From Naumovozyma dairenensis CBS 421 (lineage: Eukaryota; Ascomycota; Saccharomycetes; Saccharomycetales; Saccharomycetaceae): a stretch of DNA of 64,000 nt. Both the position numbers and the translations under genes were made by a program. Where the stretch lies: NCBI RefSeq assembly GCF_000227115.2, contig NC_016480.1:744001-808000 (forward strand). The letters run 5' to 3'. Under the pieces are notes generated by a model. That model made no database searches, had not been told where the DNA came from, and saw only the letters and a list, made by a program, of their open reading frames with translations. Below, in pieces: positions 1 through 64,000 of this stretch (positions within the stretch are counted from its first letter, which is position 1; every line of letters begins with the position of its first letter).

Positions 1-852
1 CCATTAGCTGACTATTCAAGAATTACCAAGAATTGTTCTTGTATTAGAGCTGATTTCGAGTGTGATTATAACTTTTATAAAGCAAAAGATGGAACTTGCA
101 AGCTGGTAGAAGGATTAGATCCAATTGACCCATCTGATGTTTGTAAAATTAACCAAGACTTGATTGAGTTTTCCGAACCAACTGGTTACAGGAAAATTCC
201 CTTGTCTACCTGTCAAGGCGGGTTACGTCTCGATGCTTCATCTGACCTATACCCATGTCCTGGTAAAGAAAAGCAATTCAATCAGAAGTACGGTGTAGGT
301 GCCCTTCATTTCATTCTAATATTTGGAATTCCATTCCTTACATTTGTTGGGATTGCATGGTTCATTTATATAAATGGTATTAGAAGAAACGGTGGATTTT
401 CAAGATTTGGAGAAATTAGATTGGGTGATGACGAATTGATCGAAAACAACAACACAGATAAAGTGGTTAATTATATCCTGAAAGGTGGAATGTTCGTTTT
501 TTCAGGGCTCTTCTCTCGTTTCCAAAAAGTGAAACATTCCTTTAACGAGATTCTAACTAGATTCAGAGAAAGATCAGGAAGAGGTGGACCATCTTATTCA
601 TCTCTGCTGCATGACCAATTCTTGGATGAAGCCGATGATTTATTAGCTGGTCATGATGAAGATGCAAATGACTTATCGAGTTTTGCCGATCATGATAGCA
701 ATTTTGATATAGACGATGAAGGTAGTTTCACTCCGGGACTTGAACCTGAACATGCTCCATACGCAGATGAGCCTGCTTCAACCACAAACACAGGTGATGC
801 ACAATCACCAGGACCAGTTGTTCCTAGTAGTAATGATGAGGAATCACTGTAA
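1..852 (+). CDS. VPS10: Vps10/Pep1 vacuolar sorting receptor, 3' part
   Basis: C-terminal fragment of the type I membrane receptor that carries carboxypeptidase Y and other hydrolases from late Golgi to endosome. The frame is open from base 1 and the 5' part lies outside the window. Visible in order: the Cys-rich end of the luminal domain ([14 protein letters not shown], then [14 protein letters not shown]), one membrane span at about 300-375, and a cytosolic tail with [17 protein letters not shown] and the Tyr-based sorting motif YSSLLHDQ followed by an acidic, Ser-rich end. All of these match the end of S. cerevisiae Vps10. POP8 follows on the same strand, as in S. cerevisiae. S. cerevisiae has further VPS10-like genes, but the synteny points to PEP1/VPS10 (YBL017C) itself. 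Confidence 0.95.
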
Positions 853-1184
853 ATAATTCAGTAAACAAATATGCATCTCTAAAAATATAGATAGTCTTAT
901 TATTTATGTATATATGTTAGGTTATTATGAGTTTAAGTTTCTCTGTACTTACATATACATCTTGCCCGTTCAATATACACTAGAGAAAAAAGACACACAT
1001 CTATTGTTATATATGACTTTTGGTTCGTCCTCATCGAGTGTATTTTAATAGTATTTTGAGCTTTCCTTCCATTAACGGAAATGATAAAAATCAGTCTTAA
1101 ATCGTCAATCTTGGAAAACCTCTTCCTAACCTGAAGAGTATATTCGATATCGAACATAGCAACCACGAAACAAGGACAAAGATA
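853..1184. other. Intergenic VPS10-POP8
   Basis: AT-rich spacer of about 330 bp holding the VPS10 3' end and the POP8 promoter. An antisense frame crosses it but resembles no known protein. No repeat or RNA gene is seen. Confidence 0.5.
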
Positions 1185-1686
1185 ATGGCCAATACAAAAT
1201 GCAAAAAGCACTTCAAGGAATGGCAATATTTTAAGCTGCAAATGTATGTTTTCAGCCTTTGAATGCAAGAAATATCAAAACTCATTCTCCTGTAAAGAAT
1301 TGCAGTTACTAACCTTCACTACTTTTTAAAGAACAACGCAAAATGACGACATAGATAAGGAAAATATCATTGACAGCATAACTTGGAGACAATGGCTAAT
1401 GAATGCGCTTAAACGTTCTTATGGTATATTCGGAGAAGGCTTGGAGTACTCTCTAATCCATCAAGATGACAAAATTGCATATGTAAGAGTATCTCATCAT
1501 GACAAAGATGTATTCTCATCGTCCATTGCGACTTATATTTCCACTGATGAATTGATTGGCTCACCATTAATAGTCCAGATACTACAAGAAACTTCAAACT
1601 TGGAAAGTCTAGATATATCGAGTGATGATCAATTATGGCTCAAGAAGGTTATTGAAGAAAACGAAGAGGATACCGCATGTAATTGA
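1185..1686 (+). CDS. POP8: RNase P/MRP subunit Pop8, two exons
   Basis: Small protein subunit of RNase P and RNase MRP (tRNA 5' processing, rRNA processing), nuclear. Exon 1 is 1185-1243 and exon 2 is 1332-1686, giving 137 residues. Exon 1 encodes a start ending in HFKEWQYFKLQ. Splicing creates an Ile codon across the junction and continues TTQNDDIDKENIIDSITWRQ into NALKRSYGIFGEG. The spliced product aligns along its length with S. cerevisiae Pop8, including the WQYFKL and TWRQWL...NALKRSYGIFGEG blocks. The S. cerevisiae gene also has an intron near its 5' end. Calling only the uninterrupted frame from 1399 would lose about 42 N-terminal residues. Confidence 0.93.
1244..1331 (+). other. POP8 spliceosomal intron
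   Basis: 88-nt intron with donor GTATGT (1244-1249), perfect branch point TACTAAC (1307-1313) and acceptor AG at 1330-1331. It splits an Ile codon (AT|A), and removing it joins two frames that both match Pop8. Confidence 0.93.
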
Positions 1687-1840
1687 CAACAGCAATGATA
1701 TTATAAAAACCTACGCTAATTTTAAAGTGACTATTTTTTTCTTTCCTAGCATATATATTCATTTTGATATGTCATTCTCTATATAAAAAGAACTATTAAA
1801 GAATATTTAATTTGATTCAGGTTGCTGTGCAGTCTTAAAA

Positions 1841-3511
1841 TTAGAGCCACTGGAAAAATCCACATGATGCATCAGGATTATTCAAATCACCCCTTGGTTT
1901 TTTGCAAATCCAAAATCTTTTCCCTGGATTCGAACTCGTTTTAGAGGTCCTCAAAATAGATTCTTCTCCATGCTTACATAATGGAGGCTTTCCAAATAAA
2001 TCCTTTATTGAAGAAGAACGGCCTGACACTTTATGTGATGAACACAATGATGGTTGAGATTTATTGTTCCCGCTAGTTAATAAATCTGCCTCTGAGCTGA
2101 CGTCAGATTCACTGGACCTATGCATTGATGGCACTGGACTGCTAGCTGTTCTGCTGCTAATGCTAGCGTCGTCACTATATGGTTTCTTTTGAGGTATGGA
2201 TGACGTGAAAAAGCTTTCAATTGTTTTGGATCTGGGTGTTGATTTTTTTAAAGGTTTTATTTTCTTCTGGGAAGGAGTACTTTCAAGTGTAACTGATGGT
2301 TTCCTTTTAGGGTTGTTATTTCTTTTGGCAAACATATCTAGAATATTATGGTTCAGTAAGTCAAATTTAAACCTTGCTTCGAATCTAGGGATTAAAGTGT
2401 AGTCAATATCATCGGGTACCTGCAAGAAAGTACAATCAATGTCAGTAAAGACAGGACAATGATCTGAGCCATTAACAGATGGTAAAATGTCTGCTTCTAT
2501 GACGGCCTTCCCCAAGTTGCTTGTCATAAGTATGTAATCAACTCTTGAACCGTAGTTGACCGGTCTATAATTTTTCAAGGTATTCCATACGGTATACATT
2601 TTCAATCTGTTCCTTGATTGTTTCATTCTCGTAGTGTCGACGAGGAACCCTGTTTGAGCCAATTCAGGCACTATTGAATCCGTCAACATCTGATTTAATA
2701 AACGTCTATATGGTACATCTGGATTCAATATAAAATTTCGACACGATTCTTGATATTCGGCTTCAATCTCAATACCTGTAGTTTCATTCTTGATTGAGAT
2801 TCCACCGACCTCTAAAGCCTCTGCATGATCTATCAAATCTCTACAAACGTTGACGTCCCCCATTAACACAACTTCTTTTCCTAAATGATGCAAATTCTCT
2901 ATTCTTTTGAACAACACTCGTAGAAACTTCATCCTAAACAACTCCCCCTCGAGAGTCCGTGAAGAATTGGCAGGACAATAAACAGATATGACGACAATAT
3001 TACACGCCAGCTCTACCATAACACATCTACCTTCAGAATCCAAGCTCAAAGCTTCTGATTCATCATCAAATGTGATATTTTCAAACCCGCCAATAGTGTC
3101 ATTTGATGGTAAATCTCTATATCGTATTTTTTCACCATTTCTGCCTTGCTTTTTGATAGTTAGATATCCTGTTATGCCTTCTTCTGCCTTAGTGACATGT
3201 AGTACCTTATATAATGGATGAGTAGGCTCTACTTTCCTAACCCAACAACCCACACCTGCGTAACCTTTTTTTGTTGTCGGTATTGAAATAAATGAATAAA
3301 AATCACAAAGTTTACCCCATTTTATAATCGACGAAGTCTCCGTTTTTAACTCTTGGAATGTAATTATATCAGCATCCAAATAACTGAATACTTTGGAAAG
3401 ATTTTCATTCATTGAAGAAAAGGGATCATAATGGAAAAAAGTCCTTATTGCGTTGACATTGAATGTCAGGAATCGTAAAGAGGTTTCCTTTGAGGACTTA
3501 GGGATGCTCAT
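1841..3511 (-). CDS. APN2: AP endonuclease 2 (class II, ExoIII family)
   Basis: Abasic-site endonuclease with 3'-phosphodiesterase activity in nuclear base-excision repair. 556 residues. The N-terminal exonuclease-endonuclease-phosphatase fold shows LRFLTFNVNAIRT near the start, the metal-binding Glu in FQELKTE, GDVNVCRD, and the active-site end GSRVDYIL...GSDHCPV. After about residue 400 comes a Lys/Ser-rich linker with a PCNA-binding-like motif, KTIESFF (about 429-435). The last 45 residues form a GRF zinc finger (C-x-H ... FWIC ... CGFFQWL). The architecture is that of yeast Apn2. It acts in the same pathway as MAG1, which lies 25 kb away. The gene is convergent with POP8, as in S. cerevisiae. 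Confidence 0.95.
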   Translation of the reverse strand: MSIPKSSKETSLRFLTFNVNAIRTFFHYDPFSSMNENLSKVFSYLDADIITFQELKTETSSIIKWGKLCDFYSFISIPTTKKGYAGVGCWVRKVEPTHPLYKVLHVTKAEEGITGYLTIKKQGRNGEKIRYRDLPSNDTIGGFENITFDDESEALSLDSEGRCVMVELACNIVVISVYCPANSSRTLEGELFRMKFLRVLFKRIENLHHLGKEVVLMGDVNVCRDLIDHAEALEVGGISIKNETTGIEIEAEYQESCRNFILNPDVPYRRLLNQMLTDSIVPELAQTGFLVDTTRMKQSRNRLKMYTVWNTLKNYRPVNYGSRVDYILMTSNLGKAVIEADILPSVNGSDHCPVFTDIDCTFLQVPDDIDYTLIPRFEARFKFDLLNHNILDMFAKRNNNPKRKPSVTLESTPSQKKIKPLKKSTPRSKTIESFFTSSIPQKKPYSDDASISSRTASSPVPSMHRSSESDVSSEADLLTSGNNKSQPSLCSSHKVSGRSSSIKDLFGKPPLCKHGEESILRTSKTSSNPGKRFWICKKPRGDLNNPDASCGFFQWL

Positions 3512-3863
3512 GGGAGTTTGTCGTTTTATGCGTGTTTCTAAGCAAATTTTGGATAAGGTTTCGAAAAAGATTCTATAGTTCTTTTTCGTGATCTTTTGAT
3601 AGATCTGTTTTAAGAATAGTGAAACGTTCTACGTAGTGTCAGATTACAGTATAAATATATGGGCGCTTAATTAAAGTTGCCGTTCACTCGAGAGATGTTA
3701 AGGGAAAACAACACGAAATGCTGTTTCATCGAAGGGGAAGACAGTTATCTTCTGAAATGACATTATATACATTGTTACCTTAGATTATATTATTACACAC
3801 ACTGTAGTATACTTAGATTTGTATTACATTTATATATCTCTAAATTTGGCATGAAAGATTGTG
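3512..3863. other. Intergenic APN2-RFT1
   Basis: About 350 bp: APN2 promoter and RFT1 3' region. A TATA-like stretch (ataaatatatggg) lies near 3650. Nothing else is recognised. Confidence 0.4.
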
Positions 3864-5657
3864 TTAAACTTCTTTCGATTCATCCACTTTACGCCTTCTT
3901 AATAAGCCTTTCAGTATGGTTCTCTCTTGCAATAGAATTGTGATAAATAAAATCAAGGCTAATACTATATTAATGAACAGTTGATGGAAATTCTTAACGT
4001 GACCGATCATAATCCAGTTAAATGTACTGATGCAAAGTCCCACTATGATGACCACTCTGAAATTGCGGAAATTAACAAATATGGAACCCTTATCTTTGAC
4101 TAACGTAGAATCTTTCATTGACGATGTTGATATATTTTCTTCACTATTGTATAACTTCTTGTAAAAATTAATGATGAACCAACTACAATAGGTAATTCTT
4201 AAAATCATATTGAAGATATTCCCATAAATTAACCCATTAATCGATAAATTTAAGAATTCAATAAGTATCCAACAATTAAGTAAGAAGACACCTGAAAACA
4301 CCATCATAAAATATGAATGTTTCAAGATTTGATCACCTGTCGCTGTACTTTGAAAGAATGCTTCAAAGATCCCATTCAAAGATAAGAATGGGATATAAAA
4401 ACAATAAACTCTTATCGTGTCCAACACGGAAGTAGTTGACCATTTAGAACCAATGAGGAATTGTAAAAGGAACGATGAATTTACTGGACCGAAAATGACA
4501 ATCAACAGAGATAAGTAGAAGTAAAATTTCGTCAAATTAATTAATACTTGCATGGATAGTTTCAGATTTTTGGCAGTTCTGTTTGATAACAGCCTTGCTA
4601 GGAATAATCTTAATGATTCTTCAATAGGTGCAAATAATAGCCTTGTAACTAGTGATCCATAGTTTGACAATAATGAGTAAATACCTTGCTCTTCCACGGT
4701 ACACAAGGAATTAATAATCAATTTATCACCTTCAGTTAACAAATGCTTAAAGCATAATTGAAAATAAACCTTTTTAAAATGTTCCAAGATATCATTTTGA
4801 AAATAATAATAATTCTTTGTCATTGTTGACTTATTCTCGTTATAAATTTTAGTTAGTTTCAAACTGAAAGTTTTTGTTTCATGGAAGTTCATTAAATAAT
4901 CCCAATAGTAACATAACAAAAGAATCAAGGAATGAACTAATTTACCCACTGCAAAAGCTAAGATGGCAATACCTTCTCGTGATACTTCCATGAATTCTTC
5001 TTGATCCATCAACTCATTATTATGATGAATCATTGATTTTAATATTGGGTTCCACCAGTTTTTCTCAAATGAAACGACAATAATGAAATTGGTGATACAT
5101 CCCATGGTAATGGCAAGACTTTCAATTCTTGATCTTGAAGAGTAATTCAACATGAATTGGTTGATGATGAAAAATGGTTCACTCAGTAGTTCCACGATAA
5201 TACTAATCCATATTAAAAGGATTGATACTTGGAAAAATGGTAAATTAATGAAATAACCATTAATATTCTTATACTGCCATGTAGTCAATACGATGGATAA
5301 TGGGACACCAATTACGAATGGAATATAAGCGAAATTAACGGCTGTCTGAAGTATTTGTGAATTCTTCGTCTTCTCCACCGAGCTTGTTGTATGGTCTTCA
5401 GTGATTCTTAAGGTGGACAGTCTGATTGCTTCTCGACTGAAGAATAAGACAGTATTGACAATAAATTCCAAGAAGGCAGTGATACCGAATATTCTTGGTG
5501 ATAGAAACCTAACCAGCAAACTGTTCAAAAAAAAAGTTATTAACTTCGTAAATAACTGGCCCAGCATCAAGAAGGTGGCCCCCTTTGTGGACTTTTCAAG
5601 GATTTGATCACTTGAAGTGGGCAAATTAATTGTTGTCGTGGAATCCTTCTCGTCCAT
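3864..5657 (-). CDS. RFT1: Rft1, ER membrane N-glycosylation protein
   Basis: Polytopic ER protein required to make lumenal Man5GlcNAc2-PP-dolichol available for N-glycosylation. Whether it is itself the flippase is debated. 597 residues with about a dozen hydrophobic segments. The N-terminal signature STKGATFLMLGQLFTKLITF and the block LLVRFLSPRIFGITAFLEF, then FSREAIRLS and EGIYSLLSNYGSLVTRLLF, are typical of Rft1 in the MOP superfamily. Length is close to the S. cerevisiae protein (574). The gene is divergent from HAP3 and tandem with APN2, as in YBL019W-YBL021C. It shares the dolichol-dependent ER glycosylation theme with PMT5 and PMT1 at the far end of the window. Confidence 0.95.
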   Translation of the reverse strand: MDEKDSTTTINLPTSSDQILEKSTKGATFLMLGQLFTKLITFFLNSLLVRFLSPRIFGITAFLEFIVNTVLFFSREAIRLSTLRITEDHTTSSVEKTKNSQILQTAVNFAYIPFVIGVPLSIVLTTWQYKNINGYFINLPFFQVSILLIWISIIVELLSEPFFIINQFMLNYSSRSRIESLAITMGCITNFIIVVSFEKNWWNPILKSMIHHNNELMDQEEFMEVSREGIAILAFAVGKLVHSLILLLCYYWDYLMNFHETKTFSLKLTKIYNENKSTMTKNYYYFQNDILEHFKKVYFQLCFKHLLTEGDKLIINSLCTVEEQGIYSLLSNYGSLVTRLLFAPIEESLRLFLARLLSNRTAKNLKLSMQVLINLTKFYFYLSLLIVIFGPVNSSFLLQFLIGSKWSTTSVLDTIRVYCFYIPFLSLNGIFEAFFQSTATGDQILKHSYFMMVFSGVFLLNCWILIEFLNLSINGLIYGNIFNMILRITYCSWFIINFYKKLYNSEENISTSSMKDSTLVKDKGSIFVNFRNFRVVIIVGLCISTFNWIMIGHVKNFHQLFINIVLALILFITILLQERTILKGLLRRRKVDESKEV

Positions 5658-6068
5658 CGTGGCAATATCGTACGTTAATTGTCAATGAATAAGCTTGAGA
5701 GAATCGAGAGTTTTTTGAACTACTTTCTGGAAAGCCACTTGACTAAAATCCTAGAAAGAATATCTCACAAAAAGTAGGGAACTGCTGACTATCTTCGTTA
5801 CGATCAAAAGCGACAGATTATTACCGTCTACGTGTATCAAAAAACTGGACAAGGCATTGGCGTATTGGCTATCGCAGGCGCGTAAAAATGCATATTAGGG
5901 AAAACAAAAATAAAGGAACATAGCTATATTCCAAGACACTAGTCTAGAATATCTGGAAAGGGAAGAGTTGTACCTACAAACCATCGCTCAATAAATATTA
6001 GGTTATCAGATTCATCTATACTGGTACACCAAACAAAATACGTATCAATACTACTACTTGTAAGAGCA
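5658..6068. promoter_or_regulatory. Divergent RFT1/HAP3 promoter region
   Basis: 410 bp shared upstream region between two head-to-head genes. AT-rich, with no regulator site I can name. Confidence 0.4.
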
Positions 6069-6518
6069 ATGCCTTCTAACAATAATGGGGAAAATATCAA
6101 CGCTGATGTCAATCCTAATATCAGCGATCATACATTAGCGCACGGGCATGACTTCCATGAATTCAGAGAACAAGACAGATGGCTTCCTATCAATAATGTG
6201 GCAAGGTTAATGAAAAATACGTTGCCGGGGTCAGCAAAGGTCTCGAAAGATGCCAAGGAATGTATGCAAGAATGTGTCAGTGAGTTTATATCTTTCGTTA
6301 CAAGTGAAGCAAGCGATAGGTGTGCTAATGATAAGAGGAAAACAATAAATGGTGAAGATATACTGATATCTCTTCATGCATTGGGTTTTGAAAATTACGC
6401 TGAAGTATTAAAGATATATCTTGCCAAATACCGACAACAACAGGCGTTGAAACAACAACAACAAGATGATGATGATGCTGAACAAGAACAACAGCCGTCA
6501 ACCGCTTTTACTAGTTGA
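6069..6518 (+). CDS. HAP3: Hap3, CCAAT-binding factor subunit (NF-YB)
   Basis: Histone-fold subunit of the Hap2/3/4/5 complex, which activates respiratory and TCA-cycle genes through CCAAT boxes. 149 residues. The core [18 protein letters not shown], then [20 protein letters not shown] and [20 protein letters not shown], is the nearly invariant NF-YB/Hap3 domain (about residues 35-125). The C-terminus is Gln-rich ([15 protein letters not shown]). The start is the first ATG, preceded by an A-rich leader. It sits between RFT1 and PIM1, as YBL021C does. Confidence 0.97.
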
Positions 6519-7388
6519 TTCTGGGCTCAATCACTTCTACCCCTGTCAATAAATGTCCTACTTTTTGTATTATGATTATCATATTATATAGTTTATTCTT
6601 ATTCATTCAAGACACAGTCTTCCTAACCTAAAAAGCACTATTGCATGGAAACACTCTGCCAAAATTGATCTTAATATCCGCATAAAATGTTTTTAGTTAA
6701 CGTTACAAATATTTCCTGTTATCTAATCTTATTTGTAAAGAAAAAGGAACGGTTTTGTTATTCTTAAGACTCTAGGCGATTTGCAAGTCTATCATTTGTA
6801 TGTGGCCCTATTTGCATATCTGTGGTTAACTTGCAATGATCTTTCTTGACTATTGATCTCAACTATAAAGGATTCATATTGATTTACATATATTCTGCAA
6901 TTGAACTAGTGACGTTACTCAAACTTACATAATAAAAGATAGTCCGAGATTAGCGTCACAACAAACATGAAGGGAGAATACAACCATGAATTCGACGGGT
7001 GTTAAACATGTTTTTTTGATCGTGGATGGATCTTCCAGTTTCCTAATTCGAAGATATAGAGCAACCAACTTACCTTGGTTCACCACCGTTAACATTACAT
7101 ATATATTAATATTATTATGGAGTAATATTGCTCTTACCGGTTAGGAACCCCGTGCACCACACCCGAAAAAGGCTCTACTGTGTCTTACACTCACTTGCAA
7201 AAAGAAGTTCCAGTTGCCACCCTTATATATATCTAATTAGAAACTCGATTTATTTCAATACCAGATTCCAAGACTGGCTGAAAAACGATCATAACCAAGA
7301 AATAACCAATATATTAGTTGTGCATCACAGCATTATATTTTGTTCTTGACCTATCTCGACCAAAACAACAAATATCAGAGTAGGGAAA
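6519..7388. other. Long intergenic HAP3-PIM1
   Basis: 870 bp holding the HAP3 terminator and PIM1 promoter. A 73-codon frame at 7128-7349 looks random. The S. cerevisiae PIM1 promoter is heat-responsive; here I see only isolated TTC/GAA units near 7030-7055 and no clear heat-shock element. Confidence 0.35.
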
Positions 7389-10300
7389 ATGCTGAGGAAT
7401 AAAGGTTCAGCGCAGATAACATTAAGAAGACTATTCAAAGGTACCAAATGCTATACTCATGGAAGTAATCATGCATTAGTATCGCCACTGTTAAGCAATG
7501 TATCCACAATAAACAGACCAAGGTGGGCAAGTACCGTGTCTTCCGAATCACATAGATTCCCTCTAAATGAATTCTACAACCATCTTTCAACAAATTATAA
7601 AGGAAATTCTGCATTTCTACTGGATCAGACCTCCAAATTCACCTCAATATTGGCTAAAGATGATTCAAGTAAAGATATATCGAAAATTCCGAGTGATAAA
7701 AATGATAAGAAACCAGAAAATAGGATCGAACAACCTGAAAACGAAAAGGACCAAGAAGAAGATAATATACCATCAAAGAAACAAGATAATGGCGATGCTA
7801 AGGATAGTATAGATAGCAGCGAAAGTATAACTCGTAATTCAAAATCCGGATCAGCATCTTCACCTCCAGGTAACAACAATAACACTCCAGATGACCCTCC
7901 ACCACCACCACACTCATCATCATCCAGTGATTCATATAGTACTGCTCCAGGTATACCAGATGTATATCCTGAAATGTTAGCATTACCTATCTCAAGAAGG
8001 CCTCTTTTCCCAGGGTTCTATAAAGCAGTAGTGATATCAGACCCTAACGTAATGAAAGCGATTAAAGAAATGCTCGAACGTCAACAACCATATTTGGGTG
8101 CATTCATGTTGAAGGACTCAGAATCAGACATCGACATTATTGAAAATAGAGATCAAGTTCATCCAGTAGGTGTTCTAGCCCAGATCACTAGTGCGTTTCC
8201 AAGTAAAGATGAAAAGACTGGGAAGGAAACTATGACTGCCTTATTGTATCCTCATAAGAGAATTAAATTAGATGACCTTGTGATACCGGAAAAACATCCA
8301 TCTCCATCTGTACCAATTACACCAAAATTAGAAGATATTGTAGTCGAGAAAATTGTGGATAATGAAATCGCAGAACAACCTAAAATTACGGGCGACGTTG
8401 TTGATAACGCAGACGGATCTCAAATAGAAAAGCAAAATAAGGAAAAGCAAGAAAGTGTAGTACAAAAAGAGGAAGGAGAAGAAGAATTCGAGAGTGATGA
8501 TATAAGTGAAGAGGAACTACAAAAATTACAAGAAGAAGATTTGAATCCAACTGAATTTTTAAAGGCTTACAATGTATCACTAGTTAACGTCTCCAATTTA
8601 GAAGATGAACCATTTGATAGGAAATCACCAGTTATTAATGCCTTAACTTCAGAAATCTTAAAAGTTTTCAAAGAAATCTCACAATTGAATACCATGTTTA
8701 GAGAACAAATTGCAACTTTCTCAGCATCGATTCAATCTGCTACTACAAACATATTCGAAGAACCTGCAAGATTAGCTGATTTCGCGGCAGCTGTCTCCGC
8801 TGGTGAAGAAGATGAATTACAAGATATATTATCATCATTAAATATTGAACAACGTCTTGAAAAATCTTTATTGGTCCTTAAGAAAGAATTAATGAACGCC
8901 GAGTTACAAAACAAGATATCGAAAGATGTAGAGACAAAAATTCAGAAAAGGCAACGAGAATATTACCTAATGGAACAACTAAAAGGTATCAAGAGAGAAT
9001 TAGGTATAGATGATGGAAGAGATAAATTAATCGAAACATATAAGAAAAGAGTTGAAAAATTACAATTACCGGATAATGTTCAAAAAATATTTGATGAAGA
9101 GGTTACGAAATTGGCTACTTTGGAAACATCAATGTCGGAATTCGGTGTCATTAGAAACTATTTGGATTGGATCACTTCATTACCTTGGGGTATAACATCA
9201 AAGGAACAATATTCTATCCCGAGAGCAAGAAAGATCTTAGATGAAGACCATTACGGTATGAAAGATGTTAAGGATCGTATTTTGGAATTCATTGCCGTTG
9301 GGAAATTATTGGGTAAAGTTGATGGTAAAATTATCTGTTTCGTGGGCCCACCTGGTGTGGGTAAGACCTCCATAGGTAAATCTATTGCAAGAGCTTTAAA
9401 TCGTCAATTTTTTAGGTTTTCAGTTGGTGGTATGACGGATGTTGCAGAAATTAAAGGTCACAGAAGGACGTATATAGGTGCTTTACCAGGTAGAGTTATT
9501 CAAGCAATGAAGAAATGTCAAACGCAAAATCCATTAATCTTGATTGATGAAATTGATAAAATAGGGCATGGCGGTGTTCATGGTGATCCATCTGCTGCAT
9601 TATTAGAAGTACTAGACCCAGAACAAAATAATAGTTTTTTGGATAATTACTTAGATATTCCAATGGATCTTTCGAAAGTTCTTTTTGTTTGTACAGCTAA
9701 CTCACTGGATACAATTCCAAGACCATTATTAGATCGTATGGAAGTCATTGAATTAACTGGTTATGTGGCGGAAGAAAAAGTTAAGATCGCAGAACAATAT
9801 TTAAGCCCAAGTGCAAAAAAGACCGCAGGTTTACAAAATGCAAATGTTACATTATCTGAAAATGCAGTCGTTGCGTTAATGAAGTACTATTGTAGAGAAA
9901 GTGGTGTTAGAAACTTGAAGAAATATATCGAGAAAATCTACCGTAAGGCTGCATTGAATATAGTCAAACAAATAAGTGTAGACGAAAAAGAATCATCAGA
10001 CACAACGGGTGACAAGAAGGAAACTGTTGTTTCTCAAGACCAAAAAATTGAAGTTGAGAAAACAAAAGAGGATACCGAATCTATGCAAGTCTCAGATGAT
10101 ATTAAAATTGATATTACACCAGATAACTTGAAAGATTATGTTGGGCCCCCAATATATACTACAGATAGACTATACGAAACAACACCACCAGGTGTTGTTA
10201 TGGGGTTAGCATGGACAAGCATGGGTGGTTGCTCCTTATATGTGGAATCAGTACTTGAACAACCGTTACATAACTGTAAGCACCCAACTTTGGAAAGAAC

Positions 10301-10868
10301 AGGTCAATTGGGGGATGTCATGAAGGAATCGTCACGTTTAGCATACTCTTTTGCTAAAATGTTTTTAGCCAAAAGATACCCTGAAAATAGGTTCTTTGAA
10401 CAAGCTTCCATTCATTTACATTGTCCTGAAGGTGCCACTCCAAAGGATGGACCTTCTGCAGGCGTTACAATGGCTACTTCATTCCTATCATTAGCATTAA
10501 ACAGATCCGTTGAACCAACAGTAGCAATGACTGGTGAGTTGACTTTGACAGGTAAAGTTTTACGTATCGGAGGTTTAAGAGAGAAGGCTGTTGCTGCAAA
10601 GAGATCAGGAGCTAAGACGATCATCTTCCCTAAGGACAACATGAGTGATTGGGAAGAGCTACCAGAAAATGTTAAGGAAGGTTTAGAACCACTAGCTGCA
10701 GACTGGTATGACGATATATTTCAAAAACTTTTCGTATCGGTGAGTACCAAGAAGGGGAATAAGGTTTGGGACTCTGAATTTGCAATCCTTGATGCGAAAA
10801 AGAAATTGAGAAAGAGGATGAATAGAAATCTAATAACATCTAAATCCATCTGTAAATATTCTACTTAA
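7389..10868 (+). CDS. PIM1: Mitochondrial Lon protease Pim1
   Basis: ATP-dependent serine protease of the mitochondrial matrix that degrades misfolded and oxidised proteins and is needed for mtDNA maintenance. 1159 residues. Order: basic Ser/Arg-rich targeting presequence, low-complexity acidic and poly-Pro/Ser linker, substrate-binding LON domain from about residue 200 (LPISRRPLFPGFYKAVVI) with a Glu-rich insertion, AAA+ module with Walker A GPPGVGKTS (about 653) and Walker B LILIDEIDKIG, and protease domain with the catalytic Ser in PKDGPSAGVTM (about 1022) and the dyad Lys in KAVAAKRSGAK (about 1066). Length is close to S. cerevisiae Pim1. A charged insertion (about 860-910) sits between the AAA+ and protease domains. 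Confidence 0.97.
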   Translation: MLRNKGSAQITLRRLFKGTKCYTHGSNHALVSPLLSNVSTINRPRWASTVSSESHRFPLNEFYNHLSTNYKGNSAFLLDQTSKFTSILAKDDSSKDISKIPSDKNDKKPENRIEQPENEKDQEEDNIPSKKQDNGDAKDSIDSSESITRNSKSGSASSPPGNNNNTPDDPPPPPHSSSSSDSYSTAPGIPDVYPEMLALPISRRPLFPGFYKAVVISDPNVMKAIKEMLERQQPYLGAFMLKDSESDIDIIENRDQVHPVGVLAQITSAFPSKDEKTGKETMTALLYPHKRIKLDDLVIPEKHPSPSVPITPKLEDIVVEKIVDNEIAEQPKITGDVVDNADGSQIEKQNKEKQESVVQKEEGEEEFESDDISEEELQKLQEEDLNPTEFLKAYNVSLVNVSNLEDEPFDRKSPVINALTSEILKVFKEISQLNTMFREQIATFSASIQSATTNIFEEPARLADFAAAVSAGEEDELQDILSSLNIEQRLEKSLLVLKKELMNAELQNKISKDVETKIQKRQREYYLMEQLKGIKRELGIDDGRDKLIETYKKRVEKLQLPDNVQKIFDEEVTKLATLETSMSEFGVIRNYLDWITSLPWGITSKEQYSIPRARKILDEDHYGMKDVKDRILEFIAVGKLLGKVDGKIICFVGPPGVGKTSIGKSIARALNRQFFRFSVGGMTDVAEIKGHRRTYIGALPGRVIQAMKKCQTQNPLILIDEIDKIGHGGVHGDPSAALLEVLDPEQNNSFLDNYLDIPMDLSKVLFVCTANSLDTIPRPLLDRMEVIELTGYVAEEKVKIAEQYLSPSAKKTAGLQNANVTLSENAVVALMKYYCRESGVRNLKKYIEKIYRKAALNIVKQISVDEKESSDTTGDKKETVVSQDQKIEVEKTKEDTESMQVSDDIKIDITPDNLKDYVGPPIYTTDRLYETTPPGVVMGLAWTSMGGCSLYVESVLEQPLHNCKHPTLERTGQLGDVMKESSRLAYSFAKMFLAKRYPENRFFEQASIHLHCPEGATPKDGPSAGVTMATSFLSLALNRSVEPTVAMTGELTLTGKVLRIGGLREKAVAAKRSGAKTIIFPKDNMSDWEELPENVKEGLEPLAADWYDDIFQKLFVSVSTKKGNKVWDSEFAILDAKKKLRKRMNRNLITSKSICKYST

Positions 10869-10949
10869 AAACATCTAAGTTATAAATAAATTTTGATAAT
10901 TTCTAATAATTATTATCTACCTTTGTATTTTCTCCATGTAAGTTATAAC

Positions 10950-10967
10950 TTTTCCCTTTTGGGAAAA
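10950..10967. promoter_or_regulatory. Mcm1/early-cell-cycle-box-like palindrome upstream of MCM2
   Basis: TTTTCCCTTTTGGGAAAA is an almost perfect dyad about 195 bp upstream of the MCM2 ATG. It has the CC(A/T)nGG-type core with flanking T and A runs expected of an Mcm1 site. In S. cerevisiae, early-cell-cycle boxes drive M/G1 expression of several MCM genes, so this is its probable role here (inference). Confidence 0.55.
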
Positions 10968-11159
10968 ATGAATTTTGACATTTCACCGAAAGACGTCTCT
11001 CGAGAAAACAAAATTAACAATTACAGTTTTTAAAGATCTTTGATTAAGAGGATTGCATTGCATTGACAACAAGCCTTTTGACTTAGTGACTGAAGAAGTA
11101 GATAACAGTAAGGAACTGGTATTATAACTATTACTAGGTTTGAAAAGAACTAAACCAAA

Positions 11160-13793
11160 ATGTCCTTAAACAGAAGACGTAGACGTGAAGATAATGAGGA
11201 TTCTGATGGTGAAAATGAACTTCCACCATCATCACCCCAGCAGCAACCTGAAAGAGCCGCATTTGATCCAGTTTCTTCTCCTATAGGGTCTCCAATGGTT
11301 GATGATCCAGAATTGGACGATGACGATGATATGGTTAACCCAGAAGGTCGTGATAACGAAATAGATGAAGATCCTGATCTAGAGGAAATGGAAGAACAAA
11401 TGAATCAAGTTGACTTAGTAGGCGAAGATATGTATGAAGATTATAGACATGACGCCTCCAAAGACAGGTATGATTTGAATGATGTGGATGATACAGCACA
11501 GAGAGAATTATCTGCAAGTGAGCGTCGTCGTATTGATGCTCAATTGAATGAAAGAGATAGACTATTAAGGAATGTTGCCTATATGGATAACGATGACGAA
11601 GAACCTGGTAATACTGCACTAGATGAAATGGGTTTACCTGTACAAAGACGTAGACGTAGAAGGCAATATGAAACTTTAGAACATAGTGATGACGATTTGT
11701 TAGATGATATGGACATCGATCCTCTAAGAGAAGAGTTAACATTAGAATCCTTAAGTAATATCAAGGCAAATAGTTATTCTGAATGGATTACACAACCAAA
11801 TGTTGGAAGAACAATTGCAAGAGAATTAAAATCTTTTTTACTAGAGTACACGGATGAAACGGGTAGATCTGTATATGGGGCACGTATTAGAACATTAGGT
11901 GAAATGAATTCAGAATCTTTAGAAGTTAACTATAGGCATTTAGCTGAATCTAAAGCTATCTTAGCATTATTCTTAGCGAAATGCCCCGAGGAAATGCTAA
12001 AAATATTCGATTTAGTTGCTATGGAAGCTACCGAATTACATTATCCTGATTATGCTCGTATTCATTCTGAAATTCATGTGAGAATATCTGATTTCCCAAC
12101 TATTCATAGTTTACGTGAACTTCGTGAGTCAAATTTAACTTCGTTAGTACGTGTCACTGGTGTTGTTACAAGAAGAACTGGTGTCTTCCCACAGTTGAAG
12201 TATGTGAAATTTAATTGTTTAAAATGTGGTACTATATTAGGTCCGTTTTTCCAAGATTCCAACGAAGAAATAAGAATATCATTCTGTACTAATTGTAAAT
12301 CTAAAGGGCCTTTTAATGTTAATGGAGAAAAAACTGTGTATAGAAATTATCAAAGAATCACTTTACAGGAAGCTCCAGGTACTGTCCCTGCAGGTCGTTT
12401 ACCAAGGCATAGAGAAGTTATTCTATTGGCAGATTTAGTTGATGTCTCTAAACCTGGAGAAGAAGTTGAAGTCACAGGTATATACAAGAATAATTACGAT
12501 GGTAATTTGAATGCTAAGAATGGCTTTCCTGTTTTTGCAACAATTATTGAGGCGAACTCTGTCAGAAGAAGAGAAGGTAATATGTCAAATGAAGGAGAAG
12601 AAGGTTTAGATGTCTTTGGCTGGACTGAAGAAGAAGAAAGAGAATTTAGGAAAATTTCTAGAGATCGTGGTATTATTGATAAAATTATTTCTTCTATGGC
12701 ACCTTCTATCTATGGGCATAGAGATATCAAAACAGCAGTGGCCTGTTCATTATTCGGTGGTGTTCCTAAAAATGTTAACGGGAAGCATTCTATTCGTGGT
12801 GACATCAATGTTCTATTATTAGGTGATCCCGGGACGGCTAAGTCGCAAATTTTAAAGTATGTTGAAAAAACTGCTCATAGAGCAGTATTTGCTACTGGTC
12901 AAGGTGCATCTGCTGTTGGTTTAACTGCTTCAGTGAGAAAGGATCCAATTACAAGGGAATGGACATTAGAAGGTGGTGCGTTAGTTTTAGCAGATAAGGG
13001 GGTATGTTTAATTGATGAATTCGATAAGATGAATGACCAAGATCGTACATCTATTCATGAAGCCATGGAACAACAAAGTATTTCGATTTCTAAAGCTGGT
13101 ATTGTGACAACGCTTCAAGCACGTTGTTCCATTATTGCTGCTGCCAACCCAAATGGAGGTAGATATAATTCAACTTTACCGTTGGCGCAAAATGTTAGTC
13201 TGACAGAGCCGATCCTTTCCAGATTTGATATCCTTTGTGTGGTACGAGATTTAGTAGATGAAGAAGCAGATGAAAGATTGGCAACTTTCGTTGTTGACTC
13301 TCATGTCAGATCTCATCCAGAGAACAAGGATGGTGATGATCTGGAAACGACCCAAGCAGGTGAAGATGACGAAGAAGCACAAGAACTTTCCGCTAGACAG
13401 AGGAGACTGAAAGTTCAAAGGAAAAAAGAAGAAGAAATCTCTCCAATTCCTCAAGAACTTTTAATGAAATATATACATTACGCAAGGACCAAAGTTCATC
13501 CTAAATTACATCAAATGGATATGGATAAAGTTAGTAGGGTATATGCTGATTTAAGAAGAGAAAGTATTTCAACAGGGTCCTTCCCAATTACGGTCCGTCA
13601 TTTAGAGTCGATTTTAAGAATAGCTGAATCATTTGCAAAAATGAGACTTTCGGAATTCGTATCATCATGGGATCTTGATAGAGCTATTAAAGTTGTTGTT
13701 GATTCCTTTGTTGATGCTCAAAAGATTTCCGTTCGTCGTCAACTACATAGATCATTTGCTATTTATACACTTGGACAACATCAGCGGAGGTGA
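11160..13793 (+). CDS. MCM2: Mcm2, MCM2-7 replicative helicase subunit
   Basis: Subunit of the hexameric helicase loaded at origins in G1; the acidic N-terminus is the known target region for Cdc7-Dbf4 and histone binding. 877 residues. Order: long acidic tail (1-200), zinc finger CLKC...CTNC (about 353-380), AAA+ core with the MCM Walker A GDPGTAKSQ (about 555), Walker B LIDEFDKMND, and the arginine-finger motif LSRFDILCVV, then a C-terminal winged-helix region. Length matches S. cerevisiae Mcm2. A Mcm1-type palindrome lies upstream. It is convergent with NCL1, with only 132 bp between the stop codons. Confidence 0.98.
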   Translation: MSLNRRRRREDNEDSDGENELPPSSPQQQPERAAFDPVSSPIGSPMVDDPELDDDDDMVNPEGRDNEIDEDPDLEEMEEQMNQVDLVGEDMYEDYRHDASKDRYDLNDVDDTAQRELSASERRRIDAQLNERDRLLRNVAYMDNDDEEPGNTALDEMGLPVQRRRRRRQYETLEHSDDDLLDDMDIDPLREELTLESLSNIKANSYSEWITQPNVGRTIARELKSFLLEYTDETGRSVYGARIRTLGEMNSESLEVNYRHLAESKAILALFLAKCPEEMLKIFDLVAMEATELHYPDYARIHSEIHVRISDFPTIHSLRELRESNLTSLVRVTGVVTRRTGVFPQLKYVKFNCLKCGTILGPFFQDSNEEIRISFCTNCKSKGPFNVNGEKTVYRNYQRITLQEAPGTVPAGRLPRHREVILLADLVDVSKPGEEVEVTGIYKNNYDGNLNAKNGFPVFATIIEANSVRRREGNMSNEGEEGLDVFGWTEEEEREFRKISRDRGIIDKIISSMAPSIYGHRDIKTAVACSLFGGVPKNVNGKHSIRGDINVLLLGDPGTAKSQILKYVEKTAHRAVFATGQGASAVGLTASVRKDPITREWTLEGGALVLADKGVCLIDEFDKMNDQDRTSIHEAMEQQSISISKAGIVTTLQARCSIIAAANPNGGRYNSTLPLAQNVSLTEPILSRFDILCVVRDLVDEEADERLATFVVDSHVRSHPENKDGDDLETTQAGEDDEEAQELSARQRRLKVQRKKEEEISPIPQELLMKYIHYARTKVHPKLHQMDMDKVSRVYADLRRESISTGSFPITVRHLESILRIAESFAKMRLSEFVSSWDLDRAIKVVVDSFVDAQKISVRRQLHRSFAIYTLGQHQRR

Positions 13794-13925
13794 TTTTTTC
13801 ATGTATATTATTTACTTCATTTAGAAGTTTGTATTTTCAAAAGCTTTCGTTACCAGTTCACAGAAAGGATAACTTTTTGAATAAATAGTACATTTTATAA
13901 AATTTACGTAGGCTATGAAGAAGGC

Positions 13926-15968
13926 TCATACAACCACGTTACGGGTCTTATCATGGGCACCTTCAGATTCGTTAATTTTGCTTTTATCGCCAGTTGTTAA
14001 CAACGTCTCATCATTGAAAATTCTGTAAAGATATTCATTCACATCTTCTTTACAGACCATAATACTGACAGATTTAATTCCAATCCAGATCGGTAAAAGT
14101 ATGGATTCTTTTTCTTCGTCTCGAGAAACCTCGATGAATGCACAACCTGTAGATAATTTTTCAACTTTGTTCACAAATGCTTGGTCCATATGAAGATTAG
14201 TAATATTTTCTAAAGTTGGGAATGGTTCAATTAATAGATATTTTAACATTTTTAATGTAGTGGTAATAATTCTCTCAGATTCCATATGATTTCTCATTAT
14301 TGGAAGTGCTTCACTGTGGATTCTCCACGGGCAATCAATATCATCTCTTTGATAAACAAATAACTTTACACCAGAGAATACAAGTTTCAATTTTTGATCA
14401 TTCAACTCAATTATATCCCTTAGAGAAGGGCATACCGTGTATATGACTTTTGATGGTTCACCTGTTGAACTACGCACCAAACATGTATTTTTGTTAAAGC
14501 TGTCATCGATTCCATAATAATCCCAGCAAGACGCAAAAGCTTTATGATAGGGATCAATGAAAACGAAAGGTTCATCGATCGCATCTATTGGTAACTTTGT
14601 CTTCTTCTTGGGTTTCGTTTCAGGGACAGTATCTTGTTCATTTACTGCAGTAGTACCATTCACATTTTCAGTAGTTGTTTCAGTAGTCACATTGACGACA
14701 GCCGCAGGAGAAGAGACGAACGATTTTTCATCTTCTACAGTTTCTTCTATTTTCTCCAAAACTGCAATAAAGAAACCACCGGTATTTTGTTGATGTGGGA
14801 ACACCCTTATACAATGACTTAGATTGAAATCATTTGCTTCCTCCTCTGTAGGTTGAAACCAAGTATCTTTAGATTTTTCTGCACCTTTGCTTACAATGGA
14901 CATTGTTCTATCATATACTTCCCATTTTGAAATCCCAGGAGAACTAATTAATCCAGGTAACATTTCTTTACAATCGACCAATTTTATCTTATTACCCCAT
15001 TTTCTCAATGTTGCAGAAATGACTGCCTCATTTTCGATTGGGCTCAATGAACAAGTGGAATATACAAGTCTGCCACCAGATTTCAATAACTGTATACCTC
15101 TATTTAAGATATTCAATTGAACATTGTGTAAACCAAGTGAATTTTGAGTATTCCAATCTTTCCATATATTGACATTTTTCCTTATAGTTCCATCACCTGA
15201 ACAAGGAACATCACATAATATTCTATCAAATTTCAAATATTCCTTGTTGTGCCTTCCTTTATTACTATCTAATTGAATCTTTGGGAAGAATTGAGCATCA
15301 TGATTAACAACCATCAAGTTTGCACTGTTCAATCTTTTCAATTGATGGACCAACATATGTGATCTCTTAGAATCAGAGTCATTGGCAACAACAAACCCCG
15401 AAGGTTCAGGACCATCCATATGCAATGCTTCAATTAATTGAGCGGTCTTAGACCCAGGAGCAGCACACATATCCAAGACAGTATGATGAGGTTTAACGTC
15501 CAATACGATAGGTGGTATCATGGATACAGCTTCTTGTCTTGATATATTACCTACTGCATTTTCTACTACTAAGAATCTTTGAGTTTTGGCAAATTGTGCA
15601 TTTTTCCGAATCACTATCTTTGGGACATCTAATTGCCACGCTAAATGGTTTGGATACCAAGGTAATACCATTGGTGGTTTAATGGGTTCACCTTCGAATG
15701 TAACGTTTGTTAAGTTTGGTAAATGTCTTTCTTTGAATAATTCAAGGACTTCATTTGCATGTTTTCTTGAACCGGTAACTCTAAATGTTACTGGTAATGG
15801 AGTTTGACATGCTAATTTGAATTGATCCCATTGTTCGAGAGAAAATAAATTCAAAGATTTATAGTAATTTTCCCATTTGGTGTTTTCTTTAACCAATTCA
15901 GACCAATTTCTGTTGGATCTATTATTGTTACGTCCACCACGTTTAAAATTCTTACTTCTACCCATCAA
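13926..15968 (-). CDS. NCL1: tRNA (cytosine-5) methyltransferase Ncl1/Trm4
   Basis: Nuclear SAM-dependent enzyme that makes m5C at several tRNA positions. 680 residues. NOL1/NOP2/Sun features: SAM-binding motif LDMCAAPGSKTAQLIEAL, catalytic pair Cys in CDVPCSGDG (about 253) and in YSTCSLSPIENE (about 303), and the block AKTQRFLVVENAVGNISRQE shared with S. cerevisiae Ncl1. A Thr/Glu-rich linker (about 400-450) precedes a conserved C-terminal domain ending in MVCKEDVNEYLYRIF. The translation starts MMGRSKNFKRGG; the second Met would be closer to the S. cerevisiae start (MARRKNFKKG), and the choice changes only one residue. Confidence 0.97.
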   Translation of the reverse strand: MMGRSKNFKRGGRNNNRSNRNWSELVKENTKWENYYKSLNLFSLEQWDQFKLACQTPLPVTFRVTGSRKHANEVLELFKERHLPNLTNVTFEGEPIKPPMVLPWYPNHLAWQLDVPKIVIRKNAQFAKTQRFLVVENAVGNISRQEAVSMIPPIVLDVKPHHTVLDMCAAPGSKTAQLIEALHMDGPEPSGFVVANDSDSKRSHMLVHQLKRLNSANLMVVNHDAQFFPKIQLDSNKGRHNKEYLKFDRILCDVPCSGDGTIRKNVNIWKDWNTQNSLGLHNVQLNILNRGIQLLKSGGRLVYSTCSLSPIENEAVISATLRKWGNKIKLVDCKEMLPGLISSPGISKWEVYDRTMSIVSKGAEKSKDTWFQPTEEEANDFNLSHCIRVFPHQQNTGGFFIAVLEKIEETVEDEKSFVSSPAAVVNVTTETTTENVNGTTAVNEQDTVPETKPKKKTKLPIDAIDEPFVFIDPYHKAFASCWDYYGIDDSFNKNTCLVRSSTGEPSKVIYTVCPSLRDIIELNDQKLKLVFSGVKLFVYQRDDIDCPWRIHSEALPIMRNHMESERIITTTLKMLKYLLIEPFPTLENITNLHMDQAFVNKVEKLSTGCAFIEVSRDEEKESILLPIWIGIKSVSIMVCKEDVNEYLYRIFNDETLLTTGDKSKINESEGAHDKTRNVVV

Positions 15969-16273
15969 AATTTAAGAATGTTAGTTGTGTATGAGAATGT
16001 ATTTTTGGAACGTACTAAATTATTAATATCAATGATATTGTCTATATATGTTCTATATCTATTCTTTTTATAAAGTCTGTGTATGTAAAGTTACAAAAAA
16101 GATTTTGCGATGACTTTGAATTATTTTTCAATATTTGTTTGGGAAAGACGGATATGGAAATATAACCGCCGAAAAAAAAAATTTCAACCCTGAGATGATG
16201 GAATGCTGAAGCTTATTATTTCAATGGATAAGATACTACGTACGTAGTTGATGCTTCACCATATTGCAAAAAT

Positions 16274-16363
16274 ATGAATGTAGTCCCTAGATCATTGGTC
16301 TTTCTTATCTCTGTTTGTGGTTTACTCATAGGTGCGTATGTATCATATATTCCCTGGATGTGA
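16274..16363 (+). CDS. Candidate 29-residue membrane micropeptide
   Basis: Small ATG-to-TGA frame between NCL1 and RRN10, overlapping the last 21 bases of RRN10 on the opposite strand. The peptide has a short polar head (MNVVPRS) and a clean hydrophobic segment LVFLISVCGLLIGAYVSYI, like other tiny yeast membrane proteins. The ATG has an A-rich context. No homologue is recognised, so this rests only on composition and could be chance. Confidence 0.25.
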   Translation: MNVVPRSLVFLISVCGLLIGAYVSYIPWM

Positions 16364-16855
16364 CATATAATTCGTAATTTTAGATATCATTTGCGAAGGC
16401 CCCTTACCAATTGTAAATTCTTGATCTTCACCTTCAGTACCGCCATCTGTATAACCTTCCGTTTCAACTTCCTCCTCCTCTTCGTCATCTGTGGACATAG
16501 AATTTTTGTTATTTGCTACCAGATAATCCTGTACCCATTTTTCAATCAAAAGTCCCAAAGTGATCAAACTAGACTCATCGAATGAATTGATAAGATGAGG
16601 GTATCGTCGAAGACACAGTTGAGTAGCAAAATAATGGACTACTTTCAAATCGATATTTGGTATTAAATCACCTTTAAATAATCCATCTTCTTCATCCCGT
16701 AACGAGACATCTTGTAATTCGTCTCTTGTCTTGAACGGTATCGGTACTATGTTACCTATCTTCTCGGCCAATATTTCATCTGCACTAACTTTATGAGTAT
16801 GGAATTCAGTGACAAGATCACTACAGGCTTCGAATACGTTCCTATCCATGGGCAA
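16343..16855 (-). CDS. RRN10: Rrn10, RNA polymerase I upstream activating factor subunit
   Basis: Subunit of UAF, which binds the rDNA promoter upstream element and commits it to Pol I. 170 residues against 145 in S. cerevisiae. Conserved blocks: MDRNVFEACSDLV, VSADEILAEKIGNIVPIPFK, PNIDLKVVHYFATQLCLRRY and DESSLITLGLLIEKWVQDYL, with the end SHPGNI similar to S. cerevisiae. The extra length is mainly an acidic/Gly insertion before GKGPSQMIS. The start could be Met1 or Met3; Met3 matches the S. cerevisiae N-terminus. It lies downstream of NCL1, as in YBL024W-YBL025W. Confidence 0.93.
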   Translation of the reverse strand: MPMDRNVFEACSDLVTEFHTHKVSADEILAEKIGNIVPIPFKTRDELQDVSLRDEEDGLFKGDLIPNIDLKVVHYFATQLCLRRYPHLINSFDESSLITLGLLIEKWVQDYLVANNKNSMSTDDEEEEEVETEGYTDGGTEGEDQEFTIGKGPSQMISKITNYMSHPGNI

Positions 16856-17931
16856 CGGTTGTTCTTCTATTGATATTGTTCATAACAAATGTCAAACGAG
16901 TGAAATAAAAAAAAATATAGTGGTTCCTAAGAACACTTCCCAAACGGTCCATTAAAGGCAGGAAATATCTGGCAACACCGTCCAATTAAAGTAACCCTGA
17001 AATATTAACCCCAGGGTTGACCCAAACTTGTACATTTGCCCTAAGAACAGTGCCATCCCGGTCGCCTCCATCACGGGTCACTTTTGCCATCGCTGGATGA
17101 AACTCCCCTAATGGCGGTGAAAGCGAGGTCAAAGACCAATTTACATTACCGCGTCGGATGGAAAGGACAGATTTCTCATGTCACCATCAACGAGCAACCC
17201 GCAAAGATCGATTGATTGAAAACCAGGACACGTTAACTCAGAGCCCAACCACCTCAGAGGTGGTCCCCCCATAAGGAGAGAACACCCCCGGACAAGCCCT
17301 AAAAGACGGCAATTGGAAGACGGTTGAAGCAACAGAACATGGCGCAGAACGAGATAAAATCCCACCCTTTGACTCGCCAACGACGAGACGTGCAATATCC
17401 ATGTCCGACTGTGAGGAAGTTTCGTTCCCCTGTCAAATATCCCAAAGTATTCGATCCCACTAAAAGCCATGACAGCCTAATTCATGTAGTAAAAGCGTTG
17501 GGGACATCGTCAGACATGACTACGTCCTCAGACAAATTGTTGTGAACATCTTGATTGTTGTTCATTTTGTTGTTGTTGTTGAAAGGTTTGAATGTTGTTT
17601 TTTAAAGTACTTAATTACTTAGTTACTTCGTTGTTCGTTTGTTACTTAGTTCTATGTCATTACATAAACTACATATGCAGGATATAAGATATCCTTGCCT
17701 CTTATATATATCCCTTGGAAGGATCTTGGATCTTCTCAAGACTTTGACTCAACCCCTTGTTTCAGAAAGTATCTAATACTTGACGCAGTTGTTACGACTC
17801 TCCCAGAGCTCGTACACACCCTGCAGGATTACGCTATCTAATAGGATAACCCCGTACTGAAGATCTCGATTCAACTCCTTGTTAGTCTAACTAAACACAG
17901 GCTAGGAATCCTCTTTGATCTGACGATATAC

Positions 17932-18014
17932 CATCCGCGACCTCAACCACGGATATCCCATATCCGTGACCTCGTCTACGGATACCTAGTATCCGTGACC
18001 TCGCCGACGGGTAG
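17932..18014. repeat. Three tandem 29-bp units, each an inverted repeat
   Basis: Units begin at 17932, 17961 and 17990. The middle unit is a perfect dyad, TATCCGT-N10-ACGGATA. The third is TATCCGT...ACGGGTA (one G-T pair) and the first has the shorter stem ATCCG...CGGAT. The loops share GACCTC. They could be three tandem hairpins in an RNA, or three spaced CCG/CGG sites for a zinc-cluster regulator. Confidence 0.7.
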
Positions 18015-18313
18015 TAAAGTCGAATCTTCAAAGTTCACTTCACTACAATTCAAAATCGCGTTAATTTCCACTGATTGAACTGGTTTCAATCTGGAAGATG
18101 GTGATTATTCTCCGAGAACACGGTTTGACGATAATGGACGTGCCGTTTGTTCCGATCACAAGCCCTCACACAACGCCTATAAAACTGTTTTTAAAGTCTA
18201 CTTACAAAGTAAATCGTCATATTCTGCTTTATATTGAAAAGGTAACAGCAATATTAAAGAAAAGATATACGTCGACATATATAAAAATGTATTTAAGATA
18301 CTATACGCACTCC

Positions 18314-18355
18314 ATCTTTATCTTTATCTTTATCTTTATCTTTATCTTTATCTTT
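18314..18355. repeat. ATCTTT hexanucleotide microsatellite
   Basis: Seven perfect ATCTTT units just beyond the GDI1 stop codon. Confidence 0.9.
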
Positions 18356-18366
18356 CACCTGCAACC

Positions 18367-19734
18367 TTAAGTAGTTGCTTGTAAACTGTCTTCTCTTTGT
18401 TTCAAGACTAATGGATGGCCAGTAACTCTAAAATATATATCTTTGACATCGTCTGTCATAGATTCGAAATGAGAAGATGCATCATATGATCTAGATAAAA
18501 AGATATTATCTTTAGAACCATCTTCCTTTGGTTCAAATATTTCTGCAATACCCATGAACTTTTCTTCAATTGGTCCCAACAATTTGAAAGCTGATTCTAA
18601 CTCCACGTGAGGTTGACTAGTTTCCACAATGGTGGAAATAATGGCCAAATAATGACCCTTTGAACAAACATTATGAGCAGCTGATACTACAGCGATATAG
18701 ATATCATTCTTTCTATTAACTTGACTTTGTGGAATAATAATTTGTAAAGAATCAGAATCACCTGCTCCTGGTATTGGATGATTCAAAACACAAATGGCTC
18801 TAATAACTTTCTGTCCTGTTGATTTACATTTATCTGGGAAATAAGTTGGATCAGCGATCACTAAAGGAGCTGTGAAGGTTCCCAACTTAGTCTTTACACC
18901 TTTAAACTTCTTGGATTCAGCTTCACCATCATACAAGACTTCTTCAATTGGGGTATCTAACATATATGTACCACCATAAATGGCTGATAATCTGGCAAAC
19001 CCTTGAGGTAATTCTCCTAACCCATACATTGGGTATAAGTATGGTGATTTCCCATAACGAGCAACACTCTGGCAATATAACAAAATTCTTTCAAATGAAG
19101 GTCTTGCAATTTGTTGTAAATATTCATCATTGGTCCATAGAGCCATTGCATGACCGATAAATTCCTTAGTGGAATTCCCAAGTCCAAATTTAGCATAAAC
19201 TTCTTCCATTGTATTCTTGTCGAGATCAAGACCTTGATGAGTATTAAGTTCATCTTCTTTATATGAGCTAATCCATTCTAAAAACTTTTTCATTCTACGT
19301 TTTTCAAAAATACCCATCAATGGTGATGAAATGGCTTCATATTCATTAGCTGGAACTTTATAAATCTTTCCTTGTTTAAACACATAGGAACCAGTAACTT
19401 GTTTAAAATCCACGTATCTGGTAACATCTGTATGAACCAAAATGTTAGTCAGTTCACCATTAACCATCAAAAATTTAGGAATTAAATCCACATTCCAATC
19501 TCTATCTTTACCAAATTTAGCTTCTCTATCTTCTTTAGAGATTGGACTCTTTTTGAACTTATCATATAATTGAGATAATGTAACGGAAGCAGATTCACCA
19601 CCATAATGATCTTGTTTATCAATATGTAAAACTTTCTTACCATCTACTGATAATAACCCTGAAAGAATACATTCAGTGATACCAGTGCCAAGAACGATAA
19701 CATCATATTCAGTATCTATAGTTTCTTGATCCAT
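18367..19734 (-). CDS. GDI1: Rab GDP-dissociation inhibitor Gdi1
   Basis: Extracts GDP-bound, geranylgeranylated Rab GTPases (Sec4, Ypt1 and others) from membranes and recycles them. 455 residues against 451 in S. cerevisiae. The N-terminal dinucleotide-fold motif EYDVIVLGTGITECILSGLL and the conserved GDI/CHM regions IDKQDHYGGES, PKFLMVNGELTNILVHTDVT, YLYPMYGLGELPQGFARLSA and the late block SRSYDASSHFE are all present. This is the YER136W orthologue. It is tail-first toward RRN10 and divergent from RPS13, so local order differs from S. cerevisiae. Confidence 0.97.
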   Translation of the reverse strand: MDQETIDTEYDVIVLGTGITECILSGLLSVDGKKVLHIDKQDHYGGESASVTLSQLYDKFKKSPISKEDREAKFGKDRDWNVDLIPKFLMVNGELTNILVHTDVTRYVDFKQVTGSYVFKQGKIYKVPANEYEAISSPLMGIFEKRRMKKFLEWISSYKEDELNTHQGLDLDKNTMEEVYAKFGLGNSTKEFIGHAMALWTNDEYLQQIARPSFERILLYCQSVARYGKSPYLYPMYGLGELPQGFARLSAIYGGTYMLDTPIEEVLYDGEAESKKFKGVKTKLGTFTAPLVIADPTYFPDKCKSTGQKVIRAICVLNHPIPGAGDSDSLQIIIPQSQVNRKNDIYIAVVSAAHNVCSKGHYLAIISTIVETSQPHVELESAFKLLGPIEEKFMGIAEIFEPKEDGSKDNIFLSRSYDASSHFESMTDDVKDIYFRVTGHPLVLKQREDSLQATT

Positions 19735-20742
19735 TGTCGTTTTACGCTTCTTAATAGATAAATTTTCGACTCAAAAGTGATGTGTTTTTGAGATTGTAAT
19801 AATAATCAACAATAATGGACTAAGTTGTTTAATATGATCTACGTGTACGTACGTAGATTGAATATCTTCGTTTATACCCTTTTCTCACTGTGTTCCTATT
19901 TTTTGTCCGAATGGGTTTGGTTTTTTTTGCTGCCGACCACATTTTCCCTTATCTTCCCTTCCCGCTTTTGTTAACATTAAAAACAATAACGAAATAGCGA
20001 AAAGTATACGTAATCATGAACTCTATTTGATAAAGAAAAAAACAAGAGGGTAACAAATATATATATATATATTTGCATCATCAATAATCGTACTTCAACG
20101 TGTATCAAAGAGAGGGAAAGTAGAACATACATTTACATTGTGCACATGAATATCTGGCTTGCAACAAATTCTTTGACAAGGGAGCGAAAAACAATGACAT
20201 TCTTGATCTAATATATGTACATAGAAAAAGTAATTCAGGTCTACTTATGTTAAGATCTTGATACATTCAGGGCTTAATTTATAAAAGAGGAAAATGTTAT
20301 CGAACAGGTACCCAACGATTTACTTACTGACTTCTTTTCATCTTCAAAATCTTTATAACTTCCGTGTTTCATTTTTGTGACGTTACTTATATACTCAGCA
20401 TACCCCAACAGTTCAACTCAGAAAGAGGCCTTTTTATGACCGTCATATAAACCCGTACCTCCTACACCCATACCTGTTTTTGTTTTGTTCTTATTCTTGG
20501 AAACGGAAACCTCAAAATTCAATTTGAGAACGTTAACGCAGAGAACGGCAAATAACGCGAAAAGGAAAGAAAGCAGATTCGCAGTCTTTGGAAAATGTTG
20601 AACATGAATTCAATGTCATCTTTCAGAAGATTTAAGCAATTAAAATCACTTGTAATCTCTCTTAAATGATTTTGAATCTTATTTGCTGTTGAATAAAAAG
20701 AAAGAAAATCAACCAAATAATACTACAAGTAAATCAGTCAAA
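19735..20742. promoter_or_regulatory. Divergent GDI1/RPS13 promoter region
   Basis: 1 kb between head-to-head genes. T-rich and TA-repeat tracts lie near 20060; the RPS13 side holds the Rap1-type pair described separately. A 65-codon antisense frame inside it looks random. Confidence 0.5.
20451..20476 (+). promoter_or_regulatory. Paired Rap1-like sites of the RPS13 promoter
   Basis: ACCCGTACCT followed at once by ACACCCATACCTG, about 270 bp upstream of the RPS13 ATG. Two closely spaced Rap1-type sites followed by a T-rich stretch are the normal layout of ribosomal protein gene promoters in this family. Confidence 0.7.
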
Positions 20743-21895
20743 ATGGGTCGTATGCACAGTGCCGTATGTTATAAAACCTTATGATTATAAATCCAAATAT
20801 TTTAATACAGACCCTTATCCCATTATTTTTGAGTAGGGCATTTTTTAAATCAAAATATTACGAAGAAAATAATTCCTTTTATTATCTTCTATTTTATCAT
20901 AGGATCATTGCTACAAATTTTTTATTTGTTTCCGGTGTATGTCAGGGATTGTATCTTTTATTTTAGGATACAATCTTCTATAAGATCTTAAGAACTTTTT
21001 GGCATATTAGCTGGGTGATTCCAATTCTATCTTTCCATTATCATTTTCTCGTATTATATTAATGCTTCTTTGAGATTCTTAAATGAAATGTTTGGGACTT
21101 TCTTTTACGAGTATTTTTTTAAGAAAATGATAGGGAAAGACATATACCGATGGACAATTTTACTTTTACAAAGCATTCGAGCGCTATAGACGTGATCAAT
21201 GGAGAAAGTTGATTGTTTGTAGGTTAAGAAATGGTATATCATTCTGAACGCAAATAAAATTTCTTGTAGTAAAAAAAACCTATGAAAAAAATAGTTAGTT
21301 AATAATAGTAATTATATTTCTACGTAAAAAGCTTTTATGGTTTTATATTTGCTCTCTCAGTAAATTGGTGAAAGTCTTTGTGTGCTTTAGAGAATACAAG
21401 TTCTTGTTTTTACTAACAGTTGGTTTTTAAATTTTTTTGAAACTAATTTTTTTTTAACAGGGTAAAGGTATTTCCTCTTCTGCTATTCCATACTCTAGAA
21501 ACGCTCCAGCTTGGTTCAAGTTGTCCTCTGACTCTGTCATTGAACAAATCATCAAGTACGCCAGAAAGGGTTTAACTCCATCTCAAATCGGTGTCTTGTT
21601 GAGAGATGCTCACGGTGTTACTCAATCCCGTGTCATCACTGGTAACAAGATTATGAGAATCTTGAAATCTAACGGTTTAGCTCCAGATATTCCAGAAGAT
21701 TTATACTATTTGATTAAGAAGGCTGTCTCTGTTAGAAAGCATTTAGAAAGAAACAGAAAGGATAAGGATGCTAAATTCAGATTAATTTTAATCGAATCTA
21801 GAATTCACAGATTGGCTAGATACTACAGAACCGTTTCTGTTTTACCACCAAATTGGAAATACGAATCCGCCACTGCCTCCGCTTTGGTTAACTAG
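20743..21895 (+). CDS. RPS13: Ribosomal protein S13 (uS15), two exons
   Basis: Small-subunit ribosomal protein. Exon 1 (20743-20763) encodes MGRMHSA; exon 2 (21461-21895) continues [20 protein letters not shown] and runs to SATASALVN. The total is 151 residues, the same as S. cerevisiae Rps13 and near identical to it. An ORF call from Met at 21521 would drop the N-terminal domain. Codon use in exon 2 is strongly biased (GGT, TCC, GTC, AAG), as in highly expressed yeast genes. Rap1-like sites lie upstream. In S. cerevisiae this gene (YDR064W) is on another chromosome from GDI1, so its place here reflects lineage rearrangement. Confidence 0.98.
20764..21460 (+). other. RPS13 intron (697 nt)
   Basis: Donor GTATGT at 20764, branch point TACTAAC at 21411-21417, T-rich tract and acceptor CAG ending at 21460. 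A long 5' intron is usual for yeast ribosomal protein genes. I see no convincing snoRNA boxes in it. Confidence 0.95.
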
Positions 21896-22255
21896 TGTGT
21901 TTAATAATTTTATTATTAGTGTTTTCCCATTTTTTGTAAAATATATATGATTACGTATCATGTAATATAAATTTATTAAATCTCCTCTTCAGTTCAACAC
22001 AAGTTTCTGTTCCAAACTCTGATGATATAGTTGGTGTTAAGCATTCGTACGATTTATTATAAATACGACGTTAAAAAGTATATATGGAAAATCAATGAAA
22101 AGAAAGAAAAAATATGGTAGTTGTGTGAGATGCAAGGGAACGGAACAGTAATGAAAAACTTTACTTCTGGCTCTCTCGTTATATCATAAATTATATAGTT
22201 GTAGTCAAAAAAAAGGAAAAAGTTACACAATATATAGAAGTGTTTTAACTTTTGA
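21896..22255. other. Intergenic downstream of RPS13
   Basis: AT-rich 360 bp with the RPS13 3' end. Nothing recognised. Confidence 0.35.
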
Positions 22256-22798
22256 ATGAAGCTGCAGTTTGCAGCATCAAATGAAATGGTAAAGGATGGA
22301 ATGTACGTATGTAGCTTGGATTAGTTCCTTCAATTGAACCACGGGTGGAAAATAGTAATATGGAAGTTCAGAAAGACTCTCTACGCCATTGGATAAGTTG
22401 GCCGAGTAAATTAACTCGGAAGATTAAAAATTTTACCTTGTTATGTTATACTAACTTCCGCACTTGACATATTCAGTAGATGTACCAATATTTTACCAGG
22501 TACCCCACTGTTTGTCTTCTTTTATGGGTTCGTTTTAGTATTGGCATTGATTACTTTCTTAACACATATCTTGTGTGTCATCCTAAATCATTCTAATACA
22601 AGTGCTTTGTGTGAAATTTCATCAGAACGTAATTTTTTTTCAAAAAATGGTTTTAGAGAAACAGTAGCAGAGGAACACTCTGATACCCATGGTTCTCATA
22701 ATAATTTCAAGGTGGCTCAATGGTGTACTAAGAAATACAAGGTTAACCACGCAATTAAGGAAATTGATACAATCCAACTTCTAGTTTCCATACATTGA
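22256..22798 (+). CDS. Unknown two-exon gene, predicted membrane protein
   Basis: Not recognised. Exon 1 22256-22302 and exon 2 22477-22798 give about 122 residues. Exon 1 starts MKLQFAASNEMVKDG; splicing at GTACGT joins a split Ile codon to RCTNILPGTPLF. A strong membrane segment (VFFYGFVLVLALITFLTHIL) follows, then a polar, charged tail. The frame in exon 2 has no ATG near its 5' end, so it needs an upstream exon, and a perfect TACTAAC...CAG sits exactly where the frame opens. The competing GTATGT four bases downstream would give an immediate stop. It could be a decayed gene; no homologue is known to me. Confidence 0.4.
22303..22476 (+). other. Candidate intron (174 nt)
   Basis: Donor GTACGT (22303), branch point TACTAAC (22449-22455), acceptor CAG ending 22476, only 21 bases from the branch point. 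The signals are of the same quality as the two secure introns here, except for the C in the donor. Confidence 0.5.
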
Positions 22799-23011
22799 GT
22801 ACTTTTAATTAGCTTGAAATTATTGAAAGTAAAAACAGCAATACAGGAACAATTAGCAGGGACATAAATTCTCTTTAAGTCTTGTCAATATTCATAAGAA
22901 CTTTGATTAGTCATTGGACGTTTTTTTTGGGAATATAAACTAGAATATTACCTCTGATATATTCATCTTCAGCATTGAAGAACTTTTCACAACTTTCATA
23001 TGTTATGAGTT

Positions 23012-23252
23012 CTAACATATAGGTAAGTCCAAGTTCATGCATTTTTTTGAATAAAAATTATAGTACCAAGTTAGAGTTTTTCTTCTTGGGTTGTATGGTG
23101 TATCAGAAATCCAATGGTCAATATAGGTAGCATCTACCTTGATGATAGCGTTAACCTTGGAAAAATACTTGAGAGTCGAGATCTTTGTAGCACCTATAGC
23201 TAGCGGTGTTGAAGAGCAACACTGATACGATGATTAGGAGCAAGCATTTCAT
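23012..23252 (-). pseudogene. Relic of a small secreted protein, frameshifted
   Basis: Reading leftward from 23252, an ATG opens MKCLLLIIVSVLLFNTAS, a good signal peptide, but the frame stops soon after. A neighbouring frame that begins within the same bases continues AIGATKISTLKYFSKVNAI and then DATYIDHWISDTPYNPRRK and LTWYYNFY up to a stop at 23012, with composition like real protein. One indel would join them. The family is not recognised. It may be a decayed lineage-specific secreted protein. Confidence 0.4.
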
Positions 23253-23529
23253 AGCATTAATTTGTTTCCCACGGTTTTCTTCATTCTAATGTCTTAGAAG
23301 TGGAAGTAGCTTCATCGTTAGACTTTTGTTATTTTCTTGAATTCAATAGAATTAGAAGTATCATTGGTAATTGTAGTATGAAATTTCACAAAAATATATT
23401 TAGTACCATTGTTGCTGTTACTGATATTATATGTATTTTAGAAGAATGGCATATAAAACTTCCAATTGAGCCGTATGTACGTATGTATTCATATATAAAC
23501 ATAAGCATAAGGTAACGCAGACATATATG

Positions 23530-23557
23530 CTCTCTCTCTCTCTCTCTCTCTCTCTCT
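23530..23557. repeat. CT dinucleotide microsatellite
   Basis: Fourteen CT units, flanked by TA-rich sequence. Confidence 0.9.
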
Positions 23558-24059
23558 ATGTATACAGTATGCAATATATAACAATATAATACCAAAACCA
23601 TCCTACAGGTTTATATATAGGTCTACAATATATATTGAGTAGTAGTGTATATTAAGTATGGAGTGGGGTAGGTGAGTCCACAGGACTCTAATTAACACAT
23701 CTCCTAATGAAATGAACTCAACTTAGGTTCTGTGCAAGTTTGGACAGTCCACTAATAATGTATGTTTCTACGTGAAGTGCCCCAGTTATATATGTGTATA
23801 TATAGTCTACGATATCTTTCCATTCTTCCCATATACTATGCTATGCTTATACATAACTTCTTTTGTTTTTTAAATTAATAAAATAGAAGTAAAAACTAAA
23901 TATTCCATAAATTGTCCTGTAACGTTAGTCTCTCAGAGGTGTGTTCTCTTGTCCCTTTTAGATAACCTCCTCTAAGCAGAGAAGGAATTAATGTGTTAGC
24001 CAAGCACAATGGACAGAGACAGACATTTAAGGAGCCTAATTAATTTAATCATCATCTTC

Positions 24060-24797
24060 TTAGTCTTCTTCTTCTTCTTTTTGGAAGTCACCTAAAAGAT
24101 TTGGTTTCTCGATCTCAACGATTTTAATTTCTGAAAGCCATTTAGAAAGATCTTGTTCCCATTGCAAATCCTCATGATGATCATCTGTCTTCGTCTCATT
24201 AGTTTCGCCTTGAAGTCCTAATTTCTTTAAACCAGCAACCAATGATTTTATATCTTCCTCTGTAGCCTTTTCTCGAAGAAATTCCTCAAATAGAACCACA
24301 TTATACCGTTCATTTATAGGAGAATTGAATGACGTTATTATATCTTCACCATCCTTATCGTATATATGATTATTAATCAAATGAATGCCAGTTCTTGAAA
24401 ACAAAGCTTCATTACTCAATTGTAATTGATAAAATTGAGAACATCTAAAATGGAATTTAGAACAAAATCTAGACAAATAAGCGTAAGGATTATTTTCCCA
24501 AAGAAATTTCTTAGTTACTTCATCTATACTGAAAGGATCTCTAAGTCTTTCTGGAGATTTATTACATAATGGATATCCACATCTTTTGTTCAAGTTTCTT
24601 TCATCAATTAAATTCATATAAATATCTGGAGTAATTAATTTAGCTGTATATTTTAAAGTTGTCTCATCAGCACAATAAGAATCACAAAGCAAACTTATCA
24701 CTTCTAATGATAACATTTCTGCTTCATTCATGGAAAGTTGCCTATGTCTTTGGTATGGGCCCAAAGCGACCTTTTGTATCGTTTCAATAGTAGTCAT
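24060..24797 (-). CDS. RTR1: Rtr1, RNA polymerase II CTD phosphatase
   Basis: Atypical phosphatase/regulator acting on Ser5-P and Tyr1-P of the Pol II CTD, also linked to Pol II nuclear import. About 245 residues. The start is set at the second in-frame Met (MTTIETIQKVALGPYQ...), which matches the S. cerevisiae N-terminus; the frame opens 13 codons upstream at 24836. Conserved zinc site: RCGYPLCNKSPERLRDPF then YLSRFCSKFHFRCSQFY. The C-terminus is Lys/Glu-rich and ends GDFQKEEEED. It is divergent from EMP65, as in YER139C-YER140W. Confidence 0.95.
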   Translation of the reverse strand: MTTIETIQKVALGPYQRHRQLSMNEAEMLSLEVISLLCDSYCADETTLKYTAKLITPDIYMNLIDERNLNKRCGYPLCNKSPERLRDPFSIDEVTKKFLWENNPYAYLSRFCSKFHFRCSQFYQLQLSNEALFSRTGIHLINNHIYDKDGEDIITSFNSPINERYNVVLFEEFLREKATEEDIKSLVAGLKKLGLQGETNETKTDDHHEDLQWEQDLSKWLSEIKIVEIEKPNLLGDFQKEEEED

Positions 24798-25171
24798 AGT
24801 ATAAAACTCGTAACACAGTCTAGCAGATTTATTCAATTCTCCTTCCTCTTGCTATATCTTTCTAATCATATACACAACAATTGCCTTCCCAAATACACAA
24901 GTTGATGTGTTAATTCAATAAATATATTTGAAATAAACCAACTTTAAAGTTATTAAACCTTTCTTGATTTAACAGTGCGCACGTAAATACTATACTGCGG
25001 TATTACATAGAATACAGTACAGTTGACTTATATCTGAACAATGGGAAGATCATCGACCAGTTGAACGACACATTGGATAGTGAAGCGGCATTGAATTCGT
25101 ATTTTTTGATTTAAATAACAATTTGTGGACTTCTGTTTCCTTGAGATAGTAGAGCTTGGTATTATGAAATT
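24798..25171. promoter_or_regulatory. Divergent RTR1/EMP65 promoter region
   Basis: 374 bp between head-to-head genes; AT-rich, no site named. Confidence 0.35.
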
Positions 25172-26767
25172 ATGGTCAAGAAGACAAGAAATAGAAGTGC
25201 ATCATTCAAAAGAAAACGACAATATGATGTTGGTAATCGATGGAGACAATTAAAAGGCTTAGGAAACCGATTTATCCAAGCAATGGATCATCAAGGATTA
25301 CGCTCAGATAAAGAAATAGAAATGGAAGGAGATAGTGTTGATGAAGTGGAAATTGAACAATTATTAAATATGATAACCATGCCTATATACTTAGAAAAAT
25401 ATATGTTTTTTACATTATTAGCATGTTTTGATTGCTTCCTATATCATTTCACAGGATTACCAATTAAAATCATTCAAAATCTTTCCTTAACAAGGAAAAA
25501 CAAAACTATTACCTTTCCTACAGGATTGAATAAGCATAAACAACGGAAAAATTGGTTAACTAAGACTTATAAAGAAAGATGTCTGGTGTTTCTTATTGGA
25601 GTATCTTCCATGTTTCTAAGCAAATTGAATACATCAATCATCTATCACCGGATTAAGAGACAAAGTGCTATGAAATTGTATATGCTTTTCAGCGTCTTAG
25701 AGATGGCAGACATTTTACTTGCCAGTATGGGTCAAAGTCTTTCTGCTGTAGTGTTATCAAGAATTGGATACGGAAGAAAGATATATCAGAAGGGATTACT
25801 AATTTCTTTGAGTGTGATATATATTCTATTACATGGTTATGTCTTGGTATATCAAGCAGTTGCATTGAATGTGGCAGTTAATTCATATTCGAATTCATTA
25901 TTAACGCTATTATTATCCATGCAATTTGCTGAAATAAAATCGGCTGTCCTGAAGAAATTCGATAAAGAAGGTTTATTCCAAATCACTATTGCAGACGCTG
26001 TAGAGAGGTTCAAGCTATTTCTTCTCTTAATGATAATCATATTAAGAAACATTAGTGCCAATCCCATTGGACTTCCGACATCATGGTCATTTAAAAAAAG
26101 TTCCACTGTCTTGATGAATTTCTTATCGGGGCCCTTCATCAGTGTCATTGGTAGTGAAATTATAGTGGATTGGGTCAAACATGCATACATAAACAAATTT
26201 AATAGAATAAGACCTGAAATTTATGATAAATTTTTCTACATCACCTATAACGATCATACGACCAGTTTGAGGAAGTTTCAAGATAGAATGGGATTACCTA
26301 TACCTGCCTTTGTTGTATTATTTATAGTTATGGTCCGTCCCACATTATTCCAAATTTTCCAACAATCGAATTTTCCCCTCATAACTCAGAGCATAATAAT
26401 ATTAATTTTCAGTTTTTGGATATTAGTGATGATGAAATTTATCTTACATACAATCTTGGAAAAATGGGGGGTACAAATTCAAAAATCATGGGAGAAGGTG
26501 CCTGTTGATACCACTGTTAAAGAGTCACAGTATGTTCCAGGAATGTTATCCGACGGACAAGGTAAAGTAGATGAACTCTCCAGAATGGTGATTCATTTGG
26601 ATGACAAAATAGACTTCAAGAAAAGCAACCATCCAACGTATCTACCAGAGAGGTCTACAGAACTACCTCCAAGTCTTAATGATAAACGTATTGAGAGAAA
26701 TTTGAAGAAACCCAATGGGCTTGAAGAGGTGGCTCGATATAAGATGGTCTCCAAGAACATTTGGTAA
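25172..26767 (+). CDS. EMP65: Emp65/TAPT1-family ER membrane protein
   Basis: ER membrane protein of the TAPT1 family; in S. cerevisiae Emp65 works with the SUN-like protein Slp1 to protect newly made soluble ER proteins from degradation. 531 residues with a basic N-terminus (KKTRNRSASFKRKRQYD), about six to eight hydrophobic spans from residue 70, and the family block RHRIKRQSAMKLYMLFSVLEMADILLAS represented here by IKRQSAMKLYMLFSVLEMAD. GSEIIVDWVKHAYINKFNRI is the other conserved patch. The C-terminus is hydrophilic. Placement beside RTR1 and COX15 supports YER140W. Confidence 0.92.
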   Translation: MVKKTRNRSASFKRKRQYDVGNRWRQLKGLGNRFIQAMDHQGLRSDKEIEMEGDSVDEVEIEQLLNMITMPIYLEKYMFFTLLACFDCFLYHFTGLPIKIIQNLSLTRKNKTITFPTGLNKHKQRKNWLTKTYKERCLVFLIGVSSMFLSKLNTSIIYHRIKRQSAMKLYMLFSVLEMADILLASMGQSLSAVVLSRIGYGRKIYQKGLLISLSVIYILLHGYVLVYQAVALNVAVNSYSNSLLTLLLSMQFAEIKSAVLKKFDKEGLFQITIADAVERFKLFLLLMIIILRNISANPIGLPTSWSFKKSSTVLMNFLSGPFISVIGSEIIVDWVKHAYINKFNRIRPEIYDKFFYITYNDHTTSLRKFQDRMGLPIPAFVVLFIVMVRPTLFQIFQQSNFPLITQSIIILIFSFWILVMMKFILHTILEKWGVQIQKSWEKVPVDTTVKESQYVPGMLSDGQGKVDELSRMVIHLDDKIDFKKSNHPTYLPERSTELPPSLNDKRIERNLKKPNGLEEVARYKMVSKNIW

Positions 26768-27115
26768 CATTCACACACACACACACACACACACACAACA
26801 CACAACACACACGCTCTAGCATAGCATCATCGTTGCCATTGTCTTATTGTTCTTTTCTATTGTTGCTTGTTCGTTTGTTTGTTTGTTCGTTTGTTTGTTT
26901 TCCCTTAAAATCGTGGCTTGTTATTGTCAAAAAGACGTGAAATTGAAAAAAATTCAAGAAAGGTGCCCCTGAAGATTTCGTAATCAACAACAATAACAAC
27001 AAATCTATTTACATACATATTAATCATACAAGCATAGATTAATTTAATACATAGCACTTTACAAATAGTTAAGCAAGAGCTTTTCTTAGAGCAGTTGCCA
27101 AGAAAAAATAATACA
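26768..27115. repeat. Intergenic with CA and GTTT microsatellites
   Basis: The 26772-26812 stretch is a CA run with two CAACA interruptions, and 26868-26900 is a GTTT/GTTC tetranucleotide run. The rest is the COX15 promoter. No RNA gene seen. Confidence 0.7.
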
Positions 27116-28618
27116 ATGCTTTTCAGGAATCTGTTACTTGGTTCAAGGACCAAAGTATTGGCCAAATCGGCAAGTCCGGTCAATGTCTATAAACAACTTA
27201 CGAAAAGAACAATCTGTTCTACCAACGTGAAATCTTTGAGATTTGATCTAAATCAGAAATCAATGTTAATGAAAACATCTCCATTCACCAAGACCATTCC
27301 CCGTTCGTTTTCTTTGTCTTCTAAATTTTCAAATCCTACTACAATCGCTGCTAACGCCACCGCCACCACCACACCAGTCGTCTCTGAAGAATCATTAAAG
27401 ACAGCTAAATCAGTCGCATATTGGTTAATTGGTACATCAGGTTTAGTCTTTGGTATCGTCATCCTAGGTGGGTTAACCAGATTAACTGAATCCGGGTTAA
27501 GTATCACTGAATGGAAACCTGTTGCTGGCACATTACCACCATTGAATCAAAAACAATGGGAAGAAGAATTTGAAAAATATAAGGAATCACCTGAATTTAA
27601 ACAATTAAACTCTCATATCAATTTGGATGAATTCAAATTCATTTTCTTCATGGAATGGGTTCATAGATTATGGGGTCGTGCTATTGGTGCCGTGTTTATC
27701 TTACCAGCTGCTTATTTCGCTGTCTCTGGGAAAACTTCTCGTCATGTTAATAAAAGGTTACTTGGTTTAACTGGTCTATTGGCATTGCAAGGATTCCTTG
27801 GTTGGTGGATGGTTAAATCAGGGTTAGATCAAGAACAATTGACTGAAAGAAATTCAAAACCGACTGTGTCACAATATAGATTGACTACTCATTTGGGTGC
27901 TGCTTTCTTTTTGTATATGGGTATGTTATGGACTGGGTTTGAAATCTTGAGAGAACGTAAATGGATTAAAGATCCTGCTGAAGCTTTGAAACTTTTCAAG
28001 AAATTGGATAATGGGTCCATGGGTCCATTAAGGAAAATTTCCCTGGGGTTATTATTTGTAAGTTTCGTTACTGCTATGAGTGGTGGTATGGTAGCAGGTT
28101 TAGATGCGGGTTGGATTTATAACACATGGCCAAAAATGGGTGAACAATGGCTCCCACCTTCCCGTGAACTAATGGACGACAATTTCGCTCGTAGAGAAGA
28201 TAAGAAGGATCTATGGTGGAGAAACTTATTGGAAAATCCAACTACGGTCCAACTAGTTCATAGAACATTCGCATATACTAGTTTTGCTGCCGTGCTAGCT
28301 GCCCATATGTACTGTATTAAATTGAAGCATATCATTCCAAAAAATGCAAATACGACTATGCATGCCTTGATGGGTGTTGTTACATTCCAAGTCGGTTTAG
28401 GAATTTTTACTCTATTGTGGTTAGTACCAATCCCATTGGCTTCACTACATCAAGGTGGGGCGTTGGCTTTAGTGACAACTTCTTTAATTTTTGCTGTGCA
28501 ATTAAGAAAGCCAAGAATGCCAATTAGAAACTTGATTAACAGTTTATACATCCAAAAATTGCAACCAAGTAGCAAGATTCTCAATGAGGCAGCTAAATTC
28601 TCTAACAAGGCATTGTAA
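27116..28618 (+). CDS. COX15: Heme A synthase Cox15
   Basis: Inner-mitochondrial-membrane enzyme that oxidises heme O to heme A for cytochrome oxidase. 500 residues from the ATG at 27116 (the frame opens earlier only through a TTG). Order: Arg/Ser-rich presequence, then eight predicted membrane spans. Landmarks are GGLTRLTESGLSITEWKPV, EWVHRLWGRAIGAVF (heme-ligand His), TTHLGAAFFLYMG, GLDAGWIYNTWPKMGEQW, LVHRTFAYTSF and LASLHQGGALALVT, all typical of eukaryotic Cox15. HAP3, elsewhere in the window, encodes part of the activator of respiratory genes. Confidence 0.97.
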   Translation: MLFRNLLLGSRTKVLAKSASPVNVYKQLTKRTICSTNVKSLRFDLNQKSMLMKTSPFTKTIPRSFSLSSKFSNPTTIAANATATTTPVVSEESLKTAKSVAYWLIGTSGLVFGIVILGGLTRLTESGLSITEWKPVAGTLPPLNQKQWEEEFEKYKESPEFKQLNSHINLDEFKFIFFMEWVHRLWGRAIGAVFILPAAYFAVSGKTSRHVNKRLLGLTGLLALQGFLGWWMVKSGLDQEQLTERNSKPTVSQYRLTTHLGAAFFLYMGMLWTGFEILRERKWIKDPAEALKLFKKLDNGSMGPLRKISLGLLFVSFVTAMSGGMVAGLDAGWIYNTWPKMGEQWLPPSRELMDDNFARREDKKDLWWRNLLENPTTVQLVHRTFAYTSFAAVLAAHMYCIKLKHIIPKNANTTMHALMGVVTFQVGLGIFTLLWLVPIPLASLHQGGALALVTTSLIFAVQLRKPRMPIRNLINSLYIQKLQPSSKILNEAAKFSNKAL

Positions 28619-29114
28619 TCGATATTATAAAAGAGTTCGATAGCCCGGGGCTAAGAAACTTTCTTTCTTTCTTTCTTGTATCTAGTGATCGATATATGAT
28701 GTCTACTTCTGTGAATATTTATTTAAATATCTAAGACTGTATCAAAAAAAGTTATTTAATCTAATTAAAAAATAAAAATAGTGCTATGCTTTTGATTATG
28801 ATTGTTTTCACTGCGCTTCAATATATATATATTGAAGTATAAAGGGGTGCTTTCCTTCTGCTAGATAGATTATTGATACTGTCCATATTCCTTTCCACAA
28901 TTGCTAATAACACTTCTTTATCGCTCGAAGGCGTTAATCCTCATCTTGTTTATCGTTTGTCCTTGGAGCAGACTTATAATCTACGGTTTTTCTACTAAAG
29001 TTTCGTTCATTGCTGCGACGTTCTTCCGATGACCTAGATGACACATTCGATGTCCACGCAAGCCTAATTGATGTAGTTCAGCCGTATACTTTGCAATCAT
29101 ACAAACTAGGTAAA
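28619..29114. other. Convergent COX15/MAG1 3' region
   Basis: About 500 bp between stop codons, longer than usual for convergent genes. It has a TTTC run (28657-28677), a near-palindrome TAGCCCGGGGCTA (28640-28652), a TA dyad near 28820, and on the minus strand a short frame with protein-like composition ending at 28934 (see findings). Confidence 0.4.
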
Positions 29115-30035
29115 CTATTGATGGCCTCTGGCAAAATCATTTTCATTTTTGATAACAGCATCTAAATGTGTATTCGACATACGCCATAATATGAACATGA
29201 ATACTGATCTGTAAGGCGCAAATCTTTCTGCGCACTTTTCCATTATATCATCGTCATATATTTTCCAATTAACTTTCTTGTGTTTTATTTTACTTTTCTT
29301 AATAACACCTCTTGTACTTATTAGCGATTTTACCAACTCAGGTTTATCAGACAGATATTTGGAAAATCCTCTTGCTATACCTAGATCCTCAGCAGCAAAT
29401 ACATCAAAACGTCTTAACCCTGTAATTAAAAACATTTTAGCTGACCAGGGACCAATACCTTTAATATTCTTCACTAATTCATCAATAATTTCTTGATCGT
29501 TATCCTTTCCGTCAAATAACTTCCTTATGTTTTCTTCATTCTCATAAAAATAAGTAGTCAAAGAATCCAGATATGTCATTTTCCGTTGACTTAACCCACA
29601 CGCTAATATTTGTTTCCTTTCATCATCATCTTTTAAGTCATGATATAAATCCTTATACGTGGGGAATTTATTATCAAAATGTTCAATAAATTTTTTCTTG
29701 ATACTTTTGGCAGCATGACCACTTAATTGTTGTGCCACTATAACACTTGCCAATCTTGCAAAATAGGATTGTAAAGTATTATCAGCTTCACTAGTTAACA
29801 AATATAATGGAGCTTCATGAATTAATAAAGGTTCAAGTAAAGTCGGATCGACTTTGATTATATATTGGCAAGCCTTATTGAATTCTTCAATATGCTTTAA
29901 AGCAAATTCTTTAGGTATTTCGGAAGGAAGATCAATCTTGGCATCAACTTTAAGGACTTTTGTTTCTGCTTGAGTGTCTTCGTTTTTTATTGTGGAGTCC
30001 TCCAGTTCGACTTCAGCGATTGTTCTTTTCGTCAT
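29115..30035 (-). CDS. MAG1: 3-methyladenine DNA glycosylase Mag1
   Basis: Removes 3-methyladenine and other alkylated bases at the start of base-excision repair; APN2 in this window can process the resulting sites. 306 residues from the ATG at 30035. The frame is open further upstream, but that part is rich in Ile/Tyr/Lys and unlike Mag1. HhH-GPD features: ARLASVIVAQQLSGHAAKSI, helix-hairpin-helix IKGIGPWSAKMFL (about 191-203) and catalytic Asp217 in VFAAEDLGIARG, then PYRSVFMFILWRMSN. Length agrees with S. cerevisiae Mag1 (296). Convergent with COX15, as in YER141W-YER142C. Confidence 0.96.
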   Translation of the reverse strand: MTKRTIAEVELEDSTIKNEDTQAETKVLKVDAKIDLPSEIPKEFALKHIEEFNKACQYIIKVDPTLLEPLLIHEAPLYLLTSEADNTLQSYFARLASVIVAQQLSGHAAKSIKKKFIEHFDNKFPTYKDLYHDLKDDDERKQILACGLSQRKMTYLDSLTTYFYENEENIRKLFDGKDNDQEIIDELVKNIKGIGPWSAKMFLITGLRRFDVFAAEDLGIARGFSKYLSDKPELVKSLISTRGVIKKSKIKHKKVNWKIYDDDIMEKCAERFAPYRSVFMFILWRMSNTHLDAVIKNENDFARGHQ

Positions 30036-31020
30036 TATTCTAGGGTACTTTGTTTGAAATATATGCCAGATTATCTTGAGTCTCACTTCAAGTGCGAAAG
30101 TAGTGGATGATATAAACTTTTTTTTAGTGACATAACACTTACATATAGATATATATATATATATGATTCCAACCTTACCTTGATGGGACATAACTTGAAG
30201 TTTCTTTCACATATGGAAGTTTCGATATATGACCCTCGATCTTTTGATAGTCCACATAGTTATTCAGAATGTTTCCGATGCGTGGCATTCTCGGATCCCT
30301 ACGGAGTTTTCTTGCACGACACCCTTATTACCAAGAATATGCCACGTTGGTATTAAGCAGTGAAATATGAACAAATTGTCAAAGTAGCTTGTCTCTTTTG
30401 AAAGGATTAATTACAAACTGGTTGTACTGCTACGGTTACGTAGACCTTTCTCTTATTTGACATGAATCTATGTAAGTAGTCAGTAATATAAGGATATGAA
30501 CTTACCCATTTTTAAGACATCTCAACTTGTAAATTGTGCATCATGTTAGGAAGTGCAAAACGGAATGAGAAAGTAAGATATGATTATAAGTCATTAGGAA
30601 AATATTAGAGTTGAAAATTATGTACGTATATTCGTAGTATATATAAATATGCATGATTAAATGAATTGAATAATAATAATGTAATGTAGAGGACAAAATG
30701 AGATAGAAAAAGTTCATAAAATTGTTCAATGTTTTTTTATTGTATTATAACAATTTTTAGAGCAACTTCTAGAATTAGAGACCCAATTCCCGATTTTTAA
30801 TTTTCTTAGTTATCTATTCTGGCTCCTTGTATTTTAATTATTGAATTTATCATTGAGAAGGATCACATTTTTTGTTGTTATTGTTAATGTTTGTTCATAG
30901 ACTACAAAGCTCTTTCAATATATATAAAATATTGGATACCTTGTTGATGCTACTATTATATGATGCAGTTTGTTTGTTTGTTTTCTTCAATTTTTTTGTG
31001 ATTATTAGTAATTAAAATGC
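30036..31020. other. Intergenic MAG1 promoter / transporter 3' region
   Basis: 985 bp, strongly AT-rich. The 62-codon frame at 30541-30729 is Ile/Tyr-rich and not gene-like. A TA run lies at 30150-30165. No RNA gene seen. Confidence 0.35.
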
Positions 31021-32817
31021 TTAAAAGAATGCCTTATACCAAGGTCCGTCATGTATAGCCAATGCTTCTATATCATAATCTACTGTTCTCTTTGATGGCG
31101 GTATCCAAGCGGTTGATTTCCACGGCAGTACTCTTTCTTCCCATAATTCTTGAATTTCTTCTAAACTTAAACCTTTAGTTTCTGGAATGAAGAAGAAAAC
31201 ATAAAAGAATGAAAATACTATACATCCGGTAAACACGTAACCGTAATAGAAATTAATTGCCCCAGTAATGAATGGAGTGAAAAAACTGATTAAGAACCCC
31301 CAAATCCAATTTGAGGCACATGCTAAAGCCATACATTTAGATCTAACTCTCAATGGGAATGATTCGGAAACAATAACCCAAGCAATTGGGGCCCAACTTA
31401 TAGCGTAACAGAAAATATAGAAACATGTGAAGCAAATCATACAAGCACCTGCTCCTTTGGATGGGGAAGTTGCACTATTTGGATATAATCTTGTAACTCC
31501 GACCGATGAATAAATGACCATACAACTAATCATAGTCAAACACCCCCATAATAACATGGATCTACGGCCAATTCTATCAACTGTGTATAATGCGACGAAA
31601 GTGGAAGCAAAGTTGACTACACCAATAATGATCGAGGTCTGAAAAGAATCTTCTAAACCGACTGATTTGAAAATAATCGTACCATAATAGAAGAAATAAT
31701 TATTACCAGTCAATTGTTGTAACATTTGTATCATAATCCCCATTATAACTCTTTGGAAAACAGTACTTCTCTTAGAGAATAACTCTCCCCAAGCGGCATT
31801 CCCAGCCAGTTTTTCAGATTCTACACTGACCATGATGAAATCCATTTCAGTTTGTACAGCTGGATCATCTGGAGAAACTCTATTTGATCTTGCTATAGAT
31901 TCTTTTGCCTTTTGTACTTGATTATTTTCACATAAATAACGTGGAGATTCTGGTACAACTGTTAACACTAATATCATATAAAATAGAGACCATGCAAAAC
32001 TTAATCCTAAGGGTACTCTCCATTGAACGGAATTAGTATATTTCTTTGTACCAAAATTAGTACAATACCCAACGAAGATACCCGCGGTGATCATCAATTG
32101 ATAAAATGAAACACAAGTACCTCTATAATATTTTGGTGAAATTTCAGATATCAATATGGGACAAAATACAGCAATCCCACCAATTCCAAACCCTGCTATA
32201 ATTCTACCAATAAAATATTGATACCATTTATTCACAGCTGATATTTGTATAATGATTCCCACCATATAAACCATGGTAACAATAGTAAGTCCCTTCCTTC
32301 TTCCATACACATCACCTGCTTTAGATAATACAATCCCACCAATGGCACATCCAATATTCACAATGGAAACCAACAACCCCAACCTAACTCTTGACAATAC
32401 GTATGTGTTAACCGCTGTATCTAAATGTCCAAACCTTCTAATGAAATCGGTCTGTACAACAAACCCTGAAATGGTACCTGTATCCCAACCAGTCATGAAC
32501 CCACCAAATGCCACACAAAGACATAGAAGGTTCGCTACTACGTATTCTTTCAATGGTTTCCTTGGTAGTTGGTTTATTCTCGGTATTCGATCACGATCTT
32601 CATCATCGTATAGGTAGTCATCCATCATCATATCTAATTCCATGTCTTTATTGAAGTCGTATGTATCCGTTAGGGGCATCGTTAATGGATCTGTGTATTT
32701 GTTGTTTGGGTCTGACATGGAATTTGCGTTCTTTTTCTTTTTCTTGCTATTATTTTCGCTATTATTGGTTCCATCTTTGTCTTTTCTGTTCGTTTTGAAA
32801 TGTAAGAAACCTTTCAT
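31021..32817 (-). CDS. Hexose transporter of the HXT/GAL2 family
   Basis: Major-facilitator sugar permease of the plasma membrane, 598 residues with 12 predicted spans from about residue 92. Signatures: [57 protein letters not shown] and [17 protein letters not shown]. Several stretches read closer to Gal2 than to the Hxt glucose carriers ([40 protein letters not shown]). The two residues known to set galactose recognition in Gal2 (Tyr446 and Trp455) are present as Tyr471 and Trp480 in [13 protein letters not shown], where Hxt1 has Phe and Tyr. The N-tail is unusually long and acidic/Lys-rich (about 90 residues). No GAL gene neighbours are present, so substrate is inferred. Confidence 0.9.
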
Positions 32818-34365
32818 TTTATTGCTTTCTTCTGCTTCTTCTTCTTTTGTATTTTATTCTATCTATTTGATTTTTCTAATTCTTTTATGATATACTCAAA
32901 GTCTGAAAGACATGCAAAAGAAAAAAAGGAATGTATTGATAAGTTATGGGAATTGCAATTATTTGGTAGCTAAGTCTTCTATATGGATTGAATTGGGTAG
33001 GAGTACGCGTACGTATGTATAATTATATGATGCAATGACGGGTTAATTACAATCCTGAGTCCTTCTTCTTGCTATTCTTATCCTTATTCTTATTCTTATT
33101 CTTATTCTTATTCTTATTCTTATTCTTATTCTTATTTGTTGTGTTTCAGAGTATTATGTTATGTATACTGTACTAGTGAAGGAAACAATTGAATATGACG
33201 TTACTGTATGTCCAGATCCTATTTTAGTTATTTTTTGTTGTTTTTTTTTCCTTACTTCCTTCCTTCCTTCCTTTCTTCCTTCTATGCTTGCTTTTTCTAC
33301 GTTAAGTACGGCGGCCCGAACTGGTGTGAGATTCTTTGAGACTGAATTCTTCCCGCGCAGTGTAACAAAAAAGCAAAACAAAACAAAACAAGACAAATAC
33401 AGAAATAGTACCCGACAACGCAAGGAGAGGCAGGGCTTGCGGTAAGACATACTGGGGTAACCAAAAAGCAAAAAACATTAATGTTTCTTTCTGACCGCAG
33501 AAGGTTCCTTAGAGGTCCCGACGACCGAGGGGGCGCTTCGTGAAGCTCCCTTCGGAAAAAGAAGATCAGCCCTCACAAAGACCGTGGGGCAAGGTCTTCT
33601 ACGAAGATAGCTTCTTGGTCGCAAGCGACATCTAGTTTTTAGGGTTTCTATTTGCTTAGATTTAAAGAAAGAACAACAAAGATTTATTAGTCCTTTAACA
33701 TTTAACAATAATAGGGTTTGGCTTTTAGTCTGCAAGTCATTTCATTTTCCACCCGCCGGAAGGTCTAAAAAATGTATGGAATAAAAAAAGCGAAATATGC
33801 ATTACACAAAAGGTTAAACTGAAACAGTATACGTAGCCACTTTATTCCCAATTAGGAAAATTGAAAACAATAATAAGGATAATTTTAGACATCATATAGG
33901 CAAGGTACTTCAAAAAGTAAGGGGGTGGGTACGTATTATTAATACATCTTATGTAGGGAACTCTCATTAAAAGGAGGAGCCAATAGTTAATATGTGACAG
34001 TGTCAATCCTAGGAAGGGGAAGGAATTTTCGTAAATGCAGAGTATGGCATTCCTGGAGCTTGAATTAAATCCTTTCTTAAAGTTAGGAAAAATGCTTGTA
34101 TGATGATAGCACTTCTATCTAAGAAATAAAAAGATTCATGGAGATTCCTTGAAAGAGAAACTAAGCTCTTTTCACAATGTCACAAGACATAAATACTGGA
34201 AGCCTAGCTACGTGAGATCCGAGAAGTGGTTCATATAGGTCATAAATATGTATTAAATAAAACATTAAAAAAAGTATATAAGATTGTTTGTTATTAGTGT
34301 CATTGTTACGATCATGACAATCAGAAAAAATGCAATATCGTAGTGGTAGCCGTGATTAGCAGAAA
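32818..34365. other. 1.5 kb upstream region of the hexose transporter
   Basis: Holds a polypyrimidine TTCTTAT tract (33073-33137), TTCC repeats (33250-33290), and a GC-richer patch (33480-33640) with a hairpin GCTTC-GT-GAAGC flanked by GGG/CCC. I found no CGG-N11-CCG Gal4-type site by eye. No gene-like frame. Confidence 0.4.
33073..33137. repeat. TTATTC hexanucleotide microsatellite
   Basis: About ten near-perfect TTATTC units, one with a C for A substitution, in the transporter upstream region. Confidence 0.9.
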
Positions 34366-37047
34366 TCATAATGTAGACATAAAGTTATCTAATTCTTGGA
34401 ATCCATGTTCTGTTAACAATTGACTTGGTGGTGATGCAGTTTGAATACTACTTATAGGTGAAGAATTTGACCCTCCGTTAACATTAGTCTCAACCAGATT
34501 CTTATCTACATTGTTATTAATATTAAGGTCTGCTTCTCGTATACCACCGTTTATATCATTCAAAATCATCATCTCATTGTTCCTCAGCATGTTAGTTGCA
34601 TCGGGATTTAAATTCAGATTCGTATTTAGGTCGCTATTATTGTTGCTATTATTGTTGCTATTCTTCAAAGGAGAATTACTATTAGTTCGCTTTGCCGTTT
34701 CACTGTCCTTTTTGAACACAAACGTGTCTTCGAAATTAATATTACCAGATTCATCCAAGTTAGTGTTATTAACATTTTGAAAATTGGGATTATTATTATT
34801 GTTATTCTTATTGTTTGGACTTTCATTAAATTGAATGAAATTTGATCCTGGAGATATTATATCAGTTTTCGGTATTGTATCAAATTGGAAGCCCGATAAT
34901 GGTATTTGTAATGGATATTGCCCCTGTTGCGATGATTGTTGTTGTGGTTGTGATGGTTGTGACTGAAACGTGTTGCTATAATCAGTATTAGTTGAGACAT
35001 CAACCATATCATTGACAGTTGAGTTTGGGAATGACTGAATTGAATTTAAACTAATTTGATCATCTATAGTAGACACAATGGAAGGATTAATCGTGGTTGG
35101 GGATGTAGTACTTTTACCACCCATTAGTGCAGATGGTGAAGTATATCTATGATTTCTATCAATACTGAACGATCGTTGTTTGGAAGAAGATAAAGATGTC
35201 GATGATAGAATATGTCTAATATTTTCATCATTGTTAGTATTTGCCATATTCATTTGTGATATACTAGGAGTTGGTGAAATCGGACCCCCGCTTTCAGGAA
35301 TATCCATGAAACTTGGTGTAATGGATAATACTTCTACATTACGCAAAGCACTACTATTATTATTCGTATTCATGTTCATGTTCATATTTAAATTACTCTT
35401 GGCTTGTTGCGGCGATACATTTTTCTGCTGTGTCCTCCATGATCTTGATCTCGACGTGCCTGAAGAATGGTGTATACCATTTCCATTACCATTATCATTG
35501 ATATTACCATGTAATACGTTATTATTCGTATAATTACTATTCGAAAACTCTCTTGACATATTAATATTATTCCTCGTTTGTTTTCTTATATCTCGATTAT
35601 TGGATGATGGATCCGTGCTATTATTGATACTTAATAATCCATCATTTCTTTCTTGTAATAATAAGTTTGCTCTGGATAAAGTTGATATTGTTGAAGAGTC
35701 AGGGAACATATCTAATAATCCATGTTGACTCGAGTTTGTATCCATATTACCATTATTTAGATCGAGTCCATTCAACGTAGATGTATCGAGTTCATTGAGA
35801 TTTGTTTTAGTGGTGGTAGCTGTAACATTATCATATTGATTTCGATTTAAATTCAAATTTAAATTGGAACATTGTATTGAATATGGATCCCAATCTTCCA
35901 ATAATAAATTTTTATCAGTAATTTTACCCACACCATTGATGTCAGAAGGAACGTATTCTTCAAGAGGGACCACTACTTCTCCTGCTCTCATTCTTCCCTG
36001 GGTGGCGTTATCGTTATTAGTGTTGCTGTTGTTATTATTATTACCATTTTCATCTATGGAATTTATTATCCTACTATTACTATTGTTGTTGGTGGATTGG
36101 AATTTCTGTATATTATTGGCAGTGTTAATATTAGCTACCCTCTGTATCAGGTTACTTGAATTCGCGGAATTAATAGAAGCATTATCCCAATTATTTGCGG
36201 TAGTAGTATGACGAGAATGATGGTTACTATTATTAGTACTATTCCCCGTTATGAAATTAAAATTTAAATTTGATAAAGGTGGACTTTGAGGTAGCGAAAA
36301 ATTATGTTCTAACGATTGTTGTGAATGTAATGATGATAAAGATGCCAAAGAAGGTACATGATGATAATCCTTTGAAATTTTCCCTGAACCGATTTCTGAA
36401 TCCAAATAACTTGATGATATTACACTCGCATTATCAGATAATGGACCACCTGTATTATTATTGGTATTGTTGTTGCCGTTATGATTTTTTTTATAATGGT
36501 GACCATGTGCTAATACGAAATTTGCATCCAATGATGCTGAAGAAGGCGCTCTTTCAAATTTTGGTCTATTACTTCTTGCATGTGATCTATTAGCTTTACT
36601 GTGATTATTTTTCATTTGATGGATTTCCATCGTTGGTGTATTAGTATCTAAAGTACGGATATCAATAGATGAAGAAGACATTAATTTTTTCTGTTGTCGT
36701 GTATACTTGTTACCAGTTGCATTCAAAGTATGATGATATGTACAAACTTCATTAGGTTTAGTATTACAAGTACATTTACCTGACAATAATTGTTCCTTTG
36801 CCTTAGCTCTTGCTTCCTCCTTTGCCTTCTGAGCCAGTCGTTTTTTCTCCTGCCTACCACACGTACATGAACCAGGGATATTCCCATTTTTGTTTTTCCT
36901 TAACTCTTTACAATATGCACAGGTTGTAGATGGTCTACCTTTAGGTTTGATCATCATTAATGGTTGGTCTGTATGATTACATGTGGTAACTCTATGGCCT
37001 CTAATGCATCTTTCACAAGCATACTTCACGCCGTTTATCAGTACCAT
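34366..37047 (-). CDS. HAA1: Haa1, copper-fist transcription activator for weak-acid stress
   Basis: Activator of genes for tolerance to acetic and other weak acids (TPO2/3, YRO2 and others in S. cerevisiae). 893 residues against 694. The N-terminal copper fist (1-40) MVLINGVKYACERCIRGHRV with RGRPS-type motif PKGRPSTTCAYC is nearly identical to S. cerevisiae Haa1, followed by GSCTCGRQEKKRLAQKAKEE. Haa1-specific blocks continue: GKISKDYHHVPSLASLSSL, FSLPQSPPLSNLNFNF, VPLEEYVPSDINGVGKITDK, and the C-terminal SSIQTASPPSQLLTEHGFQE. The added length is Asn-rich low complexity. The extended similarity rules out Cup2 and Mac1. Confidence 0.96.
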   Translation of the reverse strand: MVLINGVKYACERCIRGHRVTTCNHTDQPLMMIKPKGRPSTTCAYCKELRKNKNGNIPGSCTCGRQEKKRLAQKAKEEARAKAKEQLLSGKCTCNTKPNEVCTYHHTLNATGNKYTRQQKKLMSSSSIDIRTLDTNTPTMEIHQMKNNHSKANRSHARSNRPKFERAPSSASLDANFVLAHGHHYKKNHNGNNNTNNNTGGPLSDNASVISSSYLDSEIGSGKISKDYHHVPSLASLSSLHSQQSLEHNFSLPQSPPLSNLNFNFITGNSTNNSNHHSRHTTTANNWDNASINSANSSNLIQRVANINTANNIQKFQSTNNNSNSRIINSIDENGNNNNNSNTNNDNATQGRMRAGEVVVPLEEYVPSDINGVGKITDKNLLLEDWDPYSIQCSNLNLNLNRNQYDNVTATTTKTNLNELDTSTLNGLDLNNGNMDTNSSQHGLLDMFPDSSTISTLSRANLLLQERNDGLLSINNSTDPSSNNRDIRKQTRNNINMSREFSNSNYTNNNVLHGNINDNGNGNGIHHSSGTSRSRSWRTQQKNVSPQQAKSNLNMNMNMNTNNNSSALRNVEVLSITPSFMDIPESGGPISPTPSISQMNMANTNNDENIRHILSSTSLSSSKQRSFSIDRNHRYTSPSALMGGKSTTSPTTINPSIVSTIDDQISLNSIQSFPNSTVNDMVDVSTNTDYSNTFQSQPSQPQQQSSQQGQYPLQIPLSGFQFDTIPKTDIISPGSNFIQFNESPNNKNNNNNNPNFQNVNNTNLDESGNINFEDTFVFKKDSETAKRTNSNSPLKNSNNNSNNNSDLNTNLNLNPDATNMLRNNEMMILNDINGGIREADLNINNNVDKNLVETNVNGGSNSSPISSIQTASPPSQLLTEHGFQELDNFMSTL

Positions 37048-38176
37048 TTCCTCTCGTTTTCTATTATAGATGCTTGATTTAAGGTCTAGTTCTTTCTATC
37101 CTGTATGAACGATTGAATATGTTCAGTTAAGTCTTGTTCGTTACTTCCTGTTAGCGGCGAATTGTTTGTTTATAGTGTTTTGCTATGTCCGATTTAACAA
37201 ATCTTACTTGAGAAAGTATGAGCAATGAAGTTCTATTACTAGCCACGTTCTGTACTAAGTGATGCTACTTTGTTGCGGGTTTCCAATAATTTCCAGATTA
37301 TCTTTATAAATTACTTGCTGCTTGCTTGCTATCTTTTTGAAGTATATGACTGATGGTTCAGATGTATTATGTATGGCCTTACTACAGTGAGTGAGTAACG
37401 TTAATTTGTCTGTGTTTTTTGTTATTTTTTTCCTTTCCTCTTTGCTAACGTTCTTTTTACCTTGTTTTGAAGACTGACATGTGTCCTTTCTGCGTTGTTT
37501 TCTGAGGGATAGCATCCATGGTGTCGGAGGGTAATTATAGAATACGGTATTTTCCACACCGTAACACTAACAAACAAACAAGGGCAAAAGCGGTTTTCCA
37601 GTCCGGAGAGAGTTTTGTATGGGTCCCATATTGTTATTATTACGTACTCTCCTTATTCTTCACAAGTTACTAGATTTGGAATATTTTGTTTCCCAATGAA
37701 TGTAGTCATAGTCCGGTTGATTGATCAGCTGTATCTAACATACTATTGTCCATATTTTCAATAAGCTTCCCTGTTTGCTTTGTTGTCTCTCCGGTTTTTA
37801 ATTGGTTCATGAGAACCGGCTTTTGGAGGAACAATAAACAGGAGATCAACTTTTTGTTTGCAGTAATACCACCCTTCCCTCTTAAATATATAACTAATTA
37901 GCTCATTATTTTTTGTAGTGTCAAAAGCGGTAAATAAATGGTCATCTTTACTGCACTTCTCTCATGACTGGAGTAGAAGTAGAGCGGTTTCCCTCTGGAG
38001 ATAGTACCGTTCGTCTCAAAATACTTAAACAGTTAAAACCCTTTTCTATTTTCGATTTTAGGACCATCCAATACCTAAATATTTGTATCTTTCCCAAAGT
38101 TGAAGAGACAATGTCAATTTCTTATTTTCTTTTTGGTTTCACACTTAATGACTTAGCTTTTGATGTCACGAAAATG

Positions 38177-38207
38177 TTTTATGTCACACTAAAATTGTGA
38201 CATAAAA
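38177..38207. repeat. Perfect 12-bp inverted repeat
   Basis: TTTTATGTCACA, 7-base spacer, TGTGACATAAAA. The related half TGTGACACAAAATTTAT recurs around 38288. Confidence 0.8.
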
Positions 38208-38644
38208 TTTCTTGTTTAATCCTGTGCACGGGTTTTATTTAACCTTGCAGAGATGGGATATTAATTAGTTATGGCCCACACAAAATCTGTGACACAAAAT
38301 TTATATTCTTTAAAAGTACTTCAAAAACTAAAAAGCTCGGCACTACTTCTTCAAAAATTTATTTGATGTAAAATTTCACTTTGATAAGTGTAATTTTGTT
38401 TTTGAAGGTCCATTCGAAAGCTTACAGAACGTTATATAAAAATTTCATTTTAAACTTCAAAATTCAAAAATTTATTAAAAATGGGAAGAAAAAGTAAAAA
38501 ATAAAGAAGGGAAACATGGAGCATCTTATGTAGTCTTAAAGCATCTCCTGATACCTAAGGTTTTATCACTACAGGTAATTTTAAAAAAAAATGTAAGAAA
38601 AAAGTGAAAAATAACTTGAATTGCTTTTATTCTTTCTTTTGAAA

Positions 38645-38990
38645 TGCCTACCCCCACCCGTTTTCAACACCCAGATGAAATATCAACCCCCCTACCCCAC
38701 CCAAAATAAAAATTTCAACCCCACCCCAACTCCCATTTATAGAGTGTTGAATATATATTAATATGGTCTATTTTACCTTAATTACTAGTCATCGTAAAAA
38801 TATTTTGGTTATTTATCTCTCCCCCCAATTCTACCCCCCAAACTTTCCGTTTTACGCCCCACTGGACCCCAATTGGAGGCCTTCTACCCCAGCTTCTACC
38901 CCAGCTTCTACCCCAGAAATGTTTTAAACCAACCCAACCCCCTACCCAACCCCTTCCATGTCTGCTACTATTGTGTATTGAAAAACATCT
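38645..38990. repeat. C-rich dispersed repeat with G-quadruplex-type tracts
   Basis: Long runs of CCCC/CCCCC separated by a few bases within AT-rich DNA. On the minus strand the tracts read GGGGTTGGGTAGGGGGTTGG, a textbook G-quadruplex pattern. An exact 12-bp tandem (CTTCTACCCCAG three times, 38881-38916) lies inside. The part at about 38860-38965 is homologous, in inverted orientation, to the right end of the window. Function unknown; it could be the remnant of a mobile element or an interstitial telomere-like block. Confidence 0.75.
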
Positions 38991-39257
38991 ATACATACAT
39001 TAGTTTCCGAGAGCCGCTCGTAACAGAAATGGTCGGACGGACGTTCAACTGTCTCCCCTAATTTCAATATACTTTAAAATATAACGATATATAAATATAT
39101 ATATATAACAAAACAGAACGTCGAAAAAAAAGAAATATGTTGCACCAGCTTGGCTAACATCTTTCAACAACTATTTTTTATTCCGCCTTCTCCTCCCATC
39201 GACGTTTAGGAAGCCGTTAACTATATACCTATACTGCAGGACACATACTTATAGAAT

Positions 39258-39629
39258 ATGCCACAAGTTGACACCCCAGTAGAACATAATGACAGGATGG
39301 TTTCCCATGATAATATCAACAAGATTAAAAAAATAAACAGTTTTGATCGTATTTTTAAGCTGGGGATAATCATTGGAACTTTTCTTCTATTCGATGTCGG
39401 AGGTTCTTTTTTCTTATTTCTCAATAGGGAGTGTTCTCTTTCGGAGAAGATATTTGTTCCATTGGTTATGAGTAAGGATTTAATTTTTCTCATCAAATTT
39501 TCCAAAGAACTCATACCTGCTTTTGGATCAGTTATTATCAATGAAGAAATGATTGGGGCTGGGTGCGTGGTCATTTCCATAGTATCACATGGCACGATGT
39601 ATGCCCTCTTATTGACGATTAATTCATAG
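39258..39629 (+). CDS. Hypothetical 123-residue membrane protein
   Basis: Not recognised. ATG with A-rich context, TA-rich promoter-like sequence 150-170 bp upstream. A hydrophilic start (MPQVDTPVEHNDRMVSHDN) precedes a strong hydrophobic segment (LGIIIGTFLLFDVGGSFFLF) and two weaker ones further on. An opposite-strand frame of equal length (39221-39595) overlaps it. I prefer the plus frame for its ordered polar-then-hydrophobic layout, but either could be chance. Confidence 0.3.
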   Translation: MPQVDTPVEHNDRMVSHDNINKIKKINSFDRIFKLGIIIGTFLLFDVGGSFFLFLNRECSLSEKIFVPLVMSKDLIFLIKFSKELIPAFGSVIINEEMIGAGCVVISIVSHGTMYALLLTINS

Positions 39630-41325
39630 ACTGAATATTATTTTATAATAGATTCATAAAAATGGTTAATCTAAGATGTATTCATTAAATTTATTATTAG
39701 ATTATAAAGCTTCATTATCATAGTCATAAAAACTAATAAAATACATAAAATTAGTATTGAACTCATTTTCGTCAAGGTTGGTTTATTGCTCTACTCTATA
39801 TCTTGAGAAGTCTGAGGATTGGATGGTATTACCTGAATACTAATTGTGCCCTGAGTAAGTAGAACGAGGACCATGTCAAAGTGTTTTACCTTCGTACAGA
39901 ACCCTGAGCTTGATGGTTTTTTCGAGAATCACCAATATTAGAACATTCATCATGAAAGTTAATTAATACATTATAAGTGAGCATAGTTAATAATGCACCA
40001 TGGTTTTATCAATACAAATCAATTGCCTCTAGCAACTTCTACTACCTTAAAAAAGTCTAGGAGGATATAGTATGTAACTTACCGGGTTATGCAATCAATA
40101 TAGGTCTATATAGAAGAGAATTTGCCATTTTTCCGGCCATTCTCTGAGCGCATGTGTGACGTTAAGTACATATCAAGGAAGTGTTCCATCCCTCTGGGCT
40201 GCCGTGTGAACTCACCTATAGGGAAAAATATGTTATATAGAGAAAAATATTAGGCTACTCTTCAGAAAGAGATAAAAAATAATCATAGAGTAATCATAGA
40301 GTAATCATAGAGTAATCATAGAGCAATCAATTGACCACCATTCACTTACATATTAATCCTACTACCGGAACAAATAATAATATGCCGAATTAAGTAAGAT
40401 GCAAGGAACAACCCTTATAGGAAAATACAAGGAGCGTGGCTTTGAGAAAAAAATTAAGGTTTCAAACTTTAAATCTCAAACATATGATTTCTTACGTAAA
40501 ACTAACTTGTACTTCTAGAACAGTCCAGAAAAAGATCACATCTCTTTTTATTAAAAGCGATCTGTTCCAGTTACCAAAATGTAGTGAATATTGCATGATG
40601 GAATTTATTTCTGTTAATCAAATTAATCAATGGTGCGTACCTTCCTCATGGTATAAACAAAGAGTTACGTACTTGTCTTTTAGAGCTTTTGTTTTCTTGT
40701 TTCTTTTTCTTTCGAGAAACTTCTCTTGCCTACGTAGACTTCTTCTAATTGTATGCCAGGGATATCTACGTCAGTTACTTAGAATCTCGCCTATGGGTTT
40801 CTAGAAACAACGTACTAAATATATTCACTACTAACCAGCTCAGAAAATTTTAATATGGAAACCCCACCGGATAGATAATAATTGCCCTGAATCGACCATA
40901 ACTTTATTTTAAATGTATAGCTAGGCTGCGGTACAAGCGTGTGGCGATGCTCCATACTCGCTGTAAAAACGCTACCAACGCCTTGATTTATATAACTATA
41001 TGTACGTGGATAACATAGGAAATTTCGCTTCTATAAATTTAACCATTTTCTTTCCCAACAAATTCAAAGAGTGCTCCTGTACTAGCTTTCGTTACTCATC
41101 TCTATTCCTTTATTGCAGCTCGCCAATAATCGGAGATGGTTTCTTGGCTTTTAGGAAAAGCTCCATAGCCTAAGAAACTGCGTACAAAGGAAACAGATTA
41201 GGTTTCTAAACTTTAATTTCTGGATCGATAAAAAGAATGAAAATTAACAAATGACAAGTTCGTCAATTTAGTTCCTATTCATATCACTAAAGAAAGGAAG
41301 AATACCCACCGATAATCAGAATAAA
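39630..41325. other. Gene-poor region upstream of CMR3-like 3' end
   Basis: 1.7 kb. It has four tandem 11-bp units at 40280-40323 and a GC-richer patch near 40925-40985. The frame at 40436-40804 starts only at GTG. A 39-codon ATG frame at 40399 (MQGTTLIGKYKERG...) is noted without support. Confidence 0.35.
40280..40323. repeat. Four perfect 11-bp tandem units
   Basis: TAATCATAGAG repeated four times without change, then a diverged fifth (CAATCA). Confidence 0.9.
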
Positions 41326-42708
41326 CTAAACATCATCGTTTCTTTTCAATTCTTTCCGGGTTTTTTTGTTTCCCCAATTTTTTTTCAAATGAATCTTATA
41401 ATGTCTATTCATATTACTTTTAACATTGAACATCTTCTCACAAGCGGGCCATTTACACTTATATGGTCGATATCCACTATGAATTAACATATGAGTCTGT
41501 AATGAATTGACTCTGGTGACAATCTTACCACAAATAGGACATTGTCTCCTTCGGATAGTACTTAAGTCTAGCATTAGTTTCAATCTTTCTGTTTCAAGTA
41601 CATCATTCGATAAAGGCTCGGTTGTATCTTCCATTGACTGAGTACCATCCACTGACATGTGATGAGAGATGATGGAGTTGGATGAACCAGTCGGAGGTAC
41701 ATGTAACTGAGGTAATGAATTTGAGCGTTGCCAAAATTGGTTATCATTAACAGGTAAATTGAAAATGGATGCCATTTCGTTAATAAGAGGAGATGGTCCA
41801 AGATTTTGCTGATTTTCTCCATATGGAGCATATTGGAATGAGTTTAAAGCGCTCTGTATCAAAGTAGATAACTGAGTATCTTGAGACAAAAAAGGCATGG
41901 GCACATTCGGCATTATTTGCGGCTGCGATGGATCCATATTCCGTGGCCAAACTTGTTGAATACTACTCCTTTGTACAGCGCTGCGGTGATGAATATGATC
42001 TGAAATACCGAATTCCAGTTTCTTAACTCTGTTAGATGGGTTTTCTTGAGGACTTCCCCGTGGATTCATTGATGGCAGTAAAACCGGCAATTTTCGGGAG
42101 CTGCTTTCTGTTTTCATTTTTTTAGTGTTATTGGAGCCTAAAGTTGGTAATTTGAATGGCTCTTTCAAAAGACTTTCCTTTTCATTAGATGTTTCATTTG
42201 TAAGAGTATTCTTATTGATTTCAGGAACGGTTAATAGTCCAGGCTGTGTATGAGAACTACTATTAGTACCATATAATGTATCTTTTGTATGAACTTTCAT
42301 TTCGGCATCAATTGACGTATTCGAGAAAGTTTGGTTAATTTCTGATTTTGAATCTCTACTGTGGGCGGCCGATAGCCCATTATGGTGATATGGGTTCCGA
42401 TTTGTGATATCAAGTTTGGCAGTCTGGGCAGATAATGCATGGTTGGCTACTCCCTTGTTTGTTTCAGAAGTAGCGATATGTCCTATAGGATTGTTTCTTA
42501 TGTTCGATGGCATAAAAATAGTCGAAACTAAACTTTCATCCAAATTAAGCGTAAATTCACCAACAGAAGACAATCGTCCTCTTATTGACTGTGGTGAAGA
42601 CCGTAGAATATGCGTATTATAGCTACCGATTCCAATATGGCTTAAGTTACCCAATTGATTATATTCTCTTGTTTCTGGAGCAACATGAAATATATTATTG
42701 TCATTCAT
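41326..42708 (-). CDS. C2H2 zinc-finger protein, CMR3-like
   Basis: Probable transcription regulator, 460 residues. Only the C-terminus is conserved: finger 1 CPICGKIVTRVNSLQTHMLI, finger 2 CKWPACEKMFNVKSNMNRHY, closing with a basic KNWGNKKTRKELKR tail. This pair, with the CPICGK and FNVKSNMxRH signatures, resembles S. cerevisiae Cmr3 (YPR013C) and the YPR015C group. HAA1 (YPR008W), two genes away, gives matching synteny. The rest is Ser/Asn/Pro-rich, low-complexity and without recognised domains. Targets unknown. Confidence 0.8.
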   Translation of the reverse strand: MNDNNIFHVAPETREYNQLGNLSHIGIGSYNTHILRSSPQSIRGRLSSVGEFTLNLDESLVSTIFMPSNIRNNPIGHIATSETNKGVANHALSAQTAKLDITNRNPYHHNGLSAAHSRDSKSEINQTFSNTSIDAEMKVHTKDTLYGTNSSSHTQPGLLTVPEINKNTLTNETSNEKESLLKEPFKLPTLGSNNTKKMKTESSSRKLPVLLPSMNPRGSPQENPSNRVKKLEFGISDHIHHRSAVQRSSIQQVWPRNMDPSQPQIMPNVPMPFLSQDTQLSTLIQSALNSFQYAPYGENQQNLGPSPLINEMASIFNLPVNDNQFWQRSNSLPQLHVPPTGSSNSIISHHMSVDGTQSMEDTTEPLSNDVLETERLKLMLDLSTIRRRQCPICGKIVTRVNSLQTHMLIHSGYRPYKCKWPACEKMFNVKSNMNRHYKIHLKKNWGNKKTRKELKRNDDV

Positions 42709-44354
42709 TGGGTCAATGATACCAAAACGAAAGGAAAGTGAAAATAAGTAATGATATTTCCGAGTAGGGGGGTTCTACAGAATAATATGTCGTGTTAGTA
42801 TCAAAAGTTTGGAATGTCATTGAGTGGTTGGCTGTTGCAAATATAATACCTGTTTCTCCCTCAATGAGGAACTTTATGGGAAGAATATTGAAATGGAAGT
42901 TACTGTTTATCATCAGTACTAGCACCATCGAGTATGTTCTTGTTCCATAAATGTTAAGGTACTAGGTACATACTGGATTGAAATAGAGCTGTAGTCGTTC
43001 GTTGGATGCTCGTAGATAGATACTTCTTTTTCACGAAATAATCTGAGGTAAGTCTTATCAACGATTAATTCTGGTAGGAAAATATTTCCGTTTTATATTT
43101 GAACGAGAAATAACCAAATGGGTGCCTTATTTTACAATATAGGCAGCCTTAGCCATATCTGTCATGTTATATGAACTTAACTTTCTTTGCTGTTAACTAA
43201 CCATATTCGTCAACCACGGTTACGGTACATAAAAAAATTGTCCTATAAAATGAAAAGTTATTGAAGAAGCCAAAAGGTTCAGTCTTTGACAAGGAAGCCC
43301 GTGAGGAAGAAGGAATTTGGAAAAGAAATAGTTTAGTTTGTTTAAGAGATCAGATTATACATTTTCATTTATATGCTAATAACCCAAAAGACTACAAAAA
43401 GTGACCTATGATGTTTTAAAACTAAAAATACAGGACACGACAATTTTTGCATGGAGGCGCCCAATGATTTCTGCCTTGATCTTTCCATATAAAAAGAGTT
43501 TACTTTCTTTTATTAACCTATGTCATTACCTATGTTATGTTAGAACTACCAGACTATTCTCATCAGAGATTTTAATAAAAAAGCTGCATTTATTTTGAGA
43601 AAGATTGAATGAAGTTTCCGCCAATGGCAACCATACTGCAATCTGCGCTAAGATATATGTCTAATAATTTTATATGATAGGAAGACTTGGTAAAAATGAT
43701 CCGAAAGATCAACAAAAGGAACATTATTCTGCAGTTTTAGAACGAATAAAATTCATAAACTATTCTTTAGGTCAAATATCTATAAGAGACCCTTTGTTTC
43801 AGTACGGTATCTTTAGAGCAAACAATATGTTATTGCCAGAAATATATGAGGACTTTCCAAAGTACAACCTTTTATCGGTTAGGAGAGAAACTAAGAGGAA
43901 ACACTGGGAAATAATATATCTGAAAGAAGTAACTTACTGTATTGTCATACTCATTTCTATTTATGCTTTGGTTATTTCGATAGAGACTGTAGGGTAGCTT
44001 TTTTGTTCTACCCGCCAAATATTGATAGGAATATTCAGTGGTAGTTCAACATTAATCGTCTTTTACTGTCATGCGACATAATTGACCGTACGAAGGGATA
44101 TCTTTTACGAATGCAAATGTTTTTCACTAAAGAAACGTCAAAACATAGAGGTTTTATACCATTAGTATGACTTTTCCACTCTCAACTTAAAAAGATTGAA
44201 GGAATACTATAGCATTATTATATATTACTTGAGGCACACTCTAGTTTAAAGTACAATGTAAACGGTAGTAAGTTCCAGACGCCGAAAGGTTAAAGTCGTT
44301 GAGTATAGCTTTCTGATACGTTATTCTCTATATTTCAAAAAAATCAACAAATAA
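42709..44354. other. Intergenic between zinc-finger gene and tRNA-Lys
   Basis: 1.65 kb: promoter of the zinc-finger gene, one small candidate gene (43674-43997), and AT-rich DNA. Nothing else recognised. Confidence 0.35.
43674..43997 (+). CDS. Hypothetical 107-residue tail-anchored protein
   Basis: Not recognised. ATG start, MIGRLGKNDPKDQQKEHYSA, hydrophilic and Lys/Arg-rich for about 85 residues, then one C-terminal hydrophobic span (VTYCIVILISIYALVISI) with almost nothing after it, the layout of a tail-anchored protein. It stands alone in a 1.6 kb gap. Amino-acid composition is protein-like, but no homologue is known to me. Confidence 0.35.
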   Translation: MIGRLGKNDPKDQQKEHYSAVLERIKFINYSLGQISIRDPLFQYGIFRANNMLLPEIYEDFPKYNLLSVRRETKRKHWEIIYLKEVTYCIVILISIYALVISIETVG

Positions 44355-44427
44355 GCCTTGTTGGCGCAATCGGTAGCGCGTGTGACTCTTAATCACAAGG
44401 TTAGGGGTTCGAGCCCCCTACAAGGCT
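44355..44427 (+). tRNA. tRNA-Lys(CUU): tRNA-Lys (anticodon CUU)
   Basis: 73 nt, no intron. Acceptor arms GCCTTGT/ACAAGGC, D-arm box TGGCGCAATCGGTAGCGCG, anticodon loop CTCTTAA, T-arm GGGGTTCGAGCCCC, discriminator T. Nearly identical to S. cerevisiae tRNA-Lys(CUU). A T-rich run follows near 44430 as terminator. Confidence 0.98.
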
Positions 44428-44754
44428 GTTTTTAAATACTATTAATTTTTTTATTGAATTATATATTCTTAATGCTACATTTTTTACTTCGAATATTCTT
44501 TACTTGCCTTTCTACTTATATATGGATAATATTCCAATGTGTCCTAATGTTTTATAATACACCATATTCAGATGTTATTATCGAATACTGATTTGTTTTT
44601 GTAGCAATGTGCTGACATTCCGATATCAAAAATTTCTCTTGTTATTATAAAAATTTTTTAGTCTAAACACAAATTTGTCTTAGATTATGATATTTCTTAT
44701 AGAAACCCTTCTTGTAATATCCCTGGAAGACCAGCCTATCTGTGTGAAGTGACG

Positions 44755-45580
44755 ATGGGTCGTTGTCTTCGGCATCACTACAAAAGGACAGCCTTGTAAA
44801 AACCAACTACAAGGTCATGCGAATCCATACTGTCACTATCACGAATGGCAAGATCCAAGAAAATCGACAATCATTTCCCAAAATACTTCTAGTAAAAAAT
44901 GCCTGAATCGTGAAGGTTTTATTTATATTTACACATATGAAGCATTATATAATGCGTATGTTTCTCGAAGATTTAGTGGATTAGAGACTTGGTTGTATAC
45001 TGACAATTCTGTCATTATGAAAAAAACCCATCGAGAACAAAAAAGTTGGAATAGCCCAGATACGATTCTGGTGAAAATTGGGATGACTACGAAGAAAAAT
45101 GTAGCATTGCGACTGCAAGAATGGGAGAAAACCTGTCAGCATCCTGTTATTAATTTGTCTCCAGAAAGAGTCAGAAACTTACTAAGTGGTCGGGAAGAAT
45201 TCATGAATAATGATAAATCTGACGTCAAGACACTGACAAAATGGATGAAGAAACTGTCTTTACATAAAAAAGACTCTAAGAAAGTGAAAATATCTGCTGA
45301 AGGACCAATAAAACGACAGCCAGAAATTTTGCAAACATATAAATATGGTGGGTTTTTCCACGACGGGACAGGGCATACGTCCTTACAGGAAATTGAGAAT
45401 TCCATTCACAGGTTGTTATGGAAACAATATGGGAAAGGACTCGTTTATTGCTATGGATGTGATCCAACTGGGCAAAGGAGACATACTGAATGGTTCAATA
45501 TTCCAATTCAAAAACTCCCTTATGTGCTACATACGATCGATTCATTTTGTTTATCACAAAACGAAATGGTTAATCGGTAA
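44755..45580 (+). CDS. DUF1766/T5orf172 (GIY-YIG-like) protein read through a +1 frameshift
   Basis: Frame 1 starts at ATG 44755 (MGRCL). At CTT CGG C (44767-44773), skipping one base enters the long frame: GITTKGQPCKNQLQGHANPY, then CHYHEWQD. Together they form one zinc-binding pattern, with the first Cys before the shift and Cys, Cys, His after it. Next come GFIYIYTYEAL, then TILVKIGMTTKKNVALRLQE and WEKTCQ, typical of the T5orf172/Mug113 GIY-YIG-like domain, and a helical end with EIENSIHRLLWK. 274 residues if shifted. Without the shift, the only ATG-started product begins at 44993 and lacks the zinc site and the first domain strand. A 21-codon upstream frame (44686-44752) ends 2 bases before the ATG. 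Alternatives are a pseudogene or a sequence error. Function unknown. Confidence 0.65.
44767..44773 (+). promoter_or_regulatory. Candidate +1 frameshift heptamer CUU-CGG-C
   Basis: It has the same layout as the Ty1 and ABP140 heptamer CUU-AGG-C: a Leu codon prone to slip, followed by a rare Arg codon in the A site, with Gly (GGC) as the first +1 codon. The only difference is CGG for AGG. CGG is decoded by a scarce tRNA in S. cerevisiae. Confidence 0.5.
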
Positions 45581-45677
45581 TTGCTAAGCTATACACACAA
45601 GACAACTAATTTTCAAAATGAGAATCAAAATAATATAAATGAAATATAGCATTACAAGAGAAGGTCTTTAAATGAAA

Positions 45678-46466
45678 CTATATATTTTGATGCATTATAT
45701 TCTGTATATTTCTGAGTTTCCAGTAATCGTATTTTATAGGTTCCAACTTTATAACACCTGTTCTGCCTTGAATAACATATTTTATTATTTCATCATTGAT
45801 ATGGTCCGACCACTCTTCCCAGAGTTGAAAGTCGAGAATTATTGGGAGATACAGAATGGAACATTTGACGTCCATGTCTCCTCTTTTGAGAGAATGTAAC
45901 TCGGAAAATAGACTATCTACATACTGATTTAACGCTGCCTTGCTGAACATATAATTGTTTGCCAAAGAAGGAAGCTCTAATGTTAATTGGTGAGAAATAT
46001 TTACGATGGAAAAGTTATTCTTGACTGAAACAATTTTCTTGAGGAAAAATTTTGTTATTTTCATCACCAGAATTAGATTCACTAGGGTACATTGTTGCAA
46101 AGTTATCAACTTTTGATTAGTCTTTGAACAAAACAACTGACTAATACCATATTGGAAATTATTTATTAAAGTGACAGATTTTCCTCTTATTGTATATAAC
46201 TTTTGAAAGATAAAAGCTTCCTGCCTCGCATTTTCAAACGAGCATAAGGGATAAAATTGGTACTCTGGTAGCAAATCAAAATTTTCGTTCCTGAATAAAT
46301 CTATATGGATAACTGGTAGTCCTAAGGAGAGGAATGACCATATTAGCTTGCTTCCAAATTTAGTCTCGCACCCTCCTAGGATAATAACAATGTCAATTTT
46401 TGGCCCTTTGTTCCAGCAGGAATGATAAAGGGTGTTAAGGAGCCCCAACATTATTTTTTGAAACAT
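45678..46466 (-). CDS. Divergent short-chain-dehydrogenase-like protein
   Basis: 262 residues. SDR-like layout: IDIVIILGGCETKFGSKLIW in place of the usual TGxxxGIG nucleotide loop, a central strand ending SLGLPVIHID, ...FSIVNISHQ (position of the catalytic Ser strand) and an intact Y-x3-K in NNYMFSKAALNQYVDSLFSE. The glycine loop is degraded and the NNAG motif is replaced by INNF, so enzyme activity is doubtful. Nearest S. cerevisiae relative may be YDL114W, judged from fold motifs and the YDL-block context. It could be a decaying gene, although the frame is intact. Confidence 0.5.
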   Translation of the reverse strand: MFQKIMLGLLNTLYHSCWNKGPKIDIVIILGGCETKFGSKLIWSFLSLGLPVIHIDLFRNENFDLLPEYQFYPLCSFENARQEAFIFQKLYTIRGKSVTLINNFQYGISQLFCSKTNQKLITLQQCTLVNLILVMKITKFFLKKIVSVKNNFSIVNISHQLTLELPSLANNYMFSKAALNQYVDSLFSELHSLKRGDMDVKCSILYLPIILDFQLWEEWSDHINDEIIKYVIQGRTGVIKLEPIKYDYWKLRNIQNIMHQNI

Positions 46467-46819
46467 TGCTTCTGCAATATCTTAAAATTACTTTTTGTCT
46501 CCTTCTGGTTATTCCGGATAGTCCATGTTGCTTTTAAGAAATGGGTTTTTCTAATTTGTGTCGTTTCAAGAAAAAAGTCGAAACGACGCAATATTAAAGA
46601 TTTCGGAACTTCCGAACCTTGGCAGATCATATTTTTTCCTACAAGATATTTTAGAACTGGAAAAAGAACTAATGAGAACTTCTTTATTCAGACGGAAGCA
46701 CTAATGTTATATTTCCCCACTTTTATAACAAAAATACTTATAAAATCTGTGAAGAATTAATATATTTCATCATCTATAAGTGCACACCAAAGAGTATATA
46801 CGAGAAAGGCAATAAAAAA

Positions 46820-47587
46820 ATGAGTAAAATTTTATCAACACCAGCTGCTGAGCAACGCAGATTACTCGAACAACTAATGGGTCGTGATTCATCATCATCC
46901 AGGCACCGCGGAGGTAGTCGGTTCCATAGTCATAGTAACCGAGCAAATGATATGGGATTATACGATCCGAAGATTTGTAAGTCTTATTTGGTCGGCGACT
47001 GTCCCTATGATCTATTTCAAGGTACAAAACAAAGTTTAGGTAGATGTCCTCAGATCCATTTGGCAAAACATAAGTTAAAATATGAAGATGAAAAAGGGAA
47101 AGGTGTTAAGTTTGAGGCATTTGAAAGAGAATACTTTATGGTTCTTTCCAAATTTATCAATGATTGTAATGCCCAGATAAACATCGCTTTGAAGAATTTG
47201 GAGCACACTTCAGAAGAAAAGGAGACCATTAGAAAGGCCACTGAAGAACTAGATTTTTTAGATACTCGTATAGGATTGATGGTTCAAGAAATACAACTTT
47301 TAGTAGATGTAAATGAAGTAATGAAGGCGTTAATTCAATCGACCAAGCTACAAGATGTGCAAGAGAAAAGGAAACTAGTTGGTAAAAAAGTTAAAGCTAT
47401 AACTGAGAATGTTGGACAGAGTGCTCAACAGAAATTACAAGTATGTGAAGTCTGCGGAGCATATCTATCGAGGTTAGATACTGACAGAAGATTAGCAGAC
47501 CATTTTCTAGGTAAGATTCATCTCGGATACGTGAAAATGAGAGAACACTACGAGTATTACAAGAAGAAGAGGTACCAAAAGACTTGA
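46820..47587 (+). CDS. LUC7: Luc7, U1 snRNP component
   Basis: U1 snRNP protein that helps choose 5' splice sites. 255 residues. Family signatures: N-terminal SKILSTPAAEQRRLLEQLMG, a CCCH finger beginning DPKICKSYLVGDCPYDLF and ending GRCPQIHLAKHK, a long helical coiled-coil middle, and a C2H2 finger CEVCGAYLSRLDTDRRLADH then FLGKIHLGY. Length close to S. cerevisiae Luc7 (261). The usual neighbour ASM4 (YDL088C) is absent between this gene and NUR1. Confidence 0.97.
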   Translation: MSKILSTPAAEQRRLLEQLMGRDSSSSRHRGGSRFHSHSNRANDMGLYDPKICKSYLVGDCPYDLFQGTKQSLGRCPQIHLAKHKLKYEDEKGKGVKFEAFEREYFMVLSKFINDCNAQINIALKNLEHTSEEKETIRKATEELDFLDTRIGLMVQEIQLLVDVNEVMKALIQSTKLQDVQEKRKLVGKKVKAITENVGQSAQQKLQVCEVCGAYLSRLDTDRRLADHFLGKIHLGYVKMREHYEYYKKKRYQKT

Positions 47588-47836
47588 AAGAAAAAATTTT
47601 GACCTTAGAGTATAGAAAGGAACAGGACAGCTAATTGTAACACCAGCACCGCTGCTACCAATATTATTGCACAGACTATTGAAGTTTATTGTAAAGCAAG
47701 CCGATGATCGGATGCATTTGAAAAAGAGCGAATATTAAGTAGATATATATATATATGGCGTTCTATGGAGTCCTTGGGAAAGTGGAAGTATCAGTGAGAT
47801 TTCTTATACAAGGGCTATGCTATAAATTTCTATGCA

Positions 47837-49120
47837 TTAATCATTTCGTTGCCCATAGCGACGATATTTCGGTCTATGGTAGGGTGCTTGGACTATAATG
47901 TTATGTGGCATCTCTCTCTCTGAGTTATCAATATCAAGAACTTCAAATCTTCCTTTCTTTTTATTATATTTCTCCTTTATTAGTTCTCCAGAAAGAGTGT
48001 GTGTCTCAAATAATGATTGTTTAGCAACACCAGTAGAGGGAAAGAACCTGACGTACCCATGACCTTTCGGAGTAGAGTCCACCATTACCTCCTGTATCCT
48101 CTTAGATGTTTTCGGTCTAACGATTTTCGAGTTGTATTCATTCATTGTTGCAGAAGCAATAATCAAGTTATCAACAATCAGTAATTCATAATGTTCAATA
48201 ATTAAATGGTGAAGTAGTAGTTGCTGGAAAGCAATTGGGATTAACATTAAGAAGGATACTTCAGAGAAAAATAGAAAGCATATGCCTATTGGAGAAAATG
48301 ATATAAAGAGATTTACCATGAACTTGGAAGGATGCCATTTTTTCAGCTTAAAATAATATTCTTGAGCATCGGAAGTTATATTATTTTCTTTTCGTCTGTC
48401 GAAAAGGAAACATTTGAGCATTGTCCAGATAGAACCTTTGGAAGCGTTTTCGAAATAATATTGATTTTGAGTTAACTCATTCAAAGGATGCCTTGTCAGA
48501 TGTTTGGATTGCTGTAATAATTCGGGATCACAGTTAAATATCGAATATGATTTATAGTGATTCGAAAAAAATTTGTACGTCAAATATATGTTAAGTAATA
48601 TTAAAATAGAACTTATCATGGTGATTATATAGTCGGCCGTCTTCAAAATACTCATATACCAAAAAGAGGAGATACTTATCTTCCTCTTACTTTCATCTAA
48701 CGCATACTGTTTCAAAAAACTGTAACTTTTAAGTTTCTTCGATTTAGACAGATCAAAAGCATCTGATTTCTTGTGTATTTTATGATAGTTTGGATAAATG
48801 ACATTATCTTGTAAAAACCTCATTATGAAGAATAGGAAAGTAAGTCCGTTACCAAATGGTTGGGCAATTGTCCTAGATTTTGCATCCCAATCGATGGCTT
48901 CTAAAGTTTCGTTCAGACTTATAAGAAGGTCAGAAGGCGACGTGGTAAAAAAAAAGAGTGCCCTTCTAATAAAATTACCTTTATCGTATGCTGGATCTTC
49001 TAATTCATCATCATATAAATCTGTCAAAAATTCTTCGCTTGATTTATTAGTCTTGATATTAACACCGTTACTTAGTGTATTAATTGGTGCCAACCGAGTT
49101 CTAGATGTACGAAAGGACAT
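47837..49120 (-). CDS. NUR1: Nur1, nuclear rim protein (CLIP complex)
   Basis: Inner nuclear membrane protein that, with Heh1, tethers rDNA silencing factors to the nuclear periphery. 427 residues against 484 in S. cerevisiae. Conserved N-terminal block with FFTTSPSDLLISLNETLEAI and DWDAKSRTIAQPFGNGLTFL, membrane spans near residues 165-190 and 270-310, and a hydrophilic C-terminus with TPKGHGYVRFFPSTGVAKQS. Divergent from RAM1 as in YDL089W-YDL090C. Confidence 0.93.
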   Translation of the reverse strand: MSFRTSRTRLAPINTLSNGVNIKTNKSSEEFLTDLYDDELEDPAYDKGNFIRRALFFFTTSPSDLLISLNETLEAIDWDAKSRTIAQPFGNGLTFLFFIMRFLQDNVIYPNYHKIHKKSDAFDLSKSKKLKSYSFLKQYALDESKRKISISSFWYMSILKTADYIITMISSILILLNIYLTYKFFSNHYKSYSIFNCDPELLQQSKHLTRHPLNELTQNQYYFENASKGSIWTMLKCFLFDRRKENNITSDAQEYYFKLKKWHPSKFMVNLFISFSPIGICFLFFSEVSFLMLIPIAFQQLLLHHLIIEHYELLIVDNLIIASATMNEYNSKIVRPKTSKRIQEVMVDSTPKGHGYVRFFPSTGVAKQSLFETHTLSGELIKEKYNKKKGRFEVLDIDNSEREMPHNIIVQAPYHRPKYRRYGQRND

Positions 49121-49438
49121 GACTTATTGTAATTGCCCTCCAGAAATTGTTTTCAGTAAGCTAAGTCTTTCTAGAACGCAAAAGAAGTACGCTCTTTTGA
49201 GGGCCTGTATGGTCGAAGCTACTTTCCTTAATGGCCCTTTGTTTCAAATCTGAAACCTCGCAATTTAAATATTTTCATGTATACTCCCCGAAGGGGATAA
49301 ATACATGATATTTTCTTTGTACGTAATTCATGCTAACTTAAAGGCGATCGATTAATAAAGATAACGATTGTGAAAGCCATGTAGAAGAAGAATTGAAGGC
49401 TCTTAGAAATACATATATAACACTAATTAAAAATAAGA
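49121..49438. promoter_or_regulatory. Divergent NUR1/RAM1 promoter region
   Basis: 318 bp between head-to-head genes. Nothing named. Confidence 0.35.
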
Positions 49439-50716
49439 ATGTCGAATCCACTTTCTAGAGCAAAATTCATTGATACGAAGCTCTTAGGCCGTAAAAGAAC
49501 AGTGGTTGAGAAGATTGTGAGTGAAGAAGAAATTGAACCATTGATGAAAGAATTGGAAACAGATACAACCATCAGTCGTGATGAAGTGAAACATACTTGT
49601 CAAGAATTATTTGAGAAAGTAATTAATAAAGAGGAAGTTGTGTTAGATAGGAAGTTCCATAGGAGGTATTTAGATTTAGCTTTCGGTTCCACTCTACCAC
49701 CTCAATTGACAGCCTTGGATGCCTCGCAACCTTGGATGTTATATTGGATTGCTAACTCTTTGAAAGTTCTTGATCCAACATGGTTGACTGACGACATTAA
49801 AAACGCTATTCAAGAAAAGATATTTAAGCTTTCTGAAGTCCCTCATCAAGGTGGCCCATTTGGTGGTGGTGTTGGGCAATTGGCTCACATGGCGGGTACT
49901 TATGCATCAGTTAATGCCCTTGCTGTTTGTGATAATATTTCAGGGTGTTGGGATAAAATAGATAGACAAGCTTTGTATGATTGGTTGCTAGCATTAAAGC
50001 AACCAGACGGTGGGTTTAAAACTTGTTTGGAAGTTGGAGAAGCCGATACAAGAGGTGTATATTGTGCACTTACATTAGCCTCCCTTTTAAATATTTTAAC
50101 TGATGAATTACGTGAAGGTACTGTCGAATATCTCGTTAAATGTCAAAATTATGAAGGTGGGTTTGGTGGCTCCCCACAGGAGGATGAGGCACATGGTGGT
50201 TATACATTCTGTGCTGTTGCAAGTTTAGCCATATTAAATTCCCTTGATAAAATCAACCTTGAAAAGTTGATGGAATGGTGTAGCCTACGCCAAACTAATG
50301 AAGAAGGTGGATTGGCTGGAAGAAGCAACAAATTAGTTGACGGTTGCTACAGTTTTTGGGTTGGTGCCACTTCAGCTATTCTGGAATCTCGAGGTTGGGA
50401 TTCTTCGATTGATAAAAAGGTACTACGAGACTATATTTTAATTTGTTGTCAATCCTCACATGAACCAGGTTTAAGAGATAAACCAGGAAAGCATTCAGAT
50501 TTCTATCATACCATGTATATTCTTTTCGGATTAGTCATTACTGAAAATACATTTAAAGATCAAGGGGGACATCTATGCCATAATATTGAAGCAAAGCTAA
50601 TAGATAGCTATAAATTTATACCTTCTGATTTGCAAGGCATCAACCCAGTTTATGGCCTGCCAATAGATGACACCAAGCTATTTATGAATCATTTTAGAAA
50701 TATTGATAAAAAATAG
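49439..50716 (+). CDS. RAM1: Protein farnesyltransferase beta subunit Ram1
   Basis: Catalytic beta subunit that farnesylates CaaX proteins such as Ras and a-factor. 425 residues against 431. Prenyltransferase repeats: GGPFGGGVGQLAHMAGTYAS, KQPDGGFKTCLEVGEADTRG, YEGGFGGSPQEDEAHGGYTF, GLAGRSNKLVDGCYSFWVGA (zinc-ligand Asp and Cys) and GLRDKPGKHSDFYHTMY (zinc-ligand His). All expected metal ligands are present. The next gene is 3.8 kb away because of the element pair inserted downstream. Confidence 0.98.
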   Translation: MSNPLSRAKFIDTKLLGRKRTVVEKIVSEEEIEPLMKELETDTTISRDEVKHTCQELFEKVINKEEVVLDRKFHRRYLDLAFGSTLPPQLTALDASQPWMLYWIANSLKVLDPTWLTDDIKNAIQEKIFKLSEVPHQGGPFGGGVGQLAHMAGTYASVNALAVCDNISGCWDKIDRQALYDWLLALKQPDGGFKTCLEVGEADTRGVYCALTLASLLNILTDELREGTVEYLVKCQNYEGGFGGSPQEDEAHGGYTFCAVASLAILNSLDKINLEKLMEWCSLRQTNEEGGLAGRSNKLVDGCYSFWVGATSAILESRGWDSSIDKKVLRDYILICCQSSHEPGLRDKPGKHSDFYHTMYILFGLVITENTFKDQGGHLCHNIEAKLIDSYKFIPSDLQGINPVYGLPIDDTKLFMNHFRNIDKK

Positions 50717-51824
50717 CCTAGGATTATATAAATTGTACGCTATCTAAATCGTATGCCAAATCACTACCATTATTTCAAGTAAACTGTGATGATGTAGCGT
50801 TAGAGCCAGGAGGCCTCTTTGTTTTTGACAGTTATCATATCACTGTGATCTTGAGTGTCACTGTTGTGTTACGGTTACCTAACAATTACTTAATAGCGCT
50901 TTTGTTTATTCACTATTTGTATGTCATTCTCTATCTCGGTATATAAGGGAGGACCATTTTAATTCTCTGTTTTATTATCTTGTTTATCTATATGTTTCAT
51001 CATTCCCAGTTACATATTATCTATTATTTTTAGAACCAAACTTTTCTTGGTTTTTATTTATTTTTGACGTTCAAGCTTTTACCATTGAATAGCTTTTAAG
51101 ATTTTAGGAAAAATTGAATCATAAAGTTGAAAAGTAAATAAAAATAAGGAACTTCAGGAAATTTTTTTTGCCCTTGTGCTTGAGTACTCTAGTCATGAAT
51201 TGAATCTTGTTTTATTATAATTACGACAAATTATATGAACTATTTTAGACAAGATGTATATAAGGGAACGTAGAAATTAAACCACAAATTACTTGACTTC
51301 ATATAATTTTTCCAGAGTCGTTGATCCTTACTATTTGGGTTAACTTGGACGTTAATGATTCCCCTATATTGTGTTTCAAAATACTCATCAATCCTGTTAT
51401 CTTTTGTTCATGATTTACACAAAAGGTATATCTACAACTTCGATTGACTTTTACCTACTATGAAGACCTCAACTTCAATCAAGAATTAGTATTCCTGGTG
51501 GTTCTCGTTCATAAGGCAGCAAGAAATATATACTATATTTCATAATATAGTATCGATATGTCAAAGACCTCTGAGTATAGAAGTCACGACATTGAGGACA
51601 AACCAATAACCGTCGCAACACAATTATAGCGAAACGCATACATTAAGTTTATATTTGAGAAGTAATTCGAGCTACTTTGTCATTATCTACCGTGCATAGA
51701 ATACAATCAAGAAGTAAAGATTTATCAAAACTAGGTATAACCTGTAGAGTAGTTTAATGGTGTTGTACTCATTTGGAAACAAACATTTAGGCTAATCATT
51801 CTACCTGGTCACTAATTTCGAAAA
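50717..51824. other. Intergenic downstream of RAM1
   Basis: 1.1 kb AT-rich DNA without a gene-like frame. It contains a perfect dyad ATACTATATT-TCAT-AATATAGTAT (51530-51553). Diverged mobile-element sequence may be present but I cannot show it. Confidence 0.4.
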
Positions 51825-53023
51825 TGTAAGATATCCGATTAGGATTACGAACTGTTGGCGTCATGTCAAAGTGTCACAAAGAAGTATGTTTATTTATCAT
51901 TATTTGAGTAATTGCTGTCATGATGTTATGAGTCGTTTTAGAAAAGCAAGTCAAGAATTATTATTATGAAGTTGTGATGTTCGAAGTAATGACTCGAACT
52001 ACGTTATGCACCGTACACCTTTGTAGCTGTATAACGTTTATTGAATTATAATTGAATATCTCTCGTTGAATTAAGTCGAATGCCATGCAAGTGTTATCTT
52101 ATTATTGTTAAGATTGTTTTTGATTACGGCCACGTCTACGGTTTCGGCCGGCCATGCGTACAAGAGTTATGTATTGGGTCGGTTAAGTTGTATGGTTTTG
52201 CTGAGTGTTTACTCAGGTGTGCTGGATTAGTCTCTCCTAATCAAACCTACAAGTATTTAGAGTGTCCTGCGGAGCACCTAGTCGAAAGGACTTTGAGAGC
52301 GGTGTTTATGATTATGAGTTTTGTTTTATGCATGCATGACTTCAACGAGATATTAGATGAACTTCTAGAATTTATTTGACTTACAAAGTTATTACTTTAT
52401 TAACATTATCCTAAGCCATAATTATGTTGAGAAACTAATTAGGAGCTAATGGAAGTAAGATACTACTAACTTTATTTTATCTCCTGTATTTCTATCCTAT
52501 TCCTATTCCCATTCTATTACCATTCTATTACCATTCTATTACTGTCCTATCCAATCTTTATCCTATTCCTATTTTAGTAACACAGTGCATTACAATGAAA
52601 CAGAATAACATAATATTAAAGGAGTAACATAAGATTAAAGGAGTACGTCTATTATACAATATGATCCCTAAATTATCAAATGTTCCAGAACAAAAACAAG
52701 ATTAAAGGAGTACGCCCAGTATCCAGTACAAAGTCTAAATTATTAAATGTTCCTGAACGAAATATGATTAAATAAGCTCGTTGATTATCTAAGCTAACTA
52801 TTACAGGCAAGTGATTAGATAAAGTAGTTTTGAAAGATATAAAAGGACTAATAGTCGAACTGGAATTAGAAACATTTTAGTTCGTTACTTTATATCTCTT
52901 TATTAGTTATCATTTTATAATATAAAAAGAGAGCAACCGAATCATACATTCACAAGAGTCTTATATTCTTCTCTCTACTTCAGGAAATCAAGATTCAAAA
53001 CTATATCCAACTCATATTTTACA
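51825..53023 (+). mobile_element. LTR-like element A (1.2 kb, TG...CA)
   Basis: Begins TGTAAGATAT and ends ATATTTTACA, so the ends are a 10-bp imperfect inverted repeat with TG/CA termini, as in LTRs. TATAAAAAG at 52921, about 100 bp before the end, suggests the U3-R-U5 order. It matches element B in inverted orientation over about 650 bp at the 5' part and 200 bp at the 3' part. The middle (about 52490-52800) differs and has two 67-bp tandem units (from 52631 and 52698) starting AAGATTAAAGGAGTACG. Flanks are GAAAA and AAAAA. No gag-pol remains, so it looks like a solo LTR, but it would be very long for a yeast LTR. Confidence 0.6.
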
Positions 53024-53028
53024 AAAAA

Positions 53029-54110
53029 TGTAAAATATGAGTTGGGTAATATATCAAAATCTAAACTTCTTAAAGGCAGAGAATAGAATTTAGGATTCTA
53101 ATGAATATATGATTCGGGTTGCTCTCTTTATATAGTATAGATAATAACTAATAAAGAGATATAAATAAGTAACTGAAATACTTCTAATTCCAGTTCAACT
53201 TTCGGTCCTTTTATAATCTTTCAAAAATAGTTTTTCTTCAACTTTTCTTCATTAGGTGTCTATAACTTCTTTCTTGTCAATAACATTTCTTACTAGCCAC
53301 TACTTTTCTCTAACATATCCATAATAGGTAATCTGGATAATATGTTTCCTTTTAAGTTTGTTTCATATCGAACCTCATAATACTTTAACCTTTTCTGTTC
53401 CACGGCAATTCACTGGATTGGTAATAATGAAATAAAATAGAAATAAAATAGAATTAAAATAAAATAAAGTTAGTAGGATCTTCTTTCCACAGGCACACGA
53501 TTAGTTCTTCAACATAATTGTGGCTTAGGATAATGTTAATAAGGTAATAGCTTAGTAAGTCAACAAATTCTTGAAGTTCATATAATTTCTCGTTGAAGTC
53601 ATGCATGCATAAAACAAAATCATAATCATGAACACCGCTCTCAAAGTCCTTTCGACTAGGTGCTCTGCAGGACACTCTAAATACTTGTAGGTTTGATTAG
53701 GAGAGACTAATCCAGAACGCCTGAGTAAACACTCAGCAAAACCATACAACTTAACCGACCCAATACATAACTCTTGTACGCATGGCCGGCCGAAACCGTA
53801 GACGTGGCTGCACTCAAAACAATCTTAACAATAATAAGATAACACTTGCATGACATTCAACATAATTCAACAAAAGATATTCCATCATAATTCACAAACG
53901 TTATGCAGCTACAACATGTATGGTGCATAACGTAGTTCGAGTCATTACTTCGAACCTGGTAAACTTCATAATAATTCATAACTCACTTGACTGATTGCGA
54001 CACATAAATTCGTGACAGTAATTACTCAAATACTAGTAAAATAAAACATACTTCTTTGTGACACTTGGACGTGATGCCAATACTTCGTTATCTCAATCGG
54101 ATATCTTACA
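53029..54110 (-). mobile_element. LTR-like element B (1.08 kb, inverted copy of A)
   Basis: Inverted relative of element A, separated from it by AAAAA (53024-53028). Its outer end reads GGATATCTTACA (54099-54110), the complement of the A start. A TATATAAAG box lies about 100 bp from its inner end. The most conserved part with A (about 53500-53815) differs at only a few positions, while its middle (about 53230-53450) is unrelated. The outer end lies 18 bp before tRNA-Val, the distance at which Ty3-type elements insert at Pol III start sites. Frames at 53454-53749 exist only through nucleotide identity with A. Confidence 0.6.
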
Positions 54111-54128
54111 AAAACAACGAATTAATAT

Positions 54129-54202
54129 GGTTTCGTGGTCTAGTCGGTTATGGCATCTGCTTAACACGCAGAACGTCCCCAGTTCGATCCTGGGCGAAAT
54201 CA
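54129..54202 (+). tRNA. tRNA-Val(AAC): tRNA-Val (anticodon AAC)
   Basis: 74 nt, no intron. Acceptor arms GGTTTCG/CGAAATC, A-box TGGTCTAGTCGGTTATGGC, anticodon loop with AAC in CTTAACACG, T-arm CCAGTTCGATCCTGG, discriminator A. Matches S. cerevisiae tRNA-Val(AAC). A TTTTTT terminator follows at about 54208. Confidence 0.98.
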
Positions 54203-54552
54203 GTTAATTTTTTAATACTTTTTATTTACTCTTGAACTTAAAATAAGAGCTGTTAATTCATTATTGTTTCGCCTTTCTTTCCACTTATAATGTCATCGCC
54301 ATTGGTTTGAATCACGACCTACTTCCAATAGTAACTGGTTCTTCTGCTTCATTTTTATTTTCACACTAAAAGAGTCTTGTTTTCTCTGGCGCTTAAACGT
54401 TTTGTGAAATTTGAAGTTGGGGGACCTTAGGAAACACCTTTACAACATTTTAAAGTATAGACAGAGAGAGCTGTCCTGACATGCCGATAAACGCAAGTTG
54501 CTCAACAAGAGATATCATCCACACATAATATTTGCTAGTATTATAATAAAAT
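54203..54552. other. Intergenic tRNA-Val to UBX3
   Basis: 350 bp with the UBX3 promoter. Nothing else recognised. Confidence 0.35.
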
Positions 54553-55872
54553 ATGAATTTCATCAATCATGCATTAGGATCATCTAATGCAAGCGGTCCT
54601 GATTTTGTTCGATCGATACCCGGCGCCTTCCCTAATCAATCAAGAAATGGTAATAGTAACACCGAGTCAGGTACTAACCATAATAATGGATCTACCGATG
54701 GAGCAACTGCTCCATCAAGAAGTTTAGCGTTCTTTAAAGTAATCTACAGAATCCCATTGCTATTACTTTTCTATTTCATGAAAGTATCGCTCGTATTGTT
54801 CACAACCACCAAGAGTTTCTTAAAATACGAGGAGTTTTATAAAAAAGCCAAACTTGAACATAAGGTTGAGCTAAATGACATCATTGATACGATATCCAAC
54901 CAGGCCATTCCACTAGATGATAATTCTTCGTACACTTTTGCATCCTTATACAGTGTCGAAAATGGACGATTTAATAAAGGATATATGAGAGACAGTTACA
55001 CTGATTTACTCGCTGGCACATCAGATCAAGCAACATTTGGAATGATATATTTACATGACCCGTTATTAGACGATCCAATGCAATATGTCAATGATATACT
55101 ATGTACGGAACCATTCATTACTCTTATTCAAAAATTTCAAATGTTACTATGGATCGGAGATGTTACCAAATCTGAAGGTTTACAAGTAGCAAACTCTTTA
55201 AAAGTAAGGAAATTCCCATTTTTGGGATTCATAACTTTGAAAAATGAAAGTAAAGTTGAATTGGTAAAAAGTTATCAAGGCTCTTTGATAGAATGTGACT
55301 ATTCCTCGCAGTCACTAGAAAATATTCTAACTAAGGCATATCCAAAATTAGTTAATATAAGGCAACAAAGACAGAATCAAGCAATGGAGAGCCTAATAAG
55401 AGAACAACAAGATGCTCGATACCAAACATCTCTCAATAGAGATCAAGAAAGAGAGCGTCGAAGAGTACAGGCAAGAGAACGCGAACAAATGGAAAGGCAT
55501 AGAGAAATTCAAGAACGACAATGGCTACTTTGGAGGAAAGCAAGATTACATCCAGAACCAGTTGGAAACGAAATCAATTCCTCTAGAATAGCACTTCGGG
55601 TAGATGGGAACCGTGTAGTTAGGAAATTCGATTCTAGTTTACCGATTGAAGAAATATATGCTTATGCAGAATTATATTCGAAAGGGCTACTTGAAGCTGA
55701 CGCTGAATATGATTCCCATGATGAATATCCCTCGGGCTATGATCACGAATACACTTTCAAGTTAGTGTGTCTAGCACCAAGGAAAGAATTAGACCCATCA
55801 ACAATAATCTCTGAAGAACCTCTAATTTATCCATCTGGGAATGTAGTTATAGAAGACATTGGAGAGATTTGA
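54553..55872 (+). CDS. UBX3: Ubx3, UBX-domain Cdc48 adaptor
   Basis: Membrane-linked UBX protein that recruits Cdc48; in S. cerevisiae linked to endocytosis and the Dsc ligase complex. 439 residues. Order: Ser/Asn-rich N-terminus, hydrophobic hairpin (YRIPLLLLFYFMKVSLVLFT, about 65-90), thioredoxin-like UAS domain (GMIYLHDPLLDDPMQYVNDI ... LRKFPFLGFITLK-type core), a charged Arg/Glu/Gln coiled coil (about 275-330), and a UBX fold (SRIALRVDGNRVVRKFDSSL ... EEIYAYAELYSKG) ending EDIGEI. Synteny with YDL091C supports it. Confidence 0.92.
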   Translation: MNFINHALGSSNASGPDFVRSIPGAFPNQSRNGNSNTESGTNHNNGSTDGATAPSRSLAFFKVIYRIPLLLLFYFMKVSLVLFTTTKSFLKYEEFYKKAKLEHKVELNDIIDTISNQAIPLDDNSSYTFASLYSVENGRFNKGYMRDSYTDLLAGTSDQATFGMIYLHDPLLDDPMQYVNDILCTEPFITLIQKFQMLLWIGDVTKSEGLQVANSLKVRKFPFLGFITLKNESKVELVKSYQGSLIECDYSSQSLENILTKAYPKLVNIRQQRQNQAMESLIREQQDARYQTSLNRDQERERRRVQAREREQMERHREIQERQWLLWRKARLHPEPVGNEINSSRIALRVDGNRVVRKFDSSLPIEEIYAYAELYSKGLLEADAEYDSHDEYPSGYDHEYTFKLVCLAPRKELDPSTIISEEPLIYPSGNVVIEDIGEI

Positions 55873-56037
55873 TTATACTGATTATGTTGGTAGTAGTATA
55901 ATAGATATATTTTTATAACACGAATAAACTATATTATACAACCTGATATAATGATAATAGTAATATCTTGTCCAGCCCATTCATCGAGCTGATGCGCATT
56001 AGAGATAGATGATTAGTTCTGAATATCTTCCCCCAAT

Positions 56038-56472
56038 TCATTTCTTCCCTTTCTTTTTATCCTTGGTACCTGCAGACTTCCCTTTCTTTTTCTTTTTCTT
56101 GATTAATCCATTCATACTTGATTTCACAACTGATGTATAATCTTGCCAAAATTTATCCAATTGATCAGAATTTATAATAGTAGAACATTTGGTTTTCTTC
56201 GCATGTGAACCATATGATATCCTTATTAAAAGTGGATATTCTTTAGTTGAAATTTCTTTCCCTGCAGGTACCACACCTGTTGCTTTTTGCGAAACATCAA
56301 AGAATGGTTGTTTAGTACTATCTAATTCTGGATTCTCTTCAACTGGATCACGGTCAATCAACCTCTTAAGAGTTAGATGAACCGTTATTTTCTTTTCATT
56401 GGCAATTTTGAAAAACTCTGAAACTTTTACCAGAAAAGTCTCTGATGATAGACATCCTTCATTTGTAGACAT
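56038..56472 (-). CDS. SRP14: Srp14, signal recognition particle subunit
   Basis: Alu-domain subunit of SRP that slows translation while the ribosome is targeted to the ER. About 144 residues. The start is set at the second in-frame Met (MSTNEGCLSSETFLVKVSEF), which fits the S. cerevisiae N-terminus; the frame opens at 56493. Core YPLLIRISYGSHAKKTKCST and FWQDYTSVVKSSMNGLIKKK, followed by a Lys-rich tail, are typical. Same strand as PMT5 and PMT1, as in YDL092W-YDL095W. Confidence 0.95.
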   Translation of the reverse strand: MSTNEGCLSSETFLVKVSEFFKIANEKKITVHLTLKRLIDRDPVEENPELDSTKQPFFDVSQKATGVVPAGKEISTKEYPLLIRISYGSHAKKTKCSTIINSDQLDKFWQDYTSVVKSSMNGLIKKKKKKGKSAGTKDKKKGKK

Positions 56473-56941
56473 TTTTCTTGTTATATTATCCAAAAATCAC
56501 ACTACACTGAGAGTCTTTCCTTTAAACGAGCGTAGTGCTTGTCGATAGCTAATTCTGCCTGTCACTGATCTTCCTTACAAGAGGAAACCTTTCTGATAAT
56601 GTCGTGCTAATAGTCTTTGTCCAAACGGTACTTGTCAGTTTAACATTATCAATTTCTGAACGTTGGTTGTACCCGTTCCTTAAGCGCTACGTCGTAACGT
56701 TAAGTTTTACTTCGGGAACACGAAAACATGATTGAAATTTAACTCTTGCTAACGATTACTAGATGAAGAGATTACACCAGTATCTTCACTCCTTACCCAA
56801 AATCGTACACATACTATCCATACACCAGTTAACTATGCTGTTATTATAAAACACAGAACATCTTTTGAATGTTTTTAAGTTAATATTTATAAATGGTTTC
56901 TTTTAATATCTAATTATTGTTACGTACCTTTATTCAGTAAG
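56473..56941. other. Intergenic SRP14-PMT5
   Basis: 470 bp: SRP14 promoter and PMT5 3' end. Nothing recognised. Confidence 0.35.
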
Positions 56942-59900
56942 CTAATGAAGGACAAACTCTTCAACAATACCACCCTGTTCTTCTACTAGCCTTTTAGCAT
57001 CCTCCGGTGACAATTCGTTTCCAAATTCATCTATGAACTTTTTAGGTTTCCCGTCGTGTATAAGTGATTCGATGTCGACCGTATTAGTGGGGAAAGGTTC
57101 CTCTTCGTCTTCTTGCAATCTTTCAAAAGAGCCACCTTCTTGAACCATTTTTCTTGCTACCTCTGGATCAAGTTCGTTACCATTTTCGTCAACAAATTTT
57201 TTAGGAATAGGTTCATGCAAGATTTGTTCAAAAGCTTCGTCATTATTTTGATCAGAATCTTGTTCTAATTCTTGTTCAGCGGCATGAACGTTTTCAATGG
57301 GAGGAGTTTCCGGTTGCTCTTGAATACCGCCATCATCGTTGTGGACTGTTCCGGCAACACCATCCTGACTTCCTTTATCACCTCCGTTGACTGGGAATGA
57401 TTCTTCGTTGTCGAATGAAGGTTCAAATGATACCGATTGCGCTTCTTCTTCTTTCACTGGTTCTTCATTTTCTTGAACATCTCCTTGCAAGGTTTCTTGT
57501 TGATGTTCTTGTTGGTGTTCTTGAACATTTTCTTGAATGTTTTTTTGGGCGTTTTCTTGAATGTTTTCTTCAATATTCTCCTGTCCCTCTCCTTCTCCTT
57601 TAACCTGTCCGTTTACTACACGTTCAAACGAGCCACCTTGTTCAGCGATTAGTCTTCTTGCTTCTTCTTCTGGAATTTCGTTACCATTTTGGTCAATGAA
57701 CTTCTTAACGACACCATCATCAACCACCTCATCGAATTTCTCAATTTCAGTCAATGGAGCTCCAGGTATTGGAGTTGGAGGAGCTGGAGCAGCTAAAGTC
57801 TTAGATGGGGAGATTAATGGATTGCCTTCATAGGTTCCATCTGGGTGGGCATCATATTCACGGTAAGTCGAATAAAACGAAGAACAGTCATAATCCCAGT
57901 CAGACAACAATTTGGATTGTTCACAAAGGTCAGTGGTCCATCTAGTACCGTAAACCAAGGAAGAATGACCGCTGAAAAAACGAACAGCCATGAAAACGAA
58001 AACAACGATCAAAACATAACCGGAAGATTTTCTTCTCTCAAAGAAATAAGAGACAATCATCTCTAAACCATGTCCTAGAGCTAAGATACCGAAATAATAG
58101 GCTGGGAGGTAATTATTTAAGAAAAGCTGCCCCTTGAACAACAAAGATGGTGCGAAATTCAAAATAAAACCTAATAAATACTGGATCACTTGGAGATGGA
58201 AGTTAATAACAACAGGATCCTGAGAAAGTTCATAACCTAACTGCCACCTTAGTAATTGCAAAGCACTGTTTCCTAAGAAAAGCGCAATAAAAGCAGTAAC
58301 TGACCACCATACAACAGCATTGCCGAGTAAATAAATATCTTGATGTCCTTCGTTCCAAAAATCAATACCACGTGGCATTAGTGGCCAAGAAAATGGACTG
58401 GATTCGTATGGATGAGTATTATCTATCTTACCTGAAACGTGTAAGATTTTCTTGTGAGTTTCAATAAATTTATCCAAAAAGGTGGGTTTCTGGTAGGATA
58501 CACGGTCAGTTTCATCTGGTAATAGTGGGTTCTCATTACTTTCGACATACCAGGTGGTTAAGTAATCTTTTCCTGAATAACCGCAAGTAACTTCTTGCTG
58601 ATTAAAACCTTTCTTATCAAGTTTAGTTTCATGAGAGAAGAGGTAGCAGCCCATGATAGCGTGTTTCAATCTGAATTTAGTTTCAAGAGCTCTAATATGT
58701 TGTTGTGCCTCTCCAGGAACAGATTCATCTTCATCAATTTCAATAATCCAATCATCGTTACCATCACCTTCGAAATTTTCAAACCCGTAACAAGACACTT
58801 CTTTTTGCCAATCACTGTTTTCTGATACTGGTGGTTTATGATCATGAGTATGTACCCTACAAAAAGTATTATGTAATAGTTTGATTTTCATACCAGAGGT
58901 CAAGTTCTTCCATTCGGTAACATTTGCCAATGGTTTATCGTATAACTCCACTAACCATTCGTTGTTTCCATCTTCATAAGGATACAAGGATATTTGTTGT
59001 TGATTCGAACCTGTTTCATAATAATGGCTATGTGAATGTAAATAACCTCCATTGGTACCGGTGTGACGTAAAGTAATCCTGGAACCAACACCAACCTCAG
59101 CTGGAATATCTTGTGGAATTGTGTTATTGATTAAAGCTGTTCTAAACTCTTGAGTGAAATACTGACTAATACTCGAATCAACATTTGCCAATTGGAAATG
59201 TAAATAGAAAACGAAAACGTACATGCAGAATGGAACAACTAAAAGGGTTGCGATTTTTATCGCAGCGATCTTGAAAGATGAACAAACAGATCTGTTCAAA
59301 TCACCAACCATAAACCATAATCTAAACAAGCACATCAAACCAACCCAGGCGAATGCACCTACAGCAACCCATTTGGAAGAGATAGCAAAACCTAAAGAAA
59401 TTGAAGACAAAAACACTAAAAAGTAGGATTTTATGGAACCAGCTTGATATAACTCTGATTTTTGAACAAAATATACTGCAAGTGCAATAAAGAAAACTAG
59501 GGGAGAATCTAACATAATAAAACGAGAAACTGTGACATAGGAGTTTTCGACTGCTAAACATATAGCTGTCGCTAAGGCGACCCAAATTCTGACACCCGAG
59601 ACACGCAATGTAAGATACAATACGACAACAGTGAATGAACCTAGTAGAGCAGATAAGGATCTCATTAAAACATATGGAGTGGCAGCAGAGAAGGCTGCAC
59701 CAATACGGCCGAAATCGAATGATCCTTTAAATCCTGATAAGTAACCAATAGCGGCATAAAGTAGTTTGACCAAAGGAGGATTAACGTCGAGGAAAAATGT
59801 TCCTTTCAGATATTTTGAGGCGAATCCACCGTATACAACTTCATCAAAAACGACACTGTTTGGCCAGCTCAAATCATGTAATCGGATAATCGATGTAAAT

Positions 59901-60085
59901 ATCCATAAAGTAGCAACTAGTACTTTCTCATTAAACGTTTGGATAGTACGTGATTTGACTAAATGATTGCTTGGTTCTATATTTAAATAAGGTCTCAATG
60001 GCCCACTTTTAACTTCTGGTATTTGGACAATTGGTTCCTCAACCGCGTCAGGGTTCTTTTCTTTAGTACCCTTACTCACAGCCAT
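56942..60085 (-). CDS. PMT5: Protein O-mannosyltransferase at the PMT5 position, with long C-tail
   Basis: ER enzyme family that transfers mannose from dolichol-P-mannose to Ser/Thr. 1047 residues from the ATG at 60085 (MAVSKGTKEKN); the frame opens at 60175, but that extension is unlike PMTs. Loop 1 keeps the acidic pair in NSVVFDEVVYGGFASKYLKG, but the next motif is DVNPPL where DVHPPL is usual. MIR repeats follow (HTGTNGGYLHSHSHYY, SDWQKEVSCYGFENF, HAIMGCYLFSHETKL), then the C-terminal membrane block. From about residue 780 is a 260-residue Glu/Gln-rich tail with three copies of KKFxDxxGNE...ARxxxxxxGGxxE (about 793, 960 and 1015) and a Gln/Glu/Asn repeat between the first two. The tail is far longer than I know from PMT family members (about 750-820). 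Symbol by synteny. Confidence 0.8.
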   Translation of the reverse strand: MAVSKGTKEKNPDAVEEPIVQIPEVKSGPLRPYLNIEPSNHLVKSRTIQTFNEKVLVATLWIFTSIIRLHDLSWPNSVVFDEVVYGGFASKYLKGTFFLDVNPPLVKLLYAAIGYLSGFKGSFDFGRIGAAFSAATPYVLMRSLSALLGSFTVVVLYLTLRVSGVRIWVALATAICLAVENSYVTVSRFIMLDSPLVFFIALAVYFVQKSELYQAGSIKSYFLVFLSSISLGFAISSKWVAVGAFAWVGLMCLFRLWFMVGDLNRSVCSSFKIAAIKIATLLVVPFCMYVFVFYLHFQLANVDSSISQYFTQEFRTALINNTIPQDIPAEVGVGSRITLRHTGTNGGYLHSHSHYYETGSNQQQISLYPYEDGNNEWLVELYDKPLANVTEWKNLTSGMKIKLLHNTFCRVHTHDHKPPVSENSDWQKEVSCYGFENFEGDGNDDWIIEIDEDESVPGEAQQHIRALETKFRLKHAIMGCYLFSHETKLDKKGFNQQEVTCGYSGKDYLTTWYVESNENPLLPDETDRVSYQKPTFLDKFIETHKKILHVSGKIDNTHPYESSPFSWPLMPRGIDFWNEGHQDIYLLGNAVVWWSVTAFIALFLGNSALQLLRWQLGYELSQDPVVINFHLQVIQYLLGFILNFAPSLLFKGQLFLNNYLPAYYFGILALGHGLEMIVSYFFERRKSSGYVLIVVFVFMAVRFFSGHSSLVYGTRWTTDLCEQSKLLSDWDYDCSSFYSTYREYDAHPDGTYEGNPLISPSKTLAAPAPPTPIPGAPLTEIEKFDEVVDDGVVKKFIDQNGNEIPEEEARRLIAEQGGSFERVVNGQVKGEGEGQENIEENIQENAQKNIQENVQEHQQEHQQETLQGDVQENEEPVKEEEAQSVSFEPSFDNEESFPVNGGDKGSQDGVAGTVHNDDGGIQEQPETPPIENVHAAEQELEQDSDQNNDEAFEQILHEPIPKKFVDENGNELDPEVARKMVQEGGSFERLQEDEEEPFPTNTVDIESLIHDGKPKKFIDEFGNELSPEDAKRLVEEQGGIVEEFVLH

Positions 60086-60533
60086 TTTTCTTAATTCCAA
60101 ACGAATATGATTATTGCTTGAATGGTAGGAAAGTAAATAACAGAAAATTGATGAGAAAATATTCGCTTTATCCAATCTCCTTCTCTTAGGAACAATTCAA
60201 GGGAAAGCACTTTCTCTGGTTATATAAATTTTAGATTTCCTTATGTTTATTCAGCTTCGTAGGTTTGAGGCAGCGAAGTGCCACGTCGCAGGAAATTGAG
60301 AAATCTGATAATTTACCGCCGAAGGTTCTTTACGTAACAAACCACTCTACTTCAAATGACAACAAGAAGTAGACAACAAGATTGATTTTACATTTTTTAC
60401 AACATACATAAGGCATTGCAATAACATTATTATTACTTGCTATTCGGCTTGCTTTAATTTATAAGTGTTGTATGTAATAAATATATCTATATATATACTT
60501 GTATGGATAATATTTTTTTTATATCTATATCAT
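60086..60533. other. Intergenic PMT5-PMT1
   Basis: 450 bp: PMT5 promoter and PMT1 3' region. Nothing recognised. Confidence 0.35.
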
Positions 60534-63128
60534 TTAGTTTTTTGGTAGTTTTGTCTTGACAGTTTTCTTCTCCACTCTTAGGATAGATCCACCTTCTTGT
60601 TGTAACCATTGTTTAGCAACATCTGGATCAATACTATTACCATATTGATCCTTGAAAATTTTTGCACCTGGCTGCTTCATTATATCATCGTACGTTTCTT
60701 TGCCTGGAACTGGGGGAGCATCACTTGGTTTTTGACGTTCAACTTTTTCAGCTTCTAATTCAACAACGTTTTTATTGATTTCAATTACTGGCGATGATTC
60801 AGAAGACAGGGTTGGATACGGCATTGTTCGCAATGGAGTCTCTTCAGTTTCCAATTCTAAGGTGGCATAATCTTCGTATTTATCCAAGAAGATGTCACAG
60901 TTGTAATCCCATGTTGAAACCCATCTTGAACTTTTACAGGCTTCTTTTGTCCATTCATCACCGTAGATGATTGCTGTATGATTGTTAAAGAAATAATATG
61001 AAGCGCAGAAAAACACACCTAAAAATATATAGGCGAAAGTCTTCTTTCTCTTTAAGACATGGGTACATGTAATATCTAATGCGTGACCCAAAGCCAAGAC
61101 ACCGAAATAATAAGCTGGTAAATAATGATGTAAGAACATTTGACGTTTCATTAAGAATGATGGAGCGAAATGAATGGCAAAACCTAATAAATAGTGGATG
61201 ACCTGAACATGGAAATTGACAACGTTTGAATCTTGTAAGATACTCTTACCGACTTGCCATGATATCAACTCATAAAGAACAACAATGGCAAATACGACAA
61301 TAAATGCAGATACGGACCACCATACGATGGCGTTACCCAATAGGTAAACAGTCTTGTGATGGGTATCATCACCCCAATAACTGATACCACGGCTTAATAA
61401 AGGCCATGAGGTTGGTAACGATTCGAAATAATGAGGTTCAACTAAATTACTGTTGATATGCCACATTTTTTGATGAGATTCGATGAATTTTTGTAAGAAT
61501 GATGGCGCCTTGTAAGAAATACGTTTAGTATCTTCTGGCAATAATGGATTTTCACTACCTTCAATGTACCAAAGAGTTAAATAAGCCTTACCTGAATGAG
61601 CACATGTGACTTCTTGTTGTTGGAACCCCCATTCAGGTAATTTAGTTTCATGAGAGAACAAATAACAACCCGATAAAGCATGTTTTAATCTGAATTTAGT
61701 GTTGATGGCAATGATACGTTCTTGAGCTTCACCTGGAACAGATTTTGATTTATCAATTTCAATGATCCAATCATCATTACCGTCACCAGTGAAACCTGGG
61801 TAACCATAACAAGAAACTTCCTTTTGCCAATCACTGTTTTCGGATACAGGAGCCTTATGATCATGAGAATGTAATCTACATTGGGTACCCGGATGTAATA
61901 ATTTAATAACAGTACCATCGGATAAGTTATGGAAGGATTTAAAAGTAACACCTGGTGCATTATTACTTTCAATGATCCATTCATTATTGAAATCTAAATG
62001 TGGATATAGAGTAATTTGTTGTTGTTCAGAGCCAACTGGATAATTATGCTGATGAGAATGTAAATAACCACCCATAGTCCCCGTATGGCGTAATGTGACC
62101 ATAGAACCAACACCTACATCATACACCATATTTTGAGGGATTGTATTACCAATCAAAGCTGATCTAAATTCAGATGATAAGAAACTTGATCCATCACCTT
62201 CGAAACGTAAACTTTGGAAATGGACTTGGAAAAATAAAAGATATAAGATTGTCGGGATACCTAATAAACATACTAATTTCATTATGGCAATCATAAAGAC
62301 AGATTTAACCGATTTAGATAAATCACCGACCATGAACCATAATCTCCAAATACAAAGTAGACCGATCCAAGCGATGGTAAACAAACCCACCCATTTGGAA
62401 GAGGCAGCCATACCAAGGCAAAGCCCAGTAGCGATCAAAGTTTTAAGGGATCCAATTGAGAAGGAATGATAAGTTTCATATTTCTTAAAGGCATATGCAG
62501 AGGCTGCGATGAAGAAAATCAAAGGAGAATCCAAAAGGATATAACGAGAGATAGTAACATATGAATTTTCAATGGCAAAACATAACCCACAAACGAAGGC
62601 GATCCAAGATCTAACACCGGAAGCACGTAAGGTTAAATATAATAAGATGACGGTACATGAACCCAATGCAGCTGAGAACGTTCTCATAACTACATATGGG
62701 ACGTCCTTTGGATATAGAGCACCGATTTCTGGAAATAAGAAATCACCTTTGAATCCGGCAAGGGCAGCGACACCAGCATATAACATTTTGGCTAATGGAG
62801 GATGCACGTCCATAAAGAATTCTCCCTTGATGTAATAGGAAGCGAATTTACCGAAATGAACCTCATCAAAGACGACGCTATTAGGTTGAGATAATCTTGG
62901 TAATCTGATGGATGCAGTGAAGACTATTAATGCTAATAACATTAGTTTTTCCTTCATTGTTGTGATGGTACGAGAGGCGGTAAGTTCCTTTGGTGGTTCT
63001 GTGACGATGTACGGTCTTACTGGACCTTTTTCGATAAATAAATCTGGGGTAGTTTCAGTGGTCTGTTGTTCAGATGAGGGCTTCACACTTCCCGATTTTG
63101 AAGACGTTGTCTTCTTTTTATGGGCCAT
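60534..63128 (-). CDS. PMT1: Protein O-mannosyltransferase Pmt1
   Basis: ER O-mannosyltransferase that works as a heterodimer with a Pmt2-type partner. 864 residues. Typical Pmt1 features: GPVRPYIVTEPPKELTASRT, acidic pair in NSVVFDEVHFGKFASYYIKG, DVHPPLAKMLYAG, MIR repeats (HTGTMGGYLHSHQHNYP, HSHDHKAPVSENSDWQKEVS, LSGCYLFSHETKLPEWGF), and LHHYLPAYYFGVLALGHALD. The C-terminus has one copy of KIFKDQYGNSIDPDVAKQWL-QQEGG, as in S. cerevisiae Pmt1. Adjacent tandem paralogue of the PMT5-position gene. Confidence 0.97.
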   Translation of the reverse strand: MAHKKKTTSSKSGSVKPSSEQQTTETTPDLFIEKGPVRPYIVTEPPKELTASRTITTMKEKLMLLALIVFTASIRLPRLSQPNSVVFDEVHFGKFASYYIKGEFFMDVHPPLAKMLYAGVAALAGFKGDFLFPEIGALYPKDVPYVVMRTFSAALGSCTVILLYLTLRASGVRSWIAFVCGLCFAIENSYVTISRYILLDSPLIFFIAASAYAFKKYETYHSFSIGSLKTLIATGLCLGMAASSKWVGLFTIAWIGLLCIWRLWFMVGDLSKSVKSVFMIAIMKLVCLLGIPTILYLLFFQVHFQSLRFEGDGSSFLSSEFRSALIGNTIPQNMVYDVGVGSMVTLRHTGTMGGYLHSHQHNYPVGSEQQQITLYPHLDFNNEWIIESNNAPGVTFKSFHNLSDGTVIKLLHPGTQCRLHSHDHKAPVSENSDWQKEVSCYGYPGFTGDGNDDWIIEIDKSKSVPGEAQERIIAINTKFRLKHALSGCYLFSHETKLPEWGFQQQEVTCAHSGKAYLTLWYIEGSENPLLPEDTKRISYKAPSFLQKFIESHQKMWHINSNLVEPHYFESLPTSWPLLSRGISYWGDDTHHKTVYLLGNAIVWWSVSAFIVVFAIVVLYELISWQVGKSILQDSNVVNFHVQVIHYLLGFAIHFAPSFLMKRQMFLHHYLPAYYFGVLALGHALDITCTHVLKRKKTFAYIFLGVFFCASYYFFNNHTAIIYGDEWTKEACKSSRWVSTWDYNCDIFLDKYEDYATLELETEETPLRTMPYPTLSSESSPVIEINKNVVELEAEKVERQKPSDAPPVPGKETYDDIMKQPGAKIFKDQYGNSIDPDVAKQWLQQEGGSILRVEKKTVKTKLPKN

Positions 63129-64000
63129 TTTTTAAAGTCGTTTGAAGCTGTGTAGATTATTTGTCGTGAAGTGAACTTAAGTCAGGTGATGTGATGTGAC
63201 GTGAGGTGTACTTATATACTTTTTAGTCTTTCTAATAAAAACTTCCCTTTTCCTTTCAATGGGAGTTCGTATACCCAGCGACAATTGATTGATGCAGAAC
63301 CAGAGGAATATACAACGTTAATGGTACGAGGCAACCGATTTAAGGAGTAATTGGAAATATAAATAATATACAACTGAATTGGCTTTCGCTGTTCAAGATT
63401 TCAATTAGTTTTTTTTGATTAATTATTGTTACAAGCAATGAGATCTAACTCAGTTAGTGGTTACGTACGTATTTTGGCAAGTTGCAGGTCGTAAGTTACA
63501 GCTGAACAATACCGTTTTGCTTCCAAACGCGAGACATTTTGCTAGTTTGCCATACGTACAATATATTGAATATAATCGTTGTTTACGAGTTGGGAACAGA
63601 TTTGGATCTCGGGAAAAGTATGAGACGCGTCAACTCTTCTTGTGAGATAAATTGGGCGAAGAACCTCAAATTAGGGTTATACTAGAAAAAATAAAGGTCA
63701 GTACTTAATAATATAGGTTACAATTTCTTAAATTATTACAACAATATAGGGTACCAACATTACCTGGAAATGCAAATTTTTTTTTTTAGCAATGAGAAGT
63801 AGAAACCTTAATATAGATAGCAAAATATGTAAGTAAATAAAGGAAGACTGGAAGTGCAGTCAAATACCAAAATCTGTATCAGGAAAGACATCATTGCCAG
63901 GGAAATTGGGATATAAACAGACATGGGAGGGGTTGGGTTGGATTAAAAAATTTTGGGGATAGAAGCCAGGCTAGAAGGCCTCCAATTGGGGGCCAGGGGG
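63129..64000. other. PMT1 upstream region
   Basis: Promoter DNA with repeated GTGA(C/T)GTGA-like units at 63184-63210 and no gene-like frame. The last about 80 bases belong to the dispersed G-rich repeat. Confidence 0.4.
63918..64000. repeat. G-rich dispersed repeat, copy cut by window end
   Basis: ACATGGGAGGGGTTGGGTTGG, then ATAGAAGCC and AGAAGGCCTCCAATTGGGGG, is the inverted counterpart of about 38860-38965, with indels between. The shared block AGAAGGCCTCCAATTGGGG is exact. The copy continues beyond the window. Confidence 0.75.

Follow-up and report, generated by a model that had tools for sequence, protein, structure and literature searches.

A predicted YFS1 orthologue of Naumovozyma dairenensis with a CUU-CGG-C variant of the conserved +1 frameshift site

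Results

Organization of the locus

The locus lies on the plus strand of the window, the 64,000-nucleotide stretch of N. dairenensis DNA that was analysed, and is composed of two overlapping reading frames (Table 1). From position 44755 the window reads ATG GGT CGT TGT CTT CGG C, and the ATG opens a short frame, ORF1, which overlaps the much longer ORF2 from one base behind. As in genes of the YFS1 type, the N-terminal part of the long frame has no in-frame AUG of its own, and no ATG is found across its first 88 codons. A +1 step after CTT fuses ORF1 and ORF2 into a protein of 274 residues (MGRCLGITTKGQPCKN...), of which only MGRCL (44755-44769) comes from ORF1. The heptamer is a variant form of CUU-AGG-C, preceded by UGY and followed by UNAC.

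The initial annotation had pointed to CUU-CGG-C at 44755-44790 and to a slip giving MGRCL-GITTK..., and the sequence is indeed as it described. Several of its details need correction. The short frame does not end exactly at the heptamer, its zero frame running through 14 codons to the TAA at 44797-44799; the ATG-less codons, counted as 74, are 88; and the codon at 44993, read as Met, is a TTG (Leu), the first in-frame Met being at 45017. The argument that such an arrangement is hard to explain by chance is well founded, as, of the 2,585 ATGs that the two strands of the window contain, ATG 44755 alone is followed in frame, within 20 codons and before a stop, by CTT[AC]GGC.

Neither side of the site shows a notable RNA fold: the 67 nt upstream have a z-score of -0.37 (65 of 200 shuffles folding equally well or better) and the 100 nt downstream one of -0.69 (51 of 200). 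Three further features lie close by. A 21-codon uORF in the ORF2 frame (44687-44752) ends, with its TGA, two bases before AUG 44755; a tRNA-Lys(CTT) gene at 44354-44428 precedes the start of YFS1 by about 330 bases; and a 262-codon ORF on the minus strand (45678-46466) has a short-chain dehydrogenase match below the Pfam cut-off (E 0.00029).

Table 1. Features of the frameshift locus (window positions) and of two other +1 sites of the same genome
Feature	Position	Strand	Details
TGA closing the ORF2 frame upstream	44750..44752	+	doubles as stop of the 21-codon uORF from ATG 44687
ORF1, zero frame	44755..44799	+	14 codons, MGRCLRHHYKRTAL, then TAA 44797-44799
UGU (Cys4), 5' of the shift site	44764..44766	+	proposed first zinc ligand
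Putative N-terminal zinc module, C4-x9-C14-x11-C26-x2-H29	44764..44842	+	codons starting at 44764, 44795, 44831, 44840
Candidate +1 shift site, CUU-CGG-C	44767..44773	+	from the sequence; published YFS1 site variant (PMC12719033)
Codons at the shift site			CUU 44767-44769 (P site); CGG 44770-44772 (A site); GGC 44771-44773 (+1 codon)
ORF2, +1 frame	44771..45580	+	269 codons, then stop; frame open from 44753
UNAC motif, as UCAC	44775..44778	+	U 2 nt past the heptamer; from the sequence against the published motif
First in-frame ATG of ORF2	45017..45019	+	start of database gene call P0002
T5orf172 stretch with MUG113 match inside, GIY-YIG-like	45053..45517	+	Pfam, both over cut-off
EST3 orthologue	L033:1218-1872 (G000:C5)	-	GA comes immediately after CTT-AGT-T; zero frame thus ends there
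ABP140 orthologue	L043 (G000:C5:240443-240757)	-	short ORF1 (MAVADLIKKFENITED...), CTT-AGG-C, 357-codon +1 methyltransferase frame

Gene identity and neighbourhood

The shifted protein has eight database matches and the family profile 50, the short gene call of the window (P0002) being counted in both. Among the former is the product of SKDZ_16G2330, a chromosome-16 gene of S. kudriavzevii, which its chromosome and length lead us to take for the orthologue of YPL034W, this relative standing in for S. cerevisiae in the comparison. The gene is predicted to be the YFS1 (YPL034W) orthologue of N. dairenensis, and encodes a MUG113/T5orf172 protein. Both Pfam families, which we take to be members of the GIY-YIG clan, match almost all of the aligned proteins at E <= 0.1 (MUG113 45 of 45, T5orf172 44 of 45), and both are over cut-off here. 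The similarity of Yfs1 to GIY-YIG proteins is also remarked by Ivanov et al. (2025; PMC12719033). Sixteen columns are invariant across 42 aligned sequences, that of N. dairenensis included. The AlphaFold2 models available were those of the unshifted long frame and of a relative, P0016, neither of them the shifted protein; neither model found a convincing fold match in the PDB, with no GIY-YIG nuclease among the matches listed (50 of 173 in one listing), and when the entire shifted protein was searched against the PDB, just two matches came up, both unrelated (E 0.88 and 1.5).

LUC7 and RAM1 are found near YFS1 in N. dairenensis. Among the best 120 of 2,182 matches by score, the adjoining RAM1 protein is nearest, besides itself, to that of Naumovozyma castellii, with 66%, followed among named species by Saccharomyces uvarum, with 59%, and Nakaseomyces bracarensis, with 63%. 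Five named species of Kazachstania, Huiozyma, Monosporozyma and Maudiozyma, which we treat as one Kazachstania group, are at 55-58% among the same 120. In three relatives the YFS1 and RAM1 proteins are encoded on contigs of equal length, presumably shared ones (P0007/P0060, 17,619; P0012/P0095, 22,050; P0013/P0099, 20,443), which suggests that the proximity of the two genes is an old arrangement. In S. cerevisiae, RAM1 is on chromosome IV. YFS1 is on chromosome XVI in that species (PMC12719033). Such a separation would be expected if different copies had been retained after the genome duplication.

Comparison with relatives

We then considered 44 relatives, that is the 50 profile matches without P0002 and the five weakest (P0047-P0051). 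Residues 1-88, up to the first in-frame Met, match 30 of these 44 at E <= 1e-3. The relatives' proteins were then searched for long-frame residues whose codons could contain ATG-NNN-NNN-TGY-CTT-N-GGN in the frame displaced by one base. Among the 11,974 positions that 45 proteins offer, such a hidden site is possible at five, which are homologously placed: one in the window protein and one in each of P0003, P0010, P0011 and P0012. If the ATG is not required, eight positions fit, three of them elsewhere. The protein footprints of four of the 44 relatives are thus compatible with a hidden AUG and TGY-CUU-NGG. The residue over the A-site base is Phe in the window, from CGG, and Leu in the four relatives, in which the protein points to CUU-AGG or CUU-GGG.

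A search pattern for the start of the module matches 34 of the 44 relatives, 30 having Cys at the Cys4 position and four Val; the latter are P0003, P0010, P0011 and P0012, as read in the unshifted long frame. The ten relatives that miss the pattern include seven whose gene call has no module start and three variants, whose Cys was recognised by eye. Judging from their proteins, most of the relatives considered translate the module without shifting, in agreement with what the main text of Ivanov et al. reports for lineages outside the core Saccharomycetaceae (PMC12719033).

A putative N-terminal zinc module

The Cys preceding the site was initially seen as completing a C...C...C..H pattern, and this holds: the shifted protein carries C4-x9-C14-x11-C26-x2-H29, and the related C-x9-C-x(8-11)-C-x2-H occurs in 34 of 45 proteins (the shifted N. 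dairenensis protein and the 44 relatives). The x11 spacing is unique to N. dairenensis among these 34; the 11 proteins without the motif comprise the four whose unshifted frame was used and the seven without a module start in the gene call. Addition of the ORF1 residues raises two Pfam matches, DUF5763 from 15.7 to 18.2 bits (E 0.0017) and zf-primase from 12.3 to 17.2 bits (E 0.0043), both below cut-off. Taken in blocks of ten, residues 1-30 of the two AlphaFold2 models have pLDDT values of 84-95. The model of the unshifted long frame has a weak match to the Mcm10 zinc finger, which does not recur among the matches listed for P0016, and kinship with that finger is a weak lead from modelling; for the N-terminal module, a profile search of the PDB returned one irrelevant peptide only.

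We propose a small CCCH module that may bind zinc, with the Cys preceding the site as its first ligand. This Cys is invariant in all 81 homologues compared by Ivanov et al. (PMC12719033), who describe residues 1-47 of the S. cerevisiae protein Yfs1 as unstructured; the words 'zinc', 'finger' and 'CCCH' are absent from the main text of that paper. What is added here is that the shift would join the first Cys of the motif to its other putative ligands.

Decoding setting

CGG is a rare codon, with 16 occurrences in the 11,795 codons of 21 window ORFs, compared to 90 for AGG. Two other genes of the same genome have +1 sites at CUU (Table 1): EST3 is split at CTT-AGT-T-GA, with the +1 frame open, and the ABP140 orthologue has CTT-AGG-C. 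These sites suggest that CUU is still in use as a slip codon, and three different A-site codons follow it in one genome, CGG (YFS1), AGG (ABP140) and AGU (EST3). For OAZ1, Pfam PF02100 gave no match in the genome, and control genomes were likewise blank, so that this is not evidence of absence.

A second ABP140-like gene was also seen (L035:1459-2528, G000:C5, match at 492237-492380 on the plus strand). It has a Lifeact-type N-terminus (MGVADLIKKFEKIAKN) and no CUU-AGG-C, and no methyltransferase-like frame occurs within about 600 bases past its last frame; its two frames, 1459-2268 and 2163-2528, have a -1/+2 offset close to eight consecutive A. It could possibly reflect duplicates that split functions, a -1 shift or an error.

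As regards the tRNAs, three places match the S. cerevisiae tRNA-Leu(UAG), each split by an intron-like insert, and the tRNA is taken as present; ARAGORN classed one of the three as a tRNA-Stop(tta) and made no call on the other two, for which reason we read the anticodon by eye. This search, narrower than a complete survey of tRNAs, showed no tRNA-Leu(IAG). In the Rfam tRNA search, 63 of the 963 candidates were scored. A single match to tRNA-Arg(CCU) was found in the genome. A tRNA-Arg(CCG) was absent among the 50 of the 63 Rfam candidates run in ARAGORN (two of the 50 without a call), and was found neither by a plain 11-base pattern, whose three matches are not tRNAs, nor with a human gene as query, which had no match.

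Discussion

A conserved +1 shift at the same place is already known as the published mode of expression of YFS1, a gene that contains YPL034W (Ivanov et al., 2025; PMC12719033). According to the main text of that paper, the shift is needed in 52 of 81 homologues and takes place nearly always at CUU-AGG-C, with a UNAC motif 3' of the site; CUU-CGG-C is found there in three Kazachstania species, and the frameshift has been secondarily lost in five. In S. cerevisiae, translation starts at the ORF1 AUG, and shifting amounts to 19.3% by ribosome profiling, a figure of limited accuracy, and to 48% in a reporter (PMC12719033). YFS1 is also one of the CUU-AGG-C cases of Fenton et al. (PMC12661321), to which they add LLP1. 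As far as literature listings for YPL034W/YFS1 show, these two papers alone treat its frameshifting, and titles and abstract openings retrieved for CUU-CGG pointed to no frameshifting paper besides PMC12719033. The N. dairenensis site is thus a further member of a known cellular +1 frameshift and not a new case. What the analysis adds is the CGG variant in Naumovozyma, a genus unnamed in the main text of PMC12719033; its figures and supplements are outside this statement, and the species may be among the 81.

It is very probable, in our opinion, that the YFS1 orthologue of N. dairenensis is expressed through a +1 shift at CUU-CGG-C, which would yield a 274-residue protein with a CCCH module and a MUG113/T5orf172 domain. 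This rests on the sequence itself, on homology on both sides of the site, on the same offset in four relatives, seen as protein footprints, and on the sister +1 sites of the genome; the programmed shift that had been initially suggested is thereby supported, by published YFS1 and by these footprints. Ribosomes would initiate at AUG 44755, synthesise MGRCL and then pause, the slip-prone tRNA-Leu(UAG) reading CUU in the P site while CGG, a rare Arg codon, occupies the A site. A fraction of them would advance by one base, decode GGC as Gly6 and complete the protein, composed of the small zinc module and the GIY-YIG-like domain, and the ribosomes that do not shift would terminate after 14 codons. 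Any role of the product in DNA repair could be put forward only conditionally.

A first alternative is a decaying site. The ancestral CUU-AGG-C might have changed into a weaker CUU-CGG-C that allows little full-length protein, the gene being in the course of loss in N. dairenensis; this has the same origin as, and overlaps with, the preferred explanation, and appears unlikely to us. Re-pairing of tRNA-Leu(UAG) on UUC and not UUA is, by base-pairing rules, a weaker P-site pairing, in line with the severe reduction of shifting reported in S. cerevisiae when AGG is changed to CGG in the Ty1 site (cited in PMC12719033), a loss that speaks for decay, as do the five Kazachstania species that have secondarily lost the frameshift. 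Nevertheless, ORF2 is open over 269 codons, N. dairenensis keeps the 16 columns invariant in the 42 aligned sequences, the UG adjacent to the heptamer and UNAC are retained, and three other species also have CUU-CGG-C (PMC12719033). We infer that shifting is real in N. dairenensis, although it may be less efficient than in S. cerevisiae.

Translation of ORF2 could alternatively start elsewhere, by readthrough of TGA 44750 from ATG 44687, at a near-cognate codon or at Met 45017, but this is very improbable. ATG 44687 shares the frame of ORF2, and the TGA at which it stops has a C as its next base, yet all such starts would lose or misplace the conserved Cys4; the earliest of nine near-cognate codons tested, in the first 40 long-frame codons, is ATC 44774, 3' of the conserved Cys position. 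Moreover, a western blot in S. cerevisiae shows the full-length Yfs1 product only (PMC12719033), which also argues against the unshifted product from an internal Met evoked in the initial annotation, with a wrong coordinate. An N-terminus provided by an upstream exon is hardly credible. It would account for the 88 codons without ATG, but GTATGT and TACTAAC are both absent from 43997-44800, which contains a single GTAAGT (44268), and the first AG past 44753 is at 44785-44786, so that a splice junction there would drop the Cys codon; the AUG of ORF1 is, besides, the one used by S. cerevisiae YFS1 (PMC12719033). Intron, near-cognate start, readthrough and internal start were thus rejected on the sequence, the start-codon scan and the S. 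cerevisiae western blot (PMC12719033). Finally, an offset created by an assembly error or a frameshifting mutation can practically be set aside, as four relatives point to an identical offset at this codon and the shift is reported in 52 of 81 homologues (PMC12719033).

Coming back to expression by a +1 shift, a wider reading can be tentatively proposed, which we hold to be possible and no stronger than that: with three A-site codons (CGG, AGG and AGU) in one genome, the change of YFS1 to CGG, beyond Kazachstania, could have been kept because CGG decoding is limiting in N. dairenensis, and assembly of the zinc module could be the selected outcome, as the shift would decide whether the finger is completed, its first ligand being encoded in ORF1 and the other three in ORF2. 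The separation of the first proposed ligand from the other three offers a possible reason for the fixed position of the site within the gene. The recently published recoding event is hereby extended to Naumovozyma, and the genome offers a natural experiment, with CUU in the P site and AGG, AGU or CGG in the A site, in which A-site tRNA scarcity and P-site re-pairing (UUA versus UUC) become directly testable. Molecular genetic methods for N. dairenensis were lacking according to PMC4533239.

Compared to known systems, the N. dairenensis gene is most like YFS1 of S. cerevisiae, with which it shares an orthologous protein, the ORF1 AUG, the Cys codon adjoining the site, the +1 direction from CUU, the downstream UNAC and an in-frame TGA just 5' of ORF2. 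It differs by its A-site codon (CGG instead of AGG), by an ORF1 of 14 codons instead of 20, and by its place near LUC7 and RAM1 instead of on chromosome XVI (PMC12719033). The mug113 gene of S. pombe, the closest homologue of Yfs1 according to PMC12719033, can be set alongside as of the same family by name (Pfam MUG113). ABP140 and Ty1 (CUU-AGG-C) and EST3 (CUU-AGU-U) have the same P-site codon and the same +1 direction but a different A-site codon; ABP140 of S. cerevisiae has in addition an upstream RNA stem (PMC12661321), whereas nothing notable lies upstream in N. dairenensis YFS1. The variant of the three Kazachstania species, finally, has the identical CUU-CGG-C heptamer at the YFS1 site, and differs from the one described here by its genus (PMC12719033).
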